Source: Thermococcus sp. 2319x1 (GTDB lineage Archaea > Methanobacteriota_B > Thermococci > Thermococcales > Thermococcaceae). From it: a DNA stretch of 64,000 nt. Below, piece after piece: positions 1 to 64,000 of this stretch. The notes under the pieces are model-generated. The model saw nothing but the letters and a program-made list of their open reading frames with translations. It did not search any database and had not been told where the DNA came from. Where the stretch lies: NCBI RefSeq assembly GCF_001484685.1, contig NZ_CP012200.1, forward strand, positions 1,606,321 to 1,670,320, in the 5' to 3' direction. A program made the position numbers and the translations under genes. Each line of letters opens with the position of its first letter. Within the stretch, counting starts at the first letter, position 1.

Positions 1-1393
1 TATCTCCATACATCTGGATGTATTCACTGGGAGTTACCGTCCTTATCAAGCCCTGCTTTTGAAGTTCGGTAAGCTTCTTGTACAGCTCCTCAAGGAATAT
101 CTTACCATCAAACGGGTAGTGTTCCCATGGGTTCTCCCCATCGAGGGTTACCACATAAACAAGGCTTCCATCGTAGTTCTCTCTTTGTATCTTGAGAAGC
201 TCATTAACGAAGTCTTCAACCGCCTCGTACTGGTTCATTCCTGAATACCTAAACCCCACCCTATCGCTCAAGTCGTGATTCCTTGGGAAGAGATAGATTT
301 TCTTGCCGTTAAATTCAGCCACCCAAGGTTTATAGTAATTCTCAACTGTGTTGGGAATTCCAAGAATGTTAAGAACCATCTGATCAGTCATTACCCACTT
401 CCATCCATTGTTAGCTAATATCTCAAGGGTCTTATCGTTTAAAGCACTCTCCGCAGCCCATCCTCCTTGAGGTTCAACTCTGTTATCTCCCAAATACTTT
501 TTGTAGAGCTCGTGGGCTTTCTTTACGTGGGCATCAAAATCCTCGTACCATCCAAAGTCGTTGAGCAGTGGACCAATTGGATGGGCATATGGCACTACGG
601 TAACTTCAACATTTCCGTTTCCAAGGAGGTAGTTTATCTTCTCATGTTCTTCAAACGTGTGATTTAGAAGCCACATCTGGTGTTTTAAGACAATTGCTAC
701 ATCTTCCCTGGTGTACCCGCCAACATTAACTTTGTCGTAAAGTGCCTTAAGCTCTGGAGTGTTGATTATGTAGTTATAGTCGGTCCAAGCCAAGTTGAAC
801 AAGACAGCTAAGTCAATGTAATCCTGCTCCGTGAATTCAGCCGTTATTTTCACTTTCTGCTCATTTAAAGGTAAGTTTGCATACTTTTTAAACGCATTAT
901 TCCTCTTCTCCTTGAGCTCTGTATATCTTCCCCATTGTTTCCTGTAAGGGTTGCCGTTTTCATCTGCAACAGGTTCTCCATTCCAAGGTATGGTATGATC
1001 AAAAAAGCCTCCTGGAGCCTGAAGCATGAACCATTTGTCTTCGAGTGTTAGCGGTTCCCCGTTTGCTATTTTCTCCGTGACTATCTGATAGGTATCCTTT
1101 TTACCGTTCATGTAATCGGCAAGCTGGGCAATCAAAGAACCCGACAAATCTATAGCAACATGAACATCTTGGTATTTGCTGAGATAGTTTGCCATCTTCC
1201 AGTAATTGTTGGCTGCATGCAGCCTAACCCAAGGTCTGGTATAAATATCTTGAATTGGATCGTAGTAGTACGGTTGGTGCTGATGCCACACAATAATAAC
1301 GTTCAATGGCTTTGGCTCTTCTGCCTTAACTCCCACTTCAGCAATGCTCAAGGCAACTAAAAATATGAAAAACATTGCCAAACCTTTTTTCAT
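1..1393 (-). CDS. apu: Amylopullulanase (GH57), N-terminal part, cut by window edge
   Basis: Secreted type II pullulanase that cleaves alpha-1,4 and alpha-1,6 links of starch and pullulan, feeding the transporter encoded just upstream. The frame starts at ATG 1393 with a signal peptide of about 24 residues ending in VKA, followed by the GH57 signature WHQHQPYYYDP. The catalytic nucleophile is seen in GGWAAES (Glu315 of the precursor, Glu291 after removing 24 residues) and the acid/base in TLDGENPWEHY (Asp418, mature 394). This spacing matches the residues reported for Thermococcus and Pyrococcus amylopullulanases, from memory. It is the last gene of malE-malF-malG-apu in this window, 10 bp after malG. 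The 464 codons present cover the catalytic region; the C-terminal part lies outside. Confidence 0.93.
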   Translation of the reverse strand, partial: MKKGLAMFFIFLVALSIAEVGVKAEEPKPLNVIIVWHQHQPYYYDPIQDIYTRPWVRLHAANNYWKMANYLSKYQDVHVAIDLSGSLIAQLADYMNGKKDTYQIVTEKIANGEPLTLEDKWFMLQAPGGFFDHTIPWNGEPVADENGNPYRKQWGRYTELKEKRNNAFKKYANLPLNEQKVKITAEFTEQDYIDLAVLFNLAWTDYNYIINTPELKALYDKVNVGGYTREDVAIVLKHQMWLLNHTFEEHEKINYLLGNGNVEVTVVPYAHPIGPLLNDFGWYEDFDAHVKKAHELYKKYLGDNRVEPQGGWAAESALNDKTLEILANNGWKWVMTDQMVLNILGIPNTVENYYKPWVAEFNGKKIYLFPRNHDLSDRVGFRYSGMNQYEAVEDFVNELLKIQRENYDGSLVYVVTLDGENPWEHYPFDGKIFLEELYKKLTELQKQGLIRTVTPSEYIQMYGD

Positions 1394-1403
1394 TTCTATC
1401 ACC

Positions 1404-2744
1404 TCATTCCTTTAATCCTCCAAGAGTAAGCCCACTTCTTACATAGTTTTGAGCCAAGAGGAACATTATAAACACGGGTAATGCGAATACCAACGCGGCC
1501 GCGGCAAATTGGTTCCATGAGATGGATCTCAGGTTCGCAAGCATTGTGTACAGCCATACAGTTAGAGGATAGTTCTCTTGGTTAAGGAGCAAGTTAGCGA
1601 GTATAAGCTCTGTCCAACCTCCGATGAATGCAAATATTGCCACTGTTGCCAATCCGGGAAGAGCCATTGGAATAAGCACGTGCCTTATAATCTGCAAATA
1701 GTTTGCCCCATCTACCAACGCCGCTTCATCAAAATCCGGGGGGATTGAATCAAGGTAGGACTTCAAGAGCCATGTGTTAAAGGGCACTCCGCCAGCGGCG
1801 TAGATTACTGGCAAAACAAAGATGTTATTGGTCAAGTGGAGTTTCACCAACATACCGTACAATGCAACCAATCCCGCTATCCCCAGTCCTCCAGCGACCT
1901 GAGTGAACATCAAGTAAAAGTATAGGACGTGTTCTCTCCCAAAGAACTTAAGTCTTGAAAATGCATACGCAGAGGGTATCACAAACAAGAGCGTCAAGAT
2001 AACGGTGAGACTGGCTATCAGTAGACTTCTCTTCATGTAATCTGGGACTTCTCCACCTACTTTTGCTAAGCGAATAAATGCAAAGTTAGTCGCGGTGAAT
2101 GTTGCCTCCTCAGCTGTTATTATTCCCCCCTCTTTTATCTCCATTTCCACGCTCTGGGCTTCATAGGTGTTTTCATTGATTTTGGTGAATTTTGAAAGAT
2201 CTAAAGGTACTTCATTGGAACTGACAGTTATTATCACCTTTTGTGCAGATACTTTAAGGTTCTTAACACCGCCGGTACTTTCAATCCGATTGGCATTTAG
2301 TTTTATCGATTCACCTCCGACAATAATTTGAGTCCCATCGGGTTCTTGTCTCTCCTCCCCACCCTTTCTCTCGAGTATTTCTGTATCTATCAAGGTGAAC
2401 CTACTCGAATAGCTTCCTACAATCCTGGCCTCATGAAGTTCTATCTCATATCTGTTTAAGGAATCCTTTATAATTCCTTGTTTAGCATTTATCTCAAAGT
2501 TTGTTGTTTTTATCAGCCCCTCCGTATGACCAAAAAGCAGATCGCGGTAATTGGAGAAAGTCACTTTATCCGGAATTAGGTCAATTTCAGTAGTGGCAAG
2601 AGTTCCCGAAGGCTTAACAGAGAGCATTGCCATATAATAGACTGGGAAGAGCAGAATTGCCAAAACAAAAAGTGCCAGTAAAGTAAGCGCAAATGACTTC
2701 AATAGCTCATCTTTCCGTTTGGGTAGTTCAACTTTAAGTTTCAT
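1404..2744 (-). CDS. malG: Maltodextrin ABC transporter permease MalG with large extracytoplasmic insert
   Basis: One of two membrane subunits of a maltose/maltodextrin importer. The first helix is at about residues 15-40. The EAA loop that docks the ATPase is visible near residue 345 (EAALVDGANY), and the permease core runs from about residue 235 to the end. At 446 residues it is much longer than the usual 280-300 because about 165 residues (roughly 70-230), polar and beta-rich, sit between helix 1 and helix 2. Topology places this insert outside the cell. ATG 2744 overlaps the malF stop by 4 bp (ATGA), so translation is probably coupled. The apu gene follows after 10 bp. The matching ATPase gene malK is not in the window. 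Confidence 0.93.
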   Translation of the reverse strand: MKLKVELPKRKDELLKSFALTLLALFVLAILLFPVYYMAMLSVKPSGTLATTEIDLIPDKVTFSNYRDLLFGHTEGLIKTTNFEINAKQGIIKDSLNRYEIELHEARIVGSYSSRFTLIDTEILERKGGEERQEPDGTQIIVGGESIKLNANRIESTGGVKNLKVSAQKVIITVSSNEVPLDLSKFTKINENTYEAQSVEMEIKEGGIITAEEATFTATNFAFIRLAKVGGEVPDYMKRSLLIASLTVILTLLFVIPSAYAFSRLKFFGREHVLYFYLMFTQVAGGLGIAGLVALYGMLVKLHLTNNIFVLPVIYAAGGVPFNTWLLKSYLDSIPPDFDEAALVDGANYLQIIRHVLIPMALPGLATVAIFAFIGGWTELILANLLLNQENYPLTVWLYTMLANLRSISWNQFAAAALVFALPVFIMFLLAQNYVRSGLTLGGLKE

Positions 2745-3643
2745 CCCTTAACACCCTCCTGCAGTCTTGTTACCCTCATGTTAACGAACATATAAACTGC
2801 AAGGACTATTGTTGCTATAAGCAAAATGGCTGCCGCTCTTCCGTAGTGGGGAACTGAACTGCCGAAAGCTTTTCTATATCCATAAAGGAGCAGAAATCTG
2901 TCTTCAAAAAGACCTGCGTTGTAAATGAAGGGGACAAGGAAGTACTGAAAGCTTGCCGCGGAAGTTAGAATTGTGGCAAAAGCAATAGGCTTGCTGACAA
3001 TCGGGATAACCACCTTTGTCAATCTCTGCCAGTAGCTTGCCCCATCAATAATCGCTGCCTCAATGAGTGTATCCGGAACACTCTGAAGGGCTGAGGTTAT
3101 TACCGTCATCATAAACGGATATGCAAGCCACACTTCAATTACGTTTAAAGCAACAAAGCCCCAAGTTACACTCGTCATCCAGTCTGGTGGGTTCGTTATC
3201 CCCAAGTTCCTCAACATTATGTTAACCGGGCCAACAACAGGATCAAACATAAAGCGCCATACCATCACGGAAAAAAGCAATGGCAGTGCCCATGGAATTA
3301 TCAAAAGGGCTCTATAAAAGAATTTGCCCTTTACGTACTTGTTATTATACAGAACACTCAAAAGAATTCCAACAACTACCTTCAAAGTAACACTCGTTGC
3401 CACAAAAATCCAAGTCCACACAAAAGCGGATCTGAACTTTGGATCACTTAACGCCCATCTAAAGTTTTCCAACCCAACAAACCTCAACGGCTCTGCGGTG
3501 GGAGCCTGTATTGGAAAATTACCCAACTTGGCATTTGTGAACGCAATATAAATGGAGTATAAGATTGGATAGATGTTAAAAAACAAGAACGCTACCATGC
3601 CGGGTAATATTAAAGCGAGAGCGGCCATTGTTTTTTTGTCCAT
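2741..3643 (-). CDS. malF: Maltodextrin ABC transporter permease MalF
   Basis: Membrane subunit partnering MalG. It has 300 residues with six predicted helices and a canonical EAA loop (EAAIIDGASYWQRL) near residue 195. It lacks the long periplasmic P2 loop known from enterobacterial MalF; in this operon the large external domain is in MalG instead. It starts at ATG 3643, 46 bp after malE, and overlaps malG by 4 bp. The family is carbohydrate ABC permeases (MalF/UgpA type). Substrate assignment rests on the neighbours: a maltodextrin-type binding protein, amylopullulanase and a GH13 enzyme. Confidence 0.93.
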   Translation of the reverse strand: MDKKTMAALALILPGMVAFLFFNIYPILYSIYIAFTNAKLGNFPIQAPTAEPLRFVGLENFRWALSDPKFRSAFVWTWIFVATSVTLKVVVGILLSVLYNNKYVKGKFFYRALLIIPWALPLLFSVMVWRFMFDPVVGPVNIMLRNLGITNPPDWMTSVTWGFVALNVIEVWLAYPFMMTVITSALQSVPDTLIEAAIIDGASYWQRLTKVVIPIVSKPIAFATILTSAASFQYFLVPFIYNAGLFEDRFLLLYGYRKAFGSSVPHYGRAAAILLIATIVLAVYMFVNMRVTRLQEGVKG

Positions 3644-3689
3644 CTACTCACACCTCCAAGAATTAAAAAGTGTAGAAAGAAAAAGAAAA

Positions 3690-4979
<1,290 letters not shown>

Positions 4980-5005
4980 TCACCTCTTGAATATTTCAAA
5001 GTTAG

Positions 5006-5034
5006 TATCATTCCCAGTGATATATATACCTTAC
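5006..5034 (-). promoter_or_regulatory. mal operon promoter with TGM-type operator
   Basis: Read on the minus strand, a TATA-like run (GGTATATATATCAC) lies at about 5017-5030. Overlapping its downstream edge is TATCAC-N5-ATGATA at 5022-5006, one mismatch from the Thermococcales glycolytic motif TATCAC-N5-GTGATA bound by Tgr/TrmBL1. A site downstream of the TATA box is the arrangement reported for genes repressed by Tgr in the absence of maltooligosaccharides. The site is about 33 bp upstream of the malE start. Confidence 0.75.
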
Positions 5035-5097
5035 GCTTTGATGATCACAGAATAGCAGATGCCCTAAAGGGGACATCAATGAAAAAATTTGAAATTC

Positions 5098-7065
5098 TCA
5101 AGGGAGACGACCAACAAAAAATGAGAACGGTTCAAGCTCGATATCATTCAAATTACCCAACAACACTTTATCCGGTAGTTTTTTGATCGAAACAGAATTA
5201 TCTGAGTAGTTTATTCCAATTAAGAGCCTCTCTTCCTCATGTATTCTCTCATAAAGCAACAATCCCTCTCGAAATTCCACCGGCTCAAATGTCCCCATTT
5301 GTAGTGCTTTGCTGGTCTTCCTGAGCTGTATAAGTTTTTTTGTAAGATAAAATATCCTTAGATCCCATCTCTTGCTATCCCATTCCATAGGTGCCCTTGA
5401 ACTCTCCATAAAAGGAGCCTCCATATTTCTCATCCCAATTTCATCGCCATAGTAAATAGACGGAATCCCCTTGTACGTGAAAAGGAAAACCAAGGCGCAG
5501 AGATATTTTCTTTTATCCCCAAGCAGGCTAAGCATCCTGTCTACATCGTGGTTATCTAAGAAATTATACATAACGTACTCAGCAGGGCCATAGTAAAAGC
5601 TTAAAAGCTCAAGCCAGTTGAGGAATTCCCTTGCATCAATCTCCCTAGCGACAAAAAATCTCAAAATTGCCTCATACAATGGATAGTTCATGGTTCCATG
5701 AAACTTGTTGAATATCCACAACCTGGCATCGTCCATCACCTCTCCAACTAGATAAACATCACTGGGCAACTTTTCCCTAATTTCTTCCCATACTTCAGGT
5801 GGAACACCGTGAGCAACATCTAATCTCCACCCATCTGCCCCTTTTCTAACCCAGTACTCCATTACATCCCTGATGAAGTCCCTTGCTTCTTTTTTCTCAT
5901 GGTTTAAACGAGGCATCAGCCATACGGAATAAAAGCTTTCATAGTTCCATTTGAGGGCCTTAAGTTGACTATATTTTTCATCCCATGGGAGTTTTGAATT
6001 CAGAATATCGAGGAACTCCTCTGGAACAACTGGGAAACCTGTTATACGATAAAAATCCCTGTATTTACTGTTTTCTCCGTTCTTCACTACATCCTGAAAG
6101 TAGGGATGGAAAAAGCTCGTATGATGAAAGACTCCATCTAAAATAAGCTTTATATCCCGTTTCTTCAGCTTTTGCACCAATTTTTCAAAAGCTTTATCTC
6201 CCCCGAATTTCCGAGCAACATGGAAATAGTCAACGATGTCATAACCGTGATATGTCATTGACTCGAAGATCGGGGTTAGGTAAAGTGCATTAACACCGAG
6301 TTCCTCAATGTAGTCAAGTTTCTCTATAATGCCCTCAAGATCACCGCCGTGGTGAGTGACAGTTTTAAATTCTATACAATTGTGCGGGTCATTCTCTGGA
6401 TTCCCATTGGCAAAGCGGTCGGGCATTATTTGATAAAAGACTCTCTCAAAGATCCACGCGGGTGGTTTAAATCTTTCCCTCTGCTCGTTAAAATCCACCT
6501 TAAAGTCTCCATAATCGATAATTTCATCTGCTTCATGAATCTCAAAGTAATACTCAAGTTCTTCTTTTCTGGGCAGAACTGCTTCAAAATATTCAAAGAG
6601 TTCATCCTGTGCTTTTTTTCTCATTTCATATTTTTGGTCTGAAATTAAAAACACTCCTTCAGCCACTCCCTTCATGGCTCTAAAGCGAATGTACGTTGAG
6701 TCCCCCAAAGAATAAGCATATACCAAGGAGGGATAATGGTAAAATTTCTCTCCCGAGAAGATCTTGGCAACATTAACAGTTTTTTCAAATTTATACGAAA
6801 GCCTTCTGTACACAGTTTTTTCGTTATTTTCAAAATCCAATGTTAAATTTCCATCGATCGAAAATGCATAGTACCAGATTCCCTCGGGAAGCTCGACTTT
6901 TATGTACCATCTATCTCCCTTTTCTTTCATTCTAAAGCTTCCCTCGTTGAATGCATTAAAATTTCCCAAAAGATAGGCATAGGATCCGCGTTTGGGTATG
7001 GAGAACTCTACAATTCCAACTTTTCCGAGGTAATCATCGTCTCTAAATCCGAAAATTTTATACAT
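5098..7065 (-). CDS. Cyclomaltodextrinase/neopullulanase-type GH13 alpha-glucosidase
   Basis: Hydrolyses cyclodextrins, maltodextrins or pullulan. The N-terminal part (about 1-125) is beta-rich, as in the N domain of GH13_20 enzymes. The (beta/alpha)8 barrel starts near residue 205 (FYQIMPDRFANGN). The catalytic triad is visible: Asp416 in GWRLDVAHG, Glu442 in LVGEVMDD and Asp507 in FLDNHDVDR. There is no signal peptide, so it is probably cytoplasmic and acts on imported oligosaccharides. ATG 7065 is chosen over the in-frame GTG at 7074 because GAGGTG overlaps that GTG and lies 6 bases before the ATG. It is divergent from the regulator gene and just upstream of the mal operon. Confidence 0.9.
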   Translation of the reverse strand: MYKIFGFRDDDYLGKVGIVEFSIPKRGSYAYLLGNFNAFNEGSFRMKEKGDRWYIKVELPEGIWYYAFSIDGNLTLDFENNEKTVYRRLSYKFEKTVNVAKIFSGEKFYHYPSLVYAYSLGDSTYIRFRAMKGVAEGVFLISDQKYEMRKKAQDELFEYFEAVLPRKEELEYYFEIHEADEIIDYGDFKVDFNEQRERFKPPAWIFERVFYQIMPDRFANGNPENDPHNCIEFKTVTHHGGDLEGIIEKLDYIEELGVNALYLTPIFESMTYHGYDIVDYFHVARKFGGDKAFEKLVQKLKKRDIKLILDGVFHHTSFFHPYFQDVVKNGENSKYRDFYRITGFPVVPEEFLDILNSKLPWDEKYSQLKALKWNYESFYSVWLMPRLNHEKKEARDFIRDVMEYWVRKGADGWRLDVAHGVPPEVWEEIREKLPSDVYLVGEVMDDARLWIFNKFHGTMNYPLYEAILRFFVAREIDAREFLNWLELLSFYYGPAEYVMYNFLDNHDVDRMLSLLGDKRKYLCALVFLFTYKGIPSIYYGDEIGMRNMEAPFMESSRAPMEWDSKRWDLRIFYLTKKLIQLRKTSKALQMGTFEPVEFREGLLLYERIHEEERLLIGINYSDNSVSIKKLPDKVLLGNLNDIELEPFSFFVGRLP

Positions 7066-7149
7066 GTTAAACACCTCTCATGATTATGTATCACCTTTGA
7101 TGTTTAAATTGTCAAAAGTGAATATTAAAAATCTTTAGGAGGAGAAAAA
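7066..7149. promoter_or_regulatory. Divergent promoter region of GH13 gene and trmBL1-like gene
   Basis: This 84 bp gap holds a TTTAAA core near 7102-7107 that could serve either direction. A TATCAC half-site at 7089-7094 lies on the GH13 side and overlaps a small palindrome TGAT-N5-ATCA at 7081-7093. A full TGM operator is not present. A strong AGGAGGAG ribosome site at about 7137-7144 precedes the regulator ATG at 7150. Confidence 0.45.
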
Positions 7150-8175
7150 ATGAGGGAAGAAGAGATAATTAAAATGCTTCAAAAGCTCGGTCTAACAAAA
7201 TACGAAAGCTTGGCATATATAACCCTTCTAAAACTGGGAATCAGCAAAGCTACAGACCTTACAAAGGAAAGTGGAATCCCCCACACGAGGATATACGACG
7301 TGTTGAGCTCTCTTCACAGAAAGGGATTTGTGGACATTATGCACGGAACCCCGAGGATGTACAAGCCCGTGAATCCGGAAATAGTTTTTGAGAAACTTAA
7401 AGAAGAGCTTCTAAGTGATATAGAAGCCGTAAAAAATGCCCTCCTTGAACTCTACAAATCCATACATGGAGAGGACATACCAGAGATATGGACAATTCAT
7501 GGGTTCGAAAACACTTTGGAAAGGGCGGAATACATAATAAGAAGCGCAAGACAGGAAGTATTGATAAACACCCCTTTTGAGTTTTTACGATTGCTCAAAG
7601 ACGAAATTAAAAAGAGAAAGGATGTTATATTTGTAATTGTAAGCAACTTTGAAGAAATTCCCGAGTGGCTTAACAAGGAGAACGTGATTTTAGCCAAAAG
7701 CGGAGGAGCTCCGTGGCTGATGGCAACCTGGATTATAGGAGATGTGGACTACGCGCTCTTTTTTGGAGCACTTCCAAAGGACAGGAGAAGAGAAAAATTC
7801 TATTCCTTCTGGGGCAAATCTCCAAAGTTAATCCAGAATTATATGCACTGGTTCTACACGATGTACTTTGACAACAGTGAAGTCATAAAGCCCGTTGAAT
7901 ATGAAAAACTCAAGAAGCCCTTTGAAATTGCCAATATAAGAACACTCATAACGATCCTTAAACAAGCAGGGCTACCAAGAAAGATAGAGGTCATAGGGCA
8001 CTTCGTTGATACAAGAGAGGAAGCAACGATAAAAGGTGAGGTTATTGAATATGAGTACACATCCCTCACGGCCAACATAACCATCAAAGACGAAGCAGAA
8101 AAAGAGTGGAAAGTTGGAGGACTGGGAAGCTACTTTGAAGACGTTGAGGGAGAAAAGTTCATTGTGTTGGAATAA
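7150..8175 (+). CDS. trmBL1: TrmB-family sugar-responsive regulator (TrmBL1/Tgr-like)
   Basis: DNA-binding regulator of sugar transport and glycolysis/gluconeogenesis. The N-terminal winged helix (about 1-85) carries the TrmB pattern LGLTKYESLAYITLLKLG and a recognition helix near SGIPHTRIYDVLSSL. The C-terminal part (about 110-340) matches the TrmB sugar-binding region, including the motif WTIHGFENT. Its 341 residues suit the Thermococcales family. It sits between the GH13 gene and glgA, beside the mal operon, the usual place of the Tgr gene. The mal promoter shows a TGM site, so it probably controls that operon. The paralogue name (TrmB versus TrmBL1) is inferred from context. Confidence 0.85.
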   Translation: MREEEIIKMLQKLGLTKYESLAYITLLKLGISKATDLTKESGIPHTRIYDVLSSLHRKGFVDIMHGTPRMYKPVNPEIVFEKLKEELLSDIEAVKNALLELYKSIHGEDIPEIWTIHGFENTLERAEYIIRSARQEVLINTPFEFLRLLKDEIKKRKDVIFVIVSNFEEIPEWLNKENVILAKSGGAPWLMATWIIGDVDYALFFGALPKDRRREKFYSFWGKSPKLIQNYMHWFYTMYFDNSEVIKPVEYEKLKKPFEIANIRTLITILKQAGLPRKIEVIGHFVDTREEATIKGEVIEYEYTSLTANITIKDEAEKEWKVGGLGSYFEDVEGEKFIVLE

Positions 8176-8191
8176 CACGGAGGGAATCGAT

Positions 8192-9559
8192 GTGAAAATA
8201 CTAATGCTTGGATTCGAGTACTTGCCGGTGAAAGTTGGCGGACTTGCGGAGGCTATCACAAGCATCGCAGAAACTTTAGCAAAGCTCAACAACGAAGTCT
8301 GGGTCTTTACGCCTTCTCACGGCCATATCGATGGAAAAAAACTTCTCGAGTTTGATATCAATGTCTACGGGGGCAAAGAAAAGGTAACCATATACGAAAG
8401 GGTTCAAAACGGCGTTAGAATATTCGCCCTAAGCAGCAACTTGCTTGACAACAAAGACGTCTACGGTCCAGGATGGGAGGGAATGCTGGGCAAAGCCATG
8501 CAGTTTGGAAAGGCAAGTGTTGGTCTGCTGAACTATTTGATAGAGAATGAAGGAAAACCAGATGTGTTGCATTTCCACGACTGGCATACCGTCTTTGCCG
8601 GGGCTTTAATTAAAAAGTACTTCCAGATTCCAGCAGTCTTCACAATTCACAGGCTCAACAAATCCAAAGTTCCGGCTCATTACTTCCACGAAGCCCATCT
8701 CGGCGAGTTAGCCCCTTATCCCGATATAGACCCAGAGTACGTGGGTGCTTATATAGCCGATGTAGTGACGACCGTAAGCAGAAGCTATCTCTGGGAGGAG
8801 TGGGGCTTTTACAAGAACTTTGAAGGAAAGGCCACCTATGTTTACAATGGGATAGCATGCGATTTCTGGAACGAGGAATTACTGGAAAACAAAGAGCTAC
8901 CGAGGGAAGAGAGGAGAAGAAAAATTCTTGAGGGCTTAGGACTGAGCGATGGAATTGCCTTCATGTTCATTGGCAGATTCGACAGAGGACAGAAAGGTGT
9001 TGACACACTTTTAAGAGCCATTGAACTTATTGCCCAAAGTTATGCCTCTGAGTTTTCAAAAATGCGCTTCCTGATCATTGGGAAAGGGGATCCCGAGCTT
9101 GAAAGCTGGGCTCATGCATTAGGAGCAAAATATCCAGAAAACGTTAAAGTACTTACTCAAATGCTGAAAAGAGAGTTCACAAGGGAGCTCTATGGCAGCG
9201 TTGATTTTGTTATAGTGCCTTCCTACTTTGAGCCCTTCGGCTTAGTTCAGATGGAGGCCATGTGTCTGGGAGCAATTCCCATTGGATCAGCTGTTGGTGG
9301 AATAAAGGACACTATAATAAGCTTGGATGAAGACGAAGAAAATGCCACCGGATTACTTGTTCCTCCAAGAGATCCAAGTGCCCTTGCTCAGGCAATTATA
9401 ATGATGGCTAAGCTCAGAGAAGAGAGTCCCCGGATAATTGAAAAAATGCGCCAGAATGGAAAGAAAAGGACTGCCGAATTCACATGGGAAAATGCCTGCA
9501 GAAGGTACATAAGGGCATATAAGAATGACATAGACAAAGCAGTCGAGTTCCTGAAATAG
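8192..9559 (+). CDS. glgA: Glycogen synthase (GT5 family)
   Basis: Transfers glucose from a nucleotide sugar to an alpha-1,4-glucan. The N-terminal sugar-acceptor motif KVGGLAEAI is at residues 14-22. The GT-B C-terminal domain shows FIGRFDRGQKG and the E-x7-E region FEPFGLVQME. The start is GTG 8192, giving 455 residues, supported by GGAGGG 7 bases upstream; a longer frame back into the regulator gene is not needed. It begins 16 bp after trmBL1, so the two are probably cotranscribed. Archaeal enzymes of this size use UDP- or ADP-glucose; the donor cannot be read from the sequence. The C/D box sRNA encoded opposite begins at its stop codon. Confidence 0.9.
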   Translation: MKILMLGFEYLPVKVGGLAEAITSIAETLAKLNNEVWVFTPSHGHIDGKKLLEFDINVYGGKEKVTIYERVQNGVRIFALSSNLLDNKDVYGPGWEGMLGKAMQFGKASVGLLNYLIENEGKPDVLHFHDWHTVFAGALIKKYFQIPAVFTIHRLNKSKVPAHYFHEAHLGELAPYPDIDPEYVGAYIADVVTTVSRSYLWEEWGFYKNFEGKATYVYNGIACDFWNEELLENKELPREERRRKILEGLGLSDGIAFMFIGRFDRGQKGVDTLLRAIELIAQSYASEFSKMRFLIIGKGDPELESWAHALGAKYPENVKVLTQMLKREFTRELYGSVDFVIVPSYFEPFGLVQMEAMCLGAIPIGSAVGGIKDTIISLDEDEENATGLLVPPRDPSALAQAIIMMAKLREESPRIIEKMRQNGKKRTAEFTWENACRRYIRAYKNDIDKAVEFLK

Positions 9560-9616
9560 GCATCAGCACCGAGATTTGTCCTCATCTCTCGGAAGCGGCC
9601 AAGCTCATCATCTGCC
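9559..9616 (-). ncRNA. C/D box sRNA (rRNA or tRNA 2'-O-methylation guide)
   Basis: On the minus strand the order is: C box ATGATGA (9611-9605), a 12-nt guide, D' box variant CCGA, a 2-nt spacer, C' variant GATGAGG, a 13-nt guide, and D box CTGA (9566-9563). A 4-bp terminal stem GGCA/TGCC closes it. Box spacing and the total near 58 nt fit archaeal dual-guide sRNAs. A TTATAA box at about 9638-9646 is placed to start transcription near 9616. Targets were not determined. The 3' end touches the glgA stop codon. Confidence 0.75.
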
Positions 9617-9660
9617 ACAAATTTTTAATTCTTTTTTCCTTATAACGTTGAGGTGAGCAC

Positions 9661-10113
9661 ATGGACTGTCCATTCTGCAACCCACCTGAAGAAGTTTTGC
9701 TCTATGAAAACGAGAATATAAGGATTCTTATAGACTCTTTTCCCGCGAATAGGGGACATCTCCTTATAGTTCCAAAAAGGCATATTGAAGACTGGCGGAA
9801 ACTTAAAGAAGAAGAGAAGCAGGCCATAATGAAAGGGGTAGAGCTGGCAATTGAAAAGCTAAGTGAAGCTCTAAAGCCGGACGGCTTCAACGTTGGGATA
9901 AACCTTGGAGAAGCGGCTGGTCAAACGGTGGCTCACATTCATGTCCATGTGATACCGAGGTATAAAGGAGACACTAATTTCCCACGAGGGGGAGTAAGAA
10001 AGGCAGTTTTGGACGTTGAAGATGAAAATTTAAGCCTAAAGGAAAAATGGGTCAAAAACAGGCTCACTTTTGAAGAAAAAGACACCCTAAAGAGGTTATT
10101 CACTCACATCTAA
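9661..10113 (+). CDS. HIT family nucleotide-binding hydrolase
   Basis: Histidine-triad protein of 150 residues. The catalytic triad HIHVHV (His92, His94, His96) and the upstream SFPANRGHLLIVPKRH pattern are clear. Members hydrolyse dinucleoside polyphosphates or AMP-linked compounds; the substrate here is not known. An N-terminal CPFC pair suggests a zinc site, as in Fhit-like branches. The ATG is preceded by GAGGTGAG. A TATA-like CCTTATAACG lies about 20 bp upstream. Its end overlaps the convergent MazG-YbaK gene by 18 bp. Confidence 0.88.
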   Translation: MDCPFCNPPEEVLLYENENIRILIDSFPANRGHLLIVPKRHIEDWRKLKEEEKQAIMKGVELAIEKLSEALKPDGFNVGINLGEAAGQTVAHIHVHVIPRYKGDTNFPRGGVRKAVLDVEDENLSLKEKWVKNRLTFEEKDTLKRLFTHI

Positions 10114-10848
10114 AACTTCAGCCTTTTGAAACTCCACGATTTTCTTTGGATTCAACCTGCTTAACCTGTCTATCCTCCCTCCTCCGCCGATTACAAATTC
10201 CTTCTCAATAACTCTCTTATCCACCACAGTATTTATAGGAACTCCCACTGGAGGAACTTCACCGATTTTATAGCCAGTTATCTTTTCTACTTCCTTTGGA
10301 CTTGCCATTCTGACGTTTCCAAAAATCTTTCTCAGCTTCTCCAAGCTTACCTTCGATTTTCCATCGACTATGACCAGAATGGATTCGCTTTCATTTACAA
10401 TGAAAACGAGAGATTTGATTATGTTTTCAGGTTTAACGTCCAAGAGCTTGACAACCTGTTCCACGGTTTTTACTTCTCCTTTCGGCTTTATAATCTCTCC
10501 CCCAAGCTCTTTAACAATCTCTTCCACCCTTATTACTTTTGCAGGGTATTTCTCTTCGTTCTTCTTCAGTTTTCTTTCAACCGCTTTGTCCAGGTCAATA
10601 TTAAGCTCATGTGCGAGAAGAGCAAGGTATATTATTATATCGGCAATCTCATCAGCAATTTTCTCTTTTTTCGAAGGGTCTCTGACCTTTTCAATGATCT
10701 CTTTATCGGTTTCCCATTGAAAGTACTCTAAGAGCTCCCCAACTTCAACAACAAGAGAAATTGCAAGATTTTTCGGAGTATGATACTTTTTCCAGAGACG
10801 TTCATCCCTAAATTTGATTGCCTTTTCTTCAATTTCTTTAAAATTCAT
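10096..10848 (-). CDS. MazG-like pyrophosphohydrolase fused to YbaK-type tRNA-editing domain
   Basis: Two domains in one 250-residue protein. Residues about 1-100 are MazG-like: the metal-binding pattern EVGELLEYFQW followed by DEIADIIIYLALLA is typical of NTP pyrophosphohydrolases of the short MazG type. Residues about 105-250 match the YbaK/ProX family (IKSLVFIVNE, VDGKSKVSLEKLRK, GYKIGEVPPVG, FVIGGGGRIDRLSR), which hydrolyses misacylated tRNA such as Cys- or Ala-tRNAPro. The frame is continuous with no sign of a fusion error. It follows a small coiled-coil gene with an 11 bp overlap. Whether both activities are retained is inference. Confidence 0.85.
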   Translation of the reverse strand: MNFKEIEEKAIKFRDERLWKKYHTPKNLAISLVVEVGELLEYFQWETDKEIIEKVRDPSKKEKIADEIADIIIYLALLAHELNIDLDKAVERKLKKNEEKYPAKVIRVEEIVKELGGEIIKPKGEVKTVEQVVKLLDVKPENIIKSLVFIVNESESILVIVDGKSKVSLEKLRKIFGNVRMASPKEVEKITGYKIGEVPPVGVPINTVVDKRVIEKEFVIGGGGRIDRLSRLNPKKIVEFQKAEVLDVSE

Positions 10849-11125
10849 GAGTCCTCATCTCTCTCAGAAGCCTTAAGTATTCCAACAGCTCTTTCAGTTC
10901 TTCCTTTGAAAACTTCTTCTCAGCATCTTCCTCCGGTTCAAATGACGATAGGTAGTCCTTTATTTTGTTTAATCTATCCAGCTCATCCTCCAGCTCAAGA
11001 GATCGCTTAGTGAACTCCCAAGAAGTATGAGGACTCTCAAAAATCCTCTGCTTGTTACTGACTATAGCTATCTTTACATTGGCTATTACCTCATCGACTA
11101 ACTCCAACAGTTCTTTTATCTTCAT
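10838..11125 (-). CDS. Small hypothetical helical protein
   Basis: 95 residues, almost entirely charged and helical, with a likely coiled coil (LELEDELDRLNKIKDYL). There is no signal peptide or known motif. The ATG follows GGTGTGAAGG. It overlaps the MazG-YbaK gene by 11 bp, so the two are cotranscribed and probably coupled. I do not recognise the family. A partner role for the fusion protein is possible but only inferred from the overlap. Confidence 0.7.
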   Translation of the reverse strand: MKIKELLELVDEVIANVKIAIVSNKQRIFESPHTSWEFTKRSLELEDELDRLNKIKDYLSSFEPEEDAEKKFSKEELKELLEYLRLLREMRTHEF

Positions 11126-11198
11126 CCTTCACACCGTTGATAATAATCAGGTCAAATTATTTAAAGTTGATTGAAAAAGTTAATATTAGGGGGTCCAT

Positions 11199-11456
11199 GT
11201 GGACTTTGATCTGTTTATGGAAAGATACGGATACAAAATCCTTCTCGGGATAATGGCAGCAGTTATCATTGGGCTCTTTGCAATACCTGCCCTTGGAATT
11301 GCAAGATTGATAAAAACGTATGGACTCGAAGTTGGGCTTATGTTTATCATAGTGGCAGCGGCTTATGGTTTTATAGTGTGGAGAAGATCCTCCGAGGCAT
11401 ATGCAAAAGCCCATGGAAAATACTTCTACGATGATAAATGGTATAAAAGAAGATAG
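11199..11456 (+). CDS. Small hypothetical membrane protein
   Basis: 85 residues with two predicted helices (about 14-35 and 47-62) and a basic C-terminus ending in KWYKRR. The start is GTG 11199 behind AGGGGG; ATG 11220 is an alternative. It is convergent with iorA, 2 bp apart at the ends. No family recognised. Confidence 0.6.
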   Translation: MDFDLFMERYGYKILLGIMAAVIIGLFAIPALGIARLIKTYGLEVGLMFIIVAAAYGFIVWRRSSEAYAKAHGKYFYDDKWYKRR

Positions 11457-11458
11457 AA

Positions 11459-13342
11459 TCACCTCTTGCTTGGATAAACTATCGCATCGAAGGGACAGAG
11501 CTGCTCGCAAAGCCCACAGCCAGTGCAGATGAGGGAGTCAATTTTCATCTTTCCCGCTTCACCATCAAATACGAGTGCCGGACAGCCAGTTAATAACGCA
11601 CACGCTTTACATCCTGTGCATTTATCCTCTAAGACTATTGGAATATCCCCAATTTCCCCTCTCCTCAGCACTGGAATTATGCATTCTCTCCTTGCTATTA
11701 TCACCGCCGGTCCTTTAACTTGCATTGCCTCTTTTATGGCCTCTTTGGTGGCTTTTAAGTCGTATGGGTCAACTGTCTTTACGTACTTCACACCCAACGC
11801 TTTCACAAGAGCTTCAATGTCAATCTCGTTGAACTTCCTTCCCGTCTCGCTTCCTCCCGTTCCCGGATGCGGTTGGTGTCCTGTCATCGCAGTTGTCCTG
11901 TTGTCGAGTATCATAACCAAAACATCTAAGTTTTTATAAACCGCATCCACTAATGGCTGCAGTCCATTGTGGAAAAACGTAGAATCCCCTATGGTGGCTA
12001 TTATTTTCTTGCCCATAGCTATGCTCTGACCATTTGCGAGACTTATGCTGGCACCCATAACGTATTCTGTCCATATGGCCTCCAATGGCGGGAGTAAAGA
12101 TAAAGCATAACATCCTATATCGCCGTGGATTGGAAGTTCATCTTTTTTGAACTTCAATTCCCTGAGAGCATCAAGTAACGCCCTGTAGGATCCCCTATGT
12201 GGACAACCAGGACACATTGTAGGGGGCCTTGATGGAGCCAAGTTTTCAGCTTCCTCAACCTCTTTAGGCTTCATGTATTCTTCTCCTTCCTTACCAAGAA
12301 GGTTTAAGAGTGCATTCCTGACTAATCTGGGGGTTAGCTCGCCCTCTAAAGGTAGATGACCAGTACGTTTGCCGTATATAGGGACTCTTATCCCCTCTTC
12401 GTAGGCTACTATCTTCACCTCTTCCTCCAAAAACGGCGCACCGTCTTCCACAACTATTGCCTTTTTGACCCCTTTTAGGAACTCAACAACAAGTTTCCTT
12501 GGCAGGGGATGGGGAGTTGAAATCTTAAGAACCTTAAATTTCTCTCCAAGCTTTGAAACAACTTCCTTCACGTAATTATAGGGCGCTCCCTCAGCTATAA
12601 TCCCGATTTCACCTTCTCCTTCAATCCAGTTAAATCTTAAGCCTTCAAATTCAGCCTCAATTTCCTTCAGTGTTTTGTTCAGCCATTTATGTCTCTCAAG
12701 ATTGCCCTTCATAGAGGCTCTTACGTATCTCTGAATATCCTTCTTAAACTTTGGTTCCCTGTTGAGCTTAACGAACTCTCCTACCTCTACATCGGCGGTT
12801 GTGTGGTTAACTCTGGTAGTTGTTCTGAAAATAACCGGCACCTTGTACTTCTCACTTAATTCATATGCATACTTTATCAAATCATGGGCCTCTTGAACAT
12901 CTGCAGGCTCCAAAACGGGTAGTAAGGCAAGTTTTCCATAATATCTATCATCCTGCTCCGTTTGAGAGGTATGCGGCCCGGGGTCATCGGCAACTAAAAT
13001 AACGAGCCCCCCTTCCACACCAGAATAAGCGAGACTCATTAGAGGGTCAGCAGCAACGTTAAGTCCCACACACTTCATCGTTACAAGTGCTCTAAGACCC
13101 GTATAAGCAACTCCCGCGGCTTCTTCAAGTGCTACTTTCTCATTTGGTGCCCATTCAGCGAAGATTTCGGGATTTAATCTCGCTATTGTTTCAATAACTT
13201 CAGTAGACGGCGTTCCAGGATAGCCGGTTGCAAAAGAGATGCCGCTTTCAAGTGCTCCATATGCGATTGCTTCGTTTCCAATAAGGAGTTTCTTATTTGG
13301 TGACGTCACAATCATTGAGGAGCTTGATTTAGCAATTTCCAT
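11459..13342 (-). CDS. iorA: Indolepyruvate ferredoxin oxidoreductase, alpha subunit
   Basis: Catalyses CoA-dependent oxidative decarboxylation of aryl pyruvates from aromatic amino acids, reducing ferredoxin. Three parts can be seen: an N-terminal pyruvate-binding domain (GNEAIAYGALESGISFATGYPGTPS), a TPP-binding domain (GDIGCYALSLLPP, IGDSTFFHNGL, DNRTTAMTGHQ), and a C-terminal ferredoxin-like part with CTGCKAC and CTGCGLCEQLCP clusters. ATG 13342 (627 residues) is preferred to the GTG at 13354. The GGTGGTG before the ATG and a TATA-like element near 13373-13382 both favour the shorter form. The beta subunit gene iorB, often adjacent, is not next to it here. Confidence 0.92.
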   Translation of the reverse strand: MEIAKSSSSMIVTSPNKKLLIGNEAIAYGALESGISFATGYPGTPSTEVIETIARLNPEIFAEWAPNEKVALEEAAGVAYTGLRALVTMKCVGLNVAADPLMSLAYSGVEGGLVILVADDPGPHTSQTEQDDRYYGKLALLPVLEPADVQEAHDLIKYAYELSEKYKVPVIFRTTTRVNHTTADVEVGEFVKLNREPKFKKDIQRYVRASMKGNLERHKWLNKTLKEIEAEFEGLRFNWIEGEGEIGIIAEGAPYNYVKEVVSKLGEKFKVLKISTPHPLPRKLVVEFLKGVKKAIVVEDGAPFLEEEVKIVAYEEGIRVPIYGKRTGHLPLEGELTPRLVRNALLNLLGKEGEEYMKPKEVEEAENLAPSRPPTMCPGCPHRGSYRALLDALRELKFKKDELPIHGDIGCYALSLLPPLEAIWTEYVMGASISLANGQSIAMGKKIIATIGDSTFFHNGLQPLVDAVYKNLDVLVMILDNRTTAMTGHQPHPGTGGSETGRKFNEIDIEALVKALGVKYVKTVDPYDLKATKEAIKEAMQVKGPAVIIARRECIIPVLRRGEIGDIPIVLEDKCTGCKACALLTGCPALVFDGEAGKMKIDSLICTGCGLCEQLCPFDAIVYPSKR

Positions 13343-13418
13343 GCTCACCACCACAATCTCTTCGTTTTAAGCCTATAAAACTTATAGTTCGAAGAAAAAC
13401 TGAGAAAATCGAATATCT

Positions 13419-14099
13419 TTAGATTTCAACCTCAAAAACCATAAATGTTCTCGCTATAGGGTTCGGATAAACTTGCCATTCGAAATCTCCATTCTCTATA
13501 GGTATCTCTCCGTAGAGGCCTCCTTCTCGCGGATCAAGGCTCTTTCCCAATATTCTAGTTCCGTTTATCTCGACACTCATGTATCTCGGAAGCCCAATCC
13601 TCACAAAGCCCTCTCCCATTGCATACTCAATTCCCCACTTCACGGAATAAATCCCGGCATAAAGCTCCGCTATTCTGACAGCAACACTTTCTTTCCCTAT
13701 AGCCAAGATCTCAACCCCGGTTTCTTCCCAAAATCTCTTAGCCAACGGCTGTAGATCTTTGCTCAGCTCATGCCATATGGCTTTTCCTCTATCAGAAATC
13801 CTCAATGAATCTATAGTTGGATCGTCGAGTTTTCTGACCTCTATTCCCCCAAGGCTGGAGTCTAAATGAATAACATCCGGCTTTACTTTTCTTGCAAGCT
13901 TTAATGCCAGAAAAGCCTCATCCCTCAGCGCTTTCCTTCCACTAAGGTCATAGTCAAAAGGATCGGAGTACTTTACGATGCTCAGTGTCGCTGTTCTATA
14001 CGGCTTCTCCACCAAAACAGCTGCAGTTGCTATCAAACCAATTGGATTGTAGTTTTCATCCAACACTGCTCCCCCAGTATCTGCAGAGACTATTCTCAT
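13419..14099 (-). CDS. Conserved archaeal hypothetical protein (DUF4152-like)
   Basis: 226 residues from ATG 14099, which has GGGTGA 5 bases upstream; a GTG at 14108 lies within that ribosome site. It has alternating strands and helices with VSADTGGAVLDENYNPIG at the start and IHLDSSLGGIEVRKLD in the middle, which suggests an RNase H-like fold. I recall this as DUF4152, but the name is uncertain. It follows the Dph6-like gene with a 5 bp gap, so both are in one transcript, which may hint at a translation-related role. Confidence 0.65.
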   Translation of the reverse strand: MRIVSADTGGAVLDENYNPIGLIATAAVLVEKPYRTATLSIVKYSDPFDYDLSGRKALRDEAFLALKLARKVKPDVIHLDSSLGGIEVRKLDDPTIDSLRISDRGKAIWHELSKDLQPLAKRFWEETGVEILAIGKESVAVRIAELYAGIYSVKWGIEYAMGEGFVRIGLPRYMSVEINGTRILGKSLDPREGGLYGEIPIENGDFEWQVYPNPIARTFMVFEVEI

Positions 14100-14104
14100 A
14101 TCTT

Positions 14105-14785
14105 TCACCCTTTCGGTTCTAAGTGAGCCTTCTTGACTATCAACACTCCCGAACTGGTGTATTCATCCCATATCTTTTCAACTTCGTCAAAAACAACTTT
14201 TGCACTAAAGAATGGTGCATCCCTGACAAAAGTCTCGAATTCTCCTCCTTCACCAGCTATGTGCACTTTATACTTTTCGTTAAGTGTTTTCAATTCCTCA
14301 AGGGCCTTTCCATCTATTTTCCTTCCTAACCACGTTTTATCCAGGCCATAAGCTGAGACTCCAACTATAACGACATCAAAACCCTCTTGAATCAGGGTTT
14401 TCATATATTCTTCTGGATCAACTCCCCAGAACGGAGCAAATACTTTGATTCCTAACTCCTGAGCCACTCTTTCAACCCTTTCTTTTTGGTATTGACTTGC
14501 CAGTGCCCCTGCAACGATTCCATCTATTTTCAGTCCTTCAAGAACCCTTTTCAAGTCCTCAACTTCTTTCTCCTTCTCTCCTTTTGTAAATCCCTTTATG
14601 AGAGGAATTCCAACGGCCCTTGCTTGGAGCTCTGTGAGGTGAATGTTTGGAACATGGTACATATAACTTTCATCACTCTCAGAATGCATACTTACAAGAT
14701 ATTTAACCTCAAAACCTTCCTTTAATGCCCAGTAAAGGGCATATGTTGAATCCTTTCCTCCAGAGAAAAGTACTGCAACCCTCAT
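14105..14785 (-). CDS. Diphthine-ammonia ligase family protein (Dph6-like, MJ0570 family)
   Basis: ATP-dependent amidation of diphthine on elongation factor 2 is the known role of this family. The adenine nucleotide alpha-hydrolase (PP-loop) motif [14 protein letters not shown] is at residues 9-22. The signature [14 protein letters not shown] near residue 185 is typical of Dph6/MJ0570. ATG 14785 (226 residues) is chosen over 14803 because AGAGG lies 7 bases before it. A TATA-like run (TTTTTTAAATAC) at about 14826-14838 fits a promoter. The DUF4152-like gene follows. Confidence 0.85.
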
Positions 14786-14911
14786 TTCTATTCCTCTTTT
14801 CATGTTTTAAGATAATTGGAGAGTGTATTTAAAAAATTTTGGAAAATTAGAGAGGACACCCTTAGGATAAGCTAATGGATAACAGAAAACAGTATTGGTG
14901 AGAGCTAAAGC

Positions 14912-15883
14912 TTAATCTCTACACACTCTGTAAACTTCTTTTCTTCTACTGTTTCTTTCGAGTATCAGGTAATCACCAGCAAACATAGCCTTTGCTATTC
15001 TATTTTTGTCCTGAGGATTATGGCTCTTAAACTCCACACAATCAATGAGTTTCAGATCCAAACTGTAAACACAGAGTTTCTGGTAAATTCCATTTCCAGC
15101 CAAAATCTCACTAAAAAACAAGGCAAAATAGTTTTCTCCTCCAATGAACTCTATGCTAATTCCAGTAAACGGATCGATCGGCTGGGGAGTTATCTCCATA
15201 TTTGCCTCAATCGATTTTATAGACTTCCCTGTCTCCAAATCGTATAGGGTTAGGTAGTATTCATTCTCCCTTGAACTGAGCATATAAGCCTTTTCATTTA
15301 CCACCAGCAACTCAAATCCTTCGGCTGGGAAAATCCTAACAAACTCTCCATTGGTTTTGTTGAAAAAGATTATTCCTTTGATTTTATCGAAGCCTCTTGT
15401 TACACTTCCAAGCATCAGAATATAGTTTTTGTATTCTTGTGCTGTTTTTGGATTGAAATAAAGGAGTTCATATGATGAAACATTGTACTCATAAACCTTC
15501 CACCACTTAGGGGTTAAATTGTAGTCCAAAAACACCGCCTCACTCCTAAGTCCAGCATCCCATTTGGAGTAGTAACCATAAAGAAAAATCCCCTCGCTAA
15601 AGAACTTATACCCTGCTTGAGGGGTTTTAAACGTAAAATTCAATAGACTTTTATTAAAAGATCTGCTTTTGATAACAACACTTACCCGGGGGATCATCCT
15701 GTCATCAACAATTATCGGAGCTGTCTCTTTGATTTCTATTAAATAATACTCCTCAGTTTTAACCAACAGTTCTTCGGGAGCGATGTCTACTGGGGAGAGT
15801 TCAGAAGTGGGGTTGAGAAATAGACTTGAAGCAATAACAGCGAAAAAAAGGAATAGAAAAGCAAGCAAAACTTTTTTTCTCAT
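14912..15883 (-). CDS. Secreted or membrane-anchored propeller-like hypothetical protein
   Basis: 323 residues from ATG 15883, which has GAGGTGA 5 bases upstream. It starts with a basic N-terminus and one hydrophobic helix (MRKKVLLAFLFLFFAVIAS), then a beta-rich ectodomain. The ectodomain has repeated aromatic strand patterns (YSKWDAGLRSEAVFLDYNL, NEYYLTLYDLETGKSIKS) like those of two other proteins in this window, at 34499-35938 and 53414-54448. These look like members of one Thermococcales family of exported propellers, an inference from pattern alone. It lies 10 bp after an ORF at 15894-16295. Confidence 0.65.
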   Translation of the reverse strand: MRKKVLLAFLFLFFAVIASSLFLNPTSELSPVDIAPEELLVKTEEYYLIEIKETAPIIVDDRMIPRVSVVIKSRSFNKSLLNFTFKTPQAGYKFFSEGIFLYGYYSKWDAGLRSEAVFLDYNLTPKWWKVYEYNVSSYELLYFNPKTAQEYKNYILMLGSVTRGFDKIKGIIFFNKTNGEFVRIFPAEGFELLVVNEKAYMLSSRENEYYLTLYDLETGKSIKSIEANMEITPQPIDPFTGISIEFIGGENYFALFFSEILAGNGIYQKLCVYSLDLKLIDCVEFKSHNPQDKNRIAKAMFAGDYLILERNSRRKEVYRVCRD

Positions 15884-15893
15884 AGCTTTCACC

Positions 15894-16295
15894 TCATGGC
15901 CATATTGTTTTCCAATGGTATTCTCTTGGATCATCAGTTGCCGCAAAGGCTTGGTAGAAGAGCAAGTCGGCCCTTTCATACGCTAATTCAGTTTCAAGCA
16001 TTAAGATTCTGTTCCAAGTCTCATTAGTTGAAAAAACTCGAGCTTTCTGATACAACTCCTGTAATTCCTCCTCTTTCTGATTAATCACTCTTGTTAAGTT
16101 CTCAATTTTTAAGTTAATCTCACTCAAAGCCTTATCAACATCAAAATCTTGGCAAGAACTGCAAGCCCCAGAGCTAACTGGAACTTGCAAGTCCTTAACT
16201 TCTTGAAACTGCCCAGCAAAAGCAAAACTACTCAAAAACACCTTTGCATTCGCCCCCTTTCCCCCAAACAAGGTCTTCAACAATACTATAAGCAA
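15894..16295 (-). pseudogene. Hypothetical exported coiled-coil protein without a proper start
   Basis: The frame codes for a hydrophobic stretch, then AKVFLSSFAFAGQFQ, a CSSC pair and a charged coiled coil (LENLTRVINQKEEELQEL region). The only in-frame start is TTG 16295, inside the hydrophobic helix; the helix continues upstream in frame to a TAG with no ATG or GTG. A nearby ATG (about 16312) is in another frame next to a run of five T, so a small indel may have broken the N-terminus. It precedes the propeller-like gene by 10 bp. The adjacent transporter wreckage suggests local decay. Confidence 0.5.
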
Positions 16296-16344
16296 AAGTA
16301 GTATAAAAACATTTTGCTAAAATAATAATCTTATGGATACATCA

Positions 16345-16570
16345 ATCAAAAGTAGGAGAGCATCCAAATTACTCAAAGGCTCATCAAGTAACAGAACATC
16401 GGGCTCTTTAACAAGTGCCTAGCTATCGCAACTCTCTGCTGGTGACCACCACTGAGCTGCCGGGGGTATCTGTCTAGGAGATGATATATGTGAAGCATTT
16501 TCGCAACTTCTCTCACTTTTTTCTCTATCTCTTCTCTAGGAGCTTTTCTGAGCTCAAGAGGCGATTTTTG
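16345..16570 (-). pseudogene. Remnant of sugar ABC transporter ATPase (MalK-like)
   Basis: Only the middle of an ABC ATPase remains. It opens with PLELRKAPREEIEKKVREV, shows the signature LSGGHQQRVAIAR, and then loses frame by one base (near 16420, where GCTAGGCAC should read GCTAGGGCAC). The next frame continues ALVKEPDVLLLDEPLSNLDAL, the Walker B region, then stops. The N-terminal Walker A part and the C-terminal regulatory part are missing. The 5' edge is fused directly to a broken binding-protein gene, so a deletion joined the two. Confidence 0.85.
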
Positions 16571-17049
16571 CCGCAACATCTTTTCTTATGTATAGGGGCC
16601 CAGCTTCCGTGTCTTGTGGCAAGCCGTAAAGCTTCCCGTTGAATTTTGATGCCTCAATAAGTGAGGGATAGAAGTCCTCTCTCACATTTTTGTATGCGTT
16701 TGCATATTCGGTTATATCAAGAATGTAACCCCCGTCTGCAAGGGTCGGTAAGAATACGTAAGAGTTCACGAAGAAATCCCCCGCTTGTCCTAGGGGCTGT
16801 TTGCTGAGATATTCTTGATAGGCATCTTGGAAAGAGGCAACATAGTGTGTATCCGTTATTGTTATCCTCACGTTAACCCCATTTTCTTCCCAAACTTTGT
16901 TTATTCTTCTCTCACCTCCTACAATCCCATAAACTCTCATCACGCTGTTGGGGTTTCCAGACTCCACGCGGAGAATTTTACTTTACTTACCCCGTTGCTT
17001 TCAAGTGCCTTCCCTATTGCCACAGCATCCTTCAAATGTGCATCACCGA
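16562..17049 (-). pseudogene. Remnant of sugar ABC transporter solute-binding protein
   Basis: Fragments of a family-1 extracellular sugar-binding protein. One frame reads DAVAIGKALESNGVSKVKFS; after a shift of two bases near 16963 the next reads SGNPNSVMRVYGIVGG, and it continues through GQAGDFFVNSYVFLP and GKLYGLPQDTEAGPLYIRKD before running into MalK-like sequence at about 16565. No signal peptide or start remains. The protein differs from the MalE at 3690-4973, so this was a second, unrelated sugar importer that was lost. Confidence 0.85.
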
Positions 17050-17083
17050 AAGTGTTATATATGCTAATAAAAGATTATCAACC

Positions 17084-17096
17084 AAAAATATTTAAT
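17084..17096 (+). promoter_or_regulatory. Promoter of inositol-phosphate synthase gene
   Basis: CCAAAAATATTTAATATG places a purine-rich BRE and an AT-rich TATA box about 35-45 bp upstream of ATG 17129. No operator could be recognised. Confidence 0.55.
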
Positions 17097-17128
17097 ATGT
17101 ATAAAATAACAATACTGGGGATGAAAGC

Positions 17129-18280
17129 ATGGTTCGCGTTGTGATACTAGGCCAAGGATACGTAGGGAGCATTTTTGCTCTTGGGGTTGAAAGGATAAAA
17201 ACAGGGGAGCTTGGTTACTATGGAATTCCACTTCAGAACGAGCTCCCAATAAAAGTCGAAGACATAGAAATCGTTGGAAGCTATGATGTTGACAAAAACA
17301 AAATTGGCAAGTCCCTATATGAGGTTGTGAAGAACTACTGGGACGGCAAAATCCCAGAAGCCCTCAAGAACATAATCGTAAGAAAGGGAATTCATCTCAG
17401 AAGCTTAAGAAACCTTCCCATAGAGGCGGAGGGCCTTGAGGATGAAATGAGCCTTAGGGAAGCTGTTGAAAAACTTGTTGAAGAATGGAAGAGGCTTAAT
17501 GCAGACGTTATAGTTAACGTTTGCACTACCGAAGCCTTTGTCCCATTTGGAAACAAGGAAGAGCTTATAAAAGCCATTGAAAACGACGAGAGAGAAAGAT
17601 TAACTGCAACTCAAGTTTACGCTTATGCCGCCGCTCTGTACGCAAAGGAAAGGGGAGGAGCAGCTTTCGTAAACGCTATTCCCACGCTCATAGCAAACGA
17701 CCCCGCTTTTGTGGAGCTTGCCAAAGAGAACAACTTAGTTATCTTTGGCGATGATGGGGCCACGGGAGCAACCCCGCTGACGGCCGATGTCTTAGCTCAC
17801 TTAGCTCAGAGGAACAGATACGTTAAAGACATAGCCCAATTCAACATAGGTGGTAACACTGACTTTTTAGCCCTAACTGACAAGGAGAGAAATAAAAGCA
17901 AAGAATTCACAAAATCGAGTGTAGTTAAAGACCTTCTTGGCTATGAGGCTCCTCATTACATCAAACCAACCGGGTTCCTTGAGCCGTTGGGAGACAAAAA
18001 GTTCATTGCCATGCACATCGAATACGTCAGCTTCAACGGAGCAGTTGACGAGCTTGTGATAACCGGAAGAATCAACGATAGTCCAGCTTTAGCCGGACTG
18101 TTAGTTGATTTAGTGAGATTGGGCAAAATGGCAGTAGAAAGGAAGGAATTCGGGACTGTATACGAGGTTAACGCCTTCTACATGAAAAACCCGGGGCCAG
18201 GAGAAAAAGGCAACATTCCCAGGATAATAGCCCATGAAAAGATGAGAATGTGGGCAGGGCTGAAGCCAAGATGGCTTTAG
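17129..18280 (+). CDS. ino1: myo-Inositol-1-phosphate synthase
   Basis: Converts glucose-6-phosphate to L-myo-inositol-1-phosphate with internal NAD redox. It is the first step to archaeal inositol phospholipids and to di-myo-inositol phosphate, the heat-stress solute of Thermococcales. The NAD-binding start GQGYVGSIFALGVERIK, the core FNIGGNTDFLAL and the motif GDDGATGATPLTADVLAHLA are all visible. Its 383 residues match archaeal enzymes. It ends 4 bp into the convergent alaX gene. Its own TATA box lies upstream. Confidence 0.93.
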   Translation: MVRVVILGQGYVGSIFALGVERIKTGELGYYGIPLQNELPIKVEDIEIVGSYDVDKNKIGKSLYEVVKNYWDGKIPEALKNIIVRKGIHLRSLRNLPIEAEGLEDEMSLREAVEKLVEEWKRLNADVIVNVCTTEAFVPFGNKEELIKAIENDERERLTATQVYAYAAALYAKERGGAAFVNAIPTLIANDPAFVELAKENNLVIFGDDGATGATPLTADVLAHLAQRNRYVKDIAQFNIGGNTDFLALTDKERNKSKEFTKSSVVKDLLGYEAPHYIKPTGFLEPLGDKKFIAMHIEYVSFNGAVDELVITGRINDSPALAGLLVDLVRLGKMAVERKEFGTVYEVNAFYMKNPGPGEKGNIPRIIAHEKMRMWAGLKPRWL

Positions 18281-19503
18281 CTCTTTAGCTTTTCTTTTAA
18301 TATTCTCCTTGCAACTTCAAGCACTTCCTCGGGGGTTTTCTTAAAGCCCCCTCCCTTTGCTAGAATCTCACTTCCACCGCCACCGCCGCCCACTTCTTTG
18401 AGAACTTCTCTGAGGAGTTCATCCATAGAGATTCCTTCCGTGTCTTTGTTCTTTGCAAAAATCACGTAATTTTTTCCAACTGCCAAAACTACTGTGTTAG
18501 GGTTCTTATCTACAAGATACACAATAAATGCCTGTGCGTCTTTCATGTCCATTGACTCAATGTAGGGGATTAACTTTATCCCGTTAATCTCATCGGCATT
18601 GGAAAGCAGTACCTTGCCTTTCCATTCCCAAAGCTCCCTTCTCAGTTCGAGTTTTTCTTTTTCGATGTTTTTGAGCTCTTTCTTCAGCTCCTCCACTCTC
18701 TCAATTAAAGGCCTGTTTTTGTTGGGCATTTCGTTTAGACTTTCCCAGTAATCTTCCAGGAGCTTGTTTAGGTATATGAGGGCCCTATATCCACAGGCAA
18801 ACTCTATACGCCAGATGTTCTTGGTTTTTCTGTAGAAATTGAGGACTTTTATGAAGCCAACTTCTCCGGTATTTTTTACGTGAGTTCCTCCGCAAGGGAT
18901 TAAATCAACGTCTCCTATTTTCACTACCCGGATTTTTCCCGATATATCCTCAGGCAGGGATTTTCTGAGAGCCGATCTTATCTCTTCGGGAAGCCCCTCA
19001 TATTCTTCAACCTCCACGGGAATGTTGGCCCAAACGACTTCATTGGCCTCAAGCTCTGCAGCAAGGATGTGTGCCCAAGTTAATTCCTCATCAAAATTGA
19101 TCTCAATTTTGTTGTATTCCGGGAATATCTGAAATCCAGTGGTATCGCTGTTGTACATCCTCTTCAAAATAGCAGAAAGTATGTGCTGGCCAGTGTGTTG
19201 CCTCATGTTTTCGTATCTCCATTCCCAGTCAAGCTCAAGCTCCACTTCTTCCCCTTCCTTTGGAATCCTCCCTTTGAGCTTTCCTTCATGCCAGATTTCA
19301 TCTTTTCCCTCAACTTTTTCAACCTCAATTCTAAAGCCATCGCCCTTTATTACCCCTCTGTCGCTGGGCTGTCCGCCCCCTTCGGGATAAAATATTGTCC
19401 TATCAAGCAATACCCCAATTCTATTCCCTCTAACTTCAACCTTCATTATCTTTGCAGAGGCTTCCCTTAGGTAGGGGTCGATGTAGAACAACTTAAGCGT
19501 CAT
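18277..19503 (-). CDS. alaX: Alanyl-tRNA editing protein AlaX (long form)
   Basis: Free-standing editing enzyme that hydrolyses Ser- or Gly-tRNAAla. The zinc site HTGQHILSA near residues 96-104 and CGGTHVKNTGEVG near residue 205 match the AlaRS editing domain. The glycine-rich C-terminal EVGGGGGGSEILAKGG resembles the AlaRS C-Ala domain, defining the long class. ATG 19503 (408 residues) is chosen over GTG 19512 because GGTGG lies 5 bases upstream. The full alaS gene is also in this window (42726-45449). Confidence 0.9.
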   Translation of the reverse strand: MTLKLFYIDPYLREASAKIMKVEVRGNRIGVLLDRTIFYPEGGGQPSDRGVIKGDGFRIEVEKVEGKDEIWHEGKLKGRIPKEGEEVELELDWEWRYENMRQHTGQHILSAILKRMYNSDTTGFQIFPEYNKIEINFDEELTWAHILAAELEANEVVWANIPVEVEEYEGLPEEIRSALRKSLPEDISGKIRVVKIGDVDLIPCGGTHVKNTGEVGFIKVLNFYRKTKNIWRIEFACGYRALIYLNKLLEDYWESLNEMPNKNRPLIERVEELKKELKNIEKEKLELRRELWEWKGKVLLSNADEINGIKLIPYIESMDMKDAQAFIVYLVDKNPNTVVLAVGKNYVIFAKNKDTEGISMDELLREVLKEVGGGGGGSEILAKGGGFKKTPEEVLEVARRILKEKLKS

Positions 19504-19547
19504 ATGTCCCACCAGAAGGGAATCCCAATAAAAAGATAAAAAGCTAA

Positions 19548-20192
19548 CTAAGCCTGAGATTTAGCCTCAAGAAGAGCCTTAACTCTCTTCAATCTGAAGA
19601 AGTTTTCCCTCTCCATCTCGTCCAGATGCTGACTTATATATTTAACAGTCTCTTTCATTCTTGGAATGATGATATATTCTAAGGCATTAACCCTTCTTTT
19701 TGTTTTTTCAATCTCTTTTGCAAGCCTCTTTAGTGTCTCCTCCACTTCTGCTAGCCTTATGGCCAGCTCAAGAACTTCTTCAAATTTTTCTGATGCAATA
19801 TCCACCTTGGAAGAACTTGAAACAAAAGCATAGCCTCTCTCGCTGGGGTCTCTCTTAAATTTTTCAGCCTCAATTAAAGGCACCGGCACACCCATGATGT
19901 TTCTCTTTTTAATTTCTATCTCCTTATTTGGTCTTACACTGAGGGCTATCTCGCCGAGCCTGACAATTCCCGTGTCTATCTCGGCCAATCTAAGCTGTTC
20001 AAAGGCTTCCTCTATTTTCTGATTGAGTTCCTTCCTCAGTGCCAGAGCCTCGTCGTATATTGTGAAGAACTCCATAATAAGGGCATCTTGCTTTTCCTTG
20101 AGAATTTTGTGCCCCTTTTCAGCCAGTTTTATCCTTCTCTTTAGCCTCAAAAGCTCCATTCTGGTTGGCTTGACTTTCAGTATTTTTGTCAT
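19548..20192 (-). CDS. atpD: A-type ATP synthase subunit D
   Basis: Central rotor stalk subunit. It is a long antiparallel coiled coil with the family start [28 protein letters not shown] and a C-terminal coil ([20 protein letters not shown]). The length of 214 residues fits. It is the last gene of the ATP synthase operon, 25 bp after atpB, with GAGGTGA before the ATG. A T-rich stretch after it would allow termination. Confidence 0.95.
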
Positions 20193-20217
20193 TTAGCTCA
20201 CCTCAAAATAAAAGAAG

Positions 20218-21606
20218 TCAAGAGGAGTATCTGTATTTTGGATGGTACTTCTCTATGTACTTCCTCTCCACTCTCTTGAGCTCTGACTCCGGCAGTATTG
20301 ACAAGAGATCCCATCCGAGGTCTAGGGTCTCAAAGATTCCCCTGTCTTCATCGTATCCCTGCGCAACAAACTCTTTCTCGAATCTGTCTGCGAATTCGAG
20401 GTACTTTCTGTCGGTCTCACTTAAAGCCTCTTCACCTACAACCGCCACAAGGTCTCTAAGACTCCTACCTTCTGCATAAGCCGCGTAGAGCTGCTGGCTT
20501 AGCTGGGAGTGGTCTTCTCTCGTTCTTCCTTTCCCTATACCGTCCTTCATCAATCTGCTAAGGCTTGGGAGCACATCAATTGGCGGGTAAATACCTTTTC
20601 TGTGGAGGTCCCTGCTCAAAACTATCTGCCCCTCGGTGATATATCCCGTAAGATCCGGAATTGGGTGGGTAATGTCATCGTCGGGCATTGTGAGTATTGG
20701 CATCTGGGTTATGCTTCCCTTCCTTCCTCTAACTCTCCCGGCCCTCTCATAAATAGTTGCAAGGTCAGTGTACATGTAACCTGGGTAACCCCTTCTTCCT
20801 GGAACCTCTTCCCTCGCTGCTGAAATTTCACGCAAAGCCTCTGCATAGTTGGTCATATCCGTTAAGATGACCAGAACCTGCATGTCATAGTCAAAAGCAA
20901 GGTATTCAGCAACGGTAAGGGCCATTCTCGGGGTAATGATTCTTTCAATTGCTGGATCGTCTGCAAGGTTAAGGAATAGCACTGTCCTCTCAATTGCTCC
21001 GGTCTCTTCAAAGCTCTTCTTGAAGAAGTTTGCCTCTTCATATGTGATACCCATTGCGGCAAATACAACAGCGAACTGTTCTTCTTCTCCCAAAACCTTA
21101 GCCTGTCTCGCAATCTGAGCGGCGAGCATATTGTGAGGCAAACCGCTACCACTGAATATTGGAAGTTTTTGGCCCCTAACAAGGGTGTTCATCCCATCTA
21201 TTGCTGAGATACCTGTTTGAATGAAGTCTCTTGGATACGCTCTTGCCACAGGGTTCAAAGGAGCCCCATGAACGTCTCTCCTGTCTTCAGGTATTATTTC
21301 AGGCCCACCGTCTATTGGTTCTCCAATACCGTTGAATACCCTTCCAAGCATGTCCATTGACACCGGAACTTTGAGAGTTTCTCCGGTGAATCTAACCCTC
21401 GTTGTTTTGACGTCGAGGTCTCTTGTTCCCTCAAAAACCTGAACGATGGCTAAGTCCTCTCTCGCCTCTAGCACCTGCCCCTTTCTTTTCTCTCCACCTT
21501 CGACTTCTATCTCCACAACTTCCCCGTAGGCTACCCCTTTAACGCCTTGAACTATCATCAAAGGACCGTAAATCTTGCTTATTGTGGAGTACTCCATTCC
21601 GGGCAT
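20218..21606 (-). CDS. atpB: A-type ATP synthase subunit B
   Basis: Non-catalytic nucleotide-binding subunit of the hexameric head. [17 protein letters not shown] replaces the usual P-loop, as expected for subunit B. ATG 21606 gives [17 protein letters not shown] and 462 residues; GGGGAG lies 8 bases upstream. A longer start at 21615 would sit in the ribosome site. It follows atpA by 5 bp. Confidence 0.95.
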
Positions 21607-21611
21607 TTTCA

Positions 21612-23369
21612 TCACTCCCCGTATTTCTTAAAGAGCTCCTCAAACTGTTCTCTTGTCTTCTCCATTAGTGAAGCTATCTCCTCAACGTTGGGATTGTACT
21701 TCATTCTTCCTATCTCCTCTCTAACAGGGAGCTTTGCAATTTCCTCTACCGGAACTCCCATGTCTATTGCCCTCATTGTGTAGTGGTAGAAGTTGAGTAT
21801 GACCTTCATCATTGTTATCTGCTTCTTTGGAGGACAGTACGTGTCAACCTCGTGGAAGGCATCTTGCTGGAGGTAGTCCTCTCTGATCATCCTTGCCACG
21901 AGGAGGATGGCCCTTTCTCTCTCCGGCAGTGCATCCGGACCCACTATTCTAACTATCTCCTCGAGCTCAGATTCCTTCTGCAGGAGTGCCATTGCCTCGT
22001 CTCTCATCGCCTTCCATTCTGGGTCAACATTTTTGTGCCACCAGTCTTTTATAGAGTCCACATAGAGAGAATAGCTCGTAAGCCAGTTAATAGCCGGGAA
22101 GTGCCTTCTCCTTGCCAGATCAGCATCCAACGCCCAGAATACCTTAACGACTCTTAGAGTATTCTGCACGACAGGATCGCTTAAGTCGCCACCAGGAGGT
22201 GAAACAGCACCGATAACACTGACACTTCCAATTCTACCGTCACTTCCTAACGTTATCACTCTTCCGGCCCTTTCATAGAATTCGGCTATCTTCGAAGCAA
22301 GATATGCTGGATAACCTTCTTCACCTGGCATTTCCTCAAGTCTTCCAGAGATTTCCCTCAAAGCTTCGGCCCATCTTGAGGTCGAATCTGCCATTAAAGC
22401 TACGTTATAACCCATATCTCTGAAGTACTCTGCTATTGTAATTCCCGTATAAATGGAGGCCTCTCTAGCAGCAACGGGCATGTTTGATGTGTTTGCTATG
22501 AGAACGGTTCTCTCCATCAATGGCTTGCCTGTTCTCGGGTCTTTGAGCTTGGGGAACTCTTCAAGAACATCCGTCATCTCGTTTCCCCTCTCGCCACAAC
22601 CAATGTACACTACAACTTCAGCATCACTCCACTTGGCTAATTGGTGCTGCGTTACCGTTTTGCCACTCCCGAAAGGTCCTGGAATTGCAGCGGTTCCCCC
22701 TTTTGCCTGAGGGAAGAAAGTATCAATGGTTCTCTGACCAGTAATTAGCGGGACCTCTGGAGGGAGCTTCTTTCTGTATGGTCTTTTAACTCTAACGGGC
22801 CATCTTTGGTACATCTTAAGCTCCTTTATCTCCCCGTCTGGGGTTTTAACCTTTGCAATGACTTCTTCTATCGTGTAATCTCCCTCTTCGGCAATCTCCA
22901 CTATCTCGCCTTCAATTCCGGGCGGCACCATTATTTTGTGCTCTATGATGCTCGTTTCTGGAACAACACCAATTATGTCCCCACCAATGACCTTATCACC
23001 AACTTTCACCTTTGGCGTGAAGTGCCACTTCTTGTCCCTTGGAAGAGCTGGAGCGGTAAGTCCTCTTCCTATGAAGTCGCCGCTTTTCTCTCTCAAAATC
23101 TCCAGAGGTCTCTGTATTCCATCGTAGATTGAGGTTAACAACCCTGGACCAAGTTCAACACTCAAAGAGGCTCCCGTTCCGACAACGGGTTCACCGGGCC
23201 TAACTCCTGCAGTTTCTTCATAAACTTGGATAACAGCTTTGTCTCCTTCCAGTCTGATTATCTCCCCAATGAGTCCAAGCTCTCCAACTCTAACAACCTC
23301 ATACATTCTTGAGCCTCTCATCTCATCAGCCACAACCAACGGTCCGGTAACTCTAATTATCCTTCCCAT
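21612..23369 (-). CDS. atpA: A-type ATP synthase catalytic subunit A
   Basis: Catalytic subunit making or hydrolysing ATP. The P-loop [17 protein letters not shown] is near residue 230 and the arginine-finger region near [20 protein letters not shown]. The typical non-homologous insert (about residues 110-200) of A/V-type A subunits is present. No intein interrupts the P-loop, unlike some relatives. ATG 23369 with GGTGA upstream gives 585 residues. It overlaps no neighbour and is followed closely by atpB. Confidence 0.96.
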
Positions 23370-23374
23370 GTCTT

Positions 23375-23683
23375 TCACCTCTTTATCTCCACACCTATGG
23401 CTTTTCTAACGATTTCCCTCAACTGTCCCTCACCATAGAGTGATCCATACTTATCAGGAATTTGAAGGATTATCGGGAAAGTCACATCGGGAATCTCAAT
23501 CTTTTGAGCCAGCCGTTCTGTTATTAGAATTAAACCAACATCTTCCCTTTCTATGAGTTCTTTTAGCTTATTTTTTGCTCTTTCTAACTCATGCACAGTT
23601 TCTCCAAATGAGTACGCTTCGTGAACCCCTGCAAGTCTAAAGCCGAGTGTGGTGTCCTTATCTCCAAGAACCACTATTTTCAT
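23375..23683 (-). CDS. atpF: A-type ATP synthase subunit F
   Basis: Small rotor-stalk subunit of 102 residues with the family start [19 protein letters not shown] and the loop [15 protein letters not shown] 23683 overlaps the atpC stop by 4 bp. It lies in the fixed archaeal order C-F-A-B-D. Confidence 0.94.
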
Positions 23684-24789
23684 GGCAGTTCACCTACTAC
23701 TTTCTTTGTGATCTCTGGCTTTACACCATCCTCTATCAGCTTTGCTATTGCTTTAAGCTTTCTTATTTCACTTTCTTTTTGGAGAATATAGCTTAAAGGC
23801 ACTGCAATACTCAATGGATAGAATCTCGTCAGCTCCGCCATTCTTTGAAGTATGTACCTGTCAAATGCCCTCTCAAATGCCGAAATGTCTTCCAGTATCT
23901 CTTCTCTGTGCTCCCTTATTATCCCCGAGTACTCTGTAGAGTCTAACTCCGCCAGAACCATCTCGACGTCTTCCATGTTTGCAAGAGCCTCAAGGGTCTT
24001 CCTCTTGATCTTGCCTCCGGGTATCAGAGAATTTTTAAGCTTATCTGCCCCCAGGCCATATGCCTTTCCTCTAAGTATCGTGCTTAGGTTTATCTTGTCG
24101 ATTTTTAAGCTCACAAACTCCTGCAAAATTTTCTTTTCCTCATCCTTTCTTGTGGCTGCATATTTGGAGAGCTTCAGATAGTGGTTTTTGTAAAGTTCTG
24201 TTTCAAACTCCTCTGGTGTTATCTCCTTTAGTAAGAGCTTTTGATAAGCCTCCTCGTATTCCGTCCCTTCGAGTATAACGAGTATTTCCTCAAAGCTCTT
24301 TGCATCGGCAATGGCCTTAACTTTTTCAACCATTGTGCCAATTTCGTTTATGTAATCCCTGGCAACTTCTCCCCTTAGCTTTGCCTTGACGGCAGAAGAG
24401 ATGTTCCTAACGTCCCATTCTTCGAGGAGAAGTTTGAAGAACTCTCTTGTCCTTTTGGGAAGGATTTTAAAGAAAAGTCCATATGTGTCCGTCAAAGCTT
24501 TGTCAAGGGCTCTATCTATGCTTTCGGAGTTCAAAGCCGGAAGGGAGGTTAGATACGGCTTGTAATCTGTGTCCTCAAGGTTCATGATAAAGTTATTCAG
24601 GGTCTTTGATTCCGCCAACTCATTAAACTTCTGCTCTGTGAAAAGCCTCGCCTCCATTGCCCTGATTCTAGCATTTGGGTATGAATACGGGGTGTACTTC
24701 CACAAGATTTGTCCGGTTTTGTAGGCTACCCATGTAAATATGACCGCCAGACTTGTGTCAAGAATTGCTGTTACGGTGCTAACTTCCAC
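23680..24789 (-). CDS. atpC: A-type ATP synthase subunit C
   Basis: Funnel-shaped subunit linking the membrane ring to the central stalk, related to eukaryotic subunit d. It is all-helical; [18 protein letters not shown] at the start and [19 protein letters not shown]-type helices near the end fit the family. GTG 24789 (369 residues) is preferred to GTG 24798 because AGGTGA, overlapping the atpE stop, lies 5 bases upstream of it. Confidence 0.93.
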
Positions 24790-24794
24790 GTTCC

Positions 24795-25406
24795 TCACCT
24801 AAACAGGGTTTTTGCTATTATGGAGCGGAGATCGCTTTGAAATCTTTCCATTCTTGCCTCAAATGTGTTATCTATTCTTATGCTTCCATCGGCGTTGTAT
24901 ATTACAACCCCCCCGATGGTCTCTATTGGTGTTCCTATGTCTATTTCAACTTCCTTTCCGAGCCTCTCTTTTGCCTCCTTCTTAATGTCCTCCAAGTGCT
25001 TTTCCAATAGAGCGAGGGTCTCTTTATTTGAAGCTACTATCACCTTCTCTTCTCCCAGTTCTTCTATCCCCGGAATAATTAACTCTTTGAGGACTTCAAG
25101 GTATTCCCCTTCCGGTATTGAAGCCAGCCTCTCCTTTAATGCCTTTAAGACCTCGTTAATCAACTCCTCTTGAAGTGCAAGCTTCTTCCTCCTAACTTCA
25201 AGCTTTGCATTGGCGATTATTCTCTGCTTTTCAAGTTCCGCCTGTGCTTGAGCTTTTCTAATTATCCACTCAGCTCTGGCTTTTGCTCTTTTTTCAGCCT
25301 CTCTTCTAAGTTCTTCCGCCTTTTTTTCTGCCTCCTCTAGGATGTACTTTATTTTCAGCTCTGCCTCCCTGTTGATCTCTTCGATGATTAGCCTTGCTCC
25401 TTCCAT
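24795..25406 (-). CDS. atpE: A-type ATP synthase subunit E
   Basis: Peripheral stalk subunit of 203 residues. It begins MEGARLIIEEINREAE, has a long charged helix (about 15-90) that pairs with subunit H, and ends in a globular head (VEIDIGTPIETIGGVVIYNADG). ATG 25406 has AGGAGG 9 bases upstream; a longer frame to 25451 has no ribosome site. It lies 34 bp after atpK. Confidence 0.95.
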   Translation of the reverse strand: MEGARLIIEEINREAELKIKYILEEAEKKAEELRREAEKRAKARAEWIIRKAQAQAELEKQRIIANAKLEVRRKKLALQEELINEVLKALKERLASIPEGEYLEVLKELIIPGIEELGEEKVIVASNKETLALLEKHLEDIKKEAKERLGKEVEIDIGTPIETIGGVVIYNADGSIRIDNTFEARMERFQSDLRSIIAKTLFR

Positions 25407-25440
25407 TAATGATTCCTCCTTGGAATAATAGGGAGAAGGC

Positions 25441-27926
<2,486 letters not shown>

Positions 27927-27929
27927 CTC

Positions 27930-28241
27930 TCATCTACCTCTAATGAGCTTTATTGCCTCTTCAATTGCCTGCTCAAAGTTTTGCGTGGCCTTAATCCTTA
28001 TATCCTCCAGTTCTTTTTCACCCTCTTCAAAAATCTTCTTTGCTTCCTGTTCTCCTTCTGATCTTTTTGCTTCTATAAGGGAGTTCGCCTTTTCTTGGGC
28101 TTCTTTTAGAATTTCCTCCTCAATTTTTTTAGCCTCTTCCTTTGCACGGTTTATTATTATCTTTGCATCTTCTTTTGCCTTTTCAATTCTTTCTTCGGCT
28201 TCTTTCTCGGCGTCCACAATTTCTTTAATGATCATTTCCAT
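27930..28241 (-). CDS. atpH: A-type ATP synthase subunit H
   Basis: Peripheral stalk coiled coil that dimerises with subunit E. It is 103 residues from ATG 28241, with GGAGGG upstream. Nearly the whole chain is a heptad-type charged helix (AEKEAEERIEKAKEDAKII). A longer frame to 28391 crosses the promoter and is not translated. It is the first gene of the operon. Confidence 0.93.
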   Translation of the reverse strand: MEMIIKEIVDAEKEAEERIEKAKEDAKIIINRAKEEAKKIEEEILKEAQEKANSLIEAKRSEGEQEAKKIFEEGEKELEDIRIKATQNFEQAIEEAIKLIRGR

Positions 28242-28298
28242 GAGAAGCCCTCCGATGAATTTAGTGAAAGTAACCGGTACAAAAGTAGTGTTAAGTAA

Positions 28299-28315
28299 AC
28301 GCTTTAAATAATTTA
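28299..28315 (-). promoter_or_regulatory. ATP synthase operon promoter
   Basis: On the minus strand, AAATTATTTAAAGCG forms a TATA box about 60-70 bp upstream of the atpH start, leaving a leader of about 35-40 nt. The region 28242-28410 between this operon and trkA contains nothing else recognisable. Confidence 0.5.
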
Positions 28316-28410
28316 TGCTCAAAGGTGCACAAAGGGGGACAGAAAAGATGAAAATTTTTGCATAAATGATAAAACAATAAAAGAGATTCAAGGACTAATT
28401 TAGATATAAT

Positions 28411-29106
28411 TCAACTTTGCTCTCCGCTGCTTTTCTTCTGTTCAAAGATTTTTTTGATTTCGTTTAGAACTGAATTTTTGGCAAAAACAACCACTTCACC
28501 CTTTTTAGGAAGTTTCGTATCCCCTGACGGGATTGTTAAGTTCCCCTTTTCGTCGTATATGGCCACTATGAGAGAGTCTTTCGGCAGGTTGAGGTCTTTT
28601 ACTGACTTTTCTGAGATTTCACTCTCATCATCCAGACGGAACTTAACGATTTCTGCCCCTTCTCTGGGGAACAAAACCCTATCAAAGCCTGGGGTTGTTA
28701 AACTCCTAAATATGTAGTTGGCTGCTATTTCCTCCGGGCTTATAACTACATCAAAGTATTTTTTCAAATCTTCGACTCTCTCAAATACCTCCTTATTTTT
28801 CGGTTTGCTTATCCTGAGAACTGTCTTTATCTCGGGATTCAGATGCTTTGCGAGAATGCACGCCAATATGTTCGCATCATCCCTTCCAGTTAATGCCGCA
28901 AAAGCATCTGCCTGCTTCACGTTGGCCTCTTCTAAGGTCTTATGGTCTGTAGCATCCCCTTCGATTACAAGACCGTTAATAAGGAAAGAGAGCTCTTTGG
29001 CTCTCTCTTTGTCTATGTCAATTATTGTAACGTCATGCCCCTCATTCTCCAGCATCTTGGCCACAAGGTATCCAACCCTTCCGGCACCCATTATTACAAT
29101 AAACAT
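28411..29106 (-). CDS. trkA: TrkA-type potassium channel regulator (RCK domains)
   Basis: Cytoplasmic gating or uptake-regulating subunit for K+ transport. The RCK N-domain (about 1-140) has the Rossmann motif MGAGRVGYLVAKMLENEGHDV and the acidic ligand at the end of strand 2 (IIDIDKERA). The RCK C-domain covers about 145-220 (DLNLPKDSLIVAIYDEKG). It starts 6 bp after secD, so it is in the secF-secD transcript. No TrkH/Ktr membrane partner lies in the window. Confidence 0.88.
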   Translation of the reverse strand: MFIVIMGAGRVGYLVAKMLENEGHDVTIIDIDKERAKELSFLINGLVIEGDATDHKTLEEANVKQADAFAALTGRDDANILACILAKHLNPEIKTVLRISKPKNKEVFERVEDLKKYFDVVISPEEIAANYIFRSLTTPGFDRVLFPREGAEIVKFRLDDESEISEKSVKDLNLPKDSLIVAIYDEKGNLTIPSGDTKLPKKGEVVVFAKNSVLNEIKKIFEQKKSSGEQS

Positions 29107-29112
29107 CCACTT

Positions 29113-30633
29113 TCACCTCTCCTCGCTGAGGAGCACTTTTGCGATTTCAGCATACGCTGGCCTTGTTATCAATATTCCAATGAGCACTCCAAGTATTGTG
29201 GTGAAGGCAAAGCCCCTAAGTCCACCTACAAAGAACTTGAAGAGAAAGCTCATTGCGACTATTGTGGTGGTTGCTGATGCCCAGATAACGAAGAACGCCC
29301 TTCCCATTCTTTTCAGTACTCCACTCCTCTTTGTGATTTTTTCTCTCTTTCTTCCACCCAAGAGCTCGTCTGTTATGACTATTTGCTGGTCAACTCCAGT
29401 ACCTATGGCTGCTATTATACCCGCTATACTTGGCAAATCGAGGTTCCATCTTATCAATGCTGCAACTCCCAAAATCGCAATGACCTCACTCAAACTTGTA
29501 AGCACTACTGGAATAGCTATCTTCGCCTTTCTGTAGTGGAGATAGACTATTAGTCCAACCACCAGCAAAGCCACTATTCCAGCTTGTACTACTTGCTTTC
29601 TAAACTGCTCTCCCAAGGTAGGAGGGATGTAGTTGACTCCCTCTACAAAAACCTTCACCGGAAGTGATCCACTCCTCAACACCACTGAAACGACCTGAGC
29701 CTGTCTCATTGCCGCAATGTCTTCTTTAGACCCCCCAATTGAAATTGCCAATTCGGTGTGTGGTTCTCCGGTGGTGAGCCCTTCTTGAAGTCTATACGGC
29801 CCATAAAGACCCAACATCCTCCTTATAAATTCGTCTGCAGCCTCTCCAGCCCTTGGTTCTCTCTTTTCAACTTTTATTCCCAAGTTATTCAAGGTTGATT
29901 CTAGCCCTTCATTAACGCCAACAAGGATGACCTTCTCTTTCCCTTGGGCAAGCTTGGCTATTTCCTCGGCACTCTGATTTTTGTATGGGACTACGTCAAT
30001 ATTAAAGGCTTCCTTAAGTCTCTGCGGTAAAGGCTTTGCATCAGGCACAAACTGAAATTCATTTGAGTTCATTAGTGTGTATATCTCTTGTGAGACTATC
30101 AAAGTTGAATTTACCGGCGGGTCGAGAAAGATATCCACGGGATAACCTACTTTTCCCAGTGCTAACTGTGCAAACTTTTCCGCGGCTTCTTTAGATATTG
30201 AAAATGGAACAATCCAAGCTCCCTCTCTAGGCTCGTAGCTTACCTGATCCACCCTCTTTATGTCAGCGCCAGTTGCAAATATGACGCCATTGAATTCAGC
30301 GTAGAAAACACCCTGACGGTTTATGGTGTCTATAATGCTGTTTGCCTCCTCTTCCGTGACATTGGCAACTCTTACTTTTATTATTTGATCTCCCCATGGC
30401 TCTAACGTGATATCTTTAACTCCAAGGGTGTTCAATCTATTCTCAAGGGAAATCCTAACCTCCTCCATAGTTGACTTATCAACAGGTTTTTCAAGCTGTA
30501 CAGTTATTTCAACGCCTCCACTTATGTCCAAACCATAGGTAATCCCCTGGGCGATTATTGTTAAAATAGACCCCACAACAACAAGTATAAGCAAAAGCAC
30601 TCTGCCGTTCAAGAGGAGCTTCTTTAGATTCAT
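29113..30633 (-). CDS. secD: Protein translocase subunit SecD
   Basis: Membrane accessory of the Sec pathway that uses ion flow to help exported chains. It has an N-terminal helix followed by [18 protein letters not shown], a large extracellular domain (about 40-335) and five C-terminal helices with the family signature [16 protein letters not shown]. Its 506 residues fit archaeal SecD. ATG 30633 overlaps the secF stop by 4 bp; here secF comes first. Confidence 0.93.
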
Positions 30634-31481
30634 CTTCTCTCACCCCTTTGTATGTACCATCTTAGCACTCCAGCATTGAGTATCCATGTGTTCATGAAAT
30701 CAGCCAGCAATCCAAAAATCAGTACAACGGCTATCGCATCTATGACTTCTGCTTGGGAGATTACCCACAATGAAGCTAAAGCTCCCAACGTGGTTGTGCT
30801 CATAGTAAAGCCCGTAGAGACAGCTGAAAAATAAGCCTCCTCTACGGTGTCTTCCTTTCTTCTCAGAAGCTTGGTGGTGAGGAGTATGTTGCTGTCAACG
30901 GAATAACCTATAAGCATTAACAGAGCAGCGATTGTGGCTTGAGTTAGTTCCAAACCAAAGATGCTCATCAAGGCGAGTGCTATTACCATGTCTGAAAGAG
31001 CCGAGAATATTACGGTCAACGAAGGTACCAAAACCCTAAAGAACAAAAACACAACAACGGCCATCCCCAGAAAGGCTAGAGAAACTGCTTTCAAACTTTG
31101 TTCTTGAGCCGTTTTTGATAAACTGGGCCCAAATTGGGTCTGTGAAATTGCTGCACCGGGATATTTTGACTTTATGAGTTCGATTATTCTTTGTACGTTA
31201 ACACCGGTGGACGCCCTTACTTCCACTCTTGTGTCCCCAGTAATGCTCTTAATTTCCCTAACCGTCACATCAAAGTTTTCCGCCTTCAATAAGCTCTCAA
31301 CGTCCTTTGCATTTGCATTTCCTCCATGAATGCTTATAACCACTCCTCCCTTAAGATCTGTCCCGAGGGTTGGAAAATGGATCACCAATATTAAAAGTGC
31401 CACGAGAAAAACAATCAATGGATAAGTTATCATTTTTTTAGGGTCTGCAGTTGCAAGTTTTTTGAGGATATTTTCGAGCAT
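30630..31481 (-). CDS. secF: Protein translocase subunit SecF
   Basis: Partner of SecD. It has 283 residues with one N-terminal helix, the loop [19 protein letters not shown], a short ectodomain and a five-helix bundle containing [24 protein letters not shown] 31481 is preferred since GAGGTG covers the alternative GTG at 31490. It is the first gene of secF-secD-trkA. TATCTAAAAAG at about 31520-31530 is a plausible TATA box. Confidence 0.93.
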
Positions 31482-31621
31482 TGTGTTCACCTCTATGGAT
31501 TTTTAATGTACTGCATTAGTCTTTTTAGATACTCCACCGTAGCATTTAAAAATCTATTCAATGGCCATTATAAAGAACAAGTTTTAAAACCTGAGGTGGA
31601 TAACTAAAGTAGGTGATGCTC

Positions 31622-32038
31622 GTGGACACCATTGGATATCACTACGTGGTTGAAGCCTCAGGATGCGATCCAGAGGTTCTAAAAGACCCAAACAAGATAA
31701 GAGAGATTTTCTTAGAGGCAGCAAAAGTAGGAAACATGGAAGTTAAGGCGAGCTACTTTTTTAGGTTCTCACCGACTGGAGTTAGCGGAGTTGTTATTGT
31801 TGCCGAGAGCCATATTTCCGTTCACACATGGCCGGAGGAAGGATACGCGGCACTGGATGTCTACACATGTGGCGAGAAGGCAGATCCAGAGAAGGCTGTT
31901 GATTACATTCTTGAGAAGTTCAAAGCTCAGTACGCTCACGTCTCAGAAGTCAAAAGGGGCATCAAAGAGGAAGAGGGCACATTCACCCACATGATTCTAA
32001 CATGGGAAGAAAAATTAGACAGAAGGAGCGAGAGATAA
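31622..32038 (+). CDS. speH: S-adenosylmethionine decarboxylase proenzyme
   Basis: Pyruvoyl enzyme for polyamine synthesis, important for the branched and long polyamines of hyperthermophiles. Self-cleavage occurs at Glu62-Ser63 within VVIVAESHISVHTWPE, which is fully conserved. GTG 31622 (138 residues, MDTIGYHYVVEA) is chosen; AGGTGAT lies just upstream and covers the ATG at 31616. Its stop is adjacent to the end of the convergent coiled-coil regulator gene. ATTTAAAAAT near 31543-31553 may be its TATA box. Confidence 0.93.
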   Translation: MDTIGYHYVVEASGCDPEVLKDPNKIREIFLEAAKVGNMEVKASYFFRFSPTGVSGVVIVAESHISVHTWPEEGYAALDVYTCGEKADPEKAVDYILEKFKAQYAHVSEVKRGIKEEEGTFTHMILTWEEKLDRRSER

Positions 32039-32989
32039 TCACTCCAGGAGTTTTTCGAGCTCTATCTTTATTTTCTCTATCTTATCTCTGAGGTTCTCAA
32101 ACCTGATCTTGTACGTCTCAAGCTCCTCAATTCTCTGTTTGAGCTCATTGTTCTCTTTTAAAAGCTCATTGGCTTTTCTTTCAAGTTCCTCTTTTTCTTT
32201 TCTCCACTCATCGGCAAGTCCTTTGAATTCTTCAACTTTCTTCTCAAGCTCCAGCTTTTCACGGGTTACCTCATCAACCAGCCTCTCTAATCTGCTGATT
32301 TCTTCCTCCTTTGCTTTGAGCTTCTCTTCAAGTTCTTTGATTCTGGTTTCTTCGATAGCTTTGCTCTGCAGCTCCATGATTTTTACTTTAGCCTCTGCGA
32401 GCTCTTTTTCAAGCTCTTTCTTTTCCTTCCTGACTTTTTCGAGTTCCGCTTTTGCTGTTTCAAGTTCTTTCTTGAGTTTCTCTATCTCCTCTCTTGCCTT
32501 TTCCAGGCTTTCAAGGTCTACAGTTTGCTTCATCTTTTCAAGTTCTTCTCTGACCTTTTCGTATTCAATCCTGAGCTTTTCATACTCTTGCATAAGCCTT
32601 TCATACTCCTCCTTAGCAATAACCTCCTTTAAGCCACCCTTTTCAATCATTTCAATAGTTTTGATTAGCTCGTCGAGCTTTCCTTGCTTTATCAGCTCGT
32701 AGGTTTCTCTAACAAGTTGTCCCGCTTTGCTTTCTCCCTTGAGGTGTTTTCTTATTGTCTGCTCGGTTCTACCAAGTTCCCTCGCAATCTCGCTTGTTGT
32801 CATTCCCGCTTTCTCTCTCGCAATTGCTCCAGCTGCAACTGCCAAGCTGTCGACCCAAGTTAATCTCTCCGCTGGATCCTTGATTAGCTCAATAACCTCC
32901 GGCCTAAAGAGCGTTGCAAAGAGAAGAATGCTCTCCAATTGGTGAATCTCCTGCCTTCCAACGGGGTTAAGGGGGATCTCAACTGTCAT
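32039..32989 (-). CDS. HTH-coiled-coil protein paired with KaiC-like ATPase
   Basis: 316 residues from ATG 32989, with GGGGTGAT upstream. Residues about 45-95 contain a helix-turn-helix (MTTSEIARELGRTEQTIRKH). From about residue 110 to the end it is one very long coiled coil of Glu/Lys heptads. The function is unknown. It follows the KaiC-like gene by 13 bp, and a DNA-binding plus ATPase pair may act in signalling or chromosome organisation; this is inference. Confidence 0.75.
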   Translation of the reverse strand: MTVEIPLNPVGRQEIHQLESILLFATLFRPEVIELIKDPAERLTWVDSLAVAAGAIAREKAGMTTSEIARELGRTEQTIRKHLKGESKAGQLVRETYELIKQGKLDELIKTIEMIEKGGLKEVIAKEEYERLMQEYEKLRIEYEKVREELEKMKQTVDLESLEKAREEIEKLKKELETAKAELEKVRKEKKELEKELAEAKVKIMELQSKAIEETRIKELEEKLKAKEEEISRLERLVDEVTREKLELEKKVEEFKGLADEWRKEKEELERKANELLKENNELKQRIEELETYKIRFENLRDKIEKIKIELEKLLE

Positions 32990-33002
32990 CGCTATCACCC
33001 CC

Positions 33003-33746
33003 TCAAATCTCCACGATTCCACCTCTCTTCAGAACCTTGTCCGCATAAACTGTTATTCCCTTGTCGGTTATCTCAAATGGATGCCTCCTCATTGAATGAC
33101 TAGTTCCTCTCATCTTCCACACTATGAGGGAGCGTTTAAGCTCGCCATCGATTTCATCAAGATCGAGCCTTACAATACCATCAACACCGTGCTCTACTCC
33201 AGGCCCTCCAAATCCCCTTTCCCCAACGCTAATCTGGCTCACAAATATACTTGTACATCCGGTACCAGCTAAGACCCTCTTGAGCTGAAGGATTATGCTT
33301 CTAGCCATGGCGGGCTTGTTTATGTAGAGCGTTGTGACAGAATCAACAACGACCCTCTTGGCGTTGATGTCTTTTATAGCCTGCCTTAACACATCGACGA
33401 ACTCCCTAATATCGGTTAAATCATGGACTATATACTTCTCATATTCCTTAGATTTCCCGATTCCAGCTGTGAAGGCGTCTACCATGGCAAACATTCCTTG
33501 CTCTTCATACGGCTTGACGTCCCATCCAAACTGAGCCATATTTTGCCTCACTTGGACTGGATGCTCCTCAAGAGCTACGTAAATCCCGGGTTCATCCATT
33601 TGCAGACCATTCCATAAGAACTGCTGGCTGAATATTGTCTTTCCTGTTCCCGGGCCTCCGCTGAGCAAAACTACGTTTCTCTCCGGAATTCCTCCATGAA
33701 GTATCTCATCCATCCCCGGAATACCTGTTTTTACTCTCTTAATCAC
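33003..33746 (-). CDS. KaiC-like RecA-fold ATPase
   Basis: Single-domain KaiC homologue of 247 residues. Walker A is [15 protein letters not shown] (about 30-44), the catalytic glutamates follow in YVALEEHP, and Walker B is [11 protein letters not shown]. Archaeal single-domain KaiC proteins are not clock proteins; some bind small partners and regulate motility or transcription. It is the first gene of a pair with the HTH-coiled-coil protein. A second KaiC-like gene with its own small partner is at 50437-51147. Confidence 0.87.
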
Positions 33747-33863
33747 TTTCTCACCCCCGTAATGGATCTTTATCTGATTTAAGCGGGTTAGAAAGAATAG
33801 TGATTTTAGTTACCAATTGGAATTATATGTTGAAGATATTTAAAGTTTACGTTAAAAACTAGC

Positions 33864-33954
33864 ATACTGTCTGTTAGGATAACTACGGTCCTTCTTTTTC
33901 TGAAGTAGTGTCAGAAACTTAAACCTGATGTCCCACTGCTTATCCTAACAGTAT
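33864..33954. mobile_element. 91 bp inverted-repeat element (MITE-like)
   Basis: Ends are inverted copies of TTATCCTAACAGTAT (right, 33940-33954) and ATACTG-TCTG-TTAGGATAA (left, 33864-33882, with 4 extra bases). The interior (TTCTTTTTCTGAAGT, AACTTAAACCT) matches a second, diverged copy at 36026-36098 in the same orientation. No coding capacity. No clear target duplication was found. Confidence 0.65.
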
Positions 33955-33996
33955 CATTTTTAGTACTATCATATAACTACTTATTGAGGTGATATT

Positions 33997-34514
33997 GTGG
34001 CCACATATGGATTGTGGTACTTTAAAGCTCAAGATGGGAATTATGAAACATTTTCCTCCGCAGGAACACCATCTCAGCTGAAAGACAGAGGATTTACCTA
34101 TGCAATAGCTCTGCATTCTGCTGCAAAAGATGAAAATGGAAACTTATTATATGGGAATATTCCGTTTAGTGGATATTCCTACAACGATGGATACCAAGAT
34201 GGAGCATCTCTTGGAAGATGGATAGATTCGATACTGAAAGGAATCGATTATCTTGTTGTGGTTCCAGTTCTCATTGACAAGAGTAAAACCAGAGGAGTTA
34301 GAGGAATTGGGTATGGAGTATTCCTAACGGATATATAGAAATGGAAGTGGATGGGACTATCAACTCATATCCAGACTTAATAAATAAAGCATGTGACTAT
34401 GTTACAGCACAAAAGAATTCGGTGGTTGGAGATATTTGGCCACAGAGAGCATATTACTACAATGCTAATATAAACAATGTTGATGAGGTGAGGAATCAAT
34501 GTCCCGAGTGGTAA
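33997..34514 (+). pseudogene. Hypothetical gene with single-base frameshift
   Basis: GTG 33997 (GAGGTGATATT upstream) opens a frame beginning ATYGLWYFKAQDG that stops at 34338. The next frame carries on smoothly from GYIEMEVDGTINSYPDL to DEVRNQCPEW and a TAA at 34512-34514. Adding one T near 34323 would restore about 171 residues. The last codons overlap the next gene by 16 bp, as expected if the full-length form is original. No family is recognised; the sequence is aromatic-rich and lacks a signal peptide. It lies inside the inverted-repeat unit. Confidence 0.6.
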
Positions 34515-35938
34515 AAGGCACTGTCTTTGTTTCTATTCTTTTCCTTCTGCTTATCGACTCTATTCCAGTATTGACTGGTTATACTGACAATTTGAAAATC
34601 ATAAACGCCTATTCTATTGGAGACAAGGTAGCATTCGTGGTTCTCAACACAACATCGAATAAACTTTATGCTCTAACTTACAACGGTCACTCCTTTGAAG
34701 TGGAGCCACTTAATTTCACTACATCATATTTAGTGAGACACTGGAACGGCAAGTACTGGCTCCTCCAAAAAGGAAGGCGGGGAACTGTTAGTCTTTACAC
34801 ATACCAGGATGGTGTCCTTAAGCTTATTAGAACTTTTAATGGAGGTAGCTTATGCACGGATAATGACTTAGAGATTAAGTGGAATGGCAGAGAGTATCTT
34901 CTAACTTTTATAGAAGCGGGTCCCCATAATGATCCCAACACTGGAGAATGCACTTTCAAGTTTAAAGACTACATCCTGAAAGATGAAAACCTAGTACCCC
35001 TTAATGTCACTGGGCGGGAAGTCTGGATCCCTGCGCTTAACGCTTGGCTCATTGGGGAATCTTTAGTTGACGAGAATGGAAAAGTGCTCGGAGAGTACAA
35101 CTTCAGTAAAACCGGTATATATTCGGTGGGGTTAGCTGTTGATGACGGTAAAACTTTTCTCGTGGTATCTTCAGATGGAGGATGGGTTCGAGTATTCACT
35201 ATCAGGAACTCTTCACTGGTTTTAATCTACAATCGGAGACTAGAAAAAAGAGAGTTGGGAGAAGGGCCATATCCTCCAAAGGTGTGGATTGGAAAGCCGA
35301 TGCTTCTTGGTAGAGATTCACATAACGATTTGAGATTCATTGTATGGCTGTTTAACGGCACCGATTTCATTAAGATACATGCATTTGAAGACTATGCGAT
35401 GCTTTATCCGCTAACTACCTCGAATAGGAGTTACATTCTTTCAAGAATTCCCATCAACATGGGAACCTACATCTTGCTCAATCTATTTGAACTCAGGGGT
35501 TTTTCACTTGTTCAAGTTAGTTCCCTAAAAGTCAGAAACAACTACCTTAGAGTGATCAACATGAAGGAATCGAAAGGGTTTTCAGCACCAAAAGTTGAGC
35601 CTGGAAGCATGCTTGTAGCTTCTGGGGAAAATTCAGTTTTTCTGTTTAACTCTAGCCATATATTTGACCTTACCTCAAGAGATAGCATTGAGCTTCCGAA
35701 TGCCCTTAAAAACCATGGATACAGGGTAGCGCTTTGTTGTGGGGGATGGATTGTATTTGATGAGAACAAGATATATTTCTTTAAAAATGACAAATTTAGC
35801 GACATAACCCCAGAAATGATTTCAGTATTGTCTGAGAGACCAAAGAGCAACAATTCTTTAATCATGGATATTTTGGGTAGTCTTGTGGCTGTGGTTATAG
35901 TAGTTTTCTTGCTGGTTTTCCTAAGAAAAAGCAAATAA
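34499..35938 (+). CDS. Membrane-anchored propeller-like hypothetical protein
   Basis: 479 residues with an N-terminal signal helix (about 6-25), a long beta-rich ectodomain and one C-terminal helix (about 455-476) ending RKSK, so it is displayed outside the cell. Repeated strand units such as WNGKYWLLQK, WNGREYLLTF and NRSYILSRI suggest a beta-propeller. ATG 34499 follows GAGGTGAGG and overlaps the previous broken gene, implying an operon. It resembles the proteins at 14912-15883 and 53414-54448 in pattern. Its position between IS-type ends suggests it was acquired or moved as a unit. Confidence 0.7.
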   Translation: MSRVVKGTVFVSILFLLLIDSIPVLTGYTDNLKIINAYSIGDKVAFVVLNTTSNKLYALTYNGHSFEVEPLNFTTSYLVRHWNGKYWLLQKGRRGTVSLYTYQDGVLKLIRTFNGGSLCTDNDLEIKWNGREYLLTFIEAGPHNDPNTGECTFKFKDYILKDENLVPLNVTGREVWIPALNAWLIGESLVDENGKVLGEYNFSKTGIYSVGLAVDDGKTFLVVSSDGGWVRVFTIRNSSLVLIYNRRLEKRELGEGPYPPKVWIGKPMLLGRDSHNDLRFIVWLFNGTDFIKIHAFEDYAMLYPLTTSNRSYILSRIPINMGTYILLNLFELRGFSLVQVSSLKVRNNYLRVINMKESKGFSAPKVEPGSMLVASGENSVFLFNSSHIFDLTSRDSIELPNALKNHGYRVALCCGGWIVFDENKIYFFKNDKFSDITPEMISVLSERPKSNNSLIMDILGSLVAVVIVVFLLVFLRKSK

Positions 35939-35940
35939 TA

Positions 35941-36098
35941 GGCGGCCGACCAAACCTAAAATGAACCCTAACAAAATTATACCAGAAAGCAAACAGAAAA
36001 ACAAACTAATGGTTTCAGCCTGCATCTTCCCCCTTTCTTTTTCTGAAGTGTTGCTGGCAACTTAAACCTAACGCCCCCTCCGCTTATCCTAACAGTAT
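35941..36098 (-). mobile_element. Terminal remnant of IS6-like element
   Basis: On the minus strand the 15-bp end ATACTGTTAGGATAA (36098-36084) is followed by GCGGAGGGGGCGTTAGG, then GGGGGAAG and ATG 36024. That ATG opens a 34-codon frame starting MQAETISLFFCLLSG, ending at a TAG inside the end of the neighbouring gene. The MxAET start resembles IS6-type transposases of Pyrococcus, from memory. The rest of the transposase is gone. It is the same repeat as 33864-33954. Confidence 0.5.
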
Positions 36099-36115
36099 CA
36101 AAAACTACAAAAACA

Positions 36116-36616
36116 CTACTTGTGCCGCCTTATGAATTCCCCAATGTCTGCAATGTTTTTAATGAACTTCTTTTCGCTCTCTGGATTTATAATGCCGAGT
36201 CCAAGGATTAAACCTTCTTCATTTAGGATAACAAGCTTTTTGCTCCCCTGCCAGTTGTATTCCTTAACCCCTTTTTTCGGCACGTCTTTGCCGGTTGTGA
36301 AAAGAAACGCAGTTTTTGGCTTTAGAACCGCATAGTTCTTCTTAATATCCACAAAATAGAAGAACTCAATATTTGGGCAAAATTTCTCAACAAGGTTTTT
36401 GTCAACCTTTATTGTGCCCACAAACGTTCCAAATGCGTAGGGCTTTACCTTTAGGTTTTCTATTTCTCTCCAAACTTCCTCGTTTACCGCATAGACATCC
36501 CTAAACTTTCCCTCGACTATCCCAAAGAACTCGTGTTTTAACTCCCCGAACTTTTCAGCTTCCTTCATTATCAAATCAAACTCCCAAGAGGAAGCCCTTC
36601 TGTACCTAAGTTCCAT
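36116..36616 (-). CDS. NIP7-like PUA-domain RNA-binding protein
   Basis: 166 residues from ATG 36616 (GGTGA 5 bases upstream). The N-terminal domain includes [23 protein letters not shown], and the C-terminal PUA domain (about 85-160) includes [19 protein letters not shown] and [16 protein letters not shown]. This matches the archaeal NIP7/KD93 family, which in eukaryotes takes part in 60S ribosome biogenesis. It overlaps the upstream YkgJ-type gene by 11 bp, so they are coupled. Confidence 0.8.
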
Positions 36617-37121
36617 TGTTTTCACCGTTCAAAAGAATGCCTAAGCCATCCAAATCAGTTTTTTCAAATTCTTTCTGGAACTTTATTCCGAGTTCTGCTA
36701 TTTTCTCCTTCGTTATGACCTCTTTCCCTTCCCCAATCCCCGGACAGCTCTCGTCGTAGTAGAGCCAGAGCTTTTCTCCATTGTACTCAAAAGGTTCTTC
36801 ACCTTCAATGCCAAGCGGCTTGTGGGAGACCATGAAGGGATAGATCTGACAAATTAAGGGATTGTAATTGTGAATTTTACACTTTCCAGTTTCTGGATCG
36901 TGGAAAACACACCCAAGATCCCATTCTCTATAGGCCAAGACAAAGCGTATTTTTCCCCCTTCACCAGTTAGAAGGATAAATTCCTGTGGATCATGCCCCC
37001 TTCTCATTATGTTCTTTATGTCATGCAAGGTTAAGTAGATAAACCTCCCTCTACAGCAGTCGAGGCAGAATTTGCACTCAAACTTCACATCGCTCTTCAA
37101 TGGTTTTGGCTTGAATCTCAC
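36606..37121 (-). CDS. YkgJ-family cysteine cluster protein
   Basis: 171 residues. The metal-binding pattern [17 protein letters not shown] near residues 14-30, then [18 protein letters not shown], and a late Cys in YDESCPG fit the YkgJ (iron/zinc-chelating) family, function unknown. The start is GTG 37121. Together with the NIP7-like gene it forms a two-gene operon. Confidence 0.82.
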
Positions 37122-37181
37122 TTTTTAATCCCTCATAAAAAGCTCTTCCCGAAACTTTTAAATCTCTCGGAAAACAGATGT

Positions 37182-37313
37182 ATGAAAGCGCTTTCTATCG
37201 TGGTGGTAATCTTGGCAGTTCTCATGGCTATGTATACCCCTTCTCAGGTAAAACTCAAGGAATTCCAGTTCTCGGAAGTCCCAAATGTTAAACGCCTTTT
37301 TGAAAAGTTATGA
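37182..37313 (+). CDS. Small exported or membrane peptide, 43 residues
   Basis: ATG 37182 opens MKALSIVVVILAVLMAMYT, a signal or anchor helix, followed by a short amphipathic, basic tail ending VKRLFEKL. A TATA-like CTTTTAAATC at 37155-37164 lies about 22 bp upstream, suggesting a leaderless or very short-leader message. Its 3' end overlaps the convergent membrane-protein pseudogene by 6 bp. Not recognised. Confidence 0.45.
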   Translation: MKALSIVVVILAVLMAMYTPSQVKLKEFQFSEVPNVKRLFEKL

Positions 37314-37633
37314 AATTCTCCAGATCATTTCAATGTACATACCAATTAGGCCAAGTTCAAATGCCACTAAAAATAACGTTGATACATTGAGGCCTTTGAT
37401 GCTTTCAACTGCAAAATAAGCCAAGAGAATGCTCAAAAGAATTCCAGCCGTGCTTACAGGCGGGTTTTTCTTTAAAATCGCAGGCAATAACATCAAAACT
37501 AGCATAAAGTACAATATTACGAAGGGATACTTAGCATATCCAGTTACTAATGCCACTCCACCCAAAAGAACTCCAAAATGGAAGCAAAAATTATGGAAAT
37601 ATCAGACTTTCTCAATACGATCTCCCTCCTCAT
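37308..37633 (-). pseudogene. Small membrane protein with single-base frameshift
   Basis: The downstream frame (FGVLLGGVALVTGYAKYP onward, three helices) has no proper start. In the neighbouring frame, ATG 37633 begins MRREIVLRKSDISIIFASI and would join it if one T were added to the TTTT run near 37588, giving a smooth first helix. Without the change it stops after 28 codons. It is the last member of the Cys-rich peptide operon, 49 bp after the preceding gene. Confidence 0.5.
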
Positions 37634-37682
37634 TCACTTCACTCACTAATGACTCCAATTGTGGGTTTCCCATTTATTGTCC

Positions 37683-37880
37683 TTATTTGAGGACTTTCAC
37701 TATGGTGCTGTTTTTCAAGGCTCTCCAAACAACACTTACTGCTCCAGCTGTGAGTGCTACAATTCCGTAGTATCTAAGCAGGAGCTTGTTCCATTCCACA
37801 TAAATTGATAACAAAATTAGGGATATGCCGACCAAAAGAATAAAGTATGAGAGGTAATTTAAAAACTTCTCCTTCTCCAT
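37683..37880 (-). CDS. Small two-helix membrane protein
   Basis: 65 residues with two predicted helices (about 10-30 and 36-55) and charged ends. ATG 37880 has GGTGGTGAG directly upstream. It sits 12 bp after the stop of the interrupted Cys-rich peptide frame. An immunity or export role is possible given the context, but there is no sequence evidence. Confidence 0.6.
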   Translation of the reverse strand: MEKEKFLNYLSYFILLVGISLILLSIYVEWNKLLLRYYGIVALTAGAVSVVWRALKNSTIVKVLK

Positions 37881-37892
37881 CTCACCACCACC

Positions 37893-38105
37893 TTAAGGTC
37901 CAGGAATTAAGATTCTTTGTCCACATTTCTGTTCCCATTCCTCACAACATGCCTATGGGAAAATTCCAGCAGCAAGAAGACAGGCTAAACAACTGGCTAC
38001 ATTTCCACTAAGACACGTACCACATGCCCATACATCTCCTCTAGCACACGCTCCATAGCATCCCTCTAACCCCAAGCCTTTGGTGAAAGCCCACGTTGAA
38101 TACAT
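37893..38105 (-). pseudogene. Cys-rich peptide gene interrupted by TAG
   Basis: ATG 38105 follows GAGGTG by 6 bases; this site overlaps the stop of the gene before it, so it is coupled. The first 50 codons contain Cys at 16, 20, 28, 31, 39 and 42 (CGTCLSGNVASCLACLL), then a TAG at 37955-37953. The same frame continues for 19 more codons with three further Cys (ACCEEWEQKC) to TAA at 37893. The pattern aligns with residues 190-227 of the 18-Cys protein at 38886-39584 (CGPACLLGPVACLSCSL, DCLEEGSIC). It is either a recent nonsense mutation or a truncated 50-residue peptide. Confidence 0.6.
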
Positions 38106-38115
38106 TTTCATCACC

Positions 38116-38454
38116 TCAACCATTAGTTTTAGATGGCCGATTTACAAAAACAAAATATATTATTAGCGATATAGGTATCCAAAAAGCTATACTCATTGCA
38201 AAAACTAGCAAATCTTTATCGGTCAGTGTCCCTGCAAGATATTTTATCATTGCCATTAAAAGGTACCAGATAACTATAGCAAATGGAGCAAGTGACTTGA
38301 ATTTAACTGCAAAAGCATAGGAAATAACTCCCACTACGATAAACAAGAAAATTTCCGAAAATGGTTCATTCCTCAGGAAAATTAGAGTTAAGGTAACATA
38401 CAAAAAGAGCGGAATAAATGCTAACCCTCTCTCCTCTACACCCGTTTTCTTCAT
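38116..38454 (-). CDS. Four-helix membrane protein of Cys-rich peptide operon
   Basis: 112 residues with four predicted helices (about 12-28, 34-50, 54-72, 84-104) and both ends probably inside. ATG 38454 follows GGAGG by 6 bases. It starts 18 bp after the gene at 38473 and its stop overlaps the ribosome site of the Cys-rich peptide. No family recognised. Size and placement suit an immunity or helper protein, but that is inference. Confidence 0.65.
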   Translation of the reverse strand: MKKTGVEERGLAFIPLFLYVTLTLIFLRNEPFSEIFLFIVVGVISYAFAVKFKSLAPFAIVIWYLLMAMIKYLAGTLTDKDLLVFAMSIAFWIPISLIIYFVFVNRPSKTNG

Positions 38455-38472
38455 CTTAGACCTCCTCCGTTT

Positions 38473-38874
38473 CTAATTCTGATTACCTGCTTTATGGCGA
38501 TAGTAATCGACGACGGTTTCATATATTGCGACGACTCCTAATAATACCACCCACAGGGCCCCCAATATGACATCTTGCAAATCAAGTCCGTACAAAAAGT
38601 CTATTGTCCCAAGAGTAGCAATGTAACTTATGATGCCTGCAATTAACATCCTTACTGAATTATGAAAGCTTGTTTTTCTCTCCAGAATCACGTAAATGAT
38701 GATAAACATGCCCAACAGTACTGCAGAAAGTGGTGCGAAAAATTTCAAGAAGCTCACGAATTCTGCAACACTTCTTCCGTCAATCATAAACATTACGAAA
38801 AGACATGCAGTAATAAGGAAAAAGAAAAACAACATTCTGAGGATCAAAGTCTTTGACGTTATGTTAGCAGACAT
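38473..38874 (-). CDS. Four-helix membrane protein of Cys-rich peptide operon
   Basis: 133 residues with four predicted helices (about 12-32, 42-63, 73-93, 100-121) and a short basic tail (YYRHKAGNQN). ATG 38874 has GGAGGG 6 bases upstream, overlapping the TAG of the Cys-rich precursor gene. It is similar in size and topology to the next gene, and the two may form a pair. Not recognised. Confidence 0.65.
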   Translation of the reverse strand: MSANITSKTLILRMLFFFFLITACLFVMFMIDGRSVAEFVSFLKFFAPLSAVLLGMFIIIYVILERKTSFHNSVRMLIAGIISYIATLGTIDFLYGLDLQDVILGALWVVLLGVVAIYETVVDYYRHKAGNQN

Positions 38875-38885
38875 TCAAATCCCTC

Positions 38886-39584
38886 CTATGGAGCTACTGA
38901 TTGACATATTGAACCTTCCTCTAGGCAATCCCTACAAATATCGTAGTAACACCATGGACACAATCCAAGAGAACACGAAAGGCAAGCAACCGGTCCAAGG
39001 AGACAAGCTGGACCACAAAGATCACAACACCAAAATACACAATCTGGATCTGGTGAGCTCTGTTCACAGCAAATTTCATAGCATGCTTCGAGAATACCAC
39101 AGTCTGCATCACTGGAGCATTCGTGAGGACAGGAGCTGAGAATAGTCACTTGTCCGTTGGTACTTAATGCTTGAGTTTTTACAAGAGTTTCATTTACGCC
39201 AAACAGGTAGCTTCTTGTCTTGATTCCTTGTACTGGTTTTGAGAATTCATAATAACCTATTACGTGCTTGCCGTCTTTTAATGGGATTCCCATGGCAAGC
39301 ATTTCAATCCTCTCGCCGTTATAATCTACAATGTGCCTTACTATTCTGACGCTCTTATAGTCAACTTCCCAAGGCTTTGCCAAACTCCTAAGGTCCTTGC
39401 TAACGAGGATTTTGTTAAAAACACGCACTGAAGACCAGTTCTCCGGAGCTTTTTCCACAGGCTTGACTTCTCTAAATGGATTCACACAACCTTTAACTTC
39501 TGGGGGTTTGGGCTGGCTTACTGCGTAAGCTGCGTACGCTCCAACCAACAACAAAACCACAAGCAAGCTTAACTTCTTCCTCAT
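38886..39584 (-). CDS. Exported precursor with 18-cysteine C-terminal domain
   Basis: 232 residues. A signal peptide (about 1-22) is followed by a beta-type domain with one Cys (about 30-148), then a compact domain (152-227) with 18 Cys, mostly as CC, CxxC and CxxxC, separated by small hydrophobic residues (GPACLLGPVACLSCSLGLCP). The layout of exported N-domain plus Cys-rich hydrophobic C-domain recalls the halocin C8 precursor, where the C-part is a peptide antibiotic and the N-part confers immunity. I see no sequence identity strong enough to claim homology. A metal- or cluster-binding surface protein is the alternative. It leads an operon of small membrane proteins and a second Cys-rich peptide. 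Confidence 0.7.
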   Translation of the reverse strand: MRKKLSLLVVLLLVGAYAAYAVSQPKPPEVKGCVNPFREVKPVEKAPENWSSVRVFNKILVSKDLRSLAKPWEVDYKSVRIVRHIVDYNGERIEMLAMGIPLKDGKHVIGYYEFSKPVQGIKTRSYLFGVNETLVKTQALSTNGQVTILSSCPHECSSDADCGILEACYEICCEQSSPDPDCVFWCCDLCGPACLLGPVACLSCSLGLCPWCYYDICRDCLEEGSICQSVAP

Positions 39585-39635
39585 TCGCCCCCCCCAAGTA
39601 TGAGGAAATTTTCACAAATAATTAAGCACTCAAAG

Positions 39636-39650
39636 TATATAAAATTTACC
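39636..39650 (-). promoter_or_regulatory. Promoter of Cys-rich peptide operon
   Basis: The minus strand shows GGTAAATTTTATATAC, a strong BRE plus TATA box, about 55 bp upstream of ATG 39584. The leader ends in GGGGGGGGCGA before the start, an unusual G run used as the ribosome site. Confidence 0.7.
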
Positions 39651-39659
39651 ATTGGAAAA

Positions 39660-39716
39660 AATCAAAAGACAAAAGAAAAAACAGCAAACAACAAAACAAA
39701 GTAAAAATACACAACG
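39660..39716 (-). terminator. T-rich terminator after elp3
   Basis: The minus strand just past the elp3 stop is rich in T runs (TTTTTTCTTTTG and similar) with no stem, the usual archaeal termination signal. Confidence 0.5.
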
Positions 39717-39722
39717 TTTAGC

Positions 39723-41486
39723 TCAGGTGTTCAAATGCGCATCAAACTCTTTGCTTTCCACAAAGTTTGCATAGCTCTTCTCAAGCCTCTTGCTCACATA
39801 TGGGCCGTCCTTTCTGTAGCCGAACTTTCTGTAGTACTCTCTAACGCCAACGCCGCTTATGATGAGCATCTTCTTTACGTCGAACTCTTCTCTCGCTACC
39901 CTCTCCGCCTCAGCTAAGAGCTCCCTTCCGTAACCCCTGTGCTGCCACTCGTACTTTGGCTTCCCACCTATTGGAACCAAAGGTCCGTAAACGTGGAGTT
40001 CCCTCACTATAGCGGAAGGACAGCAGTTTATCTCTTTTCTATGAGCTTTTTCACTTGGGATTCTAAGCCTGATGAAGCCGATTAAAATATCGTTCTTCAC
40101 GTCCTCAAAGCTCAGGAATATCTCTTCTCCTTCGCTTGCCTTATAATCCTCTCTCAGCAACTTAATGTGCTCAACCTCTGGTTGAACCCCAAATTTCTGA
40201 ATCTGATGTCCAACTTCCCTAAAGCGAATCTCCCTCGGCCTTATGCCCCTCTTTATGAGCTCATTGAACACCAGCTGGCCGAGATTGGAATGCTTCACAC
40301 CAGCTTCAACAAGCTGAACTGGAATATCTCTCTGAATCCTCATGACTCTAACCCATTTTGGAAGGAGTTTGTACACTTCAACAAGCAGCTCGACGGCTTC
40401 TTCGGTTGTGTAAGGCCTGTATTTCCCTTCCTTATACCATCTGTAGAGGAGCGTATCCCTCGTGACTAGGGTTGGGTAAATTTTGAGCATATCGGGCCTG
40501 AAGCGTTCATCTTCAAAGATTATCTTGAAGGCCTTTAAGTCTCTCTCAAAGTTGCTTCCCGGTAAGCCCGGCATCATGTGGTAGTTTATCTTAAGACCGG
40601 CATCTTTGAGAAGCTGAGTGGCTTTTACGGTGTCTTCAACTGTGTGCCCCCTCTTTACTCTCTCATAGATGAAGTTGAAGACCGTTTGAACTCCAAGCTC
40701 CACTCTTGTTGTGCCGAGCTTAAGCATTCTATCGATTTGTCTTTCCATAGCCCAATCCGGCCTTGTTTCAATGGTTAATCCCACCATTCTGACCTTTGCC
40801 TTCTCGTTCTTTCTCTGCTCTTCCTCAAGGTAATAGTAGCGCTTTGAGTGAGTTCTCTCCCATGCTTTTTTGAAGAGAGGGTCTTCGTCAATTTCACCAA
40901 AAAGAACTGCCTTTCTAATTTTCTCTTCAAGGTTCTCGATATCCTTAAAGTAGGGAAAATCGTTCATGGCTTTGAATGCCTCTTTTATGAACCACTCTTG
41001 ATAGTCCAAATCAACAGCAGGAAAAGTTCCGCCCTGTATAATGACCTCAACTTTATCTATGTCATGACCGATATCATAGAGCTGCTTCAAGCGGTTCATC
41101 ATTATGAGGTAGGGATGATAAGCATTCTGAAGAGCTCTCAAAGCAGAAGGCTCTTTTCCGGTGTAGCTTTGAGGGGAGCCCTCACTTGGGCCCCCGGGGC
41201 AGTAAATGCACCTTCCATGGGGGCATGGAAACGGCTTCGTCATCATCGCCACAACGGCCACTCCACTTATGGTTCTTGTTGGCTTCTTCTTGAGAAAGTC
41301 CTTGAACCTCTCCCTCTCTTCTTTCTTCATTACCCTAAGAATGTCGGAATTGGTAGGAATTCTTGAGAGATGGTACTTAGCGGCGATTTTAACCTTAAAC
41401 CTATTGAGCTCTCTCCTATCCTTAATCTCGCCTGAAATTACCGCCCTTGCAATTTCCTCGCAGGCTTTTCTATATTTTTCTTCCAT
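39723..41486 (-). CDS. elp3: tRNA U34 modification radical SAM/acetyltransferase Elp3
   Basis: Catalyses carboxymethylation of wobble uridine in tRNA from acetyl-CoA. The radical SAM cluster is in CPHGRCIYCPGGPSEG near residue 90. The C-terminal GNAT domain (about 430-587) contains QHRGYGRELLAEAERVA and YYRKFGYRKDGPY. ATG 41486 (587 residues) is chosen; 41492 and 41501 are alternatives. It is monocistronic, with its own T-rich terminator. Confidence 0.93.
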   Translation of the reverse strand: MEEKYRKACEEIARAVISGEIKDRRELNRFKVKIAAKYHLSRIPTNSDILRVMKKEERERFKDFLKKKPTRTISGVAVVAMMTKPFPCPHGRCIYCPGGPSEGSPQSYTGKEPSALRALQNAYHPYLIMMNRLKQLYDIGHDIDKVEVIIQGGTFPAVDLDYQEWFIKEAFKAMNDFPYFKDIENLEEKIRKAVLFGEIDEDPLFKKAWERTHSKRYYYLEEEQRKNEKAKVRMVGLTIETRPDWAMERQIDRMLKLGTTRVELGVQTVFNFIYERVKRGHTVEDTVKATQLLKDAGLKINYHMMPGLPGSNFERDLKAFKIIFEDERFRPDMLKIYPTLVTRDTLLYRWYKEGKYRPYTTEEAVELLVEVYKLLPKWVRVMRIQRDIPVQLVEAGVKHSNLGQLVFNELIKRGIRPREIRFREVGHQIQKFGVQPEVEHIKLLREDYKASEGEEIFLSFEDVKNDILIGFIRLRIPSEKAHRKEINCCPSAIVRELHVYGPLVPIGGKPKYEWQHRGYGRELLAEAERVAREEFDVKKMLIISGVGVREYYRKFGYRKDGPYVSKRLEKSYANFVESKEFDAHLNT

Positions 41487-41579
41487 TCCCATCACGTTCA
41501 TTAAGATAGTACGGGCATTTAAAAGTCTTCACCTGAAAATGTTTTAAGCATCGAAGAGTAATGACTTCGGTGAACAAAA

Positions 41580-42338
41580 ATGGTGGAAAGGGAGAAAGTT
41601 GTCGCGTTCCTTGATGAGTATTTAAGCATAAATTCTTTTCCCGATAAATCCCGAAATGGACTGCAGGTTGAGGGAAAAGAGGAGGTAGAAAAGATTGCCT
41701 TTGCAGTTGATGCCTGCATGGATACCTTTGTTAAAGCCAGAGCTCTGGGAGCGGATATGCTGATAGTACATCATGGCCTAATATGGGGAGGGATAGAGTA
41801 CGTAAGGGGGCTTGTGCAGAAAAGGCTTAAGTTTCTTCTTGAAAATGAGATGAACCTCTACGCCGCCCATTTGCCCTTAGATGTTCACCTTGAAGTAGGA
41901 AACAATGCACAGCTTTTGAAGCTCTTAGGTCTGGAGCCAGAGGAGCCCTTTGGAGAGTACAACGGAATAAGCATTGGATACATTTCGGAATTTGAGGAAC
42001 CAAAGCCTCTGCCTCTAGTTGCCCAGATACTCGTGGAAAAGCTGAAGACCGAGTATGTAAAAGCCTATGAATTTGGAGTAGATGAAATAAAAAGCGTTGC
42101 CGTGGTTAGCGGCAGGGGAGGGTTTGCTATACCGGAGGCAATAGAGAGAGGTGTTGACCTCTTCATAACCGGAGAATTTTTGCACGATGACTATCACGCA
42201 GCCAAAGAAGGGAGACTAACCGTTATAGCGGCAGGACATTATGCCACAGAAACCCTCGGCGTTAAAGCCTTAATGCCCATCCTAAGAGAGAAATTTGGGG
42301 TCAAGACTGCCTACATTGACAATCCCACAGGTTTATAA
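41580..42338 (+). CDS. NIF3-like dinuclear metal-binding protein
   Basis: 252 residues of the NIF3/YbgI (DUF34) family. Metal ligands appear in LIVHHGLIWGG, AAHLPLDVH and GHYATE. Family members are often called GTP cyclohydrolase 1 type 2 homologues, but the role is unsettled. It is preceded by a promoter region shared with divergent elp3 and overlaps the nuclease-like gene by 6 bp at the end. Confidence 0.9.
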   Translation: MVEREKVVAFLDEYLSINSFPDKSRNGLQVEGKEEVEKIAFAVDACMDTFVKARALGADMLIVHHGLIWGGIEYVRGLVQKRLKFLLENEMNLYAAHLPLDVHLEVGNNAQLLKLLGLEPEEPFGEYNGISIGYISEFEEPKPLPLVAQILVEKLKTEYVKAYEFGVDEIKSVAVVSGRGGFAIPEAIERGVDLFITGEFLHDDYHAAKEGRLTVIAAGHYATETLGVKALMPILREKFGVKTAYIDNPTGL

Positions 42339-42698
42339 TAAGGTCAAAAATTCTTTTGCCATATCTCCAATGTTTTCCGGGGAAACAACCTCAACTTCCA
42401 CTCCGAGCTCTTTGAGATACCCCTTTACCCAGCTGTTCTTTAGGGGTTTACTCTTGAAGGGATAAACCACCCAGAGGTGCTTAAAGCCGGCACGATGGGC
42501 CTTTATTGCATTGTAGAGAATCCTCTGCTTTATCCATTTGTAGGAGTTCTCAAACTCAATTGCCAGAATTTTCTCTTCTCCTCTCAAAATTGCAAGGTCT
42601 ATTCTTGCGTTATCCACTGTGGAAAACTCTTTAACGGCTTTAAAACCCATTTCCTCCACAGTTTTACTTAATTCTTCAGTGAGAGCTTTTATTTTAAT
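42333..42698 (-). CDS. Restriction-endonuclease-like (PD-(D/E)xK type) protein with possible ATT start
   Basis: The core shows ARIDLAILRGEEKILAIEFE, matching the D...ExE pattern of endonuclease-fold proteins, then a WIKQRILYNAIKAHRAG helix and a HLWVVYP strand. The frame remains open upstream of the first standard start (GTG 42659), adding KALTEELSKTVEEMG, a helix expected in this fold. A perfect GGAGGG (42710-42705) lies 6 bases before ATT 42698, whereas no good site precedes GTG 42659. So translation may begin at ATT, or an ATG has mutated. Function unknown. Confidence 0.55.
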   Translation of the reverse strand: MKIKALTEELSKTVEEMGFKAVKEFSTVDNARIDLAILRGEEKILAIEFENSYKWIKQRILYNAIKAHRAGFKHLWVVYPFKSKPLKNSWVKGYLKELGVEVEVVSPENIGDMAKEFLTLL

Positions 42699-42725
42699 CT
42701 TGAACCCTCCAAAAATTTGAAAAAA

Positions 42726-45449
42726 TTAAAGGGCTTTTTTAAGCTCCTCCAGAGATTCCTTAGCCTTCAGAACGTTCTTTATCTTTCCTTGGGCGAGGTC
42801 TTTCTTACCTCCACCGCCTCCGCCTGCAACCTTTGTGATTATCCTTATCAAATCACCGGCTTTGTGTGGTATTTCATCACCAACGCTGACCACAACGGCT
42901 TTGCTGTCTTCACTTATCAAAGCAACAACCCTTTTTGGTTTCTTGAGACTCAAAGCCGCTTCTCTCAGATGGTCTATATCACCCTCAACCACCGCCCCAA
43001 TGAACTCAATCTCTCCTATTTTCTCAACTTTGCCCTCGAGCTCATAGACTAAAAGCTTCGCAAGTTCTTTGTTGAGCTTCTCCACTTCTTTCCTTGCTTG
43101 CTTCCATTCTTCAAAGAACCTCTCTGCGGTCTCCGGCAGTTTCTCTGGAGAAACTTTAAATACGTCACTCGTTTTGCTTAATATCTCCCTTTCCTTTTGC
43201 CATTCCTTGACAGTTGCCTCACCACATGTGAATATTATCCTCTCAACTCCATCCTGTATTCTCTCCGTCCTAAGTATCTTTATTGGACCTATTAGGCCCG
43301 TTCTGGGTAAGTGGGTACCACCGCATGCCTGCACATCCCAGTCTTTAATGTTCAAAATTCTGATTATCCTTCCCGGCACCACTCCTCCCTGATAAAGCCT
43401 AAAGCCATACTTTTGCTCCGCCTCGGTTCTTGGCAGCCATTCCCATTTTACTTCCCTGTCTTCCATTACAACCCTGTTAGCCAAGAGTTCTATCTCCTTG
43501 AGCTCATCCTCACTGATGCGCTTGTAGTGAGCTATATCCAGCCTAGCCCAATCGGTGCTTAATTGTGAACCGGCCTGCCAGACGTGTTTTCCGAGAACCC
43601 TGACAAGGGCTCCCATGAGGACGTGAGTACCGGTGTGGTGCCTCATGTGCTGTATTCTCCTCTGCCAGTCAATTTTTCCGTGAACGGTGTCTCCTTCTTT
43701 GAAAGCTTCAGGCTTCTCCACCTTGTGGAGGATTACTTTGCCAACCTTCTGGACATCGAGCACTTTAATCCCGTTGAGCTCGCCCAAATCACACGGCTGA
43801 CCTCCACCTTCGGGATAAAATGCGGTCTGATCCAAAACCACCCAGTCGTCTATTACCCTAAGCACTTTTGCATCAAACTCCTTCATAAACGGATCTTCAT
43901 AGTAGAGGGTTCTCGTATCTGGCAAGTTTTGAACGAGCTCAAAGTCCACCACCTTTTTTTCCTCCTCTTTTTTGGCAGTCTTTTCAGCCTCTTTGGCAAC
44001 TAAGCTGTAGAAGTTGTCCGGAACCTTGACCTTTATGCCTTCTTTCTCCGCAATCTCCCTGACGATCTCAGGTGTTAAGCCGTGGCTTTCGTAGAAGAGG
44101 ATAAGCTTCTCGAGGGGGAGTTCGTTAATGCCTTGTTTTTTAAGCTTCTCGATTTCTCTCTTGACCAATCCGCTCCCTCTGTTTAGGGTCTCTGCGTATT
44201 TCTTTTCTTCAACGTCGACAATATCAAGAACGACATCCTCCATTTCCTTGAACTCTGGGAATGTTCTATGTAGCTCTTTGATGTGCATTGCAACTATCTC
44301 GCTGAGAGGAATCTCCAAACCCAATTCCCTGAGGTGTCTTATGCTCTTTCTTATAAGCAGTCTGGCAAGGTAACCAGCTTTAACGTTAGAGGGAACAACA
44401 CCATCAGCGAGCATGAACGTTAGGGCTTTTGTGTGGTCGGCTATTGCGTATATCAGTTCATAAGGCCTTACAAGCCTCGTAAGTTCATCTGCATCAATTC
44501 CAACTCTCTTTGCAACTGTCTCCCTCAATACTCTCAAATCACCCATATCTTCAATATCAAACATTCCCGCTAATTTTGAGTTTTCCATGAGGATTCTGTT
44601 GTCTATTTTTTCAATTCCAGCCATCTTTTTAAGGGGCTCAATAACATAGCCCAGCACTGCATCATATGCCGTTGGAGTGCCTTGGCTCATCCACACAAGC
44701 CTCTCAAGGCCGTATCCAGTATCAACTACCCTTGTATCCATCGGGACATACTTATCTCCCTTAATCTCAACAACCTGAGAGGGATCAGCGTCTGAAGGGG
44801 CTAGCTTATACTGCATGAACACCAAGGTGGCAACTTCTAAACCGCGGTAGAGCACCTCAAAAGCCGGACCAGCGTTTCCTCCACCAGCCCAGGGGTTCTC
44901 CTTGAAGGTTATATCCTCTCCTTTCATCCCCAAATCCTTGGTGAAAAATTCGTAGGCATATTCAACGGTCTCATCCATCCAGTAAATCGGTTTACCCGGA
45001 TAGTTGAAAGCATGGTGTGCCATCATTTCAAATATCGTGAAGTGCCTGCCAGTTATTCCAACGTTGTCTATGTCGGTAAACCTTATTGATGGCTGGCTTA
45101 TCGTGAGCGGATTTGCCGGGGGATCGGCTTCACCGCTTATGACCCACGGCTGAAAGTCCATAATTGATGCCCCAACGAGGAGCACATCGTCTCTCCATCT
45201 GGGTAAAACGGGATAGCGTTTTACTCTTCCGTGTCCCCTTCTCTCGAAAAAGCTCAGGAACTTCTCACGCATCTCATCGAGGGTATACTTCTTTGGAATA
45301 CCCGGGTTCCCTATGAATTCGTACTCATCACATGGAGGATCCCCACAGGTTTCTCTATCTGGGTCAAGCGTCCAGAAAGGCTTTCCACAGACCTTGCAGG
45401 TTTTTCTTATCCAGCCTTCTTCCTTAAACATCCTCGTACTCATGTCCAT
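42726..45449 (-). CDS. alaS: Alanyl-tRNA synthetase
   Basis: Charges tRNAAla and edits mischarged products. The archaeal N-terminal zinc-like region [23 protein letters not shown] is followed by the class II core ([32 protein letters not shown]), the editing domain ([26 protein letters not shown]) and the glycine-rich C-Ala domain ([16 protein letters not shown]). ATG 45449 gives 907 residues with GGTGA upstream. CTTTTTAATATG at about 45493-45505 is a likely TATA box. Confidence 0.96.
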
Positions 45450-45538
45450 GATCATCACCATCCTTAAGTCTAACCTAAAAGTTGCTTTTCATATTAAAAA
45501 GTCTTTGTCTGAAGAAGTGTTCACAGATTGTTTTGAAA

Positions 45539-45817
45539 TTATTTGTCTATCTCCACGTCTTCAAACTCATCTTCATTTATGACAACAAAGGGAATTTTCA
45601 TTTTTTTAAGCATCTCAATGAGCTGCTTGTGAGTTTTTTCCAGCATTTCTATTTTGTGTCTCAGGCTTTGGTTCTCGATATAGAGGCTCGTTGCCTCCTT
45701 GGCTTTCATGTTGAGCTGGGCCTTTAACTCAATTATCTGTTCCTCCAGCTCAACAACAGAGCGCTCAAGCCGTTCTATTTCTTCATAGAGGTCTTTGCAT
45801 AGTATCCTTTTTATCAT
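45539..45817 (-). CDS. Small coiled-coil hypothetical protein
   Basis: 92 residues. Heptad repeats run through most of the chain (ERLERSVVELEEQIIELKAQ), followed by a short strand (IPFVVINEDEFEDVEIDK). No known motif. The start codon lies only 3 bp from the 3' end of a C/D box sRNA on the same strand, so the message and the sRNA probably share a primary transcript. Confidence 0.65.
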   Translation of the reverse strand: MIKRILCKDLYEEIERLERSVVELEEQIIELKAQLNMKAKEATSLYIENQSLRHKIEMLEKTHKQLIEMLKKMKIPFVVINEDEFEDVEIDK

Positions 45818-45819
45818 AA

Positions 45820-45875
45820 CGGTCAGCCCCGCGAAACTTCCTCACAAATCAGGGGGCTCCAGACTCATCATTCCG
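45820..45875 (-). ncRNA. C/D box sRNA (2'-O-methylation guide)
   Basis: On the minus strand: C box ATGATGA (45871-45865), a 12-nt guide, D' box CTGA, a 3-nt spacer, C' variant GTGAGGA, a 12-nt guide and D box CTGA (45826-45823), closed by a 3-bp CGG/CCG stem. All four boxes are at the canonical spacing for an archaeal dual guide. GGTTAAAATAAATT at about 45896-45908 can act as TATA box. Guide targets were not determined. Confidence 0.85.
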
Positions 45876-45937
45876 TTTTTACTTTATAGACCCAATTTAT
45901 TTTAACCTTTTGTCGCTGAGAATCAAGATATAAGAAC

Positions 45938-46732
45938 TCAAATAGCATAGTATTCAGGCCTTCTATCTTTGAAGATGTCATTGAGCTCGTTAAGCTTCTT
46001 GTCCCTTGCCTCCTCGATGTTTATCTCAACAACCCCAACTTCCTCCTTATCCTCGCTTGCCCTGAGCAGGATTTCAGCCTTCGGTGAGTTTATCTGGCTC
46101 ATGCCTATGAACCTTAACCCCCTCTCCTCCCCGATTCTGTTTGCCGTTATGCTGAACACCCTGTTTTCGAGGCTCCTTATTGGCATCGCTCTTGGAGCAT
46201 AGGGAAGAACCAGATTGGCCGGATGTGCAACTATGTCAGCTCCCTTAAGGGCAAGCGTTCTCATTGACTCCGGGAAGAACCAGTCAAAGCATATCATAAT
46301 TCCCACTTTTGCAATACCTATGTTGAAGACGTGAAAGCCGAGGTTTCCAGGCTCAAAGAAAAGCTTCTCCCTGTAGAAAAGGTGAACCTTGCGGTATTTT
46401 CCAATGTAACCCCATCCTATTGGTCCCACAATGACAGCGGAATTGTAGAGTCTCCCCCTCTCATCTTTCTCAGCGGTTCCAGCGACTATGAACGCTTCAT
46501 GCTCCCTTGCCTGCTCAACAAGAAATTGGGTTGTTTCTCCATCTGGAATCTGCTGGGCTATCTCCTCCACTTCTTCTTTCGTTTCAAAATTGTAACCCGT
46601 GTCAAAAAGCTCTGGAAGAACAATGAGCTTTGCACCTTGTCTTGCGGCCTCCCCAATTAATTTTTCAGCTTTGCTGAGGTTGGCATTAAGATCCAAAAGC
46701 TTTGGCTCCATCTGAACAAATCCGACTTTCAT
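45938..46732 (-). CDS. Nitrilase-superfamily carbon-nitrogen hydrolase
   Basis: 264 residues with the Glu-Lys-Cys triad: Glu41 in VLPELFDTGYNF, Lys115 in GKYRKVHLF and Cys148 in VGIMICFDWFFPES. It closely resembles, from memory, the characterised Pyrococcus abyssi nitrilase that attacks small dinitriles, though omega-amidase-type activity is equally likely in vivo. No signal peptide. It stands alone on the minus strand. Confidence 0.9.
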   Translation of the reverse strand: MKVGFVQMEPKLLDLNANLSKAEKLIGEAARQGAKLIVLPELFDTGYNFETKEEVEEIAQQIPDGETTQFLVEQAREHEAFIVAGTAEKDERGRLYNSAVIVGPIGWGYIGKYRKVHLFYREKLFFEPGNLGFHVFNIGIAKVGIMICFDWFFPESMRTLALKGADIVAHPANLVLPYAPRAMPIRSLENRVFSITANRIGEERGLRFIGMSQINSPKAEILLRASEDKEEVGVVEINIEEARDKKLNELNDIFKDRRPEYYAI

Positions 46733-46828
46733 TTCAATCCCTCCTTAATGTTTTAGGATTTTGGCGGTTAATAACTTAACGAACACCCTTTTTGTCCAAG
46801 CCAAGAGCTGTAGAAAGAAAAATTAAAA

Positions 46829-46939
46829 TTACACAATTTTTAAGAGTTTTAAAAAGTCTAAAATTGCTGGAATAACCCTAAAGCCGAGAATTTCCTCTTT
46901 AGATATCACAATCTCACCAAGAAGCTTTTTATTGTTCAT
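46829..46939 (-). CDS. Possible 36-residue peptide gene
   Basis: ATG 46939 opens MNNKKLLGEIVISKEEILGF and ends in FLKLLKIV at TAA 46829. A clear CCTTATAAATAG box at about 46963-46975 lies 25-30 bp upstream, which would give a leaderless message. No ribosome site and no known family. The rest of 46733-47131 shows only AT-rich spacer and the L41e promoter. Confidence 0.3.
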   Translation of the reverse strand: MNNKKLLGEIVISKEEILGFRVIPAILDFLKLLKIV

Positions 46940-47131
46940 TACAGCGATATAGGGGTGCGATAACTATTTATAAGGCCCTGACAAGAGACAAATCTCTGCT
47001 TGACCAGATTTTCCCTTAATCTCCTTTATTTTGTTCTTTTTGTCTTTGCTATTTTCTAATCCCTTTTGATGGAAAAGCTTAAAAACCAAGCAAAGTGAGC
47101 TTAGTCTGGAACGATTATCGGGGTGATGATC

Positions 47132-47245
47132 ATGAAGAGGAGACCAAGGAAATGGAAAAAGAAGGGAAGAATGAGGTGGAAATGGATTAAAAAGAGAATC
47201 AGGAGACTAAAGAGGCAGAGAAAGAAGGAGAGAGGTATAATCTGA
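47132..47245 (+). CDS. rpl41e: Ribosomal protein L41e
   Basis: 37-residue, extremely basic peptide of the large subunit: [18 protein letters not shown], then alternating Arg/Lys to RKKERGII. It forms a single helix that in eukaryotes bridges the two subunits. GGGGTGAT lies 5-6 bases before ATG 47132; an ATG at 47126 overlaps that site. GCTTAAAAAC at about 47076-47085 is the likely TATA box. Its shortness makes it easy to miss. Confidence 0.9.
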
Positions 47246-47283
47246 TTTTTCTTCAATCTTTATATCTCTTTTACGTGATTATC

Positions 47284-47940
47284 ATGAAGAACTTCTCCTA
47301 TGACAGCCTCTCCCTTGAATTGAAAACATCTTTCGGAAGGACCCTTGTTCTTGCGGATCCCCACATAGCTTTTGAACTTTCGAGGGGACTAAGGGTAAGA
47401 ACAAAGTTCGAAAAAAACCTTGCGGAGTTTATAAAAGAGAAAGATCCGGAGCTGGTGATTATTCTAGGAGACATAAAAGAGCCCCTCGGAATGAGTAGAT
47501 TTGTCAAAAAGCTCCTGATGGAATTCTTTTCTGAGATTGCGGAATATAGCATTGTCATAACAAAGGGAAACCACGATGGAAAGATAGAAGAAGTTACAAA
47601 GGAATTCAGAAATGTAAATGTAGTCAGTCATTTTCTCCTTGATGATATACTTTTCCTCCATGGACACCAGAACCTTCCGGAAGTTGAGTTTGAGAAAGCT
47701 TTTCTGGGGCACATTCACCCTGCGATCAGCTTGAGGATTGGAGGGAACATTAGAAAAGTCAAGTGCTTCTTTAAAGTTGGGGATTTTCTGATTTTGCCCA
47801 CGGTAAATCCCTACATAGAAGGGTTCGATGTGAGGGAGGGCATAAAAATGATTCCATTTTTGAAAGATTCTTCATCGGGAGAGGCTTTTCTTGGAGACGG
47901 AACCTATATTGGTAAGATTGAGCTAAACCGTAAGGCTTAA
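47284..47940 (+). CDS. Metallophosphoesterase
   Basis: 218 residues with the calcineurin-type motif series: LADPHIA, ILGDIKEP, TKGNHDG, LHGHQ and LGHIHP. These coordinate two metals. The family (MJ0037-like) has unknown substrates, probably nucleotides or phosphodiesters. ATG 47284 is chosen over GTG 47275, which lies in a GTGAT ribosome site. The small HTH gene follows 38 bp later and may be cotranscribed. Confidence 0.87.
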   Translation: MKNFSYDSLSLELKTSFGRTLVLADPHIAFELSRGLRVRTKFEKNLAEFIKEKDPELVIILGDIKEPLGMSRFVKKLLMEFFSEIAEYSIVITKGNHDGKIEEVTKEFRNVNVVSHFLLDDILFLHGHQNLPEVEFEKAFLGHIHPAISLRIGGNIRKVKCFFKVGDFLILPTVNPYIEGFDVREGIKMIPFLKDSSSGEAFLGDGTYIGKIELNRKA

Positions 47941-47978
47941 AATGTATGAAGCTAAATGTTCATAGGTGTGAGAGAAAG

Positions 47979-48311
47979 ATGGGGGATGTGTACGATAAGA
48001 TCGAGGGACTCTTGAGGACATTGGGATTCAAGAAAAACGAACTTAGGATATACCGTCTGCTCTTGGAAAAGAAAGCCCCCATGAGGATAACTGAAATAAA
48101 AGAGGAGCTTGGAATAAGCGAGAGAAGTGTTAGGGAACACGTCCTCAACTTGTACAAGAGGGGAGTTCTTAAGAGGGAGCTCATTCAAAGAGGCTGGCTT
48201 GGCTATGTTTATTCCGCAGTCTCACCTTCTGAGCTTCTGGCAAAACTTAAGGAAAATGTTGTCAAAAAGATAAATGAAATTGAGAAAGAACTAAAAAACG
48301 ATGATATCTAA
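47979..48311 (+). CDS. TrmB-type winged-helix regulator, short
   Basis: 110 residues from ATG 47979. The winged helix LGFKKNELRIYRLLLEKKAP with recognition helix GISERSVREHVLNLYKRG resembles the TrmB N-terminal domain, but the sugar-binding part is absent; only a C-terminal helix follows (about 85-110), suiting dimerisation. Target unknown. Its end overlaps the convergent M28 peptidase by 21 bp. Confidence 0.75.
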   Translation: MGDVYDKIEGLLRTLGFKKNELRIYRLLLEKKAPMRITEIKEELGISERSVREHVLNLYKRGVLKRELIQRGWLGYVYSAVSPSELLAKLKENVVKKINEIEKELKNDDI

Positions 48312-49976
48312 AGCTCTTAATATCTCAACCGCTTTCTCCAGCTTTTCTTTCTCAAACTTCCCGTACTCCTCTTCCAGAGCCTTAAATGCCTCTTCTTTTG
48401 GCATTATCTCCCCAAGCATTAACAGCTCATGGAGCAGAACACTTATTTTTCTGTCTTCCAATATTTTTCCCAGCTCTTCCCCCTTCTTCTCGTCAATCTG
48501 CTTTATCGATCTTGGATGTATAATGCCTTTTTTAGTCCACTTTAGCCAAGGTTCAAAGGCAAACTCGTGTCCCATGTTTAGCCCCAGGAACTTAGAATCC
48601 CTCGACAGCCCAAGCATAACCAACTTTTCTGCCACTTCAAGATCCCCTTCAATGCTGAGCTCTCCGAGATACTTCATTGTAAAACCTCTGGCGAATCTCT
48701 CAAGTTCCTCTCTCTTTCCTTTTGCAAGGGCTAGGGCAGTAGCTAGTACCGCCCTTCCTATTATTTCAAGGCTTTCTTTGCTTATCTTCTCAACACTGTC
48801 CTCGCTTGAGTGATAAAACCTGTCGGGCCAGGTTATGGGCATTACGCTTGGAATTCCAAAGAAGTTGAATACATCATGATCGCTTCCAGGCTCGTAAGGA
48901 TAACTTTTGGCCTTCATTTTTGGCAGAGGGCTCCCTCCAAAGCTCTCTCCTTCAGAATTTGCAAGAGCAATATAATACTCCAGAATTCCGGAAACAACTG
49001 AAAACCTTGACAATGGCGTTCTAATTATCATTATCGTCGAGTTAGCTCTGTCTTCACTTCCTCCAACCATGTCAAGGTTTATTGCCACGTAGTAATCGTC
49101 GAGCCTTGCATATTTCTCTATAAAAGCCTGCGTTCCATAATGCTCTGGAATCCAGAGAAAAGCAAATCCAAAGCGGAATGACTCATCATAAAGAGTATTA
49201 AGTGCTTTAGCCAGCTCAATCAACATTGCTGCTCCGCTTGCATTGTCGTTTGCGCCCGGCTTTGGATGGCATATGTGAGCTGTGAACAGAACATACGGAG
49301 GCTTCCCCACCTCTGCGTAAACAATCGGAAGAATCTGACTCTCGGAGATTAAAGTGTCAACCCTGATTTTTGCCGTTACCTTTTCGCCCTTCTTCAATTT
49401 CCGGAGAACGGCATTTGCAAGCTCTTCGCTTAAAGCAACTGCGGGAATTTTTGCCCATTCTAAGTCCCTCTTGGTCAAAAATAGTCCGATGTAAGGGAAG
49501 GCCTTGCCCGTTCCCTTTCTGTAGGCTATAAACGCAATAGCCCCTTTTTCATTCGCTTTTCTGTAGTTTTCATGCCACTTCTCACTCACAATAACTATCT
49601 TGCCCTTTGCCTTTTCCCAGTCTTCTTCCCTTTCTATGGCTACAACCTCCCCTTCCGCCTCTCCTGCCGGTGAGTGTGCCATCACGAGGAGGGGTGTTTT
49701 AGATGTGGTTATCCTATTTCCATCTATCTCAACCTCCCCGTATACAAGATCCCAGGCAATTGGAGAGGAAAGGGTTAAGTGCCACTTCTCCCCGTCATAG
49801 GAATCTCCAAGCAGTTCCGCTTTTATGCCATTTATCCTTAATTCTTCGGTTATGTATCTGGCAGCTTCAACCAGCTCCTTGGAGCCTTGGATTCTATGGA
49901 ACTTGCTTATCTCTGAGATGTAATCCACAACGTTTTCCGGGTTAAAAACCTCGGCTTCTTTCAAGAACTCCCTCAT
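48291..49976 (-). CDS. M28-family metallopeptidase (aminopeptidase-like)
   Basis: 561 residues. Zinc ligands appear in FTAHICHPKPGANDNASG, PEHYGTQAF, INLDMVGGSED and YHSSEDSVEKI, the order of co-catalytic M28 enzymes. An inserted PA-like domain (about 95-205) lies before the catalytic part. There is no signal peptide, so it is cytoplasmic. A C-terminal extension (about 400-561) is helical. ATG 49976 with GGTG upstream is preferred to 49991. Confidence 0.85.
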   Translation of the reverse strand: MREFLKEAEVFNPENVVDYISEISKFHRIQGSKELVEAARYITEELRINGIKAELLGDSYDGEKWHLTLSSPIAWDLVYGEVEIDGNRITTSKTPLLVMAHSPAGEAEGEVVAIEREEDWEKAKGKIVIVSEKWHENYRKANEKGAIAFIAYRKGTGKAFPYIGLFLTKRDLEWAKIPAVALSEELANAVLRKLKKGEKVTAKIRVDTLISESQILPIVYAEVGKPPYVLFTAHICHPKPGANDNASGAAMLIELAKALNTLYDESFRFGFAFLWIPEHYGTQAFIEKYARLDDYYVAINLDMVGGSEDRANSTIMIIRTPLSRFSVVSGILEYYIALANSEGESFGGSPLPKMKAKSYPYEPGSDHDVFNFFGIPSVMPITWPDRFYHSSEDSVEKISKESLEIIGRAVLATALALAKGKREELERFARGFTMKYLGELSIEGDLEVAEKLVMLGLSRDSKFLGLNMGHEFAFEPWLKWTKKGIIHPRSIKQIDEKKGEELGKILEDRKISVLLHELLMLGEIMPKEEAFKALEEEYGKFEKEKLEKAVEILRALDIIVF

Positions 49977-50017
49977 CGATAACACCGACAAAAATAGAAC
50001 AAAACTTCCGATAAAGT

Positions 50018-50431
50018 TTACTCCTCTTTACTTATCATTTTGGGTGGAGATAAAATTTTGGGAGTCTCAACTGCCTTCATGAGTGCAAGTATTTCAGGAG
50101 GTTCAACAATTTTTGGGGTCTTTGAAAATCGGGAAAATTCAATTTCAATTTCCTCCTCTCTCTGAAGGTTTTCAGTCTTTACCTTTTCTGGCAGGATTTC
50201 ATCTTCAAGCTTTCCCAATCCCAGAGCCACTTCCTTCATTCGCCTCTCTTTTCCATCTTGAAGACCTCTCTCATAGGCAGCTTTTACCTCCTTATATATT
50301 CCCAACTCCTCAGCCTGTCTGTAGATTTCTCCTTTCTTTCCAGCTATCCACGACACCCATTCCGTGTGACCCTTGTAGCCTACAAAGTATCCAAATCGGT
50401 ATGCCTCTTTTATCAGGTCTTCTTTTTTCAT
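50018..50431 (-). CDS. Hypothetical partner of KaiC-like ATPase
   Basis: 137 residues from ATG 50431 (GGTGAG, spacing 4). The N-terminal half is helical with a repeated AYRFGYFVGYKG/AYERGLQDGKERR pattern. The C-terminal half is low-complexity with several PP and TPKI repeats, probably extended. It starts 5 bp after the KaiC-like gene and must be cotranscribed. Not recognised. Confidence 0.65.
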   Translation of the reverse strand: MKKEDLIKEAYRFGYFVGYKGHTEWVSWIAGKKGEIYRQAEELGIYKEVKAAYERGLQDGKERRMKEVALGLGKLEDEILPEKVKTENLQREEEIEIEFSRFSKTPKIVEPPEILALMKAVETPKILSPPKMISKEE

Positions 50432-50436
50432 GAGAC

Positions 50437-51147
50437 TCACCATGGGGCTTCATTGTAAACCTCTATCCCATTTTCGGTGAATCTTATTTTTTTCAGATTG
50501 TTATCATGAGCAGTTCCCCTCATTTTAAGTATTTGAATTGCTCTTATCATTTGAAACTGCCTCATAAAGTGGTGCATCACTATAACTCCACTTGCCACGT
50601 AATAGTCATCCGTGTACTTGTCGGACTCCATCATCTCAGTTATTATAAGTGCTGTAATGTCCATGGTAGAAAGGAGTTTTATCAGCCTGACTATCTCCCT
50701 TCTTTTGTTTTCTGGATCCCTTACCATAAGCTCCAAGGGAGTGAAGGAATCTATAACAACCCTTTTTGCATTTTCATGTAAGATGATCCTCTTTAATTCC
50801 TCAAGAACTTCCCCCCAAGTGGGCTTTGTATTGCCCTTTGTAATTGTAGAGCTGAGATCGTATATCACTATTTTTTTGCTCCTAAGGTAGGAAAGCAGAT
50901 TGAACTTATAGTGGAGCATATCCTGGATTATGGTCTTCGAGTCATCAACAAGGGAGATGTAAACTCCTTTCTCATTATTTTTTGCACCTTCAACAAGGAA
51001 CTGAATTCCGAAAGTTGTTTTACCACTTCCCGGGGGGCCTGTGACGACATAAACTCTCCCCGGGATTAATCCACCACCAATAAGCTTATCAAGTCCTTTT
51101 ACGCCAGTAGAAATTCTCCTGTAGAATCCACCTGAAGAGTTCTCCAT
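50437..51147 (-). CDS. KaiC-like RecA-fold ATPase
   Basis: 236 residues from ATG 51147. Walker A is TGPPGSGKTTFGIQFL, and Walker B is KRVVIDSFTPLEL. The usual paired glutamates after the Walker A strand are replaced by SLVDDSKT, so catalysis may be weak. It is single-domain like the protein at 33003-33746 but clearly diverged. It is followed at once by a Pro-rich partner gene. Confidence 0.82.
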   Translation of the reverse strand: MENSSGGFYRRISTGVKGLDKLIGGGLIPGRVYVVTGPPGSGKTTFGIQFLVEGAKNNEKGVYISLVDDSKTIIQDMLHYKFNLLSYLRSKKIVIYDLSSTITKGNTKPTWGEVLEELKRIILHENAKRVVIDSFTPLELMVRDPENKRREIVRLIKLLSTMDITALIITEMMESDKYTDDYYVASGVIVMHHFMRQFQMIRAIQILKMRGTAHDNNLKKIRFTENGIEVYNEAPW

Positions 51148-51188
51148 CCAATTCCCCCCACGATTTTTACAAAAAAGGTATTTAACAA

Positions 51189-52244
51189 TTACGCCCATGT
51201 GATGTTCCGGTTGAAGAGAAACCTAACAATGAAAGAGGCTCCTATGCCAAACAGATTCGCCATTAGATAGTTAACACCCAGATACAAAAGAACTAAGTAG
51301 ATGCTCCACTGAACTAAAGCTCCCGTAAGTGCGGCAAGATGAAAGTTTAGTAGGCGTATGTGGATCGGCTTTCTTTTTAAATCTTTAAACGTCCAGAGGT
51401 CGTTCCATACAAAATTGTTCAGTATGGAAAGCTCAGTCGCCGGGATTACCGCTATCCTCTTGTCCCACCCCAAAAACTCTACAAAGCCAAGAAGAGAGCC
51501 CTCATTTACGACAACACCGCTTAAACCAACTACGGAGAATTTAACGAGTCTGTCTATCTCGCCTTCCCATTTCATAAGCCTGTAGAGATGGCGCAGATAG
51601 TTTAATATTTGCTTGTTGCTTAGCTTACTTTCCCCGGAACTTCTCAACCCGAATGTAAAGGGAATCTCCACGGCTTTTGAATACCTCCCCTTTATAAGAA
51701 TCTCAAGGAGAATTTTGAAGCCTATCGGGTTGAGCTCAACCCCCTCAACAACTTCTCTCCTAAGGGCAAAGAATCCACTTACGGGATCTCTAATCCCCCT
51801 TATCTTTGGCAGAGCAACTCTGCCTATCATTATTGCTCCTTTTGAGATGAGTTTTCTCCACCAGTACCAGTTTTCAACTTTTCCTCCTCTCACATATCTG
51901 CTCGCTATAGCTATATCGGCCCCACTCTCAATAGCTTCAATTAACTCAGGGATAACTTCTGGGGGATGCTGCAAGTCAGCATCCATAACCACAAAGATAT
52001 ATCCCTTAGCCTCCTTAAACCCCCTGATAACAGCAGAGGAAAGCCCCCTCTCGTTTGTTCTTCTTATAACCTTCACGGGATATTTTTTTGCAAGCTCCTC
52101 TGCCCTTTCCCAAGTTCTGTCCGGAGAATCGTCGTCCACAACTATTATTTCAAACTCTTCTCCCTCTAAAGCTTTCGCTATCCGCTCAAACAGCTCCTCC
52201 AAGTTTTCCCGCTCGTTGTATGTGGGCACTATTATTGATATCAT
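51189..52244 (-). CDS. Dolichol-phosphate mannosyltransferase with GtrA-type membrane domain
   Basis: Makes the lipid-linked mannose donor for archaeal glycoproteins. The GT2 domain (about 1-225) has IIVPTYNERENLEEL, VVDDDSPDRT and the metal-binding DxD in MDADLQHPPE (Asp88, Asp90). Two pairs of helices (about 225-350) form the GtrA-like domain (FSVVGLSGVVVNEG, FLFNRNITWA). Size and layout match the structurally known Pyrococcus furiosus enzyme, from memory. ATG 52244 has GAGAGG at 6 bases; GATATAAATTC at about 52273-52283 is the TATA box. Confidence 0.9.
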   Translation of the reverse strand: MISIIVPTYNERENLEELFERIAKALEGEEFEIIVVDDDSPDRTWERAEELAKKYPVKVIRRTNERGLSSAVIRGFKEAKGYIFVVMDADLQHPPEVIPELIEAIESGADIAIASRYVRGGKVENWYWWRKLISKGAIMIGRVALPKIRGIRDPVSGFFALRREVVEGVELNPIGFKILLEILIKGRYSKAVEIPFTFGLRSSGESKLSNKQILNYLRHLYRLMKWEGEIDRLVKFSVVGLSGVVVNEGSLLGFVEFLGWDKRIAVIPATELSILNNFVWNDLWTFKDLKRKPIHIRLLNFHLAALTGALVQWSIYLVLLYLGVNYLMANLFGIGASFIVRFLFNRNITWA

Positions 52245-52305
52245 TGGCATCCTCTCCAGTTATGCAGGCCAGAATTTATATCTTTTGCTAAGAGAGTTGG
52301 GAAAG

Positions 52306-52317
52306 ATTTATAACCAG
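52306..52317 (+). promoter_or_regulatory. tRNA-Pro promoter
   Basis: GATTTATAACC lies about 26 bp upstream of the mature tRNA 5' end, the expected distance for an archaeal TATA box. Confidence 0.65.
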
Positions 52318-52337
52318 ATGCTTGAAAATTAGGCCGG

Positions 52338-52415
52338 GGGGCCGTGGGGTAGCTTGGTCTATCCTTCCGGCTTCGGGAGCCGGAGACCCGGGTTCAAATC
52401 CCGGCGGCCCCACCA
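52338..52415 (+). tRNA. tRNA-Pro(CGG)
   Basis: A complete cloverleaf. The acceptor stem is GGGGCCG/CGGCCCC, with discriminator A and encoded CCA. The anticodon arm CCGGC-TTCGGGA-GCCGG gives anticodon CGG, and the T arm is CCGGG-TTCAAAT-CCCGG. It reads proline CCG codons. No intron. The SPOUT gene follows 20 bp downstream. Confidence 0.97.
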
Positions 52416-52435
52416 GAGACTTCTTGGTGAGAAAA

Positions 52436-53062
52436 ATGGCGTATTTAATAATAGAGCATCTTGAAAAGCTTGGAGAGTGGGTTCTGCTTGAGTATAAGCA
52501 CGCAAGCGAGTGGTGGGGGGATAAGCTCATCTTCACAAACGTTTTGCCGGAGGAGAGAGAAGAGCTTGCCAAACTCGGTGGAGTTATTTCACAAAGTGTC
52601 ACCGAGTTTCCGTTTGATCGCTCAAAGATGATAATCCTTGACCCCTTTGCTGAGGAGGAGCTCAAACCGGAGGATATAAAAGAGGACACGATTATAGTTG
52701 TAGGAGGTATTCTCGGGGACTTCGAGTTCACAGGAAAGACGAGGAAGTTCATAACCTCAAGGATCGAGGGGGCTAAGGCAAGGAATATTGGGAAAGTTCA
52801 GTTCTCGATAGACGGTTCGGCGATAGTTGCAAAACTCATAGCGGAGGGAAGAAGGCTGGAGGAAATAGAATATGAAGAGCATCCAACCATAAAGCTCGAT
52901 GAGTTCAGCGAGATAACGCTCCACTACGCGGTGCCAAAGCTGGAAGGAAAGCTTTTGCTTACCCCAGGCTTAATAGAGCTTCAGAAAAAGGAGCTCGGAT
53001 ATGAAGAAGATATAAGCGATGATGAGCTCATTGAATTCTTCGAGGGGAAAAGGGAGCTCTGA
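52436..53062 (+). CDS. SPOUT-fold methyltransferase (DUF431/Sfm1-like)
   Basis: 208 residues from ATG 52436, with TTGGTGAG upstream; frames reaching further back run through the tRNA and are not used. The glycine-rich VVGGILGDFEFTGKTRKF and the C-terminal ITLHYAVPKLEGKLLLTPG match the DUF431 SPOUT family; the yeast relative Sfm1 methylates arginine of ribosomal protein S3. The substrate in archaea is unknown. It begins 20 bp after tRNA-Pro, without an obvious promoter of its own. Confidence 0.8.
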   Translation: MAYLIIEHLEKLGEWVLLEYKHASEWWGDKLIFTNVLPEEREELAKLGGVISQSVTEFPFDRSKMIILDPFAEEELKPEDIKEDTIIVVGGILGDFEFTGKTRKFITSRIEGAKARNIGKVQFSIDGSAIVAKLIAEGRRLEEIEYEEHPTIKLDEFSEITLHYAVPKLEGKLLLTPGLIELQKKELGYEEDISDDELIEFFEGKREL

Positions 53063-53091
53063 ATAGCTGAACAGCAAAAACCCTTAAACCT

Positions 53092-53391
53092 TCAGCCCTT
53101 TCTCCACTCCTCTGCGAGCTCTTCTATCTTCTTCCAAACCAGTTCTCTGTGCCCTCTGTCCACAACTAGGAAGACCTCTTGAACGCTTCCATTACTCTTC
53201 GCGACGAGCTTTAATCCTGCGTGGGTTTCTCTTGTCACCTTTATCTCGAAGCCTCTTGAGTCGCTGGCATATATTCTCCCCGGGATTACTTTCTTAACCT
53301 CCGGAATGCTGGCTATCTCCTCAAGTGGCTTCTCAATTCCCTTGAGGAAATGATGCTCCCTCTTTACTCCTCGCTTGAAATACTTGGGCAT
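53092..53391 (-). CDS. DUF2103-type small protein
   Basis: 99 residues. The layout MPKYFKRGVKREHHFLKGIE, then IPGRIYASDSRGFEIKVTRE and a C-terminal helix fits DUF2103, described as a predicted metal-binding family. Basic and probably cytoplasmic. It is convergent with the SPOUT gene. Confidence 0.65.
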   Translation of the reverse strand: MPKYFKRGVKREHHFLKGIEKPLEEIASIPEVKKVIPGRIYASDSRGFEIKVTRETHAGLKLVAKSNGSVQEVFLVVDRGHRELVWKKIEELAEEWRKG

Positions 53392-53413
53392 GGTGGTGTA
53401 TTGAGTTAGTGTG

Positions 53414-54448
53414 TTAAAAGTTTTTTCGGAGTAGAGGTAAGAGGGTAACCAAAAGCACCACCCCTATACCACATATCTTATCAGCTTCATCATTAATTGT
53501 GATCCAGTTTAGGAGTTTTATTTCCGGTTCTAAGCGCTCGTAGTCCAATCTGAGAAGTTGAACAGGCCTGACTTTTCTGTCTTGATATATGAATACGTAA
53601 ACGTCAGGTGAAAAATCTGTACTTGAGTCGTTTCCGAATTTGACAACTTCACCCGTACTGTTCTCACAGGGTGCGAAGTAATGCATTAAAGAGACCGGAG
53701 CGATCAAATAAGAGCCCTCAAGCCTGAACGCATATAAATGGTTCATTTCTATGGGGCTTATCGTGTAGTTTTCTACAGCCCACGTTGGAATCGAGAAACC
53801 CTCAAAGGAAATTTTCTCCCTATCAAGTTCTCCGCGAACTCCGCTCTCTGGCCCTAAAGGTGCCCTTCCAGAGAGATAATAAGTGTTCTTGTGTTTCTCT
53901 ACTTTTATCCCCGGGATGCTACCGTTTTCGACTTCATCTATTGTCAGTATCCTGCTTTTCCCCATAGTAATCTCATACACAAGAACTTTCTCCCTGTCCA
54001 GTCTCACTGCGAAGTAGGGCATAGAGACCGCAAAGTCACCGTAGAGCCAGTTGGTGGATATGTTCTCTACAATCTCGATTTCTCCGGTGGAAAAGCGGTA
54101 TACCATGAGGGTATCGTTGGACACGCCATGAGCGAATGCGAAGATATAATAGCTTCCCGAATACTTGTGTATCTGAAGCTCATCCGAAAACCCAAGGAAT
54201 GTAACGTTATCTTCATTTATCAGAAAGTTAGCAAGTAGGCAACAAAACCCAACTGGCACAAGGGCACACCCACAACCACCGGGACACATGCCAGGTGCGT
54301 AGGGGGTGTAGCTGGCAGATACTATTGCAGAATCGTTTGAGAGGGCGTACACTTTGAAGTTCAAACTCTCGGCCCCATTATAGTCTCCAGCTACGGGCAT
54401 GGCGAGAAAAAGGATAAATGCAATCGCAGTGAAAGTCAGACCTTTCAT
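53414..54448 (-). CDS. Secreted propeller-like protein with CGP-CTERM-type tail
   Basis: 344 residues. A signal peptide (about 1-21) leads to a beta-rich ectodomain with strands like FGFSDELQIHKYSGSYYIFAF-type repeats and KHKNTYYLSGR. A local Cys-rich patch, MCPGGCGCALVPVGFCCL, lies at about residues 54-71. The C-terminus is CGIGVVLLVTLLPLLRKNF, a close variant of the CGP-CTERM sorting tail, suggesting processing at Cys and membrane or lipid anchoring. It resembles the proteins at 14912-15883 and 34499-35938. Confidence 0.7.
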   Translation of the reverse strand: MKGLTFTAIAFILFLAMPVAGDYNGAESLNFKVYALSNDSAIVSASYTPYAPGMCPGGCGCALVPVGFCCLLANFLINEDNVTFLGFSDELQIHKYSGSYYIFAFAHGVSNDTLMVYRFSTGEIEIVENISTNWLYGDFAVSMPYFAVRLDREKVLVYEITMGKSRILTIDEVENGSIPGIKVEKHKNTYYLSGRAPLGPESGVRGELDREKISFEGFSIPTWAVENYTISPIEMNHLYAFRLEGSYLIAPVSLMHYFAPCENSTGEVVKFGNDSSTDFSPDVYVFIYQDRKVRPVQLLRLDYERLEPEIKLLNWITINDEADKICGIGVVLLVTLLPLLRKNF

Positions 54449-54491
54449 TGCCCATCATCAGAAGTAGTTTAAAAATTGTTTAAAGAGTTTT

Positions 54492-56207
54492 TCATAATTT
54501 CTTCCTAACCTTCACCGCAATGCCCCTCTTTGCTTTCACCATTTCCTCTCCGCTCAGAATGGCCTTTCCAACGCCAACTACTTTCTCATCCCTTACAATT
54601 CCAACGATATCATCCGGGCGTATTTTGTAATCTGCTTCGTTAACCCCAACGGCAAAAACGTCTCCCCTGAGATCGAAGTCAATCTTCACGTAATAGCTCT
54701 TCGTTGCATCATAAATGCGCTGCATGCCAAATGGTGTCACACTTATCACACCGTCCTGGTAAGTTCCGGTTTGTTCGTTGCCTATGAGAATGCGGAGCAT
54801 CTTGGAGCCTATGATTCTCGCATCCCCGGGAAGAACAGCCCCTCCAGCACCAAGGCCAAAGTAGAAGTCAAACACCTTCCTAATGTTCTCGTAGAAGCGG
54901 TAAGTTCTATCTTCTTTTTCAGCAACCAATTCAAGGCCAAGTTCTTTTATCGTCTTCGTTAAGCCCTCCAGGCTTTCCTTACTTGTTGTGCCGTTTTTAA
55001 CCGGAGTGAATATTATATCCCTCCCGCTAATCTCGCTGGCTCTCTTTGCGACCTCTACATAGGCTTCATCCAAATGAGCTATTATCGGAATCCTCTTGGG
55101 GTATTTCTCCAGAACCTTGGCTAAAAGCTCAGCCGCGGAGTTTATTTCCTCTTCACTCCAATGGCCGGTAACCACAATGTCGTATTTGGCCAGCCACTCC
55201 CACTCTCTCGGCACGACTCCAAAAGGAGAAGTTAAAATAAGCTCGTGTATCCTGTATATTCCATTTCCAAGGGCTTCTTTGAGGGCTTTTCTGTAAAGCG
55301 TGTGAGAGCGCGAGTGAGAATAGGGCTTTTTAGCTGAGCATGGGAAGAGGAAGAGCACTTCAGCGTTTTCAGGGGGATTAAATCTCTCGACTACCCTTTG
55401 CCTCCACCTCACCACTTCCGGCCTGTTCTGGGAGGCATCGCTTATGAAGTAAACGGTGTCCCTCTGTATTGGGGTGTATTTTTCAAGATAGTCCCAATTT
55501 TCTTTATCAGCTATCCTCAATATTCCGGCGTGAGCTTGAGTGTAGAAAAAGTTCTCAACCAGATAGCGGAGCTTTCCTTCCTCAAGAGCCTTTTTAACAA
55601 GTTTTATAACCTCCTTAGCAAATTCAAGAGAATTCTCTTTCTCATCCCACAGTATCGGAGAGAACTGTGTAAAGCCCTTCTTGTGGAAATCGTAGAGCTT
55701 CAAGGAACGGGTATCGAAGGCGTCAATACCGAGATAAACCGCTAAAGGATAGAAAAACGGTTCAAGGTCAGTGATGAGAAGCAGATTTGGATCTTTTTCT
55801 CTGATAAGCCTGATGGCTTGAACAAACCTCCGGTAGTCCTTTACAAAGATTTTCGCGTTTCCTATGTAAAGGGCATCAAAAGAGTACTGGGAAAGGACAT
55901 TTTCCAGAAACTCGTCGATGTATTCAAGGTTCCCCACGACCGGGACATAAAGGGCGTTGAATTTTGAGTAATCAACGTCATACAGCCTGCTCAAGGCTTT
56001 TTCTACTATTTCCCTTGGAGTATAAAAGCTGAGGGGGATTGAAGGGGCAAGGTTGAAATCATATTCCCCAAAATCTTTTGGATAGAAGTAAGAATTGAAC
56101 GGCGAAAGGGTAAAATCTACTCCCGCTAAAGCAGGCGTTTTGAAAGTTTTTTCTTTAATTTTGACTAACCCAAGCCTCCCCGGACCCTCGTGTTTTATAA
56201 TTTCCAT
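54492..56207 (-). CDS. arcS: Archaeosine synthase subunit ArcS (TgtA2)
   Basis: Converts preQ0 at position 15 of tRNA to archaeosine. 571 residues: a tRNA-guanine-transglycosylase-like N-terminal part (about 1-265), the ArcS signature FPCSAKKPYSHSRSH near residue 290, and a C-terminal PUA domain (about 495-570, KIRPDDIVGIVRDEKVVGVG). It lacks the transglycosylase active site, as ArcS does. It follows the coiled-coil gene by 3 bp. Confidence 0.93.
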   Translation of the reverse strand: MEIIKHEGPGRLGLVKIKEKTFKTPALAGVDFTLSPFNSYFYPKDFGEYDFNLAPSIPLSFYTPREIVEKALSRLYDVDYSKFNALYVPVVGNLEYIDEFLENVLSQYSFDALYIGNAKIFVKDYRRFVQAIRLIREKDPNLLLITDLEPFFYPLAVYLGIDAFDTRSLKLYDFHKKGFTQFSPILWDEKENSLEFAKEVIKLVKKALEEGKLRYLVENFFYTQAHAGILRIADKENWDYLEKYTPIQRDTVYFISDASQNRPEVVRWRQRVVERFNPPENAEVLFLFPCSAKKPYSHSRSHTLYRKALKEALGNGIYRIHELILTSPFGVVPREWEWLAKYDIVVTGHWSEEEINSAAELLAKVLEKYPKRIPIIAHLDEAYVEVAKRASEISGRDIIFTPVKNGTTSKESLEGLTKTIKELGLELVAEKEDRTYRFYENIRKVFDFYFGLGAGGAVLPGDARIIGSKMLRILIGNEQTGTYQDGVISVTPFGMQRIYDATKSYYVKIDFDLRGDVFAVGVNEADYKIRPDDIVGIVRDEKVVGVGKAILSGEEMVKAKRGIAVKVRKKL

Positions 56208-56210
56208 GCT

Positions 56211-57152
56211 TCACACCAGATTGTATCTCTGGAGCAGCAAGAGCTCATCCAAAGTAAGCTTTTCACCGCGCTTGAACTTTTCAAGGGCTTCAACTGCCTT
56301 TTCAAATGTGGCATCTTTCTTTGCCCTCATCTTTGCGACCATCTTATAGGCTATAAGCTCCTTGTGCTTCTGATCAAACTCAAATATCTTCCTCTCTACC
56401 TCTCTGAGATCCATCCTAACTTCCCTGATCTTTTCCCTGAGCTCAAGTACTTTCTTGTGGTACTCGTCGGCCTCTTTTTTGATCTCATCCGCCTGCTGGT
56501 AAGCCTTTAGCATCTGCTCATGGAACTGCTGGCTCTGATTTGCGAGCTTCTGTATTTCCATTCCAATTGCCCTTCTTGCCTTCTTCAAGCTTTCGATCTT
56601 CTTCCTCGTTTCTTGGAGTTTCTTATGGAATCTCTCAGCTTGCTGGAGAATCTCAAGCTCTGTAGCCAAAACCTGAATTTGGTCAACTATTTGTTTTTCC
56701 CTCTCGGGAGTTATGTTTGGATTGGTCTGCAGTTCCCATTCAAGCTTTTCAATTCTCTCCTCTATCTTTTCCTTTGGCATCTTTAATCTTCTCAGCTGTC
56801 TGTATTCGTCCCTCTTCGCCCTGTACTCCATGGCTTCCTGATAAAGAAGATCAAGCTTGGCGTTTATTTCTTCTCTGTTCTTTTTAAGCTCTTGAATCTG
56901 CTGGTTGATTTCATCCCTTTTTATTTTATACTCTCTTGCTTTCTCCCTTAACTGCCTTACTTCTTTATTCTTCTCATCCCTTTTTTGTATCCAAATATTC
57001 AGCTCCTTCTGGAGCTGTTCCAATCTCTCCTGTATCTCTTTTTTCTCTCTTTCTAAAGCCTCTATTTCGGCTTTTATCCTCTTAATTTCCTCTGGATCCA
57101 CTTTCACTTGCATGGTCTCTTCCCCTTCCTCCATTTTAGAATAGTTGATCAT
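56211..57152 (-). CDS. Long coiled-coil protein (COG1340-like)
   Basis: 313 residues, almost entirely coiled coil, with a repeated Glu/Lys/Arg/Gln heptad pattern and a short non-coil end (GEKLTLDELLLLQRYNLV). ATG 57152 has GGTGAG 4 bases upstream; a later in-frame ATG 57113 is possible. This looks like COG1340, sometimes mislabelled as a phosphoserine phosphatase. It shares an operon with arcS. Confidence 0.75.
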   Translation of the reverse strand: MINYSKMEEGEETMQVKVDPEEIKRIKAEIEALEREKKEIQERLEQLQKELNIWIQKRDEKNKEVRQLREKAREYKIKRDEINQQIQELKKNREEINAKLDLLYQEAMEYRAKRDEYRQLRRLKMPKEKIEERIEKLEWELQTNPNITPEREKQIVDQIQVLATELEILQQAERFHKKLQETRKKIESLKKARRAIGMEIQKLANQSQQFHEQMLKAYQQADEIKKEADEYHKKVLELREKIREVRMDLREVERKIFEFDQKHKELIAYKMVAKMRAKKDATFEKAVEALEKFKRGEKLTLDELLLLQRYNLV

Positions 57153-57296
57153 AATCTCACCCTGATTTAAGCCTAACTAAAGGGATGCAAAAACCAAATA
57201 AAAACTTTTTGGCTGAGATGCGAAATTATTCACCGGAACTGGGAACCACCGCCTAACTTTTCAAAAAGGATGTAAATAAATAAAAAATTTGCCCAG

Positions 57297-58139
57297 CTAA
57301 TCCTTCCCTTGTTGCTTTACCGGATAAGGCATGAACTCCACAGTCCCCCTTTGCTTTACCGGTTGTTTGTAGAGCTCCATTAAGGCATAGACCTCCTCTG
57401 GAACGTTTGTTTCAACATGAAGGCCGAGTTCTTTTGCATGCTCAACTGTAATCGGGTAGTCGTGAGTCCATCTTCCCTCGGTTAGTATTTGGGCTAATTC
57501 TCTGGCCTTTTCTTCACCGTATTTGTCCTTCAAGAGATTGTACACAAACTCCTGAACTTGATTTATTGCCTTCTTTGCCACATCAGCAAGTATGAGGGTT
57601 TGGTCATCAACTTTCTCTGCACCTTTTTGTTCAACTGCCCTTATTATGCTCGAAGCCGGGTATTGACCCAGCTGAGGATCAACCGGTCCCAAAACAGCAT
57701 GGGGATCCATTATGATCTTGTCAGCTGCAAGGGCTATTAAAGTCCCGCCACTCATTGCGTAGTGGGGCACTATTACCCTTGTCTCGGCTGGATGATCCTT
57801 CAAGGCCTTTGCTATTTGCGTTGCTGCCAGTACCAATCCTCCCGGCGTGTGGATGATCAGATCAATTGGCTTATCCTTTGGAGCCATCCTTATTGCCCTC
57901 AATATCTCTTCGCTGTCCTCAATGCTTATAAACTTGTACACGGGAATCCCAAAGAAACCTATACTTTCTTGCCTGTGAATCATTGTTATTACTGTGGAAT
58001 TCCTCTTTCTTGCCAGCCTTTCCAGCAATTTTGCCCTGGCAATCTGCAATTGGCGATATTGAATCTGAGGCCCCATGAGTAGGTAGAAGAACAGTATCCA
58101 CCATATCAATGAGCCTATGAATCCACTCAGCGGATCCAT
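57297..58139 (-). CDS. Membrane-anchored Clp-class serine protease (SDH/SppA-like)
   Basis: 280 residues. One N-terminal helix (about 6-24) is followed by a ClpP-like fold: IDLIIHTPGGLVLAATQIAKAL, the catalytic Ser in VPHYAMSGGTLIALAADKI, and DPHAVLGPVDPQLGQ. This is the SDH_sah (PF01972-type) family of membrane Clp-class proteases, facing the cytoplasm. The substrate is unknown. Monocistronic, with TTTTTAAAAC near 58185-58190 as a possible TATA box. Confidence 0.85.
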   Translation of the reverse strand: MDPLSGFIGSLIWWILFFYLLMGPQIQYRQLQIARAKLLERLARKRNSTVITMIHRQESIGFFGIPVYKFISIEDSEEILRAIRMAPKDKPIDLIIHTPGGLVLAATQIAKALKDHPAETRVIVPHYAMSGGTLIALAADKIIMDPHAVLGPVDPQLGQYPASSIIRAVEQKGAEKVDDQTLILADVAKKAINQVQEFVYNLLKDKYGEEKARELAQILTEGRWTHDYPITVEHAKELGLHVETNVPEEVYALMELYKQPVKQRGTVEFMPYPVKQQGKD

Positions 58140-58255
58140 GAGTCCACCCCCTAGGCTTCTACAAAATTATTGTAACTTAATATTTTTAAAACATTTGGTA
58201 AATAAAATTAAGGCCCTTACGTTCCGAGCCTGCCGTGAAGGAAGAAGGGAGGGGA

Positions 58256-59203
58256 TCACTTAACAACTTGAGTACCGGTTTTTCCTTCCAAAGCCTCGAC
58301 GGCTTTGTCCAAAGAGGCGATTACCGCTCTCTCTCCACCCCATTCGATGAACCTTATCGCAGCAAGAACCTTTGGGCCCATACTGCCCTTCTTGAAGTGC
58401 CCTTCCTCGTAGTACTTCTTGAGCTCGTCAACGGTAACTTTTCCGAGCCACTGCTCGTTTGGCTTGCCGTAGTTAATGGCAGCACCGTTGACGTCGGTGA
58501 GTATCATAAAGATGTCAGCATTAACCTCTTCGGCAAGCTTTTCTCCAGCCAGATCCTTGTCAATTACCGCTTCTACACCTTTAAATTCTCCATTCTCCTC
58601 AATAACCGGAATCCCACCGCCACCGGAGGCTATTACTACGAAGCCCTTCTCAACGAGGTCTTGGATTATTGGAGCTTCAACATGCCCAATCGGATCCGGT
58701 GAAGGAACGACTCTCCTCCATCCCCTCCCAGAGTCCTCTATGACAACCCAGCCCTTCTCTCTGGCGAGCTTTTTGGCAGTTTCTTCGTCATAAAACGGTC
58801 CCACAGGTTTTGAGGGATTCTGGAATGCCGGATCGTTCTTGTCAACAATCGTCTGGGTAACTATCGTTGCCACCGGCTTGTTTATGCCCCTCTTCCTGAG
58901 CTCATTAACTACCGCCTGCTGTATCATGTAACCAATCTGCCCCTGACTCATTGCACCGCAAACGTCCATGGGCTGAGCGGGGATACCATACGTATGCTCT
59001 CCAGCATCCTGTTGAAGGAGAATAGCTCCAACTTGAGGACCATTGCCGTGAGTTATTACAACTTCATAATCGTTATCAAGGATGATATCAACGATTTGCT
59101 TTGCGGTTTTTCTCACGTTCTCCATTTGCTCTTCATAAGTTCCCTTTTGTCCTCTCTGCAGAATAGCGTTCCCGCCCAAAGCTATGACAACCCTCTTCCT
59201 CAT
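58256..59203 (-). CDS. cpkA: Carbamate kinase
   Basis: Reversible phosphate transfer between ATP and carbamate, in Thermococcales linked to carbamoyl phosphate formation. 315 residues; the amino-acid-kinase fold is shown by [40 protein letters not shown] and [15 protein letters not shown] 59203 has GGAGGGAG upstream. CCCTTTTAATTCG at about 59243-59255 is a likely TATA box; the 153 bp up to the next gene holds nothing else seen. Confidence 0.94.
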
Positions 59204-59356
59204 ATTACTCCCTCCAGCACCGGTGTATAAAGTTAGACCTTAGCGAATTAAAAGGGTTTCTTAGTCATAAAATAGTTCTTTTAGAAAAAACTTCGAAAAA
59301 TAATTGAAAGAGCTTGCAAATTTAAAGATTTCCAAAGGCTCTCTTTGCTGTTTTGG

Positions 59357-60616
59357 TTAGAGATACCACTCGCCAAACCTTCCAATGCCAAGGTTTTCAA
59401 GGGTTTTCATAACTCCGAGCGCTATTCCCTCTACCTCTATGCCCCCTTCCCCTTTGTTAGCATCCCCCACTATGTAGACGTTTTCGAGCGGAAAGTCAAG
59501 ATGCATTCCGGAGGCTACTCTGTTAACGGGATTTCCATCTAAATAGGTTTGAACCATTAGAACCTCTCCTTCTTTGTCAAGCTCCGGGAAGAGATAATAA
59601 AGATCCTCAAGGCCAAGTTTTTGCTCTTTCTTTACGTCTTTGCCCCTTAGGGCTTGATGCGTCATTATGAGGGTATAGCCTTCTCTTGCAAGCCCTGGAG
59701 TCAAGGCAGAAGGCTCGTTGTAGCCGTTTATTCTTTGAGTATCTAGGGTAAAGACAACCGTGTTGCCTATTCTGGGCTCTCCCCTTAAGGCTACGTTGAT
59801 TTTAATTCCTTCAGCAGGCTTTAGAGCATCAACTTTTTTCAGATACTCCCTCTCAAATTTGTCCCGTCCAAAAAGCTCCACCGTTTCCTTTATTCCGATG
59901 TTTGAGATGAGCACATCGTAGGGGTATTCTTCACCGTCTGCCGTTAGCACTTTGTCATCATCCACCTCAACAGCCTTCTTTCTGGTTATTATCTTTCCTC
60001 CGTTCTCTCTTACAATCCTCGCAAGCTCTTCTGTTACAGCCTTACATCCGCCCTTTATTAGCCCCGGACCTCCCCACTTCAAAGTTGCCTTTATTTCCTT
60101 AGCCAGCTCCATTGCCGGAACTTCTTCCGGAGTTAGGCTGACCGCCCAGCCAAGGAAGCTCTTTATGAAAAGATAAACGAACTCGTTATCCCCAATTTTT
60201 TCTTTGAGCCACTCCCAGGAGTTCATGTTTGCATCTTCGCCACTTGGAAGTCTATTGGCCTTTATCTCCGCAAGGAGCTTCATCGCTTTGGCCTTCTCTT
60301 TGAGGGAAAGATACTTCCACCCCTCTCTGTAGTGGTAAAGGCTTCCCTCCAGAAAGAACTTGCCCTTTGGGTTTGAGTTCACTATTTCCACGTTGGCATT
60401 CAAAAGCTTCAGCAGATGGGCTAGGGGACCGTTTTCTCCGTGGGGAACCATGTGAAGGGCACCGGTAGACAATTGAAAGCCTTTGTAGTTTAAGTTTGTG
60501 AACCTACCACCAACAAAAGGAGCTTTTTCCAGAATTGTTACTTCATGACCTGCCTTGGCTAAAAAAGCACTTGTCAGGAGTCCTCCAAGCCCAGCCCCAA
60601 TTGTGACCACCCTCAT
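59357..60616 (-). CDS. FAD-dependent oxidoreductase, phytoene desaturase-like
   Basis: 419 residues. The FAD dinucleotide-binding start VTIGAGLGGLLTSAFLAKAGHEV and LEKAPFVGGRFTN motif are typical of the CrtI/amine-oxidase superfamily. The C-terminal FAD clasp is VYIVGDANKGEGGIEVEGIA. A role on isoprenoid side chains, such as saturation or desaturation, is possible; a geranylgeranyl reductase is a different family. It begins 4 bp after coaD, in the same transcript. Confidence 0.82.
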   Translation of the reverse strand: MRVVTIGAGLGGLLTSAFLAKAGHEVTILEKAPFVGGRFTNLNYKGFQLSTGALHMVPHGENGPLAHLLKLLNANVEIVNSNPKGKFFLEGSLYHYREGWKYLSLKEKAKAMKLLAEIKANRLPSGEDANMNSWEWLKEKIGDNEFVYLFIKSFLGWAVSLTPEEVPAMELAKEIKATLKWGGPGLIKGGCKAVTEELARIVRENGGKIITRKKAVEVDDDKVLTADGEEYPYDVLISNIGIKETVELFGRDKFEREYLKKVDALKPAEGIKINVALRGEPRIGNTVVFTLDTQRINGYNEPSALTPGLAREGYTLIMTHQALRGKDVKKEQKLGLEDLYYLFPELDKEGEVLMVQTYLDGNPVNRVASGMHLDFPLENVYIVGDANKGEGGIEVEGIALGVMKTLENLGIGRFGEWYL

Positions 60617-60620
60617 TTTA

Positions 60621-61088
60621 TCACCTCTTTGGGTTCCCGAAAGGATCTATAAGGCCAGCCCTTATTAAGGAAGAGCTTATTTTATCTCCAAGCTTGCTTT
60701 TGATTAGCTTTATGGTAACAATGTCAAGAGGTTTCAGACCTATTTCCCTTCTTGCTCTGTTCACCAAAAGGGCACCTTTGTACGTTTCTTCGCTAACAAC
60801 TATTGCTTCCAGACTCTTTATTCTATCTGCAAAGCCTATTGCAGTGTGTATTTTTATTATTCGGTAGTTTGTGTATCCATTTATTTCAAAAAACTTTAGC
60901 AAATCCCGCAGTCTAACCTCATACGGAAGTATCTTTTCAGCATAGGGCTTGGCCCTTATCATTTCGTCGGAAGTCAAACCAATGTATACATACTTGCCCA
61001 CTTCAAAGGCTTTCTTAAGCAAGGCTTTATGGCCCAAATGAAGCCTATCAAAGGTCCCACCAACCACAACCTTTCTATACTTCCTCAT
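60621..61088 (-). CDS. coaD: Phosphopantetheine adenylyltransferase (archaeal type)
   Basis: Fourth step of coenzyme A synthesis. 155 residues with the nucleotidyltransferase motif VGGTFDRLHLGHKALL (T/HxGH) and the late motif KISSSLIRAGLID (ISSS). Length and pattern match the characterised Pyrococcus abyssi enzyme, from memory. AGAGGG lies 6 bases before ATG 61088. Confidence 0.92.
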   Translation of the reverse strand: MRKYRKVVVGGTFDRLHLGHKALLKKAFEVGKYVYIGLTSDEMIRAKPYAEKILPYEVRLRDLLKFFEINGYTNYRIIKIHTAIGFADRIKSLEAIVVSEETYKGALLVNRARREIGLKPLDIVTIKLIKSKLGDKISSSLIRAGLIDPFGNPKR

Positions 61089-61161
61089 CGTTATCCCTCT
61101 TTGTCTGATGAACCAATAAATTTTTGTATTGCTATTTGAAAAAGTTTTGGAGGTGATCGAA

Positions 61162-62259
61162 ATGAAGAGAGGTGCGTGGATTCTAATCCCCTTTATGCTG
61201 TTAGCATCGTTTTCTCAGGTTTACGCTTATGAAAATCAACACCTCTTCAACATTGACATCTACATGACCATCTACCCCAGCGGAACGGCTTTGGTTAAGA
61301 TCAACGCCCAGCTCAAAGATCCATTCTATATAAACTACTTCGAAAATCTTTCCCAGACGAACCCGGAGAAGGCAGAAAAAGAATTCCACGACTTTGTTTA
61401 CTCATTGGTATACGGCAATTTTAAGAGGGAAGTGGAGAAGCAAACCCGGGAAGCATTGGTGGTGGTGCCTGAGGAAGGTCCCGTAAAACTCGGGAAGAAC
61501 TGGACTGCCGTTGTAACTTTTAAAATATACAACTACCTCGTGGAAGAAAACCAGACACTGCAGAGCTCAGTTTATGGGCCTATGCAGTTTTTGTTCAAAA
61601 ATAGAGTTTTTGAGTACAGCTGGAGAAAACTCACAATTGTTCTTCCAAAAGAAGCTTATCTCATAACCCTCGCCCCAAAACCAAAGGAGCTTGTGGAGAA
61701 CGTTGCATCATGGGAAAACGGCTACTACCTTCCAATAGTCGTGATTACCTTTGATTCCTCCGTCTATGAAGCCATCATGAACAAAACATCAGAGAACACC
61801 ACCAAGTTCATTCCTTTTGATGAATTTCTGGCAAAGACTATGAAGGGCATTCAACTCTATTACAACCCCCTAAGCGGACTTGTGCAGTTTAATGCAACTT
61901 TTGAGGGAGCCAATGCTACCAGCTACCACGAAACAAAAATTAGGGAAGAGTTCAACAAAACCATGGACATTCAAGAGATAAACTCCAAAATCGAAGGCAA
62001 TAAAGTGATTGTATGGGGTAAAGCGAAGCCAAAGGTGGATTACAAAGAAAGCCTCACCAAGAAAATCTGGAGCGCAAATATAACTTTACCATTTAAGTTC
62101 GATAAAGTAGACGTCAAAGCCCCAGCCAGTTTAGGAATCAAGGACCAGAAAACAGATGGTAAAAGCGTTATTATCGTTGTAGAGCAGAAAAAAGGTATCT
62201 GCGGCCCAGGATTTGTTTTGTTAATAGCTTTATTCCCTCTGTTAGCAAAGCGGAGGTGA
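61162..62259 (+). CDS. Surface protein with CGP-CTERM tail
   Basis: 365 residues from ATG 61162 (GGAGGTGAT upstream). Signal peptide to about residue 21 (FSQVYAYENQ), a beta-rich ectodomain with several N-glycosylation sequons, and the C-terminal sorting tail CGPGFVLLIALFPLLAKRR, a perfect CGP-CTERM. Such tails are known in Thermococcaceae surface proteins. Function unknown. Its TGA lies 4 bp before acdA, so the two are probably cotranscribed. Confidence 0.82.
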   Translation: MKRGAWILIPFMLLASFSQVYAYENQHLFNIDIYMTIYPSGTALVKINAQLKDPFYINYFENLSQTNPEKAEKEFHDFVYSLVYGNFKREVEKQTREALVVVPEEGPVKLGKNWTAVVTFKIYNYLVEENQTLQSSVYGPMQFLFKNRVFEYSWRKLTIVLPKEAYLITLAPKPKELVENVASWENGYYLPIVVITFDSSVYEAIMNKTSENTTKFIPFDEFLAKTMKGIQLYYNPLSGLVQFNATFEGANATSYHETKIREEFNKTMDIQEINSKIEGNKVIVWGKAKPKVDYKESLTKKIWSANITLPFKFDKVDVKAPASLGIKDQKTDGKSVIIVVEQKKGICGPGFVLLIALFPLLAKRR

Positions 62260-62263
62260 CCCG

Positions 62264-63604
62264 ATGGACTTTTTCTTTTATCCTTCATCGGTAGCAGTTT
62301 TCGGCTCTTTCAAGAAGGGCGCGATAGCTTACGAGATACTGAAGAATACAGTTGAAGGGGGCTTTAAGGGAGAGATTATCCCCGTGAATCCCAAAGGGGG
62401 AGAAGTCGAAGTGGCTGGGAGGAAACTTAGAATTGCAGAAAAGCTTGAAAAAGATGTTGACGTTGCTATAATAGCGATTCCCGCAAAGCTCGTCCCCTCT
62501 CTAATTGAGGAAATCGGAGGTAGGATTAAAGGGGCGGTGGTTATAAGTGCTGGATTTAGTGAGACAGGCAATGTTGAGCTTGAGAGGGAACTCGTTGAAA
62601 AGGCTCGAGAGAAGGGAGTAAGAATCATTGGGCCCAACTGTGCCGGAATTTTTGGAGTTCATGCGGAGTTCTTCGGTTCCTTTGAGGTCAGGGTCAGGAA
62701 GGGGGGCCTGGCCTTAATCTCCCAAAGCGGAGCCTTCGGCGGTGCAGCCCTGGCTATGGGAAATGAGGAAGGCATAGGATTCTCTGCCTTTGTTTCTTAC
62801 GGCAATGCGGCAGATTTAACGGAGAGCGACTTCTTGAGGTACTTTGCCGACGATGAGAACACCAAAGTAATAGCCCTCTACATTGAAGGGGTAAAAGATG
62901 GGAAGAAGTTTGTAGAAGCTTTGAAATACGCCACTTCCAAAAAACCCGTGATAATTCTCAAGGCTGGAAAAAGTAAAAGCGGCAGCAAAGCAGCCCAAAG
63001 CCATACCGGAAGTTTGGCAGGCAGTTACGAAATTTACAAAGGTGTTTTTATGCAGTTCGGGGCAATAGAAGTTGAAGAGATGGAGGAGCTCTTTGATGCG
63101 GCAAAAATCTTTGAGATGTACGAGAGTGGGGGGAAGAGGATAGCCATAATAACAAATTCCGGCGGTCCCGGGGTTTTGGCCACTGACAAGGCCGAGAAGC
63201 TGGGGTTGGAGATTGCAAAGCTTGAAGAGGAAACCATAGGGGAGCTCAAAAAATTCCTGCCTCCACAGTGCTCAACAAAAAATCCAGTTGACCTAATAGC
63301 AGATGCAGACTACGAGAGGTACAAAAAAGCGATAGAGGTGGTTTGTAAAGATAAGAACGTTGACAGCTTACTCGTTATCTGCGTTCCGCCGATATTTATG
63401 CCGAGTGAGGAGATAGCAAAAGCCATCATAGATGCCAAGTGCAACAAGCCGATTGTGGTTAACTTCATGGCAGGAGAACTCGTGAGGGAAGGGGTGAAGA
63501 TTTTAAATGCCCACGGATTCAAAAACTTCTCAACGCCAGAAAGGGCAGCCAAAGCCCTCTACTGGCTCAGCTTAAGAAGGGCTTTTAAAGAACAAAGGGA
63601 ATAG
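62264..63604 (+). CDS. acdA: Acetyl-CoA synthetase (ADP-forming), alpha subunit
   Basis: Forms ATP from acyl-CoA, ADP and phosphate, the main substrate-level step of Thermococcales fermentation. 446 residues: CoA-binding domain (SSVAVFGSFKKGAIAYEIL), two ligase-CoA domains, and the phosphorylated His247 in QSHTGSLAGS. The beta subunit is not adjacent in this window. The N-terminus is shorter than in some paralogues (no SVAVIGAS form), so this may be a different isoform. GGAGGTGA precedes the ATG. Confidence 0.88.
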   Translation: MDFFFYPSSVAVFGSFKKGAIAYEILKNTVEGGFKGEIIPVNPKGGEVEVAGRKLRIAEKLEKDVDVAIIAIPAKLVPSLIEEIGGRIKGAVVISAGFSETGNVELERELVEKAREKGVRIIGPNCAGIFGVHAEFFGSFEVRVRKGGLALISQSGAFGGAALAMGNEEGIGFSAFVSYGNAADLTESDFLRYFADDENTKVIALYIEGVKDGKKFVEALKYATSKKPVIILKAGKSKSGSKAAQSHTGSLAGSYEIYKGVFMQFGAIEVEEMEELFDAAKIFEMYESGGKRIAIITNSGGPGVLATDKAEKLGLEIAKLEEETIGELKKFLPPQCSTKNPVDLIADADYERYKKAIEVVCKDKNVDSLLVICVPPIFMPSEEIAKAIIDAKCNKPIVVNFMAGELVREGVKILNAHGFKNFSTPERAAKALYWLSLRRAFKEQRE

Positions 63605-63610
63605 AGATAG

Positions 63611-64000
<390 letters not shown>

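Follow-up and report, generated by a model that had tools for sequence, protein, structure and literature searches.

What is the function of an operon in which a gene for an exported-type, cysteine-rich precursor is followed by a string of genes for small membrane proteins? We examined such an operon of Thermococcus sp. 2319x1 within a stretch of 64,000 nucleotides (contig NZ_CP012200.1, positions 1,606,321 to 1,670,320; hereafter the window, whose numbering is used throughout). A preliminary description of this DNA had proposed either a peptide antibiotic encoded with its immunity proteins or a surface metal or disulfide system. Comparison with related loci argues strongly, at the level of sequence, for the peptide antibiotic, as cores and membrane genes covary, are replaced as cassettes, leave orphan genes behind and also give rise to immunity-only loci. 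We consider it likely (probability about 0.8) that the C-terminal core of the first protein, A, and the membrane protein B are the toxin and immunity protein of a polymorphic, disulfide-rich archaeocin, with C and E as orphan immunities and D and F as wreckage. The system is probably a weapon between archaeal strains.

Organization of the operon

The operon is confirmed: its six features are all on the minus strand between 39584 and 37308 and are flanked by an Elp3 gene (39723-41501; TIGR01211) and a gene for a CxxCxxCC-domain protein (36606-37121). The promoter that had been proposed is supported by conservation: the TATA-like TTTATATA (39643-39636, minus strand) is at -59 from the start of gene A, and almost every homolog compared has an equivalent of the motif (TTATATA) between about -50 and -65. 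Directly 5′ of the gene A start codon, in the region of the ribosome site, is a tract of eight Gs (39588-39595, minus strand). The length of this tract ranges from about 4 to 13 Gs among homologs, and its slippage might tune gene A translation or subject it to phase variation.

Gene A (38886-39584), a member of a family found in Thermococcaceae, encodes the 232-residue precursor, whose last 81 residues (38889-39131; ~8.7 kDa) are the hypervariable core. It is followed after 11 bp by gene B (38473-38874), which encodes a membrane protein of 133 aa with four hydrophobic helices, and after a further 18 bp by gene C (38116-38454), which encodes a four-helix membrane protein of 112 aa. To this point the genes are as first described. 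The second cysteine-rich frame, of 70 codons (38105-37896), is not open. It contains TAG at codon 51 (37955-37953) and belongs to D (37896-38123), which is a relic and a mosaic of two old cores. Of the two further small membrane proteins that had been listed, E (37683-37880; 65 aa, two helices) is retained, and F (37308-37565; 85 aa) is a remnant that is frameshifted by a 1-bp deletion and has lost its N terminus. The reported gaps of 10-18 bp hold only for A, B, C and the unopened D frame; the distances are 72 bp from the TAG of D to E and 117 bp from E to F.

Searches of A-F and their relatives against Pfam, NCBIfam, PADLOC and PHROGs returned no meaningful family match, no delivery or secretion module and no known toxin domain, and no known toxin, bacteriocin or immunity family was matched. 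Elsewhere in the window, 34499-35938 on the plus strand encodes an exported-type protein of 479 aa that has a helix at its C terminus and matches no family; no counterpart of it is present in the flanking regions of the related loci that were compared.

A conserved N-terminal part precedes a hypervariable core

The precursor consists of a signal or anchor helix (residues 3-22), a conserved β-rich N-domain (~44-148) and the core (152-232). As initially noted it is cysteine-rich, with 18 cysteines in the core and one more at residue 33. When homologs are aligned, the motifs GAY.AY.VSYPKYPEVKGCVNPF, LAKPW..DY, YEFSKPVQG and NG (143-144) are kept in the N-part, and little of the core is conserved beyond the cysteine scaffold and a glycine near its end. 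Among 31 distinct precursors, mean identity is 61% for the N-part, 42% for the core (mostly the cysteine scaffold) and 24% for the first membrane gene. Of 94 Thermococcaceae genomes, 44 contain homologs of A, fragments counted, and about a third of the 94 (~32) carry a full-length or nearly full-length gene. None occurs in 21 genomes from the rest of the phylum, no relatives were found in viral contigs, phages or plasmids, and every named relative is a record from Thermococcus, Thermococcaceae or Thermococci.

Export of A was judged solely by its hydrophobic N terminus. Since an AxA cleavage site is not evident in homologs from other genera, the precursor may remain anchored. In one version of the archaeocin reading, which is possible but which we doubt, A would be a contact-dependent, membrane-anchored toxin whose N-terminal helix stays uncleaved and whose core is delivered by contact. 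The conservation of this helix and of the first N-part motif far beyond the needs of a signal peptide speaks for such a mode, as does a layout resembling those of polymorphic toxins and VARTIG (PMC8416519), but the AYA-V motif of the window protein resembles a cleavage site and no gene devoted to export, proteolysis or delivery is linked to the locus.

The genome of the window contains a second copy of the A leader (L002; G000:C1:369154-369265; 112 bp at 93% DNA identity), which lies between unrelated genes and is what remains of another precursor. In three other cases (L064, L065, which is from the same MAG as L058, and L066) the leader region lies at a contig end, which suggests that several near-identical copies broke the assembly and that each genome has more than a single locus. 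In many genomes the locus adjoins a divergent pair of genes for TldD/PmbA-type proteases (PF01523; L037, L038, L041, L042, L043, L045, L047, L048, L051 and L052). Maturation of microcin B17 uses TldD/E; here, the adjacency may merely reflect a shared insertion site.

The type of the core predicts the type of the adjacent membrane protein

Thirty of the 31 distinct precursors are followed, at -28 to +21 bp, by a gene for a membrane protein with one to four helices, and in the last case this gene is 128 bp on. As a control, 442 ORFs of 200 aa or longer were taken from the same loci, and only 13 of them are directly followed by a small membrane gene. This linkage, which had been proposed as a check, holds for every one of these precursors, and the type of membrane gene changes with the core. 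With N-part similarity controlled for, core similarity and first-membrane-gene similarity are correlated (partial Mantel r 0.76, reached in 0 of 9999 permutations, none of which gave a value above 0.26), so the type of membrane gene can be predicted from the type of core irrespective of the N-part. Matching pairs of core and partner span genera (L032/L035, L034/L043 and L046/L050). There are exceptions, in which the first membrane genes are dissimilar despite matched cores (L037 versus L032/L035, and L041 versus L098/L100). Pairing of this kind could be compared for core types with more than one member.

The core type of the window is shared with L107 (68% identity), and the closest relative of B at the first position is the first membrane gene of that locus (37%). 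Judged from these similarities, B is the likely cognate immunity protein of the window core. The proposal that the membrane proteins confer immunity thus probably applies to the operon's present candidate toxin only in the case of B, and C, E and F appear to be leftovers of earlier cassettes.

Cores and membrane genes are exchanged as a block

The window locus is allelic to L030. The DNA of the two is 89% identical from before Elp3 to position 39097, which corresponds to codon 163, just beyond the third core cysteine. They are then unrelated for 1.5 kb and again 91% identical from within F. The replaced block (37599-39096, minus strand) is without DNA similarity to L030, save for a 35-bp scrap in D. 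The core and membrane genes belong to a block that is exchanged between otherwise allelic loci.

Older membrane genes and core scraps accumulate downstream of the core. The B-C DNA is 88% identical to a segment of L032, in a genome of another genus (G031), where a different core and that core's own immunity gene precede it; the orphan copy of B in this locus has 95% amino acid identity, and 18 nt of the end of a window-type core are left in front of it. Since the Elp3 genes of the two genomes are only 77% identical, B-C must have moved between genera. Gene C, which travels with B in L032, shares homology with the immunity gene that comes first behind core type 0 (L030/L031/L034/L043) and would be an orphan immunity gene left from an earlier cassette.

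The remaining features involve a sister family of precursors (family 2), which shares the plan of the family to which A belongs (family 1) and is homologous to it (hhalign probability 97%, E 7.5e-11). Intact family-2 precursors are found in L119, where an E-like gene comes next, and in the window's own genome (L132; G000:C1:753187-753999), where a four-helix gene lies downstream. A copy nearly identical to L132 is found in genome G003 with its flanks exchanged (L131). Relic D joins a 35-bp piece of a family-1 core of type 0, with 91% identity to L030, to the tail of a family-2 core, and TAG stands in place of the W of the D-type core. Since a homolog of E comes immediately after the intact D-type core of L119, and likewise after the D relic of L034, and D retains a family-2 end, E is probably the partner of a family-2 core that has vanished, and thus a further orphan immunity gene. 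The frameshift in F results from a TTTT run that is TTTTT in L030, and relatives of F are intact in L031 and L122. We also considered readthrough of the stop codon in D and rejected it, because W occupies this position in L119 as well as in the L034 relic and D is a mosaic.

Six loci (L051, L111, L112, L113, L116 and L124) contain broken precursors next to intact membrane genes, the damage consisting of large deletions, frameshifts or a lost leader. In one of these, L124, the promoter, some eight leader codons and a core tail persist, followed by three partner genes that include relatives of B and F. As none of the 31 intact precursors lacks a membrane gene, the asymmetry is one-way, as a toxin-immunity pair predicts. 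Genome G043 carries two near-identical relic loci about 0.7 Mb apart, each with a core tail and membrane genes (L114 and L115), which suggests duplication or transposition of an array.

Could core and partner be something other than toxin and immunity protein? The main rival is a signal/receptor system, such as a peptide pheromone or kin recognition, in which the core is the signal, the small membrane protein is its matched receptor and there is no killing. Signal-receptor pairs would also show covariation between core and partner as well as cassette exchange, and the partner-only loci could be eavesdroppers. However, the partners are proteins of 70-137 aa with one to four helices and without a recognizable signaling domain, no regulator is seen in the operons, and the stacking of several unrelated partners in one array fits protection better than reception. 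We regard this reading as improbable and favor a toxin with its immunity proteins.

Core cysteines are even in number and vary as nested pairs

The number of cysteines is even (14, 16, 18 or 20) in all 31 cores, for which the probability by chance across 14 core types is ~6e-5. In the core alignment, most variable cysteine columns are gained or lost as nested pairs, which in window residues are 172-220, 182-217, 186-212, 187-209 and 194-201. The invariant pair 190-204 fits between these, and one further pair is found in some cores. When the variable columns were permuted, the observed number of identical column pairs was reached in 102 of 20,000 shuffles. The ladder deviates at one or two rungs in L046, L040 and L103. 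The even counts together with the nested pairing indicate that the core is a disulfide ladder and not a metal site, and we infer that the five variable pairs and 190-204 are disulfides in A. This disulfide map, drawn from covariation, is an immediate structural prediction.

A surface metal or Fe-S carrier, or a thiol/disulfide redox system with membrane partners, as the preliminary description had entertained, would account for the very high cysteine content (18-24% of core residues) but is very unlikely, as the cysteines are even in number and lost in nested pairs, the loops are hypervariable, the libraries scanned contain no metal-family match and a carrier would not be expected to swap cassettes with a matched partner.

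The cores are mildly hydrophobic and acidic. An AlphaFold model of A (pLDDT 76, pTM 0.51) contains a helix at residues 180-188 and a long helix at 198-216, with strands at 166-175 and 220-229 around them. The modeled layout is what a nested disulfide ladder would need, although the model is not independent of the cysteine-column evidence, because the alignments overlap. A fold search of the model against the PDB and viral models gave no match at E ≤ 0.001. A PDB sequence search gave nothing beyond chance hits, omwaprin (E 0.38) and vicilin (E 0.76).

A candidate class of polymorphic archaeocins

The cassette layout seems closest to VARTIG, and the behavior of the family, by analogy, matches that of polymorphic toxins. 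Like the family described here, VARTIG belongs to the Thermococcales and combines a first gene with a conserved N-part, a hypervariable C-terminal end and recombination with a downstream array of small membrane genes that tracks the type of this end (PMC8416519). VARTIG proteins are mostly larger than 500 aa and have Ig domains (PMC8416519), whereas A has 232 residues and a cysteine-rich core, and no Ig-type Pfam match was found in A or in 20 members of its family. For the A family, moreover, the loci themselves lend direct support to an immunity function of the membrane genes. In bacterial polymorphic toxins, a C-terminal toxin and its immunity gene are swapped as a cassette behind a conserved N-part (PMC3482391), and orphan immunity genes (PMC10539506), the immunity strings of T7SS (PMC9484751) and toxin relics lie downstream. 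The A family likewise has an exchangeable C-terminal domain, an adjacent partner that appears type-specific, and orphans and relics downstream, but its effector would be a small disulfide-rich peptide and it is without a delivery domain or known toxin domain.

How might such a system work? Gene A would yield an exported precursor whose conserved N-part acts in export, folding and/or anchoring, and whose C-terminal 81 residues are cut off or displayed on the surface. This small, hydrophobic, acidic peptide, stapled by its disulfide ladder, would attack the membranes of related archaea, with the first downstream membrane protein, here B, acting as the cognate immunity protein. New pairs of core and immunity gene would enter by recombination, one end of which falls in the first, conserved codons of the core (to ~163) and the other in the old immunity genes downstream. 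Displaced immunity genes such as C and E would be retained against neighbors, and displaced cores such as D would decay.

The archaeocins known so far are few and come mainly from haloarchaea and Sulfolobales (PMC10105419). Our literature search did not find a description of this family; the archaeal-toxin survey of Makarova (mBio, 2019) fell outside its scope and may list it. On balance, and with only slightly more confidence than even odds would give, we lean toward an undescribed class. Taken as a whole, this would comprise recombination-driven polymorphic archaeocins with type-specific membrane immunity, orphan arrays and immunity-only strains of Thermococcaceae, and with a core of new fold, a hairpin of up to seven nested disulfides behind a six-cysteine head. 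If so, strain-level warfare in hyperthermophiles could be tested directly, as Thermococcus has laboratory genetics; the hypervariable arrays of small membrane genes at these loci would be explained; and the family would be a source of many hyperstable disulfide-rich peptides.

Relationship to halocin C8

Halocin C8, with which the precursor had first been compared, is made from ProC8, whose maturation yields HalC8, of 76 aa, and the immunity peptide HalI (PMC11509114). As a functional analogy the comparison is a good one, and the A family may work in a similar way: both appear to be exported precursors with an N-part roughly double the length of the hydrophobic, cysteine-rich C-terminal core, which has ~75-85 aa. 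In contrast to halocin C8, A cores contain 14-20 cysteines instead of 10 and are hypervariable, and immunity would come from a separate, type-matched membrane protein and not from the N-part of the precursor. As a family relationship the comparison found no support, since TIGR04449 (halocin_C8_dom) is not matched by the A family, family 2 or isolated cores. HalC8 itself scores 61.5 bits against this model, and the HalC8 peptide used as a query retrieved annotated halocin C8 proteins. An hhalign comparison of the A family with halocin C8 families was negative, but the method is insensitive here, as the positive control between two halocin C8 sets failed too, and the two families may share a remote origin.

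Proteins scoring above the TIGR04449 cut-off are encoded at other loci in six Thermococcaceae genomes, the window genome (G000) not among them, and both kinds of peptide therefore coexist in this family of archaea. These proteins (L147-L152) are ~320-340 aa long, several have small membrane genes nearby, and in L149 a second, truncated copy adjoins the first.

What the first reader, a model, noticed from the sequence alone, without database searches (positions are those of the whole stretch)
37893..38105. Second Cys-rich peptide interrupted by an in-frame TAG
The frame keeps the family pattern on both sides of the stop (six Cys before, three after), fills exactly the space between its coupled start and the ribosome site of the next gene, and aligns with the tail of the 18-Cys precursor. 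This suggests a very recent nonsense change, a read error, or a functional 50-residue form. Selenocysteine is excluded (TGA) and pyrrolysine is not expected here.
Basis: seen in the sequence. Interest (0 to 1): 0.55.

Follow-up and report, generated by a model that had tools for sequence, protein, structure and literature searches.

The report
Dead tail of a peptide-toxin-like gene
The stop codon sits in the leftover end of a broken gene for a cysteine-rich secreted peptide in a heat-loving archaeon, one of many such wrecks, and a small membrane-protein gene beside it has stayed intact, much like immunity genes that outlive lost bacteriocins.

Summary
The in-frame TAG is real (37955-37953, minus strand), with six Cys codons before it and three after. 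It is a recent nonsense change: the two close homologs found in 94 genomes of the family both carry TGG (Trp) there, and the codons after the stop are as constrained as those before it (window versus G079: dN/dS 0.11 and 0.21). But this is not a short peptide gene that caught a stop. Intact homologs are 268-301-residue precursors with a hydrophobic N-terminus, a leader domain and a Cys-rich end; here about the first 220 residues are missing, and the frame's first ~22 codons come from spacer DNA that has stops in a relative. The G079 copy is broken differently. Recoding is not supported: no PylS over cut-off, no CTA-anticodon tRNA seen, TAG ends 13 of 61 window ORFs. Broken copies are common (16 beside 33 intact in 48 stretches). 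A small membrane-protein gene directly follows 29 of 29 intact tails looked at and 9 of 10 broken or relic ones, and core and partner co-vary. Best reading: a decayed archaeocin-like precursor whose partner, probably the immunity gene, has been kept. The stop itself is ordinary; the family around it is the interesting part.

The parts
37892..38123 (-). Second Cys-rich frame: leaderless remnant of a B-type precursor, with a premature TAG and a final TAA
   Evidence: translation; homologs
37953..37955 (-). In-frame TAG; TGG (Trp) in both close homologs
37892..38024 (-). B-type C-terminal tail, homologous to G079 and to the intact 268-aa precursor of G091
38010..38054 (-). 45 nt, 84% identical to the Cys-rich core of the A-type precursor of G078 (44 nt, 84%, in G075)
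38056..38123 (-). 5' part of the frame: spacer downstream of the 112-aa gene; the G089 counterpart has a one-base indel and two TAG stops in the corresponding frame
37683..37880 (-). 65-aa membrane protein, intact; proposed partner (immunity) gene of the dead precursor; relatives follow the tail in G079 and G091
38116..38454 (-). 112-aa membrane protein gene (no Pfam or NCBIfam match)
38473..38874 (-). 133-aa membrane protein gene, directly behind the intact A-type precursor
38886..39584 (-). Intact A-type precursor, 232 aa: hydrophobic N-terminus, conserved leader domain, 18-Cys core
37182..37313 (+). 43-codon remnant of a 555-aa M1-peptidase gene that is intact in G075 and G078
37308..37620 (-). 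Homolog of the 103-aa membrane protein of G078 (upper limit approximate); one T missing from a T run shifts the frame near the N-terminus

Best explanation
The frame is a pseudogene: the C-terminal remnant of a second (B-type) precursor of a secreted Cys-rich, archaeocin-like peptide. Shown: about the first 220 of 268 residues of the homolog are missing, the 5' part of the frame is spacer DNA, a Trp codon has become TAG, the tail was under protein-level constraint until recently, and a homologous copy in the same gene order in G079 is broken by different lesions. Shown for the family: the Cys-rich cores looked at are followed at once by a small membrane-protein gene, core and partner sequences co-vary after allowing for the leader, and nearly all relic tails still have such a gene behind them. 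Inferred: the core is an antagonistic peptide, the membrane protein its cognate immunity factor, cassettes (core plus partner) turn over at these loci, and the partner is kept after the toxin dies because it still protects against relatives that make it. If made at all, the 50-56-residue product would lack an export signal and probably do nothing.
For: Both close homologs have TGG at the stop position; intact B-type precursors in G091 (268 aa) and elsewhere in the window's own genome and in G078 (301 aa); G079 remnant with leader piece KRNPMLNERTKNADLSRMILKVSLLRM in another frame; window versus G079 dN/dS 0.21 before and 0.11 after the stop; 5' part shared with a G089 spacer with stops; at the orthologous site G075 and G078 have no second tail; no strongly hydrophobic N-terminus (0.53, against 2.19-2.95 in 29 precursors); TAG is an ordinary stop in 13 of 61 ORFs; PylS over cut-off in 0 of 94 genomes; no CTA anticodon among 47 tRNA matches; 16 broken or relic copies beside 33 intact in 48 stretches (by my reading, two of the 16 by eye); partner gene behind 26 of 26 intact A-type tails and the broken G087, 3 of 3 intact B-type tails and, G087 included, 9 of 10 broken or relic tails, against 248 of 960 random positions; core-partner partial correlation 0.70 (0 of 5000 permutations), 0.69 with near-identical loci removed (0 of 10000); 65-aa partner versus G079 dN/dS 0.23.
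Against: Only two close homologs of the tail were found, one in a thin MAG contig (title coverage 1.3). The window frame has a good ribosome site and overlaps the gene before it, as a real gene would. The dN/dS values rest on 19-59 codons and, for G079, on two copies that are both dead now, so they speak of the past. The 65-aa partner against G091 gives dN/dS 0.60, weak constraint. One broken tail (G029) has no ORF of 55 or more residues within 130 nt; the nearest, 71 aa, starts at 180 nt. Of seven relic tails only two match one intact locus in both tail and partner; in G089 the tail is nearest to G079 while the partner is nearest to the window's 133-aa protein, so pairing is not strict. Partner presence could be decay not yet begun. 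No killing or immunity has been shown for any member, and no family library recognised the precursors scanned.
Confidence: 0.85

Rival explanations
1. Sequencing or assembly error: the real codon is Trp and the frame reads through 76 codons.
For: One-base difference from the homologs; a neighbouring gene shows a one-base homopolymer difference that is also error-like.
Against: Single-contig genome, 99.83% complete. Even without the stop the frame lacks the leader and starts in spacer DNA, so the gene would still be a remnant.
Confidence: 0.1
2. A functional short, leaderless Cys-rich peptide of 50-56 residues, made from the coupled start and ending at TAG.
For: Good ribosome site and overlap with the preceding gene; six Cys kept; low dN/dS before the stop.
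Against: G079 has a TGA just before the shared stretch and no ATG before it in frame; the first ~22 codons are not conserved as coding sequence; the constraint extends beyond the TAG just as strongly, which a peptide ending there would not need; the 29 precursors with a complete, scored N-terminus begin with a hydrophobic segment, this frame does not. Intact was defined here by leader plus core, so the absence of leaderless intact members is not independent evidence.
Confidence: 0.04
3. TAG is read through or recoded (as Trp or pyrrolysine) and the 76-residue product is made.
For: Conservation behind the stop; a second family member, in G087, also carries TAG at a conserved Trp position.
Against: PylS over cut-off in 0 of 94 genomes (one of 14 control genomes passes; 75 of 94 show only weak matches); no tRNA with anticodon CTA, and the one tRNA-Trp seen reads CCA; TAG ends 13 of 61 window ORFs, 8 of 43 of those of 600 nt or more; TGG to TAG is a single transition.
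Confidence: 0.01

Closest known systems
Orphan immunity genes left by displaced effectors (T6SS arrays of Vibrio, PMC5361080; passages seen, parts of the abstract among them)
   Same: Dead or displaced toxin gene, partner gene kept behind it, several partner genes in a row, mosaic locus
   Different: Here a peptide precursor with an apparent signal segment and small membrane proteins in archaea; killing and immunity untested; the relic is a C-terminal tail
Halocin C8 / TIGR04449 halocin_C8_dom
   Same: Archaeal precursor with an N-terminal domain and a Cys-rich C-terminal peptide (halocin layout recalled)
   Different: The profile finds nothing at E <= 1 in the window's genome; of 61 genomes searched only G073 passes the cut-off
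VARTIG modules of Thermococcales (PMC8416519; passages seen, parts of the abstract among them)
   Same: Hypervariable proteins, distinct membrane proteins downstream, gene shuffling
   Different: Centre protein is a large Ig-domain protein, not a 230-300-aa Cys-rich precursor

Membership tests
Pseudogene of the B-type Cys-rich precursor family (defined here) | C-terminal tail homologous to an intact precursor | tested here: met
   G091 intact 268-aa precursor, 60% identity over 43 aa
Pseudogene of the B-type Cys-rich precursor family (defined here) | Disabling lesions not shared by intact relatives | tested here: met
   TAG for TGG; leader missing
Halocin C8 family (TIGR04449) | Match to the halocin_C8_dom profile over cut-off | tested here: not met
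   No match in G000 at E <= 1; no NCBIfam family over cut-off for the window precursor, G079 A or G091 B
Bacteriocin/archaeocin with cognate immunity | Hydrophobic N-terminal segment and variable Cys-rich core in the precursor | tested here: met
   29 precursors at 2.19-2.95; G082, cut by its contig end, -1.32; four gave no anchor and were not scored; core alignment. A hydropathy score, no signal-peptide program
Bacteriocin/archaeocin with cognate immunity | Adjacent small membrane protein inherited with its core | tested here: met
   27 of 27 loci given, partial r 0.70, 0 of 5000; 24 loci 0.69, 0 of 10000. Exceptions among broken tails: G029 without close partner, G089 mismatched
Bacteriocin/archaeocin with cognate immunity | Killing of relatives and protection by the partner | not testable with these tools
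   needs experiments
Recoded amber codon (pyrrolysine or suppressor tRNA) | PylS, or a tRNA with anticodon CTA | tested here: not met

The most novel reading that the evidence does not exclude
Thermococcaceae carry an undescribed family of secreted, hypervariable Cys-rich peptide toxins with cognate membrane immunity proteins; core-plus-partner cassettes are swapped under a constant leader, and dead precursors leave orphan immunity genes, the TAG relic being one recent case.
Probability: 0.4. Interest if true: 0.62.

Novelty: new member of a known kind. Interest (0 to 1): 0.32.

Why it matters
The stop codon itself is an ordinary nonsense change in a dying gene. It matters as a marker: it shows very recent loss of a precursor whose small membrane partner is still intact. 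Seen across the family, this gives a testable picture of toxin loss with immunity kept in hyperthermophilic archaea, where few antagonistic peptides are known (recalled), and a list of core-partner pairs to test.

Tried and rejected
Weak matches of the read-through frame in the own genome and in G075, G081, G078 and G079 (E 2.8e-5 to 0.24) were dropped as non-homologous: the own-genome one lies antisense to a conserved 411-aa gene (L017; its Nre-like nature is recalled), and the other four have closely similar wording. Ten further weak rows (E 0.015 to 2.6) were also dropped: five contain stops, and the G043 row lies inside that genome's A-type precursor; the rest were not examined closely.

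Halocin C8 membership was tested by profile and not met. Pfam, NCBIfam, PADLOC and PDB sequence searches gave nothing over cut-off or convincing for the precursors and small membrane proteins scanned. Plasmids held no relative of G091 B or of the window A precursor at E <= 0.01; viral contigs none of the tail or the A precursor. Genome contigs gave one locus, the G091 record; that scan may leave out the window's own and near genomes and did not return G079. No structure prediction was run.

Counts are my reading of its table over 48 stretches, chosen because searches had matches there (four weak rows were not fetched). G047x and G057 run to contig ends and were not counted as broken, G082 is cut by its contig end and not counted as intact; the window relic and the G089 tail were added by eye because the profiles did not report them. 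Searches were given 27 and 24 loci for which I had a tail motif; four intact A-type loci (G005, G047, G059, G092) were not given, nor were G006 and G061 among the broken ones. Membrane segments were called by a simple hydropathy rule.

Full report
What was claimed and what is there. It is there. The frame opens with ATG at 38123, which overlaps the stop of the preceding 112-aa gene; an inner ATG at 38105 has a good ribosome site. TAG is at 37955-37953 and the final TAA at 37894-37892. Six Cys codons come before the stop and three after it.

Close relatives. The window lies in a 1.96-Mb single-contig genome; that its family is the Thermococcaceae is inferred from gene content and from the record title of G091, a Thermococcus MAG. 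In 94 genomes of the family 15, own included, had some match to the read-through frame at E <= 10, but apart from the window itself only G079 (E 3.1e-18) and G091 (E 2.0e-12) are close homologs. A scan of genome contigs returned one locus, the same contig as G091; it may leave out genomes near the window's, and did not return G079. G091 has an intact precursor of 268 residues with a hydrophobic N-terminus, an N-terminal domain and a Cys-rich end, of which the window frame matches only the last 43 residues or so. Further B-type precursors, 301 codons and intact, lie elsewhere in the window's own genome (G000:C1:753187-753999) and in G078. At the stop position both close homologs have TGG, Trp.

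The stop is recent. Over 23 codons before the stop window and G079 differ by 10 synonymous and 9 non-synonymous changes (dN/dS 0.21); over the 19 codons after it by 7 and 6 (dN/dS 0.11). Against G091 the values are 0.20 and 0.13. The A-type leader of window and G079 gives 0.15. So the tail was under normal protein constraint on both sides of the stop for most of the time since these copies split. The numbers of codons are small.

The gene is dead for another reason too. The DNA from 38480 to 38056, which includes the first ~22 codons of the frame, is 79.6% identical over 426 alignment columns to a stretch of G089 that contains the 112-aa gene's homolog and the spacer after it; in G089 that spacer has a one-base indel and two TAG stops in the corresponding frame. 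A 45-nt stretch (38054-38010) is 84% identical to the core of the A-type precursor in G078, and only from 38024 on does the B-type tail begin, so the frame is a patchwork. The best hydropathy in its first 30 residues is 0.53, against 2.19-2.95 in the 29 precursors scored; a thirtieth, G082, whose N-terminus is cut by the contig end, scored -1.32, and four gave no anchor. In G079 the tail stands in the same gene order (A-type precursor, membrane gene, tail, small membrane gene) but beside other chromosomal neighbours than in the window. It still has a piece of leader (KRNPMLNERTKNADLSRMILKVSLLRM, 48% identical to G091) in another frame, then a break and a TGA. The lesions of the two genomes are different, which suggests parallel loss. 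At the site orthologous to the window's, G075 and G078 have an A-type precursor and a 114-aa membrane gene but no second tail.

No recoding found. PylS gave no match over the curated cut-off in 94 genomes; 75 show weak matches only, and one of 14 control genomes passes. Of the 46 tRNA matches over cut-off and one weak match in the own genome, ARAGORN named 45, none with anticodon CTA; the other two, read by eye, are intron-bearing and carry CAT and CCA. TAG ends 13 of 61 non-overlapping window ORFs of 100 or more codons, and 8 of 43 of those of 600 nt or more.

The family. The window's intact 18-Cys precursor (A type) has matches in 40 of 94 genomes, own included, at E <= 0.01, some of them fragments or weak. 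They share a leader domain and differ strongly in the Cys-rich core. In 48 stretches I count 30 intact A-type and 3 intact B-type precursors and 16 broken or relic copies (two of the 16 by eye). Among the broken ones G087 has a TAG at a conserved Trp of the leader and G067 a TGA in the core. Several assemblies are drafts, so some breaks may be errors.

The partner genes. For 27 A-type loci with a usable tail motif (26 intact and G087), 27 have an ORF of at least 55 residues with a hydrophobic segment starting between 45 nt before and 130 nt after the tail's stop; so do the three intact B-type tails. The same rule is met by 248 of 960 random positions in these stretches. The similarity of cores predicts the similarity of partners after allowing for the leader (partial r 0.70, none of 5000 permutations reached it); with near-identical loci removed (24 loci) it is 0.69, none of 10000. 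Seven of seven relic tails, the window's included, have such a gene directly behind them; with the broken genes G087 and G067, which have one, and G029, which does not (nearest ORF of that size 180 nt away), it is 9 of 10. Two relics (G050, G071x) match one intact locus in both tail and partner; in G089 tail and partner point to different loci, and G042 and G053 have no clear counterpart. The window's 65-aa gene has dN/dS 0.23 against G079 and 0.60 against G091.

Mechanism. Shown: loss of leader, nonsense change, past constraint, partner present, core-partner co-variation. Inferred: the cores are peptide toxins of archaeocin type, the membrane proteins their immunity factors, and turnover leaves immunity genes behind. 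This is how T6SS arrays in Vibrio were explained (PMC5361080, passages). VARTIG modules in Thermococcales show a similar style of variation around a different protein (PMC8416519, passages). Halocin C8 is the nearest known archaeal peptide by layout (recalled), but its profile does not match. A 2019 survey of archaeal antimicrobial peptides that may have touched on this family is recalled and not held, so I do not claim as fact that the family is undescribed; my searches for such a description were made, and one search was for orphan immunity genes.

The neighbourhood decays too. The M1-peptidase gene that lies beside the locus in G075 and G078 (555 aa; PF01433 over cut-off in the G075 protein) is reduced in the window to its first 43 codons, and the 103-aa membrane gene next to it has lost one T of a run and its frame.

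Verdict.

Noticed in passing
window 37182-37313: 43-codon remnant of an M1-peptidase gene that is intact (555 aa) beside the same locus in G075 and G078
   Followed up: yes
window 37308-37620: Homolog of a 103-aa membrane protein with one T missing from a T run; error or decay
   Followed up: partly
G000:C1:369167-369265 (L126): A further relic in the same genome: the start of an A-type leader, 85% identical to the window precursor over 33 residues, broken after it
   Followed up: partly
G087:C1:1083502-1084185 (L092): A-type precursor with TAG in place of a conserved leader Trp, the same kind of change as in the window
   Followed up: partly
G073:C2:17222-17476 (L086) and G073:C2:225695-225922: The only two halocin C8 profile matches over cut-off among the 61 genomes searched
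   Followed up: no
L082 (G089), about 4375-4334 on the minus strand: Orphan tail CCEEEGTYCDVNQ directly before the 133-aa membrane gene; about 10 nt upstream a GC-rich stretch resembles the end of an IS200/IS605-type element (recalled likeness, not tested)
   Followed up: no
L026/L127 (G079) and L082 (G089) against window, L080 (G075), L081 (G078): The precursor locus has different chromosomal neighbours: an Elp3-like gene and an M1-peptidase side in window, G075 and G078, an adenosylhomocysteinase-like gene in G079 and G089 (gene names other than M1 recalled from sequence)
   Followed up: no
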